Source of the DNA: an uncultured Acidimicrobiales bacterium
Lineage (GTDB): Bacteria > Actinomycetota > Acidimicrobiia > Acidimicrobiales > SHLQ01
Direction of reading: 5' to 3'
DNA length: 33,556 nt
Assembly (NCBI GenBank): GCA_938040365.1
Contig: CALHXU010000108.1
Location: 1 to 33,556 of the forward strand
Under the pieces are notes generated by a model. It saw nothing but the letters and a program-made list of their open reading frames with translations. It was not told the DNA's origin and did not search any database. The position numbers and the translations under genes were made by a program. Each line of letters begins with the position of its first letter. The stretch's first letter is position 1. Positions 1-33,556 of the stretch are shown in pieces.

Positions 1-963
1 GGGCCGCAATGGTTTACCGGCTCGCTCGATGCGATCTATCAGAACTTCAACCTCATCGACGATGAGCGGCCCGAGAACATCATCGTCTTTGGTGCCGATC
101 ACATCTACCGGATCGACGCCCGTCAGATGCTCGACGCACACTTAACCGGAGGCACCGGTGCCACCGTGGCCGGTATTCGCGTACCAAGAGAAGAAGCGAA
201 CCAGTTCGGGGTGATCACGATTGGTCCGGGGTCGAACAAGATCCTCCGTTTCGACGAGAAGCCCGAGAAAGCCGAGGGCCTCCCCCACTCACCCGACGAG
301 GTGTTGGCGTCGATGGGTAACTACATCTTCTCGACCGAAATGCTCATGGACCTCGCCACCGACGATGCGAGGAACGACGGCTCAAAACACGACATCGGCG
401 GCGACCTCATTCCGACGCTTGTCAACCGTGGCGAGGCGAGCGTCTATGACTTCACCGAGAACATCGTCCCGGGCGACACCGAACGCAACCGCCACTACTG
501 GCGAGATGTCGGAACGCTCGACTCGTATTTCGACGCCAACATGGACCTCGTCCAGCCCGAGCCGATCTTCAACCTCTACAACCCGAGCTGGCCAATCTTT
601 AGCTACAGCCGGAACCTTCCGCCTGCGAAGTTCGTCAGCGATTGGCGAACCGGCGACCCATCGGTGAAGAACTCCATCGTGAGCACCGGTGTCATCGTGT
701 CTGGGTCTCGGGTCGCGAATTCGGTCATCGGTGTCGGCTCTCACGTGCACCACGGCGCCGATCTCGAAAACGTCGTGCTTCTCGACGACGTCACGGTCGG
801 TCCGGACACGGTGCTGAAGAACTGCGTCATCGACAAGAACGTGATCATCCCTGCAGGCGTTCAGATCGGTGTCGACCCCGAGCTCGACGCGCAACACTGC
901 ACGATCAGCGATGGTGGTATTGCCGTGGTTGCAAAGAACACGGTCATTACGCCGCCTAAATAG
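1..963 (+). CDS. glgC: Glucose-1-phosphate adenylyltransferase (ADP-glucose pyrophosphorylase), 5' end missing
   Basis: Makes ADP-glucose from glucose-1-phosphate and ATP, the committed step of bacterial glycogen synthesis, in the cytoplasm. The reading frame is open from the first base, so the N-terminal nucleotide-binding part lies outside the window. The visible part begins with WFTGSLDAIYQN and VFGADHIYRIDARQM, both typical of GlgC, continues through the sugar-phosphate region (RFDEKPE, MGNYIF, YWRDVGTLDSYFDANMDL) and ends in a left-handed beta-helix of hexapeptide-like repeats (roughly codons 220-310). The C-terminus GIAVVAKNTVI also fits the family. The glycogen synthase gene lies about 0.5 kb downstream on the opposite strand, supporting the pathway. 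Family assignment is secure. Confidence 0.96.
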   Translation, partial: GPQWFTGSLDAIYQNFNLIDDERPENIIVFGADHIYRIDARQMLDAHLTGGTGATVAGIRVPREEANQFGVITIGPGSNKILRFDEKPEKAEGLPHSPDEVLASMGNYIFSTEMLMDLATDDARNDGSKHDIGGDLIPTLVNRGEASVYDFTENIVPGDTERNRHYWRDVGTLDSYFDANMDLVQPEPIFNLYNPSWPIFSYSRNLPPAKFVSDWRTGDPSVKNSIVSTGVIVSGSRVANSVIGVGSHVHHGADLENVVLLDDVTVGPDTVLKNCVIDKNVIIPAGVQIGVDPELDAQHCTISDGGIAVVAKNTVITPPK

Positions 964-974
964 CGAGCACCGGG

Positions 975-1427
975 CTACTCGGCAACACCTTGGACAGACG
1001 CAGTCAGCTGCGGTTCGCCGATCTCGGGTAACACGATGCAGATAACTTCGCGATCATCGGCTTCGTTCCAGCTCTGCTCCGATGGCGGCACGAAGGTAAG
1101 GAGAAAGCGCGAGCTGTCGTAGTCGATTCCGACGAATGGTTCGAAGGCGTCGATGCAACCGGCTTGGGCTTCGGTCGAGACGGCATCGGTTCCGGGAAAC
1201 TCGGCAGCATCGGTGAGATCGAACAGTTCGAATATTTCGGCATCGTGGGGAGCGTTGCACTCGACCGATTCGAAGCTTGAGATGCGTTGCTCATCGGCCG
1301 CTGGAAGATTGATGCAGTCGCCGACCGCAACGTCGAACGCGTCGACCTCGGTCGATGCGCTGTTATCTCCGTCGGTGCACGCTGCGAGGAGGAGCGCTCC
1401 CGCAAAGGTCATGGCCGCGATCTTCAT
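975..1427 (-). CDS. Small lipoprotein with septum-formation-like domain
   Basis: Predicted secreted lipoprotein of 150 aa. The N-terminus has Lys2, a hydrophobic stretch and the lipobox LAAC with Cys17 as the lipid-attachment residue. The mature part carries the pattern VGDCINLP ... VECNAPHDAEIFELFDL ... C(I)DAFEPFVG ... PSEQSWNEADDREVICIV, which resembles the Septum_form domain of actinobacterial cell-envelope proteins, with four spaced Cys that could form two disulfides. The ATG is preceded by CGGAG at a good distance. It is convergent with glgC (11 bp gap) and lies downstream of glgA on the same strand. The exact role is unknown; the domain name comes from family resemblance, not a demonstrated function. 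Confidence 0.85.
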   Translation of the reverse strand: MKIAAMTFAGALLLAACTDGDNSASTEVDAFDVAVGDCINLPAADEQRISSFESVECNAPHDAEIFELFDLTDAAEFPGTDAVSTEAQAGCIDAFEPFVGIDYDSSRFLLTFVPPSEQSWNEADDREVICIVLPEIGEPQLTASVQGVAE

Positions 1428-1485
1428 GGATGGTCTCCGTTGAGAGGGGGCATCGACGACGGTAGCCGCCCGGCGTTGCCGGCGC

Positions 1486-2907
1486 TCAACTACGGGCTTG
1501 TGACATGGCGCGTTGGTATACCGACAGGTGTTGTTGAGTGGGGCCGTCCCAACTCCAGTCGATAGCCATCCCGCGCTTTTGAATGCCGACTCGACGGCGA
1601 CGCACCCGCCATGCCCCTACAGCTCGGTGGAGCGCATCGAGCATGCCGATCGCATCGACGGTGAGCGCTACAAACCCAGTGCCGTTCTTCTGGTCGTGGT
1701 CAGCATCGATGACCGTATCGACGAGCCCACCAACCGGCGTAACCACCGGAATCGTGCCGTAGCGCATTGCCTGCATTTGTGCGAGGCCGCATGGTTCGAA
1801 TCGGCTCGGCATACAAAAGAGGTCGGCTCCGGCGAAGATCTGGTGGGCGAGTTTGAGGTCGTAACCATCGATGAAAGCGAACTGGTCGGGGTACTCAACT
1901 TCGAGTTGACGAGCCCACATCGACAACAGCTCGGCTCCGCTTCCGAGCATCACCAGCCGGGCGCCCATGTGTTCGAGGTAGGGGACGAGACCGAGCATGA
2001 TGTCGATCCCCTTTTGCTCGACGAGCCGGGTCACCATGCCAATGATTGGTCCATCGTTGGGTTCCCATCCCGCGAGTGCCCGCAGTTGGGCTTGGGTCTC
2101 TTCTTTGTTGCCGAGATTTGTCCGACCATACCGAGCCGCGATGTTCGGATCGGTCAGCGGGTTCCAAAGGTTTGCGTCGATGCCATTTCGGATGCCGACG
2201 AGGTCGTCACCCCGCTCGGCGAGCAAGTCGGCGAGACCGGCGCCTCGTGTCGGGTCGAGAATCTCGCTCGCATAGTTCGGGCTGACGGCGATCACCTGAT
2301 TCGCGGTTTGGATGGCTGCGGCGGCAGGGTTCACCTCGCCGAATCGCTCGAACGCCTCACGGCGTTCGGGAGCGATGACATCGAGCCACGAGATGTCGGC
2401 GTGCCCCTGATATCCAAGGGTGTGAATGGTGTAGACGCTCGGCGTGTCGATCCACGCCGACGCCATTGCGGTGTGCCAGTCGTTGAGGTGCACGACGTCG
2501 GGTTGGCGATCGTTCGTGATGGCAGCAACACCGGCGGAGAACCCAAAGAACCGCAGGTCGTTGTCAGACCAGCCTTCGCCGTACTCGTCAACATAAGGGT
2601 GCTTGCGGGTCATCGCAGGAAAGCCAACGAGGTGCACTTCGCCAAGTTCGGGAGCGATTCCAGAACGCAACGTTGCGGGGCCGACCCACTCGGGAAGGTC
2701 GAGCTCGGCGGTCGTTTCATCCTCGAGGATCGCATCGCCATAGTCAGGCAACACGACGGTCAGATCGACCGGCGTCGTAGCTCGCAACGAACGAATCAGC
2801 CCGGCTGATGCCTCGGCCAACCCGCCGACACGAGCGATCGGCGCGGCTTCTGCGGTAGCGAACACGACGCTCTCGACTACCGGTTCGTTCTTGTGGTCTA
2901 TCACCAC
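1486..2907 (-). CDS. glgA: Glycogen synthase, GT5 type
   Basis: Transfers glucose from ADP-glucose to the growing alpha-1,4-glucan. The 473-aa protein has the GT-B layout: an N-terminal domain starting VVFATAEAAPIARVGGLAEA, then WHTAMASAW, VYTIHTLGYQG and NQVIAVSPNYA, a linker GIRNGIDANLWNP, and a C-terminal domain with GMVTRLVEQKGIDIM, the acidic motif RFEPCGLAQMQAMRYG and PVVTPVGGLVDTV. It ends with WSWDGPTQQHLSVY, typical of GlgA. The usual K-x-G-G-L ADP-glucose loop reads R26-V-G-G-L, a conservative change. Two consecutive GTG codons (2907 and 2904) are possible starts, and no strong Shine-Dalgarno sequence is visible. It is convergent with glgC around the lipoprotein gene. Confidence 0.93.
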   Translation of the reverse strand: MVIDHKNEPVVESVVFATAEAAPIARVGGLAEASAGLIRSLRATTPVDLTVVLPDYGDAILEDETTAELDLPEWVGPATLRSGIAPELGEVHLVGFPAMTRKHPYVDEYGEGWSDNDLRFFGFSAGVAAITNDRQPDVVHLNDWHTAMASAWIDTPSVYTIHTLGYQGHADISWLDVIAPERREAFERFGEVNPAAAAIQTANQVIAVSPNYASEILDPTRGAGLADLLAERGDDLVGIRNGIDANLWNPLTDPNIAARYGRTNLGNKEETQAQLRALAGWEPNDGPIIGMVTRLVEQKGIDIMLGLVPYLEHMGARLVMLGSGAELLSMWARQLEVEYPDQFAFIDGYDLKLAHQIFAGADLFCMPSRFEPCGLAQMQAMRYGTIPVVTPVGGLVDTVIDADHDQKNGTGFVALTVDAIGMLDALHRAVGAWRVRRRRVGIQKRGMAIDWSWDGPTQQHLSVYQRAMSQARS

Positions 2908-3065
2908 TGAATTACCACACCTTCGTAGGGCCCAAATGCCTTCTCAGAGTATGCAACCCACAGCGGTCCTCGTCACTTTGGGGACGCCTACCGAACGTTG
3001 TTCGTCGCCAATTCAGCCCACACGAATAGAAGAACGAGCGAGGCCTCGTTAGTATTTGGAGAGAC

Positions 3066-3157
3066 AACCGGGGAGCTCGGGCAATTGCCGGGCTGAGAGG
3101 GTGACGACAGTGTCATCGACCCGCACAACCTGAACTGGGTAATGCCAGCGGAGGAAG
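3066..3157 (+). promoter_or_regulatory. TPP (thiamine pyrophosphate) riboswitch
   Basis: The region holds the conserved parts of the THI element in order: CCGGGGAGC (3068-3076), a variable P3 arm, GGCTGAGAGG (3091-3100), then ACCTGAACTGGGTAATGCCA (3128-3147) and GCGGAGGAA. It stands directly before the thiB-like gene. The Shine-Dalgarno sequence GGAGGAA (3150-3156) is the 3' edge of the element, 7 nt before ATG 3164. This fits thiamine pyrophosphate binding hiding the ribosome site, i.e. control of translation. The mode is inferred. Confidence 0.96.
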
Positions 3158-3163
3158 ATACCA

Positions 3164-4288
3164 ATGACGAAGAACCGACGATTCGTTCGTGCGCTTGCAG
3201 CGATGCTGATGATGGCGATGATCGCCGCTGCGTGCGGAAGCTCGAGCGACACGAGCGCTGCAGCCGCTGATTCCGAGTGTTTCACCGATCCCGGTCTCGA
3301 AGCGGTCGAGCTCGCCAGTGACCCAGCGAGCCTCGACGGCACGACGATCACGCTCGCAACCCACGACTCATTCTTCTTATCTGAGGGAACGCTCGAAGCG
3401 TTTACCGCCGAAACCGGCATTACCGTCGAGCAAGTGGCCGTTGGCGATGCAGGCCAGCTGGTCAGCCAGTCGGTTCTCACCGCAGGCACACCAACCGCCG
3501 ACGTGCTGTTTGGAATCGATAACAGCTTCCTCTGCCGAGGCCTCGAAGCCGATTTGTTCAGCCCATACGTCTCGTCTGCGCTGTCGACCGTTGCCGATGA
3601 TCTCCAAGTCGATCCGTTCAACCGAGTCACACCGATCGACTTCAGCGACGTGTGCGTCAACTACTGGAACGATGCGCTGCCCGGTGATGAACCAGCATCG
3701 CTCGAAGACCTCATCGACCCGGTGAACGCCGGCCAGTTCGTCACCGAGAACCCCGAGACATCGTCGCCTGGCTTTGCCTTCCTGCTTGCCACCATCGCCC
3801 GCTTTGGCGAGGACGGTTGGGAAGAGTACTGGGAGTCGCTCGTCGAAAATGACGTGTCGATCACCGCAGGGTGGAGCGAGGCGTACGAAGTCGAGTTCAC
3901 CGCAGGTGGCGGTGAACGATCGATTGTGACCTCCTACGCATCGAGCCCGCCAGCCGAGTTCCTCTTCGCGAGTCAGCCCGTCGATGCCCCACCCACCAGC
4001 GTCTTGTTCGACAGCTGCTTCCGCCAGATCGAGTTCGCTGGAATCTTGGCAGGCACCGAACACCCCGAGGCGTCTGCTGCGCTGATCGACTTCATGCTCA
4101 GCCCGACCTACCAAGAGGACATTCCGCTCAACATGTTCGTCTACCCAGCGAACAGCGAAGCTGAGCTGCCAGAAGCGTTCGTCGACTTTGGACCACTTGC
4201 TGACGAACCGTTGATCCTCGACCCGGCCGAGATCGAAGCGAACCGCGACGACTGGACCGAGCGGTGGAACGCCATCGTCCTGGGCTAG
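3164..4288 (+). CDS. thiB: Thiamine ABC transporter substrate-binding lipoprotein (ThiB/TbpA-like)
   Basis: Extracytoplasmic solute-binding protein, 374 aa, with a basic N-terminus, a hydrophobic core and a lipobox IAAAC (Cys24), so it is membrane-anchored outside the cell. The mature part follows the thiamine-binding/iron(III)-type SBP pattern: TITLATHDSFFLSEGTLEAF, ADVLFGIDNSFLCR, DPFNRVTPIDFSDVCVNYW, PETSSPGFAFLLATIARFG, ITAGWSEAYEVEFTAGGGERSIVTSYASSPPAE. The ATG follows GGAGGAA with 7-nt spacing. The TPP riboswitch directly upstream makes thiamine or a thiamine-related molecule the most likely ligand. The last 25 nt overlap the start of thiP, indicating co-translation. Confidence 0.93.
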   Translation: MTKNRRFVRALAAMLMMAMIAAACGSSSDTSAAAADSECFTDPGLEAVELASDPASLDGTTITLATHDSFFLSEGTLEAFTAETGITVEQVAVGDAGQLVSQSVLTAGTPTADVLFGIDNSFLCRGLEADLFSPYVSSALSTVADDLQVDPFNRVTPIDFSDVCVNYWNDALPGDEPASLEDLIDPVNAGQFVTENPETSSPGFAFLLATIARFGEDGWEEYWESLVENDVSITAGWSEAYEVEFTAGGGERSIVTSYASSPPAEFLFASQPVDAPPTSVLFDSCFRQIEFAGILAGTEHPEASAALIDFMLSPTYQEDIPLNMFVYPANSEAELPEAFVDFGPLADEPLILDPAEIEANRDDWTERWNAIVLG

Positions 4289-5892
4289 CACCCACAATTC
4301 GTAGCGGCGGCGGGCTGGTCCTCGTTCCCGCGGGGTTTCTCGCGGTGTTCTTCGCCTGGCCCGTCGCGCAGCTCCTACTCCGAGGTTTCTCCGATGGCGG
4401 CTTTCAGGCGTTCGCCGACACGTTAGGTTCGTCGACGATTCGCTCTGCGGCGTGGTTTACGCTGTGGCAGGCCGTTGCGTCGACGCTCCTCACGCTCATC
4501 GTCGCAGCGCCGCTCACCGCTGTGTTGGCGAACGTTTCCTTCCGGGGAAGGCGCCTCGTCAACGCGCTCGTGACGGTTCCGTTCGTTCTGCCAACCGTCG
4601 TGGTTGCCGGAGCGTTCCTTGCGACGAGTGAGCGGGTCGGCCTGACGAGCGGCCCGTTCGCGCTGCGACGGTCGGTGTTTTCGATCATCGTCGCCCACGC
4701 CTTCTTTAACGTGGCTGTCGTTGTTCGAACCGTTGGCTCGTATTGGAGCCAACTCTCACGAGACGACGAACACGCCTCCCGATTGCTCGGGCAGAGCTCG
4801 CTCTCGACCTTCTTTCAAATCACTCTTCGGCGGCTTCGTCCTTCGATACTCGCCGCAGCATCGCTCGTCTTCTTCTTCACGTTCACATCGTTTGGCGTGG
4901 TCTTGATCTTGGGCGGCGCCCGTCAGCGCACGATCGAAACCGAGATCTTCCGTTTCGCCATCAGCCGCACCGACTTCGCAACCGCTGCAGTGCTTTCGGT
5001 CGTGCAACTCCTCGCCGTCGTCTTGCTCGTGGTGATCAACCTCAAACTGCGCGGGCGCCTCGTGAGTGATCGGTTGGGCCAACGCCTCCGACCATGCCAA
5101 ACAACGCGAGGTTTGCTTGCGACCTGGGCGGTCATTCTGCTGACCCTCGGTCTGCTCGCCATCCCGGTCGCCTCACTTGTCGAGCAGTCGCTGCGAACCG
5201 GCGATGGCTACGGACTGGCCAACTACGCCGCCCTCGGCGATCGCCCGCCGTTCCTTACAGTTCCGCCGGGAAGAGCGATCATCAACTCGCTCGCTTTCGG
5301 CGCCGTCGCCGCAGTTATCGCCACCGTCGCGGGCGGCTGGGCCTCGTTCGGCATCGTCTATGGGCCACGCCGCTGGAGCCGTCTGCTCGACACTGCGTAC
5401 CTGCTCCCCCTCGGCACGTCGGCGGTGACGCTCGGCTTCGGCGTGCTCATCACGTTCGACACCTCGTGGTACGACATCCGCCAATCGTGGATCATCATCC
5501 CGCTCACCCAAGCGCTGATCGGCGTGCCCTTCGTGACCCGGGCCGTGGTCCCCGTCCTTCGAGCGATCGACCCAAAGCTGCGCGAAGCTGCTGCGAGCAT
5601 GGGCGCCAGCCCACAAAAGATCCGCCGAGACATCGACCTGCCTATCGCAAGACGAGCTCTGACCATCGGCGCCGGCTTTGCTTTCGCAATCTCGCTCGGC
5701 GAGTTCGGTGCCACGTCATTCGTGGGCCGCCGCCCCGACTTCATGACCGTGCCACTCGCAATCAGCCGACTCCTCAGCCAACCCGGCGACACCATCCAAG
5801 GCCAAGCCATGGCCCTCAGCGTCATCTTGATGATTCTCACGACCACAGTCCTGATGGCCGTAGACCGCGCCGACGGCTCCAGCATCCTCTAA
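4264..5892 (+). CDS. thiP: Thiamine ABC transporter permease (ThiP-like)
   Basis: Integral membrane permease of 542 aa with about 12 hydrophobic segments and two copies of the binding-protein-dependent transport inner-membrane domain (roughly 50-260 and 330-535). Each copy carries an EAA-like loop: the first around SRLLGQSSLSTFFQITLRRL, the second around REAAASMGASPQKIRRDIDL. This double-domain layout is typical of ThiP and FbpB. The start is GTG 4264, inside the end of thiB. The riboswitch and substrate-binding gene upstream point to thiamine uptake. No ThiQ ATPase gene follows; after the stop there is only a REP-like palindrome and an unrelated gene, so the ATPase must be encoded elsewhere or shared. 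Confidence 0.92.
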   Translation: MERHRPGLAPTIRSGGGLVLVPAGFLAVFFAWPVAQLLLRGFSDGGFQAFADTLGSSTIRSAAWFTLWQAVASTLLTLIVAAPLTAVLANVSFRGRRLVNALVTVPFVLPTVVVAGAFLATSERVGLTSGPFALRRSVFSIIVAHAFFNVAVVVRTVGSYWSQLSRDDEHASRLLGQSSLSTFFQITLRRLRPSILAAASLVFFFTFTSFGVVLILGGARQRTIETEIFRFAISRTDFATAAVLSVVQLLAVVLLVVINLKLRGRLVSDRLGQRLRPCQTTRGLLATWAVILLTLGLLAIPVASLVEQSLRTGDGYGLANYAALGDRPPFLTVPPGRAIINSLAFGAVAAVIATVAGGWASFGIVYGPRRWSRLLDTAYLLPLGTSAVTLGFGVLITFDTSWYDIRQSWIIIPLTQALIGVPFVTRAVVPVLRAIDPKLREAAASMGASPQKIRRDIDLPIARRALTIGAGFAFAISLGEFGATSFVGRRPDFMTVPLAISRLLSQPGDTIQGQAMALSVILMILTTTVLMAVDRADGSSIL

Positions 5893-5899
5893 CCCAAAA

Positions 5900-6046
5900 C
5901 GTAAGGGTGCCAGGCTCCCTTACGAAATTGCTCGGGGAATGACCCGCCCAGTCCGTGTCTCAGCGGCGCTTTCTGAAGATGTCGAGATGCAACTCGGCAC
6001 AGAACAGCCACTTCGTCAAGGTGCCTGGCACCCTAACGAAGTGGCT
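5900..6046. repeat. Two REP-like palindromes with GGTGCC/GGCACC-type cores
   Basis: First palindrome 5900-5924: arms CGTAAGGG and CCCTTACG around TGCCAGGCT. Second 6006-6046: arms AGCCACTTCGT and ACGAAGTGGCT (11 bp, perfect) around CAAGGTGCCTGGCACCCTA, which contains a further perfect 6-bp inverted repeat GGTGCC/GGCACC. The cores are related, and the outer arms differ but each is self-complementary. They lie between thiP and the HD-domain gene. The form matches REP sequences moved by REP-associated Y1 transposases. They could also act as transcription terminators for thiBP. Confidence 0.75.
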
Positions 6047-6107
6047 GCTCGACTTCTGCAGCGAGTGAGCGAATCGAACGATGCGAAGCCAAGGGCGAGG
6101 GTGGTGC

Positions 6108-6779
6108 ATGAGCGCGACCGAGGTTTGGCGGAAAGAAGAGCGCCTTGACTCAGCCCCTGTTTTGGTCGATCGTTCAGTTATGGATTCGGTTACGTGGACA
6201 CAGATGGCTGACGGCACTCGTGAGGACTACGACATGTTGGGTCAGCTCTATACCGAGCACACCCAAGGTGAGTTGATCGACAACATGGTCAAGCTGCTCG
6301 AGATCATGAAAGGCCCGAAACTCGGTTACCAGATCGACCGGTACGAGCATTCGTTGCAGTCGGCGTCTCGGGCGCTCCGCGCCGACGAACGCCTCGACCT
6401 TGTCATGGGTTGTCTGTTGCACGACATTGGTGACCCGATCGCACCGCAAAACCACAGCGCTACGGCAGCGGCGATGCTTCGTCCCTACGTCGACGATGAA
6501 ACCCACTGGGTCGTTGCCCACCACGGGCTGTTCCAGGGGTACTACTACTTCCATCACATGGGCGGCGATCGAAACGCTCGCGACTTGTACAAGGACCACG
6601 AGTATTCAGAAGCGTGCATCTCGTTCTGCGCGAACTACGACCAGAACTGCTTCGACCCCGACTACCCCACGCTTCCGATGAGCGACTTCATCCCGCTAAT
6701 GGAAGAGCTGTTCTCACGAGAGTCCAAGGTGCCCGGTGTGGCTCCGGAAGGCCTCACCCTCGGCGAAACCGTCAACTAA
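6108..6779 (+). CDS. HD-domain metalloprotein (COG4341 / PhnZ-like)
   Basis: Predicted HD-superfamily metal-dependent enzyme. Visible signatures are YEHSLQSA (metal-ligand His), GCLLHDIGD (the HD pair), NHSATAAAMLRPYV, WVVAHHGLFQGYYYFHHMGGDRNARDLY, and a C-terminal FCANYDQNCFDPDYP ... LPMSDFIPLMEELFSR. This set matches the predicted HD phosphohydrolase family that includes mixed-valence di-iron oxygenases such as PhnZ. Substrate is unknown. ATG 6108 has GAGGG 6 nt upstream; ATG 6180 gives a 199-aa product starting MDSVTWTQMADGTREDYD, which fits the usual family N-terminus better, so the start is unsettled. The stop overlaps the end of the convergent dehydrogenase gene by 4 bp. Confidence 0.85.
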   Translation: MSATEVWRKEERLDSAPVLVDRSVMDSVTWTQMADGTREDYDMLGQLYTEHTQGELIDNMVKLLEIMKGPKLGYQIDRYEHSLQSASRALRADERLDLVMGCLLHDIGDPIAPQNHSATAAAMLRPYVDDETHWVVAHHGLFQGYYYFHHMGGDRNARDLYKDHEYSEACISFCANYDQNCFDPDYPTLPMSDFIPLMEELFSRESKVPGVAPEGLTLGETVN

Positions 6780-7768
6780 CTCTCGCCATCGGCGAGTTGT
6801 TTCACTGCAGCCCAGACATCGTCTTCGACGTCGACACCGTCTGGGGTGCTGCTTTCTTGGCCGGGAAGTCGAGTGCCAGGCTGATCGGCGATCGAGCGGG
6901 CGAGCGACTCGAGGTGAGCATAGAAAGCCTGATCGGCGTACGCAGATGGATCGATCACGATGTAGAACTGGCCGAGGTCGTGTGGCGGACCCTCCGGTGC
7001 CTTGAGCGGCGGAACGTCGACGCTTCGATTTGAACCGGTGAGCGCTGATGCGAGGATCTCGACCATCAGGCCAATGCCATAACCCTTGTATCCGCCGGCG
7101 GAAACGAGTGAACCCTGCAGGGCAGCGTGTGGGTCGGTTGTTGGTTCGCCGTCACTATCGACCGCCCAACCCAACGGGATCTGCTCCCCCGCTGCAGCGG
7201 CCATGGTGATCTTGCCGAGCGCAACTGCGCTGGTGCTGAAGTCGAACTGAAAGGCCACTCCGCCGTTGCCGTCGGGCACTGCCATCGCGATCGGGTTCGT
7301 TCCAAGAAGCGGCGACGAACCACCGGGAGGCGCAACGCGGGGAGTTGCATTCGTTGCCCCAATCGCCAACATTCCTTCGTGGGCGAACTGTTCGGTGAAG
7401 TACCCGAGCGAGGTGCACGTATGGCTGTGTTCGATACTGAAGCCACAGATGCCATTGGCCCTCGCTGCGTCCAGCGCTGCCGGAAGGCCCGCGGCAAAGG
7501 CGGTCTGGGCAAAGCCAAACTTTGCATCGACTCGAACCGCTCCCGGTCGATCGACGTGCACAACCGGCGTTGGGTCGACCGGAATCCTGCCCGACTCGAG
7601 CTGCTTGCAGTAGCTATCGAGGTAATAGAGACCGCAGATCTTGTTGCCCTTCGACTCGGCGACCCGCACGGCGTGCGCCACCTCGCCAGCCACAGTCGAA
7701 TCGGCACCTGATGCTTCTAATGCCGCCTTGGTCACTGCCTCGATCTCGTCTAACGCAACATGTGCCAC
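6776..7768 (-). CDS. Ldh2/malate-lactate dehydrogenase family NAD(P)-dependent oxidoreductase
   Basis: Member of the Ldh2/AllD/ComC/DpkA family of NAD(P)H-dependent 2-oxoacid (or cyclic imine) reductases, 330 aa from this start. Family marks seen: AVRVAESKGNKICGLYYLDSY, IEHSHTCTSLGYFTEQ, LLGTNPIAMAVPDG, FDFSTSAVALGKI, GWAVDSDGEPTTDP, AGGYKGYGIGLMVEIL and GQFYIVIDPSAY. The usual SHG motif with the catalytic His reads SKG, so catalysis or substrate may differ. GTG 7768 is chosen because AGGGGAG lies 8 nt upstream; an in-frame ATG at 7807 lacks this and is less likely. Substrate cannot be named from sequence. Confidence 0.88.
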   Translation of the reverse strand: MAHVALDEIEAVTKAALEASGADSTVAGEVAHAVRVAESKGNKICGLYYLDSYCKQLESGRIPVDPTPVVHVDRPGAVRVDAKFGFAQTAFAAGLPAALDAARANGICGFSIEHSHTCTSLGYFTEQFAHEGMLAIGATNATPRVAPPGGSSPLLGTNPIAMAVPDGNGGVAFQFDFSTSAVALGKITMAAAAGEQIPLGWAVDSDGEPTTDPHAALQGSLVSAGGYKGYGIGLMVEILASALTGSNRSVDVPPLKAPEGPPHDLGQFYIVIDPSAYADQAFYAHLESLARSIADQPGTRLPGQESSTPDGVDVEDDVWAAVKQLADGES

Positions 7769-7832
7769 GGTGTGTTCTCCCCTCAACGACGCGATCGCGC
7801 CGCTCATACGCTCTCAGAGACCCCGTCGCTAT

Positions 7833-7904
7833 AACAACTCGTCCCGAGCGAACAACTCGTCCCGAGCGAACAACTCGTCCCGAGCGAACAACTCGTCCCG
7901 AGCG
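7833..7904. repeat. Four tandem copies of an 18-bp unit between divergent genes
   Basis: The unit AACAACTCGTCCCGAGCG is repeated four times without change, starting at 7833, 7851, 7869 and 7887. Each unit has a small inverted repeat CTCG-TCC-CGAG. The array fills most of the gap between the divergent Ldh2-type gene (start 7768) and the NUDIX gene (start 7922), ending 17 bp before the latter. Possible roles are a multi-site operator, a promoter spacer that varies in copy number, or neutral slippage DNA. Confidence 0.95.
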
Positions 7905-7921
7905 GTCGGTAGGTTGTCCCC

Positions 7922-8449
7922 ATGCCATTTGTGCCAATGACCGGAACGCTCTGCTACGTGTGGGACAAAGAGGCTGACACGGTGCTGATGATCCGTCGCA
8001 ATGCCCGCCCCGACGACGACCACTTCGGAAAGGTCAACGGACTCGGCGGAAAGCTCGAACCCGACGAAGGCATCGTTGCGAGCGTTCGCCGAGAACTCGA
8101 CGAAGAGGCCGGGATATCACTCGACGAACTGTCGCTTCGAGGAACTATCACGTGGACGAACTTCGGCCCGAAGAGCGAAGACTGGATGGGCTTTATCTTT
8201 CTCGTGACGAAATGGACCGGCACCCCACCCGAGTCGAACGTCGAAGGCAGCCTCGAATGGATTCCTCGGCAGCGCCTGCTCGCGGCCTGCGAGGACGACG
8301 AGGCGACCCGCGCCGAAGCCGACCTTCCGATGTGGGACGGCGACCGCCACTTCGTGCCACTCGTGTTCGACGACGACCCTCGGGCCTTTCACGGCACGAT
8401 GCCCTATGACCGCGACGAGCCAAAGGACTGGATCTACGAACGCCTATGA
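7922..8449 (+). CDS. NUDIX hydrolase (MutT/8-oxo-dGTPase type)
   Basis: NUDIX-family pyrophosphohydrolase of 175 aa. The complete Nudix box runs from Gly43 to Ile65 and fits Gx5Ex7REUxEExGU, with RELDEEAGI as its metal-binding core. The N-terminus MTGTLCYVWD...VLMIRRN and the segment WTNFGPKSEDWMGFIFLVTKW ... EGSLEWIPRQRLL resemble MutT/MTH1-like enzymes that act on oxidised purine nucleotides, and the C-terminal PMWDGDRHFVPLVFDDDPRAFHG is also seen in that group. Substrate preference is inferred. The stop overlaps the next gene by ATGA, so both are likely translated together. Confidence 0.93.
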   Translation: MPFVPMTGTLCYVWDKEADTVLMIRRNARPDDDHFGKVNGLGGKLEPDEGIVASVRRELDEEAGISLDELSLRGTITWTNFGPKSEDWMGFIFLVTKWTGTPPESNVEGSLEWIPRQRLLAACEDDEATRAEADLPMWDGDRHFVPLVFDDDPRAFHGTMPYDRDEPKDWIYERL

Positions 8450-9285
8450 ACGAACCCGAATTCATCGACGGCGCGGTCGGCAAGATCGCGATCCATGACC
8501 TTGGTGGGTCGGGGTCCGAAACATTGCTCATCGCGCACGCAACCGGGTTCCTCGGAAGGGTCTACCGGGCGTTTGCGAAAGAGCTGACTAAGGACGCACA
8601 CGTCATCGCGCTCGATATGCGAGCCCACGGCGACAGCGATACCCCCGAAGACGACAACGACATGCACTGGCATGGTATGGCCGACGACCTTCGTCGCGTC
8701 GTTGCCCACATCGGGGCCGAATCGCTCCACGGCTTTGGTCACTCGATGGGAGGTGCGGCGCTGCTCGAAGTCGAACGGACAACGCCCGGAACGTTCACGT
8801 CGGCGATGGTCTACGAACCGGTTGTACCACCGGGACCCTTCGGTCCCGAACCATCACCGATCCAACGAGCCGCTGCTGGCCGGATGCGCACGTTCCCGAG
8901 CCGAGGCCAGGCCCTCGAACGGTATGGCGCCCGGCCACCCCTCGGCCTCTTCCGAGCCGATGTGTTGTCGGACTATGTGCGCCACGGCTTCGCCGAAGGC
9001 ACCAACGGCGAGATCACCCTCAAATGCGCGCCTGAAAGCGAAGCCCTCACGTTCGCGAACGCAGGGACGATTCCGCTCGCGTCTCTCAAAGACATCGACC
9101 TCGATGTCGTCGTTGCTGTGAGCGGCGAAGATTCGATGCTCGCGAGCTTGGTCGACGAGATCGTCGAGATGCTCCCGAATGGGCGCGCGCAAAGGTTCCC
9201 CACGCTGTCGCACTTTGGTCCGCTGCAAGATCCCGTTGTTGTCGCCAACGCCGTGCGCGAACTTATTACGGCAGCCAGCTCTTAA
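8446..9285 (+). CDS. Alpha/beta hydrolase
   Basis: Alpha/beta-hydrolase fold protein of 279 aa. The nucleophile elbow is GFGHSMGG with Ser100. An oxyanion-region HATGFLG follows strand 3, DMRAHGDSD is the usual segment after strand 4, and a C-terminal LSHFGPLQDP supplies the likely catalytic His; SGEDSML probably holds the acid. It lacks a signal peptide, so it is cytoplasmic. It overlaps the NUDIX gene by 4 bp (ATGA), suggesting an operon, and its end overlaps the convergent LLM oxidoreductase gene by 20 bp. The substrate is unknown. Confidence 0.9.
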   Translation: MNEPEFIDGAVGKIAIHDLGGSGSETLLIAHATGFLGRVYRAFAKELTKDAHVIALDMRAHGDSDTPEDDNDMHWHGMADDLRRVVAHIGAESLHGFGHSMGGAALLEVERTTPGTFTSAMVYEPVVPPGPFGPEPSPIQRAAAGRMRTFPSRGQALERYGARPPLGLFRADVLSDYVRHGFAEGTNGEITLKCAPESEALTFANAGTIPLASLKDIDLDVVVAVSGEDSMLASLVDEIVEMLPNGRAQRFPTLSHFGPLQDPVVVANAVRELITAASS

Positions 9286-10303
9286 TCTGACGAACCACGT
9301 CGAGCGGGTCTTCTCCGACCGGGTTGATAGTCAGCGCGGTGACTCCGGCCTCGTTATAGGCCGCGAGGCGATCCTTGATGAAACCTTCGGTACCGACAAG
9401 GTTGGTGGCGGCCAAGAACTCGTCGGGAACGAGCGCAGCCGCCTCTTCTTTGTTTCCGGCTAGGTACAGATCTTGAATCATCTCGGCGAGCTGCTCGTAG
9501 CCGTAACGGGCGAAGAGCGTGTTGTAGAAGTTCTTGCCCTTGGCTCCCATACCGCCGATGTACAGCGCCGCATTCGGCCGACCAAAGTCGCGCAGCGCCG
9601 CAGCCTCTTCTTCGGTCTTTGTGATCGCGGCGAAACCGCCAGCGATGATGTCCATCGTCCCAAGCGAAGCATCCCGCTTGGCCATACCGGCGTCGAGCGA
9701 TTCGCCCCACGCGGCCTGGGCCTTCTCGGGGTAGTAGAAAATCGGAATCCATCCGTTGGCGATCTCGGCGGTCATCTCGACGTTCTTCTCGCCGATCGCC
9801 GCGATGTAGATTGGGATGTCTTCGCGGTACGGATGGTTGATCAGCTTCAGCGGCTTGCCGAGGCCGGTACCGCCCACGGTCAGCGGCATCTGATAGTTGC
9901 GTCCCTCGTGGACGAGCTTCTCGCGCTTCCACACCTTGCGGCAGACCTCGATCACCTCGCGGGTGCGGCCGAGTGGCCGGTCATAGGGAACACCGTGCCA
10001 ACCCTCGATGACCTGCGGACCTGACGCACCGAGGCCCAGAACGAAGCGACCCTGCGACAGCGAATCGAGCGTCGCTGCAGACATTGCGGTGAGCGTTGGG
10101 GTTCGGCTGTAGATCGGCAGAATTCCCGACACGAGCTCGACGGTACTGGTGCTCGCGGCGAGGAACCCGAGTGTCGACACCGCGTCGAAGCTGTATGCCT
10201 CGGCGACCCACACCTGGTCGACGCCAGCCTTCTCCATCGCTTGCACTTTTTCGACGGCCTTCAATGGATCGTCGCTGTAGGTGATCGTCATCGAGAGTTT
10301 CAT
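9266..10303 (-). CDS. LLM-class (luciferase-like) F420-dependent oxidoreductase
   Basis: TIM-barrel oxidoreductase of the bacterial luciferase-like superfamily, 345 aa. Typical segments are the N-terminal MKLSMTITYSDDPLKAVEKVQAMEKAGVDQVWVAEAY, GFLAASTSTVELVSGILPIYSRTPTLTAMSAATLDSLSQGRFVLGLGASGPQVIEGWHG and RTREVIEVCRKVW. The internal YNTLFARYGY and the C-terminal FIKDRLAAYNEAGVTALTINP fit the actinobacterial F420-dependent group. Cofactor is inferred from family; substrate unknown. No partner gene is clearly linked. Convergent overlap of 20 bp with the alpha/beta hydrolase. Confidence 0.92.
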   Translation of the reverse strand: MKLSMTITYSDDPLKAVEKVQAMEKAGVDQVWVAEAYSFDAVSTLGFLAASTSTVELVSGILPIYSRTPTLTAMSAATLDSLSQGRFVLGLGASGPQVIEGWHGVPYDRPLGRTREVIEVCRKVWKREKLVHEGRNYQMPLTVGGTGLGKPLKLINHPYREDIPIYIAAIGEKNVEMTAEIANGWIPIFYYPEKAQAAWGESLDAGMAKRDASLGTMDIIAGGFAAITKTEEEAAALRDFGRPNAALYIGGMGAKGKNFYNTLFARYGYEQLAEMIQDLYLAGNKEEAAALVPDEFLAATNLVGTEGFIKDRLAAYNEAGVTALTINPVGEDPLDVVRQIKSWLP

Positions 10304-10368
10304 GGGACGAACTTACCCAGTGGTAGCCGCAAATGTCGGATTGGCATCGGTTGCTGTCGCCTCTGCAC

Positions 10369-11046
10369 CTACTGCGCGTCGACGTTGTTGGCTTTGTCGA
10401 GCTGCCAGAGCTCCTTTTGGGTTTGGTACGCAAGCAACACAAGCGCTGCGATGTTCAGCGCAATCACCAACGGCAGGCCCCACCAGAAAACCTCACGACC
10501 GGCGAAGAAGACGAACGTGTTGAGCGCAATCCAACCGATGCGAATCTCGGTTGGACCAATGCCGTAGTGCGCTATCTGAAACTGGTTCGTCGCCGCAAAC
10601 GAGAGAAACGAAACCGCCATGCTCGCACACGTCACGAGCATGAGAACGAGGAACAGGAACGCGGTGCCAGCGGGTGCGAGAAAGTAGTACCCAATCACGA
10701 TGCTTCCCGCGAAGATGAGATCGAGCAGGTGGTCCATGAAGAAGCCCCACTTGATCAACCCCGCCTTGCGGTACTTGCCGAGCGATCCGTCCAGGCTGTC
10801 GGTCAGCCACTGCAAAAACACGAGCACGCTCATCCCCCAAATCCACCAACGATTCTCGAGTGAGAGATAGGCAAACAGAACCGTCAACACCGACCACAAC
10901 AAGGTGAGCATGGTGAGGTGCCAACCGTCGATCGGCTCGGGGATGCGCGGCACCCACTTGTCGATGAAGCGACGTTCGATTGGCCCAAGGACCGACTCGC
11001 CTTTCTTCTTGTCGCCGGCAAACGTGGCTTTGTCACCCGCACTCAT
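10369..11046 (-). CDS. CDP-alcohol phosphatidyltransferase family membrane protein
   Basis: Polytopic membrane protein of 225 aa with about six hydrophobic segments. The family motif DxxDGxxARx(8-9)GxxxDxxxD is present as D83-SL-D86-G87-SLGK then G101-FFM-D105-HLL-D109, so all four metal-binding Asp are kept but the usual Ala-Arg pair is Gly90-Lys91. Members join a CDP-activated lipid to an alcohol such as inositol phosphate, glycerol phosphate or serine; which one cannot be told here. It lies 9 bp downstream of the racemase gene on the same strand, so the two are probably cotranscribed. Confidence 0.88.
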   Translation of the reverse strand: MSAGDKATFAGDKKKGESVLGPIERRFIDKWVPRIPEPIDGWHLTMLTLLWSVLTVLFAYLSLENRWWIWGMSVLVFLQWLTDSLDGSLGKYRKAGLIKWGFFMDHLLDLIFAGSIVIGYYFLAPAGTAFLFLVLMLVTCASMAVSFLSFAATNQFQIAHYGIGPTEIRIGWIALNTFVFFAGREVFWWGLPLVIALNIAALVLLAYQTQKELWQLDKANNVDAQ

Positions 11047-11055
11047 CGATACGCC

Positions 11056-11751
11056 TCAGGCTCCGGCGAGCGCGGCGTCGACGATCTGTCGACAGTGCAG
11101 CTCGGTCGATGCGAAGTACGGGATGAACACGTCGTCTTCGCTCACGAGAAGCTCGACCTCGGCACAACCGGCAATCACACCCTCGGCACCTCCCGAACCC
11201 AACCGATCGATGACGTCGAGGAAGTCTTCGTGAGACGAACGACTGAGCACACCTTGGACGAGTTCGTCGTAGATCACTTTGTGAACCATCTTTTGTTCCT
11301 CCTCGGGTGGCACCACCACCGCAACGCCAGCGTCGGCAAGTCGATCGCGGTAGAAACCCTCCTCCATGGTGAAGCGCGTTCCGAGCAGACCAACCGAACT
11401 AAGGCCCGCCTCCTTCACTCCGACAGCGATGGCATCGCACACATGAACCAACGGAATGCTGAGCGCCTCCTCGATCGCAGGTGCAACTCGGTGCATCGTG
11501 TCGCTGCAGATGGCGAGCACCCCAGCGCCCGCGTGTTCAAGTTTCTTCGCATCTGCCACGAGGAGTTCGGCGCACTGTTCCCACTCGCCAGCCGACTGCA
11601 ACGCTTCAATGTCGGCGAAGTTGTAACTGCGGATAAACAGGTCGGCCGAAGCAGCCCCACCGACTCGTTCCCGCACTTCGGTGTTGATCAGTTCCTCGTA
11701 CAGAACCGAAGATTCCCAACTCATCCCACCCAATAGGCCAATCGTCTTCAT
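11056..11751 (-). CDS. Aspartate/glutamate racemase family protein
   Basis: PLP-independent amino-acid racemase, 231 aa. It starts with KTIGLLGGMSWESSVLYEELIN, characteristic of the aspartate racemase/YgeA group. Both catalytic cysteines are present: Cys82 in LAICSDTMHRV and Cys196 in VIAGCAEVELL. This arrangement supports racemisation of aspartate, glutamate or related amino acids; preference unknown. The next gene on the strand is a CDP-alcohol phosphatidyltransferase 9 bp away. On the other side an FHA gene begins divergently after 33 bp, so the promoters of the two must overlap or be very compact. Confidence 0.9.
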   Translation of the reverse strand: MKTIGLLGGMSWESSVLYEELINTEVRERVGGAASADLFIRSYNFADIEALQSAGEWEQCAELLVADAKKLEHAGAGVLAICSDTMHRVAPAIEEALSIPLVHVCDAIAVGVKEAGLSSVGLLGTRFTMEEGFYRDRLADAGVAVVVPPEEEQKMVHKVIYDELVQGVLSRSSHEDFLDVIDRLGSGGAEGVIAGCAEVELLVSEDDVFIPYFASTELHCRQIVDAALAGA

Positions 11752-11784
11752 CTCAAGAGTTTGGCTGTGCGATACTCCGAAGTA

Positions 11785-12594
11785 ATGGATGTTCTAGTTG
11801 AGATGACGCCGGGCTCGGGATGGCTCGCTCGAGAAGACGACCGAATCGTGTTCATTCCCACCGCTGAAACCGTCGATACCGCACACGATGTGATCGAACC
11901 GTTGCTCATTCCACGCAACGTAAATGACAGCTTTGCAACGATCCTCGGATGGATCGCCGCAGACTTTCCACTGCCCCCAATGATTCTGATCAGTCTCGAA
12001 TCTTCAGTCCGCGTCTTCAACCACGGCATCGATACCGCCACGTGGGCTGCGCCTCGGTCTGCAGCAGAGCAACTCGCCCCCGCTTCGAGCAACGAAATTG
12101 TCGAACTCGGCGAAATTTCTAGCCTCGTGATCAACGACGACGCTGAGCAGGCATCGGGAATGCTTGTCGAGGGCGTCATCCGAGCGGGTGGGCTTCGGCT
12201 GCACTTCCACAGAGGTTGGGGCGCCGACGGGCCTCGCGAAACGAACAAAGATCTCCCGAGTAGCCTGCTCGAAATTGAACTCGGCAGCCGTCGTCTCGGT
12301 ATTGGCAACGGCTTGGTGCTCGGGCGTTGGCCCTACTCACACCCCGAGTTTGACGATGCCCTCGAACCGCTCATTCTTAACGATCCAGCGGTTTCCCGCC
12401 TTCATGCAACAATCGCTCCGACCGACGCCGGAATCGTCCTGAGCGATTTTGGTTCGCACAACGGCACGTGGATCATTCGGGCGACTGGCGAGTCGGTGCA
12501 GGTCAACGCCGGAAACACCCACGTCCTCCAATCAGATGACCAAATCCGGGTTGGCGACACCATCTTGCGCATCTGCGACGTCACCGACACCTAG
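11785..12594 (+). CDS. FHA-domain protein
   Basis: Cytoplasmic protein of 269 aa with a C-terminal forkhead-associated domain (about residues 180-265), which binds phosphothreonine peptides. The key residues are seen: GLVLGRWPYS (GR), SRLHATI (S-R-x-H) and SDFGSHNGTWI (N-G-T). The N-terminal region of about 170 residues is of unknown type; its end, LISLESSVRVFNHG ... GVIRAGGLRLHFH, resembles the corresponding region of the next gene, so the two may be paralogues. ATG 11785 is preferred over the in-frame TTG 11761. Partner kinases are not in the window. Confidence 0.87.
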   Translation: MDVLVEMTPGSGWLAREDDRIVFIPTAETVDTAHDVIEPLLIPRNVNDSFATILGWIAADFPLPPMILISLESSVRVFNHGIDTATWAAPRSAAEQLAPASSNEIVELGEISSLVINDDAEQASGMLVEGVIRAGGLRLHFHRGWGADGPRETNKDLPSSLLEIELGSRRLGIGNGLVLGRWPYSHPEFDDALEPLILNDPAVSRLHATIAPTDAGIVLSDFGSHNGTWIIRATGESVQVNAGNTHVLQSDDQIRVGDTILRICDVTDT

Positions 12595-12690
12595 CCCCCG
12601 AAACTGACAAACACCGAACATTCAAAAGCGCTTTGGTCAACTCCGTTTTCGCCGATAAGAGAAGGTGAAAGGTGAGGGCGAGGAGTTTTG

Positions 12691-13968
12691 ATGGGTTCGC
12701 AAGGCGTACAGCGCGAGATACAAATCACGGCAGGAAACGGCCTTGTCGCGCACCTCGACGGGTTTCTCGCTTACGCAAACGGTGAGAGCGAGCAGCTCAA
12801 CGAGTTGCGAACGAAGCTCGATGCACTCGCCGACGTCTCCTGGCACGAAGCAGTTCGCATGATCACGACAACGATCACCTCTGGCGGGTTTGAGGACCAT
12901 CCACACCTCACCTGCGTAGCGATCGAGGAGAACAAAGTTTCTGCGTTTGTCTTTGGTTCGATCGAGCTGAACTTGGTCGTCGATGGCGAAACCCAAGTGC
13001 TGGACGGGCGAGATTCGAGCACCTGGATCGATGTCGTAATCCGAGGCTCGATCGATCAAATTCGAGTCGGCGCTGCGGCCAGGGCCCCGATCGTCGGGGT
13101 GCTTCGGGACGGGATCGTCCCCGCTGGAGGTTTCGTCTTTCAGAACTCGCTTCCAAACCCGCCGGCACAAGACCACACCGCGGAAGCTCCGGCACTAGCA
13201 GTGGTGCCCGAGCCATCGTCGCCCCAAGACGCCTCCACTCCCGGGAGCCCTGCACCCAACGACAACGCCACGACCGCTCCGGGCATGTTCGCATTCATCT
13301 CCCAAGTCTCTGACGACGAGGCCGAATCATCCGACCACGACGACGCCGAACGCAAACCCAAAATGGCGACTCCGGTCGTCGAAGCAGAAGCCTCGAACGA
13401 GCCGCAAATTCCGACCGAACCCACACCCTTCGACCTCCTCGAACAGCGAGAAGCAAAGCGCAGGTCGGTCACCGTGGCAGCCGCAAAGCCACGCCCAAAG
13501 CTTCGAGGAGTGCACTGCTCGTCTGGACACTTCACGTCGACCGAGGACGACAGATGTCGAACGTGTGGCATCGAAGTCGCTCCGGGAACCCAGACCCTGG
13601 CCGGCCCACGACCAGTGCTTGGACACCTGAACTTCGACGATGGTGCAACGCTCGCCATCGACCGGCCCGCAGTTATCGGCGCAAACCCGCCCAACGGCTA
13701 CAGCGTCGATGAAGAACCAACGACGAGCGTTCGCCTCGACGATGGCCACGGCGGCATCTCAGATGTACACCTCGAAGTCCGGCCTGCGGGTTGGCGAGTC
13801 GAAATCATCGACACGGGTTCGAAGAACGGCACCTACACAGTGATGGACGGCGCACGACAGACCCGCACCCGTCTGCGAGTTGGCCAACCCGTGCGGGTCC
13901 AAGACGGTATGACCGTCGAAGTAGGCACCCGGGCATTCACCTTCTCGGTCACGCCTAAGCAGGCTTAG
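12691..13968 (+). CDS. FHA-domain protein with Cys/His zinc-ribbon-like insert
   Basis: Protein of 425 aa with three parts: an N-terminal region of about 150 residues resembling that of the preceding FHA protein (VSAFVFGSIEL ... LDGRDSSTWIDV ... GIVPAGGFVFQ); a Pro/Ala/Asp-rich disordered linker; a short Cys/His cluster CSSGHFTSTEDDRCRTCG that could bind zinc; and a C-terminal FHA-like domain. The FHA is partly degenerate: the first motif is IGANPP rather than GR, and the phosphopeptide S-R-x-H motif is S-D-V-H, although DTGSKNGTY is intact. Phosphothreonine binding is therefore doubtful. ATG 12691 has GAGGAG upstream. It follows the first FHA gene by 96 bp on the same strand. Confidence 0.85.
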   Translation: MGSQGVQREIQITAGNGLVAHLDGFLAYANGESEQLNELRTKLDALADVSWHEAVRMITTTITSGGFEDHPHLTCVAIEENKVSAFVFGSIELNLVVDGETQVLDGRDSSTWIDVVIRGSIDQIRVGAAARAPIVGVLRDGIVPAGGFVFQNSLPNPPAQDHTAEAPALAVVPEPSSPQDASTPGSPAPNDNATTAPGMFAFISQVSDDEAESSDHDDAERKPKMATPVVEAEASNEPQIPTEPTPFDLLEQREAKRRSVTVAAAKPRPKLRGVHCSSGHFTSTEDDRCRTCGIEVAPGTQTLAGPRPVLGHLNFDDGATLAIDRPAVIGANPPNGYSVDEEPTTSVRLDDGHGGISDVHLEVRPAGWRVEIIDTGSKNGTYTVMDGARQTRTRLRVGQPVRVQDGMTVEVGTRAFTFSVTPKQA

Positions 13969-14021
13969 AAGGAGCCGAGTCAATAGGCGCTTTGCGCTCG
14001 ATTCTATCGACTCGCTCCTTC
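13968..14021. terminator. Long imperfect hairpin after the FHA gene, probable bidirectional terminator
   Basis: Arms GAAGGAGCCGAGTCAATAG (13968-13986) and CTATCGACTCGCTCCTTC (14004-14021) pair almost perfectly (one bulge, one mismatch) around a 17-nt loop. It begins at the stop codon of the FHA gene and sits before the convergent MscS gene end at 14112. No U-tract follows, so a Rho-independent role is plausible but not certain. Confidence 0.65.
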
Positions 14022-14041
14022 ACCATTTCTCCCACTCTGGA

Positions 14042-14108
14042 CGCCTCCGGCGACGGGCCGCTCGGGCCCTGGGAGCCGAGTCATTTCGCTCTCTTCGGGC
14101 CCTGGGAT
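14042..14108. repeat. REP-like GC-rich repeat, copy A
   Basis: A 29-nt stretch at 14042-14070 with core GGCGACGGGCCGCTCGGG is identical to 20084-20112. It holds the small inverted repeat GGGCC-GCTCG-GGCCC. A second short repeat, GGGCCCTGGGA, occurs at both ends of 14065-14108. Both copies of the 29-mer lie between convergent genes, typical of REP elements. Confidence 0.8.
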
Positions 14109-14111
14109 GCG

Positions 14112-15230
14112 CTAGTCCTGCTGTTGGGCTTCGGTCAGGTTCGCGATCCGACCTTCAAGCAGTTCGAGGCGACGCTCAGCCCGCTCGACCGCAACCTGTG
14201 CTTTGGCCGCAATATCGGCGTCTTCGTTGTGGATCTCGAGTCGCAACAGGTCGAGGTTCTCGGTCGCCTCGACGAGCTTCGCTTTGGTCTCTTCGAGCTG
14301 CTGGGCTGTCTCGGCCTTATCGAACACACGGTCCTCGGCCGTTCGGCGAAACCGCTTTCTGGTTCCCTCGTCGGTCTCTGGCAACAGCGGATCATCGGAT
14401 GCTTCGCGTCTCGCGATATAGGTAGGCGACATGATCTCGATCTCGGCGGCGTGCAGTTTGTCGAGAATCTCGGAACGAAGCTGCGAGCGGGCCTTGAGTA
14501 ACGACTTTGGGTCGGGCAAAAAGCCAGCGATCCGGTAGTTCACCGAGTAATCGCCAAGGTCGATCACCTGCACGAACGGATCCTCGAGGCCAGCCGCTTC
14601 GGCCGCTTCGACAAACAACCCTTCGAGGGTGTGTCGGGACACGTCATAGCCAAGCGATGCCGTTGCGGACACGATCGTGCCCGACGCCCGAACCACCCGC
14701 ACCGGCTGGTTCACCATCAACGAATTCGGCAACGTGATGAGATCGCGGTCAGCGGTTTGAATCTCGGTATGGAACAAGCCGCGCTCGGTCACTCGCCCCA
14801 TATGGTCAGCGACTTCAATAAAGTCGCCGAGCTTAAAGCTGCTCACGCTACGAACCATCAACCCTGCCATCGCGTTGGCAATGATCGACTGCGACGAGAT
14901 GGCGAGCGCGCCGGTGACGACGAGGCCGACGACCGAGAACGCGAGGTCTGAATTTGAATCATCGGGCAGTACAAAGACGACGACGAGCAGGCCAACGAGT
15001 ACGAGGCCGACCGTGAGGAGCTGCGATCGGAACCGAGCCTCGGCATCGTCAGAACTCGACCGTCGACGAACGATTGCTCGTGTGGCGATGATCGCAAGCA
15101 CGGTAATGATGACGACCGAGATTGCCGGAACCCAGTCGCCGATTCGGGAGCCATCGGCTGGAATATCCAAGACATCGTCTTGCGCTAAAACCAAGACAGC
15201 GTCTTGCGCGAAAAATGCGTGAGGGCCCAC
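14112..15230 (-). CDS. MscS-family mechanosensitive ion channel
   Basis: Small-conductance mechanosensitive channel homologue. Three membrane segments are visible: WVPAISVVIITVLAIIATRA, LLTVGLVLVGLLVVVFVL and LAFSVVGLVVTGALAISSQ, the last leading into IIANAMAGLMVR, the pore-lining region. The beta domain follows (FKLGDFIEVADHMGRVTERGLFHTEI, TLPNSLMVNQPV). The C-terminus of about 70 residues is a predicted coiled coil (AETAQQLEETKAKLVEATENLDLL ... ERRLELLEGRIANL), longer than in E. coli MscS. The start is uncertain: GTG 15230 is used; an ATG at 15323 adds a Cys/Trp-rich stretch that looks non-coding, and later TTG codons are possible. Role: release of solutes on osmotic downshock. Confidence 0.88.
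   Translation of the reverse strand: MGPHAFFAQDAVLVLAQDDVLDIPADGSRIGDWVPAISVVIITVLAIIATRAIVRRRSSSDDAEARFRSQLLTVGLVLVGLLVVVFVLPDDSNSDLAFSVVGLVVTGALAISSQSIIANAMAGLMVRSVSSFKLGDFIEVADHMGRVTERGLFHTEIQTADRDLITLPNSLMVNQPVRVVRASGTIVSATASLGYDVSRHTLEGLFVEAAEAAGLEDPFVQVIDLGDYSVNYRIAGFLPDPKSLLKARSQLRSEILDKLHAAEIEIMSPTYIARREASDDPLLPETDEGTRKRFRRTAEDRVFDKAETAQQLEETKAKLVEATENLDLLRLEIHNEDADIAAKAQVAVERAERRLELLEGRIANLTEAQQQD
15168..15206. promoter_or_regulatory. Pair of identical palindromes, possible operator or coding duplication
   Basis: CAAGAC-ATC-GTCTTG at 15168-15182 and CAAGAC-AGC-GTCTTG at 15192-15206, each with perfect 6-bp arms and both followed by CGC, centres 24 bp apart. They lie near the 5' end of the MscS gene, whose start is uncertain. 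If the protein starts early they encode the duplicated peptide AQDAVLVLAQDDVL; if it starts later they would be a tandem operator. Confidence 0.5.
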
Positions 15231-15381
15231 GGCCTCTGTTTCTAGTGGAAAGAAACTCGAACATCCAAGGTGGTTCCAACAACCAGCGCACCGGTGGGCC
15301 ATTTGGACTAGGTCTGAAACCAATCTTGCGATCGCAGCGAATTTGACTCCAGTACGGGCATCATTTGCCGACTAGTACAGG

Positions 15382-16722
15382 ATGACAGGAGTAACTTCAG
15401 GCGTGGTTACCACGCCACGCTGGTGCAGCCATGACGGCGAATCCACCCACCCAAACGTTTGCGAACATTTGTATGTCGCAACAGGCGAACGCATGGCGTT
15501 CCATCGTTGGTACCTCGGAACCAGAATGGACCACGAGTTGCTTTGCCCCATCTGCGTGGGCAACCGCGCCGATGGAGTCGACGTACCGATCAAAGACATC
15601 TGCAACGAATGCCACGACGGCGTCATCAAGGTCTGGGGCGACGAACAGCCTCACCTCGGCGAGCCCGAGGTTGTCAACCGACCACAAGCCGTCGACGCTC
15701 GACTCGTCGCGACCGAACTCGCCGTCGACTCAATTGCCGACATCGCCTTAGCCCGCGACATTCCAAACACGACCTTCGTCCTGACCGCCGAAGGCCAAAT
15801 CATTCGTGTCGATCACGGATCGAATTCTGCACTGTCACAGGGTTCGGTTCCGCTCGGATCTGCTCAACAACCAGGCGCTGCTCCTCGCCCGGTTCGCAAG
15901 CCAAAGCTTCACGTTTCGGCCAATGGCGAGTATGCCGCTGTAGTGACCGACTTCGGTCAGTCCGGTTCGGTCGTGAACCTCAGCCAGCAGCGCGTCACGA
16001 TGAAGCTCGATGGCGACGACCAGACGATCGATTCGGTTCCGTTCTCGCTCGCCTTCTCGGAATACGGTGGTGACACCGTGCTCATCCACCGAACGAAGTG
16101 GAACCGGCTCGACGTATCGAACCCCGCCGATGGAACGCTCATGACCGAACGAACGGTGCCGCCGTTCGTCGAAGGTGATGACCAGTGGAAGAAGCTCGAC
16201 TACTTCCACGGCAAGCTCTTCATCAGTCCAGATGGCAACAGCGTCTTGAACGATGGTTGGAACTGGGAACCTGTTGGGCGTCCAATCGTGTGGAGCGTTC
16301 TCGCGTGGCTTCGCGACAACGAATGGGAGTCCGAGCACGGGCGGACGCGCCGGACCATCCCCCACCAGAATCACTACTGGAACCAGGGCTTCTGCTGGAT
16401 CGACAACCGCCACATCGCAGTTGAAGGCATTGGTCACCCAGATGATGAGATGATCAACGGCGTTCGAATCTTCGACATTACGCCGACCGACGTCGACACC
16501 GAGTTCGCTCGTGAGGTCAACGTATTCGCAGGACCTTCCGGACAGCTCTTCGCCGATGGCGATCAGCTCTTCACAAGCGACGCTTCCGGCCTCGGAATCT
16601 GGAGCATCAGCCAGGGAGCGCTCACGGGACGGATCAGCGCATTTAGCCCGATCGCTCATTCGGTACTCGATCGCACCCTGATCGATATCAAGAATGGGTC
16701 GCTGCGCCGCTGGCGTTACTAA
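15382..16722 (+). CDS. Unknown protein with N-terminal Cys-rich (zinc-like) region and repeat-rich beta domain
   Basis: Not recognised as a named family. The 446-aa protein starts with a Cys/His-rich part: WCSHDGESTHPNVCEHLYV followed by LLCPICVGN and ICNECHDGV, which supplies two CxxC pairs and additional Cys/His, suggesting one or two zinc sites in the first 85 residues. The rest (about 100-446) is rich in beta-forming segments of the WD40/beta-propeller style, for example IIRVDHGSN, KLHVSANGEYAAVVTDFG, VLIHRTKWNRLDVSN, LFISPDGNSVLNDGWNW, GFCWIDNRHIAVEG, VRIFDITPTD and LFTSDASGLGIWSIS. No signal peptide or membrane segment. It is divergent from the MscS gene. A scaffold or binding role is a guess. 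Confidence 0.8.
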   Translation: MTGVTSGVVTTPRWCSHDGESTHPNVCEHLYVATGERMAFHRWYLGTRMDHELLCPICVGNRADGVDVPIKDICNECHDGVIKVWGDEQPHLGEPEVVNRPQAVDARLVATELAVDSIADIALARDIPNTTFVLTAEGQIIRVDHGSNSALSQGSVPLGSAQQPGAAPRPVRKPKLHVSANGEYAAVVTDFGQSGSVVNLSQQRVTMKLDGDDQTIDSVPFSLAFSEYGGDTVLIHRTKWNRLDVSNPADGTLMTERTVPPFVEGDDQWKKLDYFHGKLFISPDGNSVLNDGWNWEPVGRPIVWSVLAWLRDNEWESEHGRTRRTIPHQNHYWNQGFCWIDNRHIAVEGIGHPDDEMINGVRIFDITPTDVDTEFAREVNVFAGPSGQLFADGDQLFTSDASGLGIWSISQGALTGRISAFSPIAHSVLDRTLIDIKNGSLRRWRY

Positions 16723-16860
16723 CCCGTCTCATCAACACCATCTGATCGACACGATTTGACCAACACGGCGGTCACAGGCGCTGTGGCGTGATGGCTTTAC
16801 CTATCTCTTCGCGGAGGGTTGAGCGTGACCAATCGGTAAGTCGCTAGCCTCGATATCGCT

Positions 16861-19041
16861 ATGCAGCTTCCATTTCCCCTCCTCAAGAATGTTGTCTTGG
16901 TCGGTGGTGGGCACGCCCACGCGCTCGTACTTCGCGCATGGGGAATGGACCCGATCGCTGGCGCTCGGGTAACGGTAATCAACCCGCACCCGACCGCTCC
17001 CTACACCGGCATGCTCCCGGGCTATGTCGCGGGCCATTACACGCGAGACGAACTCGATATCGACATCGTGAAGCTCGCCCGCTTCGCCGATGCCCGATTC
17101 GTGCTTGGCACCGCGACCGCAATCGACCCTGAAGCAAAGACCGTCACCGTTCCGGGGCGACCTCCAATCCCCTACGACGTGTGCTCGATCGACATCGGTA
17201 TCACCTCGGAGATGCCGCAGGTCCCCGGTTTTGCCGAACACGCGGTTCCGGCCAAACCGCTCGATCAGTTCGCCAACACGTGGACCAAATACGTCGAAGC
17301 CACAAAGACCCAACCGCGGTCGTTCTCGCCGAATATCGCCGTGATAGGTGGTGGCATCGGCGGCAGCGAACTCGCAATGGCGATGCATCATCGGTTGTCG
17401 ATCCTCGGCCGAACACCGACCGTTACCGTGATCGACGGCGGAACAATCCTTCGCGAGGTCGGAGCCGCGGCCCAATCCGAACTCACCCAGATGCTGCACA
17501 GCAAGGGCATCGCTTGCAAAGAACACATGATCGCGACCGAGGTGACGAGCGAGGGAGTAGTCCTCGCCGATGGCTCGCTGGTCGACGCAGACTTTGTCGT
17601 CGGCGTCGCAGGCGCACGGCCCTACGACTGGGTCGAGTCGATCGGCATTGAGACCCACGATGGGTTCATCACCGTCGACGAGACGCTCCGCTCGAAAACC
17701 CACGGAGCGATCTTCGCCGTTGGCGATTGCGCCCACATGGGTTTTGACCCCCGCCCCAAAGCGGGAGTCTTCGCCGTCCGGCAAGCCCCGGTACTCACCA
17801 AGAACATCGCTGCGGCACTCAAACAAACGAAACTCGGAAAGTTCAACCCGCAAGTCGATTACCTCAAGCTCATCTCGCTCGGGAAAAAGTCGGCCGGTGC
17901 AGACAAATTCAAACGCTTTGTGAGCGGTCCTGCTTTCTGGCGGCTGAAGGACAAGATCGACCGAGACTTCATGGACAAGCTGAACGACTTGCCCGAGATG
18001 GCGATCGAGTCGCCGCCGAAGCAATCGGTCCGTGGACTGAAGAACCACCTCGAAGACGACCCTCCGTTGTGTGGTGGGTGCGGAGCAAAGGTCGGACTCG
18101 ACGTACTTGCTGGCCCGCTCGGCGAGCTGCCAGCTTCGACGCGAACCGATATCACCAAGCTGCCAGGTGACGATGCGGCAGTGGTGCACATCGGCTCGAC
18201 GAATCAGGTCATCACGACCGATCAGGTGCGGGCGTTTATTACCGACCCGTTCAGGATGGCAAAGATCGCCACGCTTCACGCGATGGGCGACATCTGGGCA
18301 ATGGGCGCTTCGCCCCAAGCCGTGCTCGTGACCGTGACCCTCCCCCAGCTTGGGCAGGGCCTCCAAGAGGAATGGCTGAGCGAGGTCATGGCTGGAACTT
18401 CCCAAGCACTCGAAGGCACCGGCGCGGAAGTCGTTGGCGGCCACACTTCGATGGGCGCCGAACTCTCGCTCGGCTACACCGTGACCGGCCTGGTCGACAC
18501 GCCTATCACGCTCGCCGGAGCCCGCTCGGGTGACCAACTCGTGCTCACCCGGCCAATTGGTTCGGGCGTTTTGTTCGCAGCCGAGATGCAGCGAAGTGCC
18601 CGAGGTCAAGACATTACCGACCTCCTCGCAATTCTTGAACAACCCGGCGGACCCGATGCAGCCTTACTCGCTGAGGCTGGCGCGACCGCAATGACCGACG
18701 TGACCGGATTCGGCCTCGCAGGCCATCTCACCGGCATGCTTCGCGCCTCGTCGACCGAGGAAGAACCGCTCGCCGCCCATCTCGACCTCGATGCCATCCC
18801 ACTCTTCTCTGGCGCTGCACTCGCATCACGAAATGGCATTCGATCGCACATCTACAAAAGCAACGCTGCCGCAGTACCGGTCACTTCGGCCGGCCGAGAC
18901 CTCCGCTATCCGCTCATCTTCGACCCACAAACCGCCGGCGGGTTCCTCGCCGCTGTCCCAGAAGAGAACATCGATCGCCTCGAGGGCCAGTTCGCCGTCA
19001 TTGGAACGGTCGTCTCGGGAAAGACCGAGATCCACCTGTAG
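16861..19041 (+). CDS. selD: NADH-dehydrogenase-like / selenide, water dikinase (SelD) fusion
   Basis: Two-domain protein of 726 aa. Residues 1-360 are an FAD/NAD-binding pyridine-nucleotide-disulfide oxidoreductase-like domain (VVLVGGGHAHALVL, AVIGGGIGGSELAMAMHHRL, GAIFAVGDCAHMGFDPRPKAG), resembling NDH-2-type dehydrogenases. Residues about 395-726 are SelD, which makes selenophosphate from selenide and ATP: PLCGGCGAKVG with Cys404, Cys407 and Lys410 (Cys407/Lys410 match Cys17/Lys20 of E. coli SelD), LPGDDAAVV, MGDIWAMGASPQAVLV, VVGGHTSMGAELSLGYTVTG, TDVTGFGLAGHL and DPQTAGGFLAAV. Such NDH-SelD fusions are known in some bacteria and algae; the oxidoreductase may deliver reduced selenium. No strong Shine-Dalgarno sequence precedes ATG 16861. 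It supplies the selenium donor for the selenoproteins at 27193-30094. Confidence 0.96.
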   Translation: MQLPFPLLKNVVLVGGGHAHALVLRAWGMDPIAGARVTVINPHPTAPYTGMLPGYVAGHYTRDELDIDIVKLARFADARFVLGTATAIDPEAKTVTVPGRPPIPYDVCSIDIGITSEMPQVPGFAEHAVPAKPLDQFANTWTKYVEATKTQPRSFSPNIAVIGGGIGGSELAMAMHHRLSILGRTPTVTVIDGGTILREVGAAAQSELTQMLHSKGIACKEHMIATEVTSEGVVLADGSLVDADFVVGVAGARPYDWVESIGIETHDGFITVDETLRSKTHGAIFAVGDCAHMGFDPRPKAGVFAVRQAPVLTKNIAAALKQTKLGKFNPQVDYLKLISLGKKSAGADKFKRFVSGPAFWRLKDKIDRDFMDKLNDLPEMAIESPPKQSVRGLKNHLEDDPPLCGGCGAKVGLDVLAGPLGELPASTRTDITKLPGDDAAVVHIGSTNQVITTDQVRAFITDPFRMAKIATLHAMGDIWAMGASPQAVLVTVTLPQLGQGLQEEWLSEVMAGTSQALEGTGAEVVGGHTSMGAELSLGYTVTGLVDTPITLAGARSGDQLVLTRPIGSGVLFAAEMQRSARGQDITDLLAILEQPGGPDAALLAEAGATAMTDVTGFGLAGHLTGMLRASSTEEEPLAAHLDLDAIPLFSGAALASRNGIRSHIYKSNAAAVPVTSAGRDLRYPLIFDPQTAGGFLAAVPEENIDRLEGQFAVIGTVVSGKTEIHL

Positions 19042-19122
19042 AACCGGGCGTGGCGAGAGGCGTCCTGTTCACATCAATGGCTCTGTCACAGCGCGACCGA
19101 GTTCGTGACGTACTCTGGAACG

Positions 19123-20046
19123 ATGCCAGCTACGAAGCCCCCCGCTGACCTCAAGATCAGTCACGACCTCATCGACTCGTTGCTCAAAGAATTCGTTCCC
19201 GAACTCGCCGGATTGCCAATCGAGTTCGTCGCCGCAGGCTGGGACAACGAAGTGCATCGAATCGGGACCGATCATGCCGTTCGGCTTCCCCGCCGCAAAG
19301 AGGGCGCGCCCCTCGTCGAACACGAACAACGCTGGCTACCCGAACTTGCCGACGAGCTCCCGCTCGCAGTGCCAGCACCAACCCATGCGGGTCGACCTGC
19401 ATTCGGCTTTCCGTGGCATTGGAGCGTCGTCCCGTGGATCGAAGGTGTGCCACTCGCCCACTCGCCCACGATAGCTGCCGAGCTTTTGATCGAACAGCTG
19501 ACCGGCTTTCTCGGCGCGCTCCACAAACCAGCGCCTGCGATCGCTCCAGTGAACTTGTACCGAGGCGGGCCGCTCGTCGACCGCGTCCAGATCGTCGACG
19601 ATCGCATCGATGCAATCGAGCCGCTCCTGTACGAACTTGACCTCGAACTCTCGCCGATCAAAAGCCTGTGGGCCGAATTGGTCGAAACCCCGGCATGGGG
19701 TGACGAACCGACCTGGCTCCACGGCGACCTCCATCCTATGAATCTTCTCGTGCGCGGCGGTCGGCTCGTCGGCGTGATCGACTTTGGCGACATCACCTCG
19801 GGAGACCCAGCGACCGACCTTGCGATTGCGTGGATGGTCCTCGACAACGATGAACACCGGAACTCGTTCCGTCAGCGGTCAGCGATCAACGGACGCAGCA
19901 TCGACGTCCACACGTGGAAGCGAGCCCGCGCGTGGGCGCTCTCGCATGCAACAGCGATACTCGAAAGCTCGTCAGATGACCCGTCGATGCGACGGATGGC
20001 AGAGACGACGCTCAAGAACGTCGTCGGCGTAAAGCGCGACCGTTAA
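19123..20046 (+). CDS. Aminoglycoside phosphotransferase-fold kinase (APH family)
   Basis: Small-molecule kinase of the APH/choline-kinase-like fold, 307 aa. Seen are a nucleotide-loop region (AAGWDNEVHRIGTDHAVRLPRR), EHEQRWLPELA, FPWHWSVVPWIEGVPL, the Brenner motif HGDLHPMNLLV with catalytic Asp, and the metal-binding VIDFGDITSGDPATDLAIAW. These make an active kinase likely. The substrate is unknown; a resistance role should not be assumed, since actinobacterial chromosomes carry many such genes. ATG 19123 is preferred over the in-frame GTG 19105. It ends 84 bp before the convergent ald gene, with palindromes between. Confidence 0.88.
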   Translation: MPATKPPADLKISHDLIDSLLKEFVPELAGLPIEFVAAGWDNEVHRIGTDHAVRLPRRKEGAPLVEHEQRWLPELADELPLAVPAPTHAGRPAFGFPWHWSVVPWIEGVPLAHSPTIAAELLIEQLTGFLGALHKPAPAIAPVNLYRGGPLVDRVQIVDDRIDAIEPLLYELDLELSPIKSLWAELVETPAWGDEPTWLHGDLHPMNLLVRGGRLVGVIDFGDITSGDPATDLAIAWMVLDNDEHRNSFRQRSAINGRSIDVHTWKRARAWALSHATAILESSSDDPSMRRMAETTLKNVVGVKRDR

Positions 20047-20112
20047 GGAAGTTCTTCCGCTCCGAACCCGCAGGGTTCGCAGGCGCCTCCGGCGACGGGC
20101 CGCTCGGGCCCT
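20047..20112. repeat. Palindromes and REP-like repeat copy B between convergent genes
   Basis: GGAAG-TT-CTTCC (20047-20058), CGAACCC-GCA-GGGTTCG (20063-20079, perfect 7-bp stem) and then the 29-nt repeat at 20084-20112 identical to 14042-14070. This run lies between the ends of the kinase and ald genes and may serve as a terminator for both. The GCA-loop hairpin has the same shape as the TTTTGCC-GCA-GGCAAAA hairpins at 30229 and 30319. Confidence 0.75.
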
Positions 20113-20130
20113 CGGCGCTACTCTCGGGCG

Positions 20131-21258
20131 CTAGCTCGCGATTGCGCTGATGGTCGCATCCATGTCAGCGACCTCGTAGCCGAGGGCTTCGGCGACGCTT
20201 GGCTCGACGACCTTGCCTGCGCTGACGTTGAGTCCGTTGCGCAGGTGGGCGTTTGCCTGAAGCGCAGCCCGAGGGCCGAGGTCGGCAAGTGCCAAGGTAA
20301 AGGGCAACGTTGCGTTGTTGAGGGCATAGGTCGACGTGCGTGGCACGGCGCCTGGCATGTTTGCAACGGCGTAATGCACGACATCATCGACCATGTAGAC
20401 CGGGTCGTCGTGGGTGGTTGCGTGCGACGTTTCGAACGCGCCGCCCTGGTCGATTGCGACATCGACGAGAACCGAACCAGCGCGCATGCCCTTCACCATT
20501 TCGGCGGTGACGAGCTTCGGCGCGGTGTCGCCCTTGACGAGTACTGCGCCAATGACAACGTCGGCTGCTGCGACCTGCTCTTCGAGCGCTGCGCCAGTCG
20601 AGTAGATGGTGGTGACACCGGCGCCCCAGCGGGACTCGCAATGATCGAGCACTTCGTTGTTGCGATCGAGGATCGTGACGTTGCCGCCAAGGCCGATCGC
20701 CATCTCGGCTGCGTGCTGTCCAACGACACCACCACCGATGATCACAATCTTTGCGGGAGCGACGCCCGGAACGCCACCGATGAGCTTGCCCGAGCCGCCG
20801 TTTGGCTGCTGCAAGTAGTTGGCGGCTGCTTGGATCGACATGCGTCCGGCCACCTTCGACATTGGCGCAAGGAGTGGGAGGCCACCGTCGTTGTCGGTCA
20901 CGGTCTCATAGGCAATGCAGGTTGCACCGCTGTTGACCAGATCGGTCGTCTGCTCGGCATCGGGTGCCAAGTGCAAGTAGGTGAAGAGCGTGTGGTCTTC
21001 GCGAAGCATGGCGCGCTCGACAGCGAGCGGCTCTTTGACCTTGACGATCATTTCCGATGCGTCGAACACCGTCGCTGCGTCGGGAGCGATCTCGGCTCCG
21101 GCTGCACGGTAGGTGCCGTCGTCTGCGCCAATGCCGACGCCGGCGTTGGTCTCGACGAGCACAGAGTGTCCGCGGCGGGTGAGCTCGTTCACGCTGTCTG
21201 GTGTCAGACCTACTCGCTGCTCGTGGTTCTTGATTTCCTTTGGCAATCCAATACGCAT
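20131..21258 (-). CDS. ald: Alanine dehydrogenase
   Basis: Interconverts L-alanine and pyruvate plus ammonia with NAD(H), in the cytoplasm. The 375-aa protein is of full length and nearly every family mark is present: MRIGLPKEIKNHEQRVGLTP (Arg15), IVKVKEP with Lys75, YLHLA with catalytic His96, LAPMSKVAGRMSIQAAANYL, the NAD-binding IVIIGGGVVGQHAAEMAIGLG, LVDVAIDQGGAFETSHATTHDDPVYMVDDVVHYAVANMPGAVPRTST split by the active-site Asp, and NATLPFTLALADLG. ATG 21258 follows AGAGG. A Lrp/AsnC-type regulator starts divergently 143 bp away, as with ald/aldR in mycobacteria, implying control by amino acids. Confidence 0.97.
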   Translation of the reverse strand: MRIGLPKEIKNHEQRVGLTPDSVNELTRRGHSVLVETNAGVGIGADDGTYRAAGAEIAPDAATVFDASEMIVKVKEPLAVERAMLREDHTLFTYLHLAPDAEQTTDLVNSGATCIAYETVTDNDGGLPLLAPMSKVAGRMSIQAAANYLQQPNGGSGKLIGGVPGVAPAKIVIIGGGVVGQHAAEMAIGLGGNVTILDRNNEVLDHCESRWGAGVTTIYSTGAALEEQVAAADVVIGAVLVKGDTAPKLVTAEMVKGMRAGSVLVDVAIDQGGAFETSHATTHDDPVYMVDDVVHYAVANMPGAVPRTSTYALNNATLPFTLALADLGPRAALQANAHLRNGLNVSAGKVVEPSVAEALGYEVADMDATISAIAS

Positions 21259-21327
21259 GTCTGCACCTCTTTCGTGGGTTTTCGAATGTGGTGCTTACAG
21301 TACAAAAAGCTGCTTAGAAGATGTATG

Positions 21328-21395
21328 CGAATATTCACCAAATTGGCTAAACAACGCGAGATACATTCGGAATATTCGTCAGTACGTCGTAGAAT
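21328..21395. promoter_or_regulatory. ald/Lrp divergent promoter region with two GAATATTC palindromes
   Basis: This AT-rich stretch holds two perfect 8-bp palindromes GAATATTC at 21329-21336 and 21370-21377, centres 41 bp apart (about four helical turns). A -10-like TAGAAT at 21390-21395 lies 6 bp before ATG 21402, suggesting a nearly leaderless regulator transcript with the second palindrome near its -35 region. Binding by the adjacent Lrp-type protein is inferred. Confidence 0.65.
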
Positions 21396-21401
21396 CTTCA
21401 C

Positions 21402-21869
21402 ATGTTTCGACTTGATGAACTAGATCGTTCGATTATCGATGCACTCCAAGAAGATGGTCGCATCACAAACGCCGACCTCGCCGAATTGATCGGCCTCTCG
21501 GCATCGGCATGTCATCGGCGAGTACGGCGGCTCGAAACCGAAGGCGTCATCGAACGGTATGCCGCCATGGTGAACCGCGAACTCGTCGGACGAGGCGTTT
21601 CGGTCTTTGTCGAGATCTCACTCGAAAGCCAGCGCGAAGAACTCCTCGATCAGTTCGAAGCCGCAGTCCAAGAGGTCCCGCAGGTGCAGAGCTGTCACCT
21701 CATGGCCGGAATGGCCGACTACCTCGTCCACGTCACCTGCGAAGACGTAGCAAACTACGAGACAATCCACCGCGAGTCACTCGCCGTACTTCCCGGCGTC
21801 ACGAGACTCCGAAGCAACTTCGCAATCCGAACCGTCACCGACACCACCACCCTCGAACTGAACTACTAA
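21402..21869 (+). CDS. Lrp/AsnC family transcriptional regulator (AldR-like)
   Basis: DNA-binding regulator of 155 aa. The N-terminal winged helix-turn-helix is LDELDRSIIDALQEDGRITNADLAELIGLSASACHRRVRRLETEGVI split over residues 5-50, followed by the linker YAAMVNRELVG and the C-terminal RAM effector domain (VSVFVEISLESQREELLDQFEAAVQEVPQVQSCHLMAGMADYLVHV ... PGVTRLRSNFAIRTV), which binds amino acids and builds oligomers. Divergent placement from ald points to a role as its alanine-responsive regulator. The short, AT-rich gap with paired palindromes fits autoregulation as well. Confidence 0.94.
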   Translation: MFRLDELDRSIIDALQEDGRITNADLAELIGLSASACHRRVRRLETEGVIERYAAMVNRELVGRGVSVFVEISLESQREELLDQFEAAVQEVPQVQSCHLMAGMADYLVHVTCEDVANYETIHRESLAVLPGVTRLRSNFAIRTVTDTTTLELNY

Positions 21870-21925
21870 GCGCTGCTGCGACTTTGGTGCTCATCAGACA
21901 CGATGAGCGTCTTGCACGCCGCGAT

Positions 21926-22187
21926 GGGGTCAGGTCTCACTTTCACCGACGTTTGATTGGGGTCAGGTCTCACTTTCACCGGTCAACCCAAAAATCGTTG
22001 AAACATAACCCTCGCAGCCGAACGAACTGCGAGCACTGACATTAAGCGGTTGCCGCAAAGAACCCTTCCACCTCGCACTGCCTCCGCAAGACTGCTGATT
22101 TCTCAACAGTTGGCGATGCAAACCGCAAAGCGAGTGAAAGTGAGACCTGACCCCCGACGGCTGTGAGTGAAAGTGAGACCTGACCCC
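21926..22187. repeat. REPIN-like element: two direct plus two inverted copies of a REP sequence
   Basis: Core GGGGTCAGGTCTCACTTTCA occurs at 21926-21947 and 21959-21980; its reverse complement occurs at 22134-22154 and 22167-22187. The four copies bracket about 150 bp without an evident gene, giving a symmetrical element. Spacing inside each pair is 33 bp. This occupies the 340-bp gap between the Lrp and MBL genes. The motif resembles REP sequences linked to REP-associated Y1 (RAYT) transposases; no such transposase is in the window. Confidence 0.9.
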
Positions 22188-22209
22188 GATCAGCGAGTTA
22201 CTCGAAGCG

Positions 22210-23124
22210 CTAGCTGCGTTGCCAGTGCCCAGGTTCGACTTCGGTCGCTTCGCCTCGGTCGACCATTCGGGCAAGGTGCAGCTTTGCGGTACGGCCTTCG
22301 ACCGTTTCGACGAACGGGATGTCGACGTGGGGGCGATAGACGAAGCGCCGCTCGATCATCTCGGCGACCGTGCGGGGCTCGGCGAGGAAGTCGAGCATCT
22401 CGTTGTGGCGGCGGCCAATAACGGCATGGAACGCATCGAGCATTTCCAAGAAGAGCGGGCGGCCTTCGATGATGCCCTTCTGATGGAAGGTGACGTAGTA
22501 GTCGGCCTCGACTTCGCGGACATCGATCAGGCTTTGCTCGAACTGGTCGAGGTCGCTCCACACATCGCCGTAGTACGGGCCGAAACCGGTCAGGTCGATA
22601 TCGGAAAGAAAGAAGACACCACCATCGATATGGAACCCGCTGTGCCCACGGGTGTGGCCGGGAAGGTGCATTGCAGTCAGGCTGACATCACCCAAGTCAA
22701 AGACATGCCCATCGCCGAAACCGTGGGCATCGGGCCGCGGTGCGTAGTGCATCTCTTCTTGAAAGAAGATGCGCTGCTCGGCTTCGATGTGTTCGGGAAA
22801 ACCGAAGACCTCCATCAGCCCGTCGAGGCTCTGTGCCGCCGGAAGGTCGTCGTGATGGATGTGCACGCGGGCATCGCTGAACAAGCCGTTGCCGCTCAGG
22901 TGGTCCTCATGCCCATGAGAGTTGATCACAGCATCGACTACAACCGGAGCACCACCTTCCGCGACGACGCTCACCGACGGATCGATCAACGCCGACTCTG
23001 AAGACCCCCTGATAAGAACCGAGTTGCCACTCGGGTACCCACCTCGCTCGGCCCCCAACAACACACTGACCTTGTCGGTGAGCTTTGCCTCACCGGCTCC
23101 CCAATCGACGATCGCTGCGCTCAT
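22210..23124 (-). CDS. MBL-fold metallo-hydrolase
   Basis: Metallo-beta-lactamase-fold hydrolase of 304 aa. The metal motif HxHxDH is NSHGHEDHLSG (His70, His72, Asp74, His75), with further ligands in HLPGHTRGHSGF and FFLSDIDLTGFG. The C-terminal 100 residues (RRHNEMLDFLAEPRTVAEMIERRFVYRP ... AKLHLARMVDRGEATEVEPGHW) resemble the helical/winged extension found in glyoxalase II- and LACTB2-like members. Substrate unknown; a hydrolase of thioesters or similar is possible. The MFS gene ends only 9 bp upstream on the same strand, so the two are likely cotranscribed. Confidence 0.9.
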   Translation of the reverse strand: MSAAIVDWGAGEAKLTDKVSVLLGAERGGYPSGNSVLIRGSSESALIDPSVSVVAEGGAPVVVDAVINSHGHEDHLSGNGLFSDARVHIHHDDLPAAQSLDGLMEVFGFPEHIEAEQRIFFQEEMHYAPRPDAHGFGDGHVFDLGDVSLTAMHLPGHTRGHSGFHIDGGVFFLSDIDLTGFGPYYGDVWSDLDQFEQSLIDVREVEADYYVTFHQKGIIEGRPLFLEMLDAFHAVIGRRHNEMLDFLAEPRTVAEMIERRFVYRPHVDIPFVETVEGRTAKLHLARMVDRGEATEVEPGHWQRS

Positions 23125-23133
23125 GACGCCACG

Positions 23134-24312
23134 TTAGAGCTGCTTTGCTGGCGGCGGGTCATTGAGGAAACGAAGACCGATGAGGCCAATGAGCGAAGCC
23201 AGCGCGCCGGCGAGGAACGCGGGGCGTTCGCTGCCGGTTACGTCGACGATGATTCCGAGCAACGGCGCCCCCAACGCACCGGACACATCGAAGAAGAACC
23301 CAAAGCTCGCAACCGAATGGCTTCGTTCGTGTGGCTCGGTGCCGCTCATCACAAACAAGAAGAGCGCCGGGTAGTTAAACGCGACGCCCACCGCCATGAC
23401 GATCGCTCCGACATAGACGCCGACGAGTGACGCCCATAGCCCCATGATCACCAAACCAGCTGCGATAAAGCTGAGTGCGAGGACCGTTCCCCGCCTGGCA
23501 CCAAGCCGATCCGGAGCACTTGCAAAGAACAGACGGAAGAAGACGATGACCGAGGCGTAGGTCAAGAACACGAGCGCCGAGTTCGTCGTGCCGTTCGTGA
23601 GGTCGTCGACATAGATCGCAATGAAGGTCGAGAACCCGACAACACCGATGAGCGACGCGACGAACGTGATGCCCGGGACGATTGCGGCAGGGTGCAGGAA
23701 CGAGCGAGTGTCCTTGCTACCCGCGGGGCGTTCGATGGCCGGCGGCTTCGCCGGCACCGCAAACCCGAGGGCGGCGCTCACGACCGAGATCGCGAAACTC
23801 GCCTGCACCACCGCGTCGAAACCAGATCGTGCGAACAGCCACTCGCCGAGAATCGGCCCGATACCTAGGCCCACATAGATCGACAGGCTGAAGTAGCTCG
23901 CCGCCTCGCCGCGGCGGTCATCTGGAGCGAGGTCTTGGCTTGCCGTCGCCGCACCGACAAACGCCCCGCTCTCGGCAATTCCGGTGATCAACCGAAGGCC
24001 GATCAGGATCGGGATCGACTCCCATACCGGATAGAGCAATGACGTGACGCCTGTAAGAAACGCGCCAGCGACCAACAAGATGCGTCGGCCGTACACATCG
24101 CCCAGGCGACCCAAGATCGGGCGAACAAACGCCGCCGAAATGCCGAACGAACCAACGACGAGTCCCACCTCGGTGCTCGATCCGCCGAGCACACCCGACA
24201 CATAACGCGGCAGCGTTGGGAGCAACATCGCAAAGCTGACGAAGTAGCCAAGCGCCGAGAGCGTGATGATTCCGAACCGCGGAGTCACGAGCCGCGCCTG
24301 AGTGGATGCCAC
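23134..24312 (-). CDS. MFS transporter
   Basis: Major facilitator superfamily permease of 392 aa with about 12 membrane segments. Typical signs are the loop 2-3 motif GRLGDVYGRRILLVAG, the symmetrical second-half segment ASAPDRLGARRGTVLALSFIAAGLVIMGLWAS, and SFGISAAFVRPILG. It most resembles drug/sugar efflux-type MFS proteins, but no substrate can be given. No regulator is adjacent; the sigma factor gene starts divergently 112 bp away. It precedes the MBL-fold hydrolase by 9 bp, suggesting linked expression. Confidence 0.92.
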   Translation of the reverse strand: MASTQARLVTPRFGIITLSALGYFVSFAMLLPTLPRYVSGVLGGSSTEVGLVVGSFGISAAFVRPILGRLGDVYGRRILLVAGAFLTGVTSLLYPVWESIPILIGLRLITGIAESGAFVGAATASQDLAPDDRRGEAASYFSLSIYVGLGIGPILGEWLFARSGFDAVVQASFAISVVSAALGFAVPAKPPAIERPAGSKDTRSFLHPAAIVPGITFVASLIGVVGFSTFIAIYVDDLTNGTTNSALVFLTYASVIVFFRLFFASAPDRLGARRGTVLALSFIAAGLVIMGLWASLVGVYVGAIVMAVGVAFNYPALFLFVMSGTEPHERSHSVASFGFFFDVSGALGAPLLGIIVDVTGSERPAFLAGALASLIGLIGLRFLNDPPPAKQL

Positions 24313-24424
24313 GAAGCGACGCTATCGGCAGAAGTAGTGTTGCGATCGCAGCAAGAAATCTTGCCGAGGATGTAAACGCTATGACCTCCTCGTGCGTGTG
24401 AGTGGTATGAGAGGAGGACAGGTC

Positions 24425-24970
24425 ATGGACCCGAACACAGAATCGATAGCCGCTGCAGACGTTGTCGTTTCGACCTTTGAGTCCGTCTTCGTAACCGAAT
24501 ACGCCAACATGGTCGCGCTTGCTGCGGCCGTCTCGGGAAGCCGAGTACACGCCGAAGACATTGCCCAAGAGGCAATGACCCGACTCGACCGTGACTGGGC
24601 GAAGATCCAGAGCTACGCCAAACCCGGCGCTTGGCTACGTCGCGTAACGATCAACCTGGCCCTCTCTCAGAAACGACGACTGAAATCAGAAGCGCTGGCC
24701 CTGCTGCGCGTGGGAGCTCCAGAACCGGAACTCCCACCAGCAGCTGCAGAAGACGAGCACATCTGGACCCTCGTCGCTCGACTGTCGAAGAAACAGCGGG
24801 CCGTTGTGGCCTTGCACTTTCTCGAAGACAAGAGCCTCGAGGAGATCGCCGAGATTCTCGAGATCTCAGCGTCGACGGCACGAGTCCATCTGCACCGCGC
24901 CAAACAGTCACTTCATACATCACTCACTCACCCCAAACTGCAGCTATCTGCCGAGGAGGTAGGACGATGA
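24425..24970 (+). CDS. RNA polymerase sigma factor, ECF/sigma-70 family
   Basis: Alternative sigma factor of 181 aa. Region 2 is FVTEYANMVALAAAVSGSRVHAEDIAQEAMTRL ... KPGAWLRRVTINLAL, and region 4 is LVARLSKKQRAVVALHFLEDKSLEEIAEILEISASTARVHLHRAKQSL, with a clear HTH. ATG 24425 is preferred because GAGAGGAGG lies just upstream; earlier in-frame starts (24392, 24407) lack this. The stop overlaps the next gene by ATGA, so sigma factor and downstream membrane protein are translationally coupled, the usual layout for a sigma/anti-sigma pair. Confidence 0.93.
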   Translation: MDPNTESIAAADVVVSTFESVFVTEYANMVALAAAVSGSRVHAEDIAQEAMTRLDRDWAKIQSYAKPGAWLRRVTINLALSQKRRLKSEALALLRVGAPEPELPPAAAEDEHIWTLVARLSKKQRAVVALHFLEDKSLEEIAEILEISASTARVHLHRAKQSLHTSLTHPKLQLSAEEVGR

Positions 24971-26727
24971 ACGACGAACAATTCGAAAACGACCAAACCG
25001 TTCACGACGCCTTTGACCGACTTCGCGCCGATGCCGGAAAGGTCAATGCAATGACCGCACTACGCAACCACGAAGACAACAAGGCAGCATCACCATGGCT
25101 GGCCCGCCCCGGAACACTGATCTCGGGGCTCACGCTCGCCGCCATTCTGATCGTCGGCGGACTGTTCTTGTTCAACGGTGACGATTCGCTGGTCGAATCT
25201 GACGGCCCCGTCGCCACCGAGGACGGCGCCGGTGAGACAACGCCGCAGCCCGACGTGGACCCAACACCCGAGCCGGAATCGTCGCCGACCACCGCAGACC
25301 CAGACGCTGCCGCCACCGAAGTCGATCCCGCTCCCGAAGAAGCCGACCCGATCGTTGCCGAGACCGACAATGACGGCGAAGGAGATGACGGCAATGACAC
25401 CGATGACAGCGGCGATGTCACCGGGTCATCCGAAACGACCGTTCCTGAGGAAGGACCCGCAGTGGTACCGACCGGTTCGTCATTCGGTGACCTCCCCGGA
25501 TGTGGCACCCTCACCTCCGATACCGAAACGGCCAGCACCACCGCAACCGAGCTGGTCGAAATCCTCAGCTTCGACAACGGCAGCTGTCGCCGTTCGGTGT
25601 TCCAGTTCGAAGACGGCGCAACGATCAGCGCCGACGACATTCCCGCACTCTTTCCATCGACCGGCGCCGTCGAGATCTTCTACGACTTCACCCTCGCAAG
25701 CGACTTCGCCGAGATTCCCGAGAACCGCGAAGCCGGATTCGCTGGCCAAGGCATCCGCTTCGACGGCACGCCGTACTTCATTGTCAACCACGGCCAGCCC
25801 TCTGCCCTGACATCGGTCGCGGTGCTCAACAACCCTGCACGAATCGTGGTCGACACCCCCACGACACGTCCGGTCAGCGATCCGCTCTTTGGCACCAACG
25901 TCATCCTTCCCGGAGCATTCGGCGAGGTCACCCTGCCGTTCACCGTTCGGGGCCACGCCCGCCCCTTTGAGTCATTCGGCGATGTCCAGTTGCGGCGGGC
26001 ACCCGCCGCTGGACAAGCCCCAGGCTCGGGCGAGCTTGTCGATGCCGTGTGGTCGGGCACCGAGTTTCTCGGCGAGGTCACCGCCTCGAGCTACGGCTAC
26101 AACGCCAGCTTTCAACAATGGGGCGACTTTGCCTTCACCATCGAAAGCCTCGAACCAGGTGACTACGAGCTGGTGTTCGTGAACTTGGCCGCCGGTGAAG
26201 AGAACCCCGACGCCATCGCCCTAGTGGCACCGTTCACGATGACCAATCGCAGCCGCACAGCGAGCAACGAGCCGGCCACCGCAACCTTCGACGGCCTCCC
26301 TGAAAACTTCTCGGCAGTGATCGACGAACTCCGAACCATGACCTCCGCGCCGATCCTCCTTCCGACCCAGTTTCCAGACGTCGAAGATCCCAACGCCGAA
26401 CTCTTCCTGACAATCCAAAGCGCCGCAGATGACCGCTACGAACTCACGATCGGTTTCGTTCCCGACTGCAACGGCGCATCGGCCTGCCGATACGGAACCG
26501 TTCGACTCCTCCCCCAATCGGAGGGAATCACCGATGTTTCCGGCGTCCTCGTCGACCTACCGAACGGCGTGAGCGGACAGTTCTTCCCGGCGACATGTGG
26601 CGCTGGCTGTAATGACGGTTCCATCGTGTGGGAGGACGACGACTACTCATATGACGTTGGCCTCAAGGCAGCGATGCTCGACGACGCCATCGACTTCACC
26701 TCGAGCGCTCGCATCATCGTCGAGTAA
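24967..26727 (+). CDS. Single-pass membrane protein with large extracytoplasmic domain, probable anti-sigma factor
   Basis: Protein of 586 aa. Residues 1-45 are a short cytoplasmic head (MNDEQFENDQTVHDAFDRLR), 51-69 a membrane segment (LISGLTLAAILIVGGLFLF), about 71-165 an acidic Thr/Pro/Asp/Glu-rich linker, and the rest an exported domain of unknown type with paired Cys (LPGCGTL, GSCRRS, CNGASAC, CGAGC) suggesting disulfides. There is no ZAS zinc motif, so calling it an anti-sigma factor rests on the 4-bp overlap with the sigma gene and the topology. It may sense a surface or cell-wall signal outside the cell. Confidence 0.8.
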   Translation: MNDEQFENDQTVHDAFDRLRADAGKVNAMTALRNHEDNKAASPWLARPGTLISGLTLAAILIVGGLFLFNGDDSLVESDGPVATEDGAGETTPQPDVDPTPEPESSPTTADPDAAATEVDPAPEEADPIVAETDNDGEGDDGNDTDDSGDVTGSSETTVPEEGPAVVPTGSSFGDLPGCGTLTSDTETASTTATELVEILSFDNGSCRRSVFQFEDGATISADDIPALFPSTGAVEIFYDFTLASDFAEIPENREAGFAGQGIRFDGTPYFIVNHGQPSALTSVAVLNNPARIVVDTPTTRPVSDPLFGTNVILPGAFGEVTLPFTVRGHARPFESFGDVQLRRAPAAGQAPGSGELVDAVWSGTEFLGEVTASSYGYNASFQQWGDFAFTIESLEPGDYELVFVNLAAGEENPDAIALVAPFTMTNRSRTASNEPATATFDGLPENFSAVIDELRTMTSAPILLPTQFPDVEDPNAELFLTIQSAADDRYELTIGFVPDCNGASACRYGTVRLLPQSEGITDVSGVLVDLPNGVSGQFFPATCGAGCNDGSIVWEDDDYSYDVGLKAAMLDDAIDFTSSARIIVE

Positions 26728-26750
26728 CACCAACGAAGTAGTCTTTGGCG

Positions 26751-27176
26751 GTGACCCGCCCTCGATTTCACCTCGCCGTTCCGGTGACCGACCTCGTCGA
26801 GACCCGAGCGTTCTACGGAGAAACCCTTGGCTTTTCCGAAGGACGTTCAGCCAGCCACTGGGTCGACTTCGACATGTTTGGCCATCAACTCGTGATCCAT
26901 ATGGTCGCCAGCAAAGAAACTGACCAAGCGGCCCAGACCAATCCGGTAGATGGCGACGATGTACCCGTTCCGCACTTCGGCGCCCTGCTCGAGGTCGATC
27001 AGTGGCAGAAGTTGCGCGACCGTTTGATCGCTGCTGGCGTGAGCTTCGTCATCGAACCCCACATTCGTTTCGCAGGCCAGCCCGGCGAACAGCACACGAT
27101 GTTCTTCATGGACCCGAGCGGCAACGCGCTCGAGTTCAAAGCATTCGCTAACGATGACCAGGTGTTTGCGACCTAA
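26751..27176 (+). CDS. VOC (glyoxalase/bleomycin-resistance fold) family protein
   Basis: Vicinal-oxygen-chelate fold protein of 141 aa. It begins RPRFHLAVPVTDLVETRAFYGETLGF, which has the first metal-ligand His and the characteristic FY..xLGF turn, includes WVDFDMFGHQLVIHM, and ends with HTMFFMDPSGNALEFKAF, holding the last Glu ligand. This is typical of VOC dioxygenases or glyoxalase-like proteins. Reaction and substrate are unknown. The start is GTG 26751; TTG 26745 is a less likely alternative. It ends 16 bp before the convergent glutathione peroxidase gene. Confidence 0.88.
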   Translation: MTRPRFHLAVPVTDLVETRAFYGETLGFSEGRSASHWVDFDMFGHQLVIHMVASKETDQAAQTNPVDGDDVPVPHFGALLEVDQWQKLRDRLIAAGVSFVIEPHIRFAGQPGEQHTMFFMDPSGNALEFKAFANDDQVFAT

Positions 27177-27192
27177 CTCGGAACGCTCGCCC

Positions 27193-27678
27193 CTAGCTGG
27201 CTAACTCCGGGAAGAAGTCTGCGAGATCAGCGCGGATGTCCTCGGGAGTCGTCCCGGTGTCCCAACGGGCGACCGTTTCACCTTGCGGGTTCACGAGGAA
27301 CTTCTCGAAGTTCCACTTCACGTCGGCCGAATCGCCATCTCCGGGCTGCGCCGACTTCATCATCGAGTAGAGCGGCGCTTCGTTCTCGCCGTTCACGTCG
27401 AGCTTTGCGAACATTGGAAAGTTCACGTCGTACTTGCCCGTAGCAAACTCGAGGATCTCTTCGTTCGTGCCCGGCTCTTGGTCACCAAATTGGTTACACG
27501 GAAAGCCGAGAACACTCAGGCCGTCAACTTCGTTGTGGAGCGCACGCAGACCTGCGTACTGAGGGGTAGCCCCTCACTTACTCGCAACGTTGACGGCGAG
27601 CACATGCTCACCTTCGAATTGGGAGAAGTCGACCGATTCGCCGGTGATCGACTCCATTGATAGCTCGTGAAAGTTCAT
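27193..27678 (-). CDS. gpx: Glutathione peroxidase, selenocysteine-containing (in-frame TGA at 27574-27576)
   Basis: Reduces hydrogen peroxide and organic peroxides with thiols. The frame holds a single TGA, and reading it as selenocysteine gives an intact 161-aa GPx: LAVNVASK-U35-GATPQYAGL, LGFPCNQFGDQEPGTNEEI, DVNFPMFAKLDVNG, VKWNFEKFLVNPQG. The catalytic tetrad is complete: Sec35, Gln63, Trp122, Asn123. Sec stands exactly where GPx proteins have Sec or Cys. A candidate SECIS hairpin follows. ATG 27678 has AGGAG just upstream. It lies 38 bp downstream of the UGSC gene on the same strand, so cotranscription is likely. In an actinobacterium the electron donor is probably thioredoxin or mycothiol rather than glutathione. 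Ordinary gene calling would give two fragments. Confidence 0.95.
27542..27576 (-). promoter_or_regulatory. Candidate bacterial SECIS element of gpx
   Basis: Starting at the UGA, the mRNA folds 18 nt (27559 down to 27542) into a stem with apical GCAGGUCUGC, a GGU in the loop 21 nt after the UGA. As recalled, the same ten bases form the tip of the E. coli fdhF SECIS. A second hairpin, UGAGGGG-CUA-CCCCUCA, covers the UGA itself and may compete. Confidence 0.85.
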
Positions 27679-27716
27679 ATTCACTCCTGTCCTAGCTACA
27701 GAAGCTAGTGGATTGG

Positions 27717-29453
27717 TCAGTCGACCTGGCAAACGAGGTCGTTCGAGATTGCAAAGTCGATCGCCTTTGTCGTCCACCATCCGTGCGGGCCATCGTTGCT
27801 CAGCGCGTAGGCGTTGGTCCGGTTCGGGTCGCCAGCCACGGAGATGAGGAGACGTTCGGGCCGGGTCACGACCGGCACCATCCGGTTTGGGTCATCGGAT
27901 TCGCCGTAGACGGTCGGCAGCAATCCTTCGGCAACCAATTCGGCGAGCGAGCGCCGCCCGGCGGTCAGGTTGCTCCACTCACCGATCATTGCCTCGAACG
28001 TGCTCGCCGGAATCCGCGCATACTCGAAGAGCAGTCGCTGGACATCGAGCTTCGACATCCCGGCATTCGCGAACGTTCGAGCCAACACCGGCGACAGGAC
28101 GAGCAGCGGTGAGAATTGGTCGTGGCCGAGCCCATAGACGTGGGTCAGGTCCCACGCCGCGGTTCGAGCAATGCCGTTGCCGAGATACGGAGCGATCTCC
28201 TCGGGCGTCGAACCAAAGACGCTCCCGATAATCGTTCCGCTATTCATCCGCGCCATCGACACTGCATCGGCGCCAGCTGGTGCGCCGAGGTCATCTGCGA
28301 GCGACGGCCACCCAATATCGACGAGCGCGGCGTGGTCTTCGGCGAGTACGACTCGCGCCGAGTTACCGAACGTTGCTTTGTCGAGCGCATCGCCGGTGAA
28401 CCCAAAGACATTGCGGAGATAGAGGCGCAGCCACCGACCGACGCTCGTGTTTGCGTGAGCGCCTTCGCGCAACGCACCGGGCCCGTGATTGAAGCCAAGG
28501 TCGCTGTTCGTTGGCCCACTCACCACGATGATGGCATCAGCGCCGGTCGTGTTGCCCGAGTGCTCCGAACCGTAGGCAGGATCGAGCAGCACCTCGGCAA
28601 TCGCGAGCAGGATCGGCAGATGCTCGGGGACGCATCCGGCCATGACCGCGTTGACCGCTATCGACCACACGGTCACATCACGGCCCGACGACGATGCAAC
28701 ACCGAGCACCTTCCACGGATCGTGGCCGGTAATGGCGAGGAATGCTTCGACGCGATCTTTCGTCGGCGGGATGATGGCGTTGCCATCGGTCCATCCTTTG
28801 TCTCTGAACGCTTCGTTGACCTCATCAACCGACCCCGTGGCCACCACCTCGAGCGCGGTCGGTTCGACGCTGACGTCCGCCTCGGTCGAAGCATCACCGT
28901 CGACTGCGGTGAGGCCCGCAACGACCTGGTCGACTGTCGCCGCCAAGAAATTCGAAATCATCTCTTCGGCGCTCTGGGCGTCGACATGGCCAAGAGTTTG
29001 GGCGAGCGCGAGGTTGTCGTAGCCATAGCCTCGACCGGTGGCGAGCGCTTGTCCGGCAAACCCCTCACACACGATCGACACCGAGGGAATGCCGACCGAC
29101 TCGGCAGCCATTGCAGCCCGCATCACGGCGGGCGTACAACTACCTCAACAACCCATCCCCGAGACGACCGCATCGACGCCACGGCTCCGAAGATCATCGG
29201 GCAGACGACCCACCCGGGCCTTCTCATCTTTGCCGTGCAAGTTGCCGAACTCTTCGAAGCTGACGATCTCGATGTCGTCGAACCGTTCTTCGAGCGCAAC
29301 CTTCAGGACCGGGAAGAGTTCGTCCCCACGAAAGAGATAGTCCCAAAGGAACGCAACCTTTTTACTTGCAAGTGTGTCGAGGCGCGGCGCCGTCCGCTGC
29401 TGCTGAATGCCGAGCGGCGACGACGGCCAGACCACTTCATACGCGTCTCCCAT
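27717..29453 (-). CDS. UGSC-motif selenoprotein (in-frame TGA at 29145-29147)
   Basis: Reading the TGA as selenocysteine gives one protein of 578 aa. The N-terminal domain has LASKKVAFLWDYLFRGDELFPVL, then VDAVVSGMGC-U103-GSC106-TPAVMRAAMAAESVGIPSV: the UGSC redox motif reported in marine bacterial selenoprotein surveys. The long C-terminal part holds IIPPTKDRVEAFLAITG, SIAVNAVMAGCVPEHLPILLAIAEVLL, GNTTGADAIIVVSGPTNSD and ANTSVGRWLRLYLRNVFG, a region I recognise as going with this family but whose reaction is unknown. Start ATG 29453 is used; GTG 29474 adds 7 residues. The next gene on the strand is the selenoprotein GPx; the UPWC selenoprotein gene is divergent by 23 bp. A thiol/selenol redox role is inferred. 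Confidence 0.9.
29116..29147 (-). promoter_or_regulatory. Candidate bacterial SECIS element of the UGSC gene
   Basis: Downstream of the UGA the mRNA can form GCCCGC-CGUGAU-GCGGGC (29133 down to 29116), a perfect six-pair GC stem with GU in a six-base loop; the loop G is 19 nt after the UGA, close to the spacing in E. coli fdhF. Assigned from shape and distance only. Confidence 0.75.
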
Positions 29454-29476
29454 GCACGACACGGTAACGTGCACTC
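29454..29476. promoter_or_regulatory. Very short divergent gap between two selenoprotein genes
   Basis: Only 23 bp separate the UGSC start (29453) and the UPWC start (29477). The gap contains GCACG-ACACGGTAA-CGTGC (29454-29472), with inner CACG-GTAA-CGTG, a possible regulator site. No clear -10/-35 or Shine-Dalgarno sequence is visible, so promoters must overlap coding DNA or the transcripts are leaderless. Confidence 0.4.
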
Positions 29477-30094
29477 ATGAACATTCAGAAGTGGGTAGAC
29501 CCTATTTGACCATGGTGTTGGGTGACGGCTCGTTGGGTCGTCGACGTTGTAAAGCCAGAACGTGATTTGTCGATCACATGGCAGCCGATCAGCTTGCTGT
29601 TCAAGAACCAGCCGTCAGAAGACTCCGAGTACTACAAACCCGTCCAGTACACGCACAACCTTTTGCGCGTCTTCGAGGCGATAAACGCCGCCGAAGGCAA
29701 CGAAGCAGCCGGCAACTTCTACTGGGAGTGCGGCAAGTACATCCACCACGATGAGAATCTCTACACCGACGTTTCTGAGATCCTTGCGAGCGGCGGCTTC
29801 GACGAGTCGTACGCATCAGCTTTCGACGAAGAGTCATGGGATGCCGTCATTCGCGAAAAGATGGATATCGGTCTTGGCCTCGTCGGCCAAGACGTCGGCA
29901 CGCCGATCATCGCCTTCGAAAAAGACGACGGCGAGCACGTTGGAATCTTCGGCCCCGTCATCAGCCACGCACCACAAGGCGAAGAAGGACTCGCCCTCTG
30001 GGATGCCATGGTGACGATGTCGACAATGGACGGCTTCTGGGAGCTCAAGCGCACCCGCACCGTCGGCCCCAACTTCGGCGACCGGCCGCAATAA
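29477..30094 (+). CDS. Rv2466c-type DsbA-family selenoprotein with UPWC active site (in-frame TGA at 29507-29509)
   Basis: Thioredoxin-fold oxidoreductase of 205 aa when the TGA is read as selenocysteine. The N-terminus is MNIQKWVDPI-U11-PWC14-WVTARWVVDVV; in the mycobacterial mycothiol-dependent nitroreductase Rv2466c the matching part is FDPLCPWCWITSRWILEV, so Sec replaces the nucleophilic Cys of CPWC. The rest agrees through to the C-terminus: GLGLVGQDVGTPIIAF, IFGPVISHAPQGEEGLALWDAMVT and FWELKRTRTVGPNFG. The start is fixed: a stop lies in frame at 29465 and ATG 29477 is the only start before the TGA. A gene caller would begin at GTG 29522 and lose the active site. It is divergent from the UGSC gene. 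Confidence 0.93.
29507..29543 (+). promoter_or_regulatory. Candidate bacterial SECIS element of the UPWC gene
   Basis: After the UGA, bases 29524-29542 form a seven-pair stem GACGGCU/GGGUCGUC-type (two G-U pairs) with a five-base loop CGUUG; the loop GU is 23-24 nt downstream of the UGA, within the usual bacterial SECIS range. Weaker stem than in the other two genes. Confidence 0.65.
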
Positions 30095-30458
30095 CACGTC
30101 GGGACTTCCGCCCGACATCGACAACACGTCGGGGCTCCCGCCCGACATCCGCGGTTATCGACATGCTCGCTACGCCAGCTGCGCTCGCCTCGAGCGGTTT
30201 ATGAAAACGGTGTTGTCACGCCAGAGCCTTTTGCCGCAGGCAAAAGGCGGTAAGTGAGGAGGCGCCCCAGGCGCTGACGAACGACGGTCACTACGCGCAG
30301 CTGCGCTCGCCTCAAGCGTTTTGCCGCAGGCAAAAGGCGGTAAGTGAGGAGACGCCCTAGGCGCCGACGAACGACCGACATCCACGATCTACTGTCGTGC
30401 CAGGCCTACCGTGGTGATAGCGCAACCATGGCGGGTGCGCTCATCTGAAGGACGGGAC
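30095..30458. repeat. Intergenic repeat region: 30-bp tandem hairpins and a 90-bp tandem repeat
   Basis: No convincing gene in this 364-bp gap. Part 1: hairpins GTCGGG-ACTTCCG-CCCGAC (30098-30116) and GTCGGG-GCTCCCG-CCCGAC (30128-30146), units 30 bp apart. Part 2: a 57-bp block at 30229-30285 and again at 30319-30375 with only three base differences seen, period 90 bp, each beginning with the perfect hairpin TTTTGCC-GCA-GGCAAAA and containing GGCGGTAAGTGAGGAG. CAGCTGCGCTCGCCTC also occurs twice (about 30176 and 30297). The shape fits REP/BIME-type elements. Confidence 0.85.
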
Positions 30459-30953
30459 ATGATGAGAAGTTTGGTAATTGCCACTGCAGTTTTGGCATTA
30501 GCCGCTGCGGGTTGCTCATCGGACAGCGACGAAGCAACACAACCAGCAGCAGCCGATTCCAGCGCAGCGACAGGCACCGAGTCCGAACCTGAAGTCGAGG
30601 TTGCTGGCGTGACCGAAAGTCTCGAGACTGAGGAAGCTGCTATCGACGATCCAGATGACGTTCTGCTCGGTGACCCCGACCGATCCGCGGCGCTCGGAAG
30701 AGCCTGCGACAACAACGAACTCCCAATCCCCGACCAATTCACCGTCATCGCCAACCCCGGCCTACGAGCACGCCAACTCCCCGGCAACGGCGACATCATC
30801 ACCGTCCTCCCCAACGGCACCATCGTCGACACCTTCCCCGAACAAGACACCTGCGGCGTCCTCGACGACGGATCCATCTGGTTCAACATCGGCACCCCAC
30901 TCCTCGCAACCGGAGGCTGGGTCCACAGCGGATTCCTCGAACCCGCCAGCTGA
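30459..30953 (+). CDS. Lipoprotein with SH3-like domain
   Basis: Secreted lipoprotein of 164 aa. The start ATG 30459 has GAAGGA upstream and is followed by MMRSLVIATAVLALAAAGCSS, a signal peptide with lipobox AAGC. A disordered acidic linker (about residues 20-75) leads to a C-terminal SH3b-like domain: FTVIANPGLRARQLPGNGDIITVLPNGTIVDTF ... GSIWFNIGTP ... GGWVHSGFL, the pattern of bacterial SH3 domains that bind cell-wall or protein ligands. Two Cys (ACDNN and DTCGV) may pair. It is convergent with the hydrolase lipoprotein gene, 10 bp apart. Confidence 0.86.
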   Translation: MMRSLVIATAVLALAAAGCSSDSDEATQPAAADSSAATGTESEPEVEVAGVTESLETEEAAIDDPDDVLLGDPDRSAALGRACDNNELPIPDQFTVIANPGLRARQLPGNGDIITVLPNGTIVDTFPEQDTCGVLDDGSIWFNIGTPLLATGGWVHSGFLEPAS

Positions 30954-30963
30954 TGAACTTCCG

Positions 30964-31770
30964 TTAGCTGGATCGGAAGCTCTCGAGTAGTTCGAACACG
31001 AGAGTTCCATCGCGGGTGGAGTCCATCACGTGGCCCTCGCCTTCGAAGATCGTCAGTTCAGCATCACCACCGGCGCTGGTCAGGGTGGCGACCGCTTCTT
31101 CGGCTGGGCCGATCCAGTTGGTGTCTTCGCCGCCAACGAACAACCGCACGGGCACGTCAGTCAGTTCTGCGAGCGCGGCTTGGTCTTCAGCCGAGCGTGC
31201 AAAACCTGGAAAGGCAACGAGCGACTGCACCCGGTCGGGATTGAGCGCGCTGTAGCGGAACGAGCTGATGCCTCCGTTGCTGATTCCGGCCACGTGCGGG
31301 GCGCCGCCTTCGGGCACGACCCACGTTTCGGCCCAGTCCAAGAGTGTCGGGACCAAGGCCTCGCTCCCCCGGAAGAAGAGTTCGCCATCGGGCGCTGCTG
31401 GGCTGAGGACGACCCAGCCGAGCCGCAGCGCTTCGGGGGCGTACGTGCCAGCAACGATGTTCTGGGTCAGTGCGAGGTCTTGCCCACCGGGTGGGAACGC
31501 GAGCAGGAGTGGGGCCTCGTCGCCGATCTCAAATCCGTCCGGCACCGCAACGGCGTACTCGATCATCGTCCCATCGATCTCGACCGAGCCTGTCGTCGTC
31601 GTTCCAGCCGTTATCGCAGGTGCAGTATCTGGAATCACGGTGGCGGTCTCCTCCTCTACGACAACCGGCGCTTCAGCCGTCGCAGTCTCATCGGTAGACG
31701 CCGAGCATGCTGCGATGACGAGTGCAAACGCGATGAAGACGAGCGGGCTTCGGACCAGAGATCTGGGCAT
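30964..31770 (-). CDS. Lipoprotein alpha/beta hydrolase (PHB depolymerase/esterase-like)
   Basis: Exported lipid-anchored hydrolase of 268 aa. The N-terminus has Arg residues, a hydrophobic core and lipobox IAAC (Cys22), then an acidic/Thr linker. The hydrolase domain shows the oxyanion-type LLLAFPPGGQD, nucleophile elbow VAGISNGGISSF, VRLFVGGEDTNW supplying the acid and FEGEGHVMDS with the catalytic His. It resembles LpqC/poly(3-hydroxybutyrate) depolymerase-like esterases of actinobacteria. The substrate is unknown. No operon partner; a large palindrome lies between its start and the carnitine dehydrogenase gene. Confidence 0.88.
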   Translation of the reverse strand: MPRSLVRSPLVFIAFALVIAACSASTDETATAEAPVVVEEETATVIPDTAPAITAGTTTTGSVEIDGTMIEYAVAVPDGFEIGDEAPLLLAFPPGGQDLALTQNIVAGTYAPEALRLGWVVLSPAAPDGELFFRGSEALVPTLLDWAETWVVPEGGAPHVAGISNGGISSFRYSALNPDRVQSLVAFPGFARSAEDQAALAELTDVPVRLFVGGEDTNWIGPAEEAVATLTSAGGDAELTIFEGEGHVMDSTRDGTLVFELLESFRSS

Positions 31771-31837
31771 GCACCAACAACCCCAGCCGCGGCGAGGCCA
31801 TTCCCGGTCAATACCGCTAGTGACTTCGTCTCCAAAG

Positions 31838-31890
31838 AGGATTTGTCCCCCGTTTGGAACCTATTAGGTATCAAACGGGGGACAAATCCT
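31838..31890. repeat. Perfect 19-bp inverted repeat (REP-like) with inner palindrome
   Basis: Arms with core GGATTTGTCCCCCGTTTG at 31838-31856 and its exact reverse complement at 31872-31890, separated by 15 nt that themselves contain ACCTA-T-TAGGT. The whole can fold into a very stable cruciform. It ends 2 bp before the stop codon of the carnitine dehydrogenase gene and may act as its terminator; sequence style fits a REP pair. Confidence 0.9.
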
Positions 31891-31892
31891 GA

Positions 31893-32936
31893 TTAGTGCT
31901 TGAGGTTGCGGTGGTCGGCGATTGCGTTGCCGGCGCCCCATTTGTTGGCTTCGAGCACCCTGAGGAAACCAACGACGTTGCGGTCGCGAATGCGTTCGAG
32001 CTCGCGCACATCGTGCATGCCCGACTGCGCATCACTCTGCTCAACGATCGTGTCGACGAGTTCGTCGGTGTACTCAGGTGTGTCCATGAGCTTGCTGTAG
32101 GGCCATTCGAGCGTCGGCCCGAACTGATCCATGAAGTGCTTGAAGCCGCCGGTGCCTCCAGCGACTCGGTAGGTCTCGAAGAGGCCCATCTGCGCCCAGC
32201 GCAATCCGAAGCCGTGGGTCATGATGTCGTCGATCTCTTGAGTAGTCGCGACGCCATCGTTTACGAGCCAGAGCGCTTCACGCCAAAGCGCCTCGAGCAG
32301 TCGATCGCCGATGAACGCGTCGATGTCGACGCGCACGTGCACGGGCTTCATGCCGATGCCGGCGTAAATGCCTTGCGCTCGACGCACGACCTCGATCGGT
32401 GTCTTCTCGCCGCCGACCACCTCGACAACCGGAAGGAGGTAGACCGGGTTGTAGGGGTGGCCGACGACGAGGCGTTCGGGGTTGGTCATCGTCTCTTGCA
32501 TCACGGTCGCCCGAATGCCCGAGGTCGATGACCCAATGATCGTGTCGGCCGGTGCCGCTGCCTCGATCTCGGCGAGCACTGCCGCCTTCACTTCAGGCCG
32601 TTCGGGCACGCTCTCTTGGACGAACTGGGCATCGGCGACCGCTTCGCCAATCGAGGCTGCCATGACATAGCGGCCCCGGTTTGCCGTCGACAGGCCGAGG
32701 TCGTCCCAGGCCGCAACAGCGTTCGCCATCACCTCGGTGAGGATCGACTCGGCTTCCGGGGACGGGTCGCTTATCGCAACATCGACGCCACTCAACAACA
32801 TGCGGCTCGCCCAGGCCGCACCGATCACACCACAACCGACCACCGCCGCTCGCTCGATCTTCAGCGCAATCACATCTTCGCTTTGCTCCGGATGTGCTGC
32901 TGACTCACCCGCTACGTCCGGCGTCACGTCAGCCAT
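31893..32936 (-). CDS. 3-hydroxyacyl-CoA dehydrogenase family protein, probable L-carnitine dehydrogenase
   Basis: NAD-dependent dehydrogenase of 347 aa of the HAD family. It has the Rossmann motif AAVVGCGVIGAAWASRMLLSGVDVAISDP, then FVQESVPERPEVKAAVLAEIE, SSTSGIRATVMQE, GHPYNPVYLLPVVEVVGG and DAFIGDRLLEALWREALWLVNDGVATTQEIDDIM. The HPYNPVYLLPVVEV segment is typical of carnitine 3-dehydrogenases, which oxidise L-carnitine to 3-dehydrocarnitine. Its start overlaps the end of the BKACE gene by 8 bp, and that family cleaves 3-dehydrocarnitine, which strengthens the call. The first 25 residues are extra and a later GTG start is possible. Confidence 0.9.
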   Translation of the reverse strand: MADVTPDVAGESAAHPEQSEDVIALKIERAAVVGCGVIGAAWASRMLLSGVDVAISDPSPEAESILTEVMANAVAAWDDLGLSTANRGRYVMAASIGEAVADAQFVQESVPERPEVKAAVLAEIEAAAPADTIIGSSTSGIRATVMQETMTNPERLVVGHPYNPVYLLPVVEVVGGEKTPIEVVRRAQGIYAGIGMKPVHVRVDIDAFIGDRLLEALWREALWLVNDGVATTQEIDDIMTHGFGLRWAQMGLFETYRVAGGTGGFKHFMDQFGPTLEWPYSKLMDTPEYTDELVDTIVEQSDAQSGMHDVRELERIRDRNVVGFLRVLEANKWGAGNAIADHRNLKH

Positions 32937-33556
32937 GCTTGGTGAGTTCCAGGTTGTCGCGCACCTGCTGTGGTGAAAGGACGTTGTAGTTCTGCGCTTC
33001 GAGTATCGACACGGCCCGCTCGACTAGCTGACCGTTGGTCGCAAGCACACCGCGTGACAGGTAGATGTTGTCTTCCAAACCAACCCGCACGTTGCCGCCA
33101 GCCATTGCGGCGAGCGAGACGTACTTCAACTGGTTACGGCCAATGCTGAACGCCGAGAACGTCCAGTCGTCGGGAATGTTGTTTCGCATTGCCATGAACG
33201 TGTTGAGGTCGTCGGGCGCACCCCAAGGGATGCCCATGCACAACTGCAACATGACCGGCTCGGGGATGATGCCCCGGCGGACGAGATCCTTCGCGTGTGC
33301 GAGGTGGCCGGTGTCGAACGCTTCGATCTCGATCCGAGCACCGATCTCGGTCATCTGCTTCGCCATCTCTTCGAGCGCACTCGTCGTATTCGTCATCACA
33401 TAGTCGCCCTCACCAAAGTTCATCGTGCCGCAATCGAGCGTGCAGATCTCGGGCTTGAGCTGGCGGACGTGCTCGACGCGTTCGCTCGCGCCAGCCATAT
33501 CGGTTCCATCATCGGAGGGGGGCAGCGGGTTCTCGACATCGCCGAGCACAAGGTCG
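32929..33556 (-). CDS. Beta-keto acid cleavage enzyme (BKACE, DUF849), N-terminus beyond window
   Basis: Zinc-dependent enzyme family that condenses a beta-keto acid with acetyl-CoA and splits it to acetoacetate and a new CoA ester. The frame runs off the right edge; about 208 C-terminal residues are visible. Typical parts: KPEICTLDCGTMNFG, ARIEIEAFDTGHLAHAKDLVRRG, LCMGIPWGAPDDLNTFMAMR, SIGRNQLKYVSLAAMAGGNVRVGLEDNIYLSRGVLATNGQLVERAV split over positions 110-180. With the downstream carnitine dehydrogenase gene, overlapping by 8 bp, the substrate is probably 3-dehydrocarnitine, yielding betainyl-CoA. That assignment rests on context. Confidence 0.92.
   Translation of the reverse strand, partial: DLVLGDVENPLPPSDDGTDMAGASERVEHVRQLKPEICTLDCGTMNFGEGDYVMTNTTSALEEMAKQMTEIGARIEIEAFDTGHLAHAKDLVRRGIIPEPVMLQLCMGIPWGAPDDLNTFMAMRNNIPDDWTFSAFSIGRNQLKYVSLAAMAGGNVRVGLEDNIYLSRGVLATNGQLVERAVSILEAQNYNVLSPQQVRDNLELTKHG

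Follow-up and report, generated by a model that had tools for sequence, protein, structure and literature searches.

Three adjacent genes of an uncultured Acidimicrobiales bacterium each carry a TGA inside their reading frame, which raises the question of whether they are broken genes, genes in which TGA has changed its meaning or selenoprotein genes, and, in the last case, whether their products work together. The genes lie in a window of 33,556 nucleotides, the whole stretch of DNA analysed (contig CALHXU010000108.1). An earlier note on this DNA had placed one TGA per gene at the redox Cys/Sec position of a glutathione peroxidase (GPx), a UGSC protein and a UPWC protein, here assigned to the Rv2466c-like family, and motifs and homologs confirm that placement in all three:

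27193..27678, minus strand: predicted Sec-containing glutathione peroxidase family gene, 161 aa, stop TAG (PF00255)
27574..27576, minus strand: GPx in-frame TGA, predicted Sec codon 35, NVASK-U-G, at the peroxidatic position (alignment)
27717..29474, minus strand: long UGSC selenoprotein gene (predicted), 585 aa from GTG 29474, stop TGA (PF24696)
29145..29147, minus strand: UGSC in-frame TGA, predicted Sec codon 110 (from GTG), GC-U-GSC (locus comparison)
29477..30094, plus strand: predicted Sec-containing Rv2466c-like (DsbA-fold) gene, 205 aa (PF22234)
29507..29509, plus strand: Rv2466c-like in-frame TGA, predicted Sec codon 11, DPI-U-PWC, at the first Cys of CPWC (alignment)

Each gene contains exactly one in-frame TGA and no other internal stop. 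The GPx and UGSC genes share a strand and are separated by 38 nt, while the UGSC and Rv2466c-like genes stand head to head, with 23 nt between their ATG codons if the UGSC protein begins at ATG 29453, which is probably a likelier start than GTG 29474. On its far side, the GPx gene converges with another gene, an arrangement also found in genomes G368 and G411:

26745..27176, plus strand: glyoxalase-superfamily gene (PF00903, 43.2 bits)

A genome-wide reassignment of TGA, for instance to Trp or Gly, found no support: internal stops are confined to the GPx, long UGSC and Rv2466c-like genes among the 23 window genes listed, one apiece; TGA is the natural stop of five of the 23; homologs carry Cys at the site; and the complete Sec machinery is present. 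The stop counts and the Cys homologs rule this reading out, and we give it practically no weight. Nonsense mutation, leaving three broken genes, could appeal to the fact that TGA also ends other window genes, and nothing else was found in its favour; against it, dozens of genomes retain the same TGA within a protein whose sequence is conserved before and after it. A chance run of three nonsense mutations had been called not credible at the outset, and comparison with relatives' loci, where the same TGA recurs, excludes chance, decay and sequencing error, so that broken genes would be a most improbable explanation. The relatives, which the earlier note had proposed to inspect, display Cys/Sec exchange in the GPx and Rv2466c-like families and no decay at the compared loci. 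On this sequence evidence, the three are almost certainly genuine selenoprotein genes.

Once the TGA is translated as a residue, all three proteins pass the Pfam gathering score. The GPx protein belongs to the GSHPx family (PF00255, 134.7 bits against a gathering score of 27) and stays below two NCBIfam equivalog cut-offs (146.9 of 270 and 118.3 of 207.3). In yeast HYR1, the residue opposite its TGA is the Cys of NVASKCG, and across 30 fetched loci, our own included, the site is TGA in 23 and Cys in seven. The selenocysteine synthase gene selA is present in all 24 genomes listed with a TGA-containing GPx, the position of the TGA being verified in the fetched loci. The enzyme would use Sec35 to reduce hydroperoxides.

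The Rv2466c-like protein is a member of PF22234 (128.4 bits against a gathering score of 27) and matches the solved structure of Rv2466c (5xur, E=1.6e-34). Of 30 fetched loci, again with our own, 28 have TGA at the site and two have Cys. The Sec form is listed in 44 of 395 genomes of the class, counted as TGA-bearing matches scoring 200 bits or more, with the position of the TGA verified in the fetched loci rather than across all 44. Since selA occurs in 42 of these 44 genomes and in all 11 listed as lacking such a match, it does not separate TGA from Cys forms; the two TGA genomes in which it is missing are G345 (68% complete) and G292 (96%). The product may act as a DsbA-fold reductase in which Sec has taken the place of the attacking Cys.

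The long UGSC protein combines a UGSC domain with a second, C-terminal domain:

28908..29432, minus strand: UGSC domain, residues 15-189 (Pfam, structure model)
27720..28862, minus strand: C-terminal partner domain, residues ~205-585 (no family match)

The UGSC motif and a PF24696 score of 84.7 bits (gathering score 25) place the protein in the family, and it scores 46.3 bits against the NCBI equivalog NF041046, whose cut-off is 125. The site is TGA in 12 of 12 genomes (one with a partial copy), in 14 of 14 and in 80 of 80 loci, these sets overlapping. Because no Cys form of the long gene was found among the 80 loci, the site appears to be Sec throughout. In the structure model, the predicted Sec immediately precedes a helix. 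A relationship to glycine reductase selenoprotein B is at most a lead, as the corresponding Pfam family matched none of 32 members at E<=5. Searching PDB sequences with a UGSC profile returned nothing up to E=10, and Foldseek, run with the complete UGSC model on PDB and on viral models, gave no match with E<0.001. The partner domain (~380 residues) reached no Pfam or NCBIfam family, and no solved relative emerged from those structure searches. It is fused to UGSC here, adjoins Sec-UGSC as a separate gene in 13 of 18 other loci, the best-scoring fetched ones among the matches, and is elsewhere part of a fusion with a CxxC stretch that weakly resembles thioredoxin. The long UGSC protein may be a redox selenoenzyme in which the UGSC domain works with the C-terminal domain.

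Downstream of each TGA lies a hairpin, with positions numbered so that the T of TGA is 0:

27542..27559, minus strand: GPx SECIS-like hairpin GUACGCA-GGUC-UGCGUGC, +17..+34 (pairing in relatives)
29116..29133, minus strand: UGSC SECIS-like hairpin GCCCGC-CGUGAU-GCGGGC, +14..+31 (locus comparison)
29524..29542, plus strand: Rv2466c-like SECIS-like hairpin GACGGCUC-GUU-GGGUCGUC, +17..+35 (pairing in relatives)

The apical loops GGUC (GPx), CGUGAU (UGSC) and GUU (Rv2466c-like) each contain GU and lie between +20 and +27, close to the 19-24 nt downstream of the TGAs given in the earlier note for its three hairpins. Folded as single sequences, the hairpins stand out only slightly (z -0.55 to -2.03), and the sole Rfam match at gathering scores in the window is a TPP riboswitch. 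Across relatives, 98% of the GPx pair cells are paired in the 23 TGA genes versus 27% in the seven Cys orthologs, a clear loss of the hairpin in Cys forms, and the synonymous codons +5..+9 after the TGA are all identical. In the UGSC gene, synonymous codons +4..+7 and +9 are all identical in 24 genes. The Rv2466c-like hairpin is the weaker case: loss in the Cys form is weak, with 56% of cells remaining paired in the two Cys orthologs, and codon +8, inside the hairpin, is not conserved (0.39); one ortholog (L055) carries a double synonymous change from G-C to U-A. Hairpin counts leave out loci L050, L080, L110-L115 and L128 (repeats or long stretches), and the UGSC codon and pairing counts also the distant loci L037 and L039.

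Reading through the TGAs would call for a selenium machinery, and the genome possesses one. Its selA (386 bits), the adjoining selB (266 bits) and a tRNA-Sec with anticodon TCA (63.6 bits) all exceed their cut-offs; selA, selB and selC had been singled out in advance as genes whose absence would tell against selenoproteins, and that absence does not arise. Across the class, selA exceeds its cut-off in 256 of 395 genomes. Selenophosphate synthetase is encoded 8 kb from the three genes, in the same window:

16861..19041, plus strand: NDH-SelD fusion, selenophosphate synthetase, CxxC form (selD 258.8 bits, cut-off 125)

The fusion consists of Pyr_redox_2, AIRS and AIRS_C domains and has CGGC in its sequence. 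From gene structure, conservation, hairpins and machinery, all of them observed, we infer that Sec is actually inserted: each TGA would be read through by SelB, tRNA-Sec and the hairpin just downstream. The activities proposed for the three products are conditional in the same way.

Do the three belong together? The earlier note saw in them a dedicated selenium-based thiol/peroxide system, a single co-regulated pathway perhaps linked to mycothiol. The gaps of 38 and 23 nt speak for this, as does genome G411, the only one among those examined, besides our own, to have the three-gene grouping, with the gene order from BKACE to SelD the same as here. GPx and Rv2466c-like genes also lie divergent, 9.4 kb apart in G387 and 13.5 kb in G368. 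Against it, UGSC and GPx in G411 have two open frames between them, one of which lies on the other strand; the UGSC gene of G368 is on a separate contig; and 79 of the 80 named long-UGSC loci have neither an Rv2466c-like nor a GPx gene in the fetched DNA, many of these loci being cut by contig ends. The comparison of loci rejects an operon of all three genes as the usual arrangement. MshC, the sole mycothiol gene tested, falls below its curated cut-off in 42 of 42 genomes (40 with the TGA Rv2466c-like gene, namely 39 of the 44 plus G411, and two with Cys), the match in our own genome scoring 430.3 against 485.1 bits, and the suggested mycothiol link is left unsupported. With the grouping shared by a single further genome among those examined, a joint system lacks support and appears unlikely, while the G411 grouping and the proximity in G368 and G387 leave room for a link. 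The reading we prefer, and hold to be very probably right, is that of three true selenoprotein genes, read through with SelB, tRNA-Sec and their hairpins, that lie together in one small Acidimicrobiales lineage and do not form a conserved joint pathway; what they would have in common is that they use selenium, and perhaps how they are regulated.

GPx and UGSC are already known selenoprotein families, and the candidates for novelty are an Rv2466c-like family member with Sec and the association between Sec-UGSC and the unnamed ~380-residue domain, neither of which was found described in the literature searched; the searches returned no work joining selenoprotein with Rv2466c, or UPWC with selenocysteine. 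We give slightly better than even chances to the proposal that UGSC and its partner domain form a conserved selenoenzyme unit, perhaps with a new partner fold, and that the Sec Rv2466c-like gene originated in Acidimicrobiia, where it then spread or was retained. The repeated pairing offers a concrete handle on the role of the UGSC family, and the Sec/Cys pairs in the GPx and Rv2466c-like families provide naturally occurring comparisons for testing the contribution of Sec. Because a TGA-interrupted gene is liable to be annotated in fragments, the selenoproteins of this large class are perhaps under-recorded.

How does the locus compare with known systems? The earlier note knew of no description of such clustering. 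That holds for this particular trio, which was not found in titles and abstract openings on selenocysteine in Acidimicrobi or on selenoproteins and mycothiol, and nothing was found joining selenoprotein with Ilumatobacter; it does not hold for selenoprotein gene clusters as such, which the accessible text of PMC13188914 and PMC2398784 describes. The Tso and SAO operons likewise place several distinct selenoprotein genes next to one another, and differ in their families, to judge by the names in the accessible text of PMC13188914 (TsoA, TsoB, TsoC; SaoC, SaoL, SaoX and others); no Tso model is among the NCBIfam matches of our three proteins at E<=0.001, which places none of them in TsoA, TsoB or TsoC. 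The GPx, a family listed as selenoproteins in accessible parts of both papers, differs in nothing essential from bacterial Sec GPx (PF00255, GPX-like), with the same fold family, the NVASKUG stretch and Sec at the peroxidatic position. The UGSC protein shares the UGSC motif, with Sec at U, with its known selenoprotein family (PF24696, NF041046) and is 585 residues long here; a fusion to a domain called 'Unknown_1' was reported in 2008 (PMC2398784, accessible text), and our structure model suggests that the UGSC domain is not thioredoxin-like, contrary to the supposition made there. The Rv2466c-like protein is homologous over its full length to the mycothiol-dependent nitroreductase family of Rv2466c (PF22234), with UPWC at the position of CPWC, and differs in the predicted replacement of the first Cys by Sec; it may overlap with the 'DsbA' selenoproteins of PMC2398784. 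The NDH-SelD fusion has the same domains and CxxC motif as the one in the accessible part of that paper, and the only notable difference is its location 8 kb from the three genes.

The window, contig C108, comes from a 3.6 Mb assembly (277 contigs, 90.7% complete). Three neighbouring genes in it are each interrupted by a single in-frame TGA, as the earlier note had proposed:

27193-27678, minus strand: GPx (PF00255), in-frame TGA at codon 35
27717-29474, minus strand: long UGSC protein (PF24696), in-frame TGA at codon 110
29477-30094, plus strand: Rv2466c-like protein of DsbA fold (PF22234), in-frame TGA at codon 11

All three proteins exceed the Pfam gathering score once the TGA is translated as a residue. 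The selenocysteine (Sec) of GPx aligns with the Cys of NVASKCG; that of the Rv2466c-like protein falls, in solved chains of the Rv2466c family, on the first Cys of CPWC. The UGSC and Rv2466c-like genes probably start at ATGs placed head to head (29453-29477) with just 23 nt between them, a spacing identical in G411, the closest relative found; the promoters must overlap the genes, or the mRNAs must be nearly leaderless. By eye, the region 3' of the Rv2466c-like gene (30094-30360) holds two short repeat units in two copies each. Elsewhere, a TPP riboswitch (3059-3173; 57.6 bits, gathering score 54.3) lies directly 5' of the 3164-4288 open frame.

The TGA recurs in orthologs of all three genes. 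The long UGSC protein is found in 12 of 395 class genomes at 47% identity or more, always with TGA (one copy being partial), and in 14 of the 19 genomes of the family, with one TGA apiece. Its site is TGA in 80 of 80 named loci, some of them from MAGs assigned by label to Binatia (60%) and Alphaproteobacteria (47-50%). Because one of the two patterns used in this search sits well away from the Sec codon, the search was open to Cys forms as well. At E ≤ 1e-8, the Rv2466c-like protein is matched in 216 and GPx in 160 of the 395 class genomes. In the 30 best-matching loci retrieved per family, counting the window's own, 28 Rv2466c-like genes have TGA at the site and two have Cys; for GPx the split is 23 TGA to seven Cys. 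Rv2466c-like hits of at least 200 bits carry one TGA in 44 of 55 listed genomes and none in 11. In a phylum sample of 316 genomes, 12 have a hit (E ≤ 1e-45), nine without TGA and three with it, the latter all in this order, own genome included. A tree of 40 sequences (29 Sec, 11 Cys) requires four Sec/Cys changes, against a shuffled mean of 9.8.

A hairpin follows each TGA at constant distance in orthologs of all three genes. Paired cells reach 98% in 23 TGA GPx genes (0-72% with the partner slid by 1-3 columns), 100% in 24 UGSC genes (33-51% when slid) and 98% in 29 Rv2466c-like genes (16-60%), as opposed to 27% in seven Cys orthologs of GPx and 56% in two of the Rv2466c-like gene. Synonymous codon identity is 1.0 at GPx codons +5 to +9 and at UGSC codons +4 to +7 and +9; the Rv2466c-like gene shows 0.81-1.0 at +5 to +7 and 0.93 and 0.87 at +10 and +11, but 0.39 at +8. 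Most codons outside these positions score 0.2-0.7, and individual ones reach 1.0. A double synonymous change in locus L055 converts a G-C hairpin pair to U-A, and the outermost G-C of the UGSC hairpin, read from the listing, is A-U in 6 of 80 loci and lost in five. Taken alone, the single-sequence folds are only mildly unusual (z -0.55 to -2.03).

The earlier note had made Sec insertion hinge on selA, selB and tRNA-Sec, and all are present in the genome: selA (386.3 bits, cut-off 267.9) adjoins selB (266.1, cut-off 242.25) on contig C61, and tRNA-Sec lies on contig C194 (63.6, gathering score 47; anticodon TCA by ARAGORN). The window itself encodes selD as an NDH-SelD fusion (258.8 bits, cut-off 125). 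The fusion (16861-19041) carries CxxC, and 23 of 30 selD matches over the cut-off contain one TGA, by count rather than position; in this genome a Sec-SelD may have given way to the fusion. Across the class, selA is above cut-off in 256 of 395 genomes. Matched by eye, it was found in 24 of 24 listed genomes with TGA GPx and in three of seven with fetched Cys GPx loci. For listed Rv2466c-like hits of at least 200 bits, also matched by eye, it was found in 42 of 44 genomes with TGA and 11 of 11 without, and thus does not discriminate between them; the two TGA genomes lacking it are G345 (68% complete) and G292 (96% complete).

The earlier note had suggested a joint selenium system from the cluster. 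The grouping looks local and is a weak basis for assigning function. In G411 the conserved gene order runs BKACE, HCDH, lipoprotein-like genes, Rv2466c-like, UGSC, GPx, glyoxalase, MFS, MBL, AsnC, AlaDH, APH and SelD fusion. Two open frames intervene there between UGSC and GPx, one of 408 codons on the opposite strand and one of 250 codons, hydrolase-like by eye. Among 23 UGSC loci (~1.5 kb flanks), G411 alone has the Rv2466c-like gene beside UGSC, and neither it nor GPx was found in 79 other named UGSC loci within at most 10 kb each side, often ended by contig ends. In G368, of the same genus, 13.5 kb separates GPx from the Rv2466c-like gene and UGSC is on a different contig; G387 has GPx and the Rv2466c-like gene, likewise divergent, at a distance of 9.4 kb. 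A divergent Lrp/AsnC-type gene (query, the window's AsnC) lies directly upstream of UGSC in 18 of 80 long-UGSC loci (L132, L134, L135, L140, L143, L151, L157, L164 and ten more); it is a candidate regulator, absent from that place in the window.

The UGSC query matches 136 of 395 class genomes, among the matches listed nearly always via the C-terminal ~380 residues, a partner domain that reaches no Pfam or NCBIfam family. Of the loci fetched for this domain that lack long UGSC, the 18 with the best scores (~1.5 kb each side) show a TGA-containing UGSC-like gene in 13 cases, an upstream in-frame CxxC stretch in nine, and at least one of the two in every case. The nine are L033, L036, L040, L041, L043 and L045-L048, four of which contain a Sec-UGSC-like gene as well. 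One of the CxxC stretches weakly resembles thioredoxin (20.8 of 96.8 bits), and the UGSC-like neighbour in L033 is above the UGSC gathering score (42.9 versus 25 bits). The UGSC motif scan gave zero matches in 86 control loci (293 kb) and three further ones in the flanks of the 80 long-UGSC loci; one or more of these three (L172, L173, L208) may have arisen by chance. A Cys at residue 281, within VMAGCxPE, is conserved in 31 of the 32 fused proteins and present in 13 of the 18 separate loci.

GPx would likely reduce peroxide, the Rv2466c-like protein would likely perform a DsbA-fold reduction, and UGSC with its partner domain a putative redox reaction. As to the suggested mycothiol link, MshC, the sole mycothiol gene in the test, scores 430.3 bits in the window's genome against a cut-off of 485.1 that 0 of 42 genomes pass. 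Hits reach at least 386 bits in 23 of the 42 and only 264-299 in 19, a range also scored by controls without the pathway; each of these 19 genomes has a listed TGA Rv2466c-like gene, which thus occurs without clear MshC.

Two reviews (PMC13188914, PMC9312934) include GPx, UGSC and DsbA-like proteins among the selenoproteins. A Sec form of the Rv2466c-like family was not found described in the portions of the selenoprotein and family literature our searches returned, and none of the 16 members scanned reached an NCBIfam cut-off. The UGSC domain is supposed thioredoxin-like in PMC2398784. In the long UGSC structure model (pLDDT 87.4, pTM 0.89), its strands and helices alternate and Sec immediately precedes a helix; by our reading of the model the domain would, contrary to that paper, not be thioredoxin-like. 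No thioredoxin is among 50 listed PDB matches to the model, none of which has E < 0.001. Selenoprotein gene clusters are themselves known, GrdA-GrdB, SAO and Tso being named in PMC13188914, and PMC2398784 already describes a fusion of UGSC to an 'Unknown_1' domain, which may correspond to the window's fusion.
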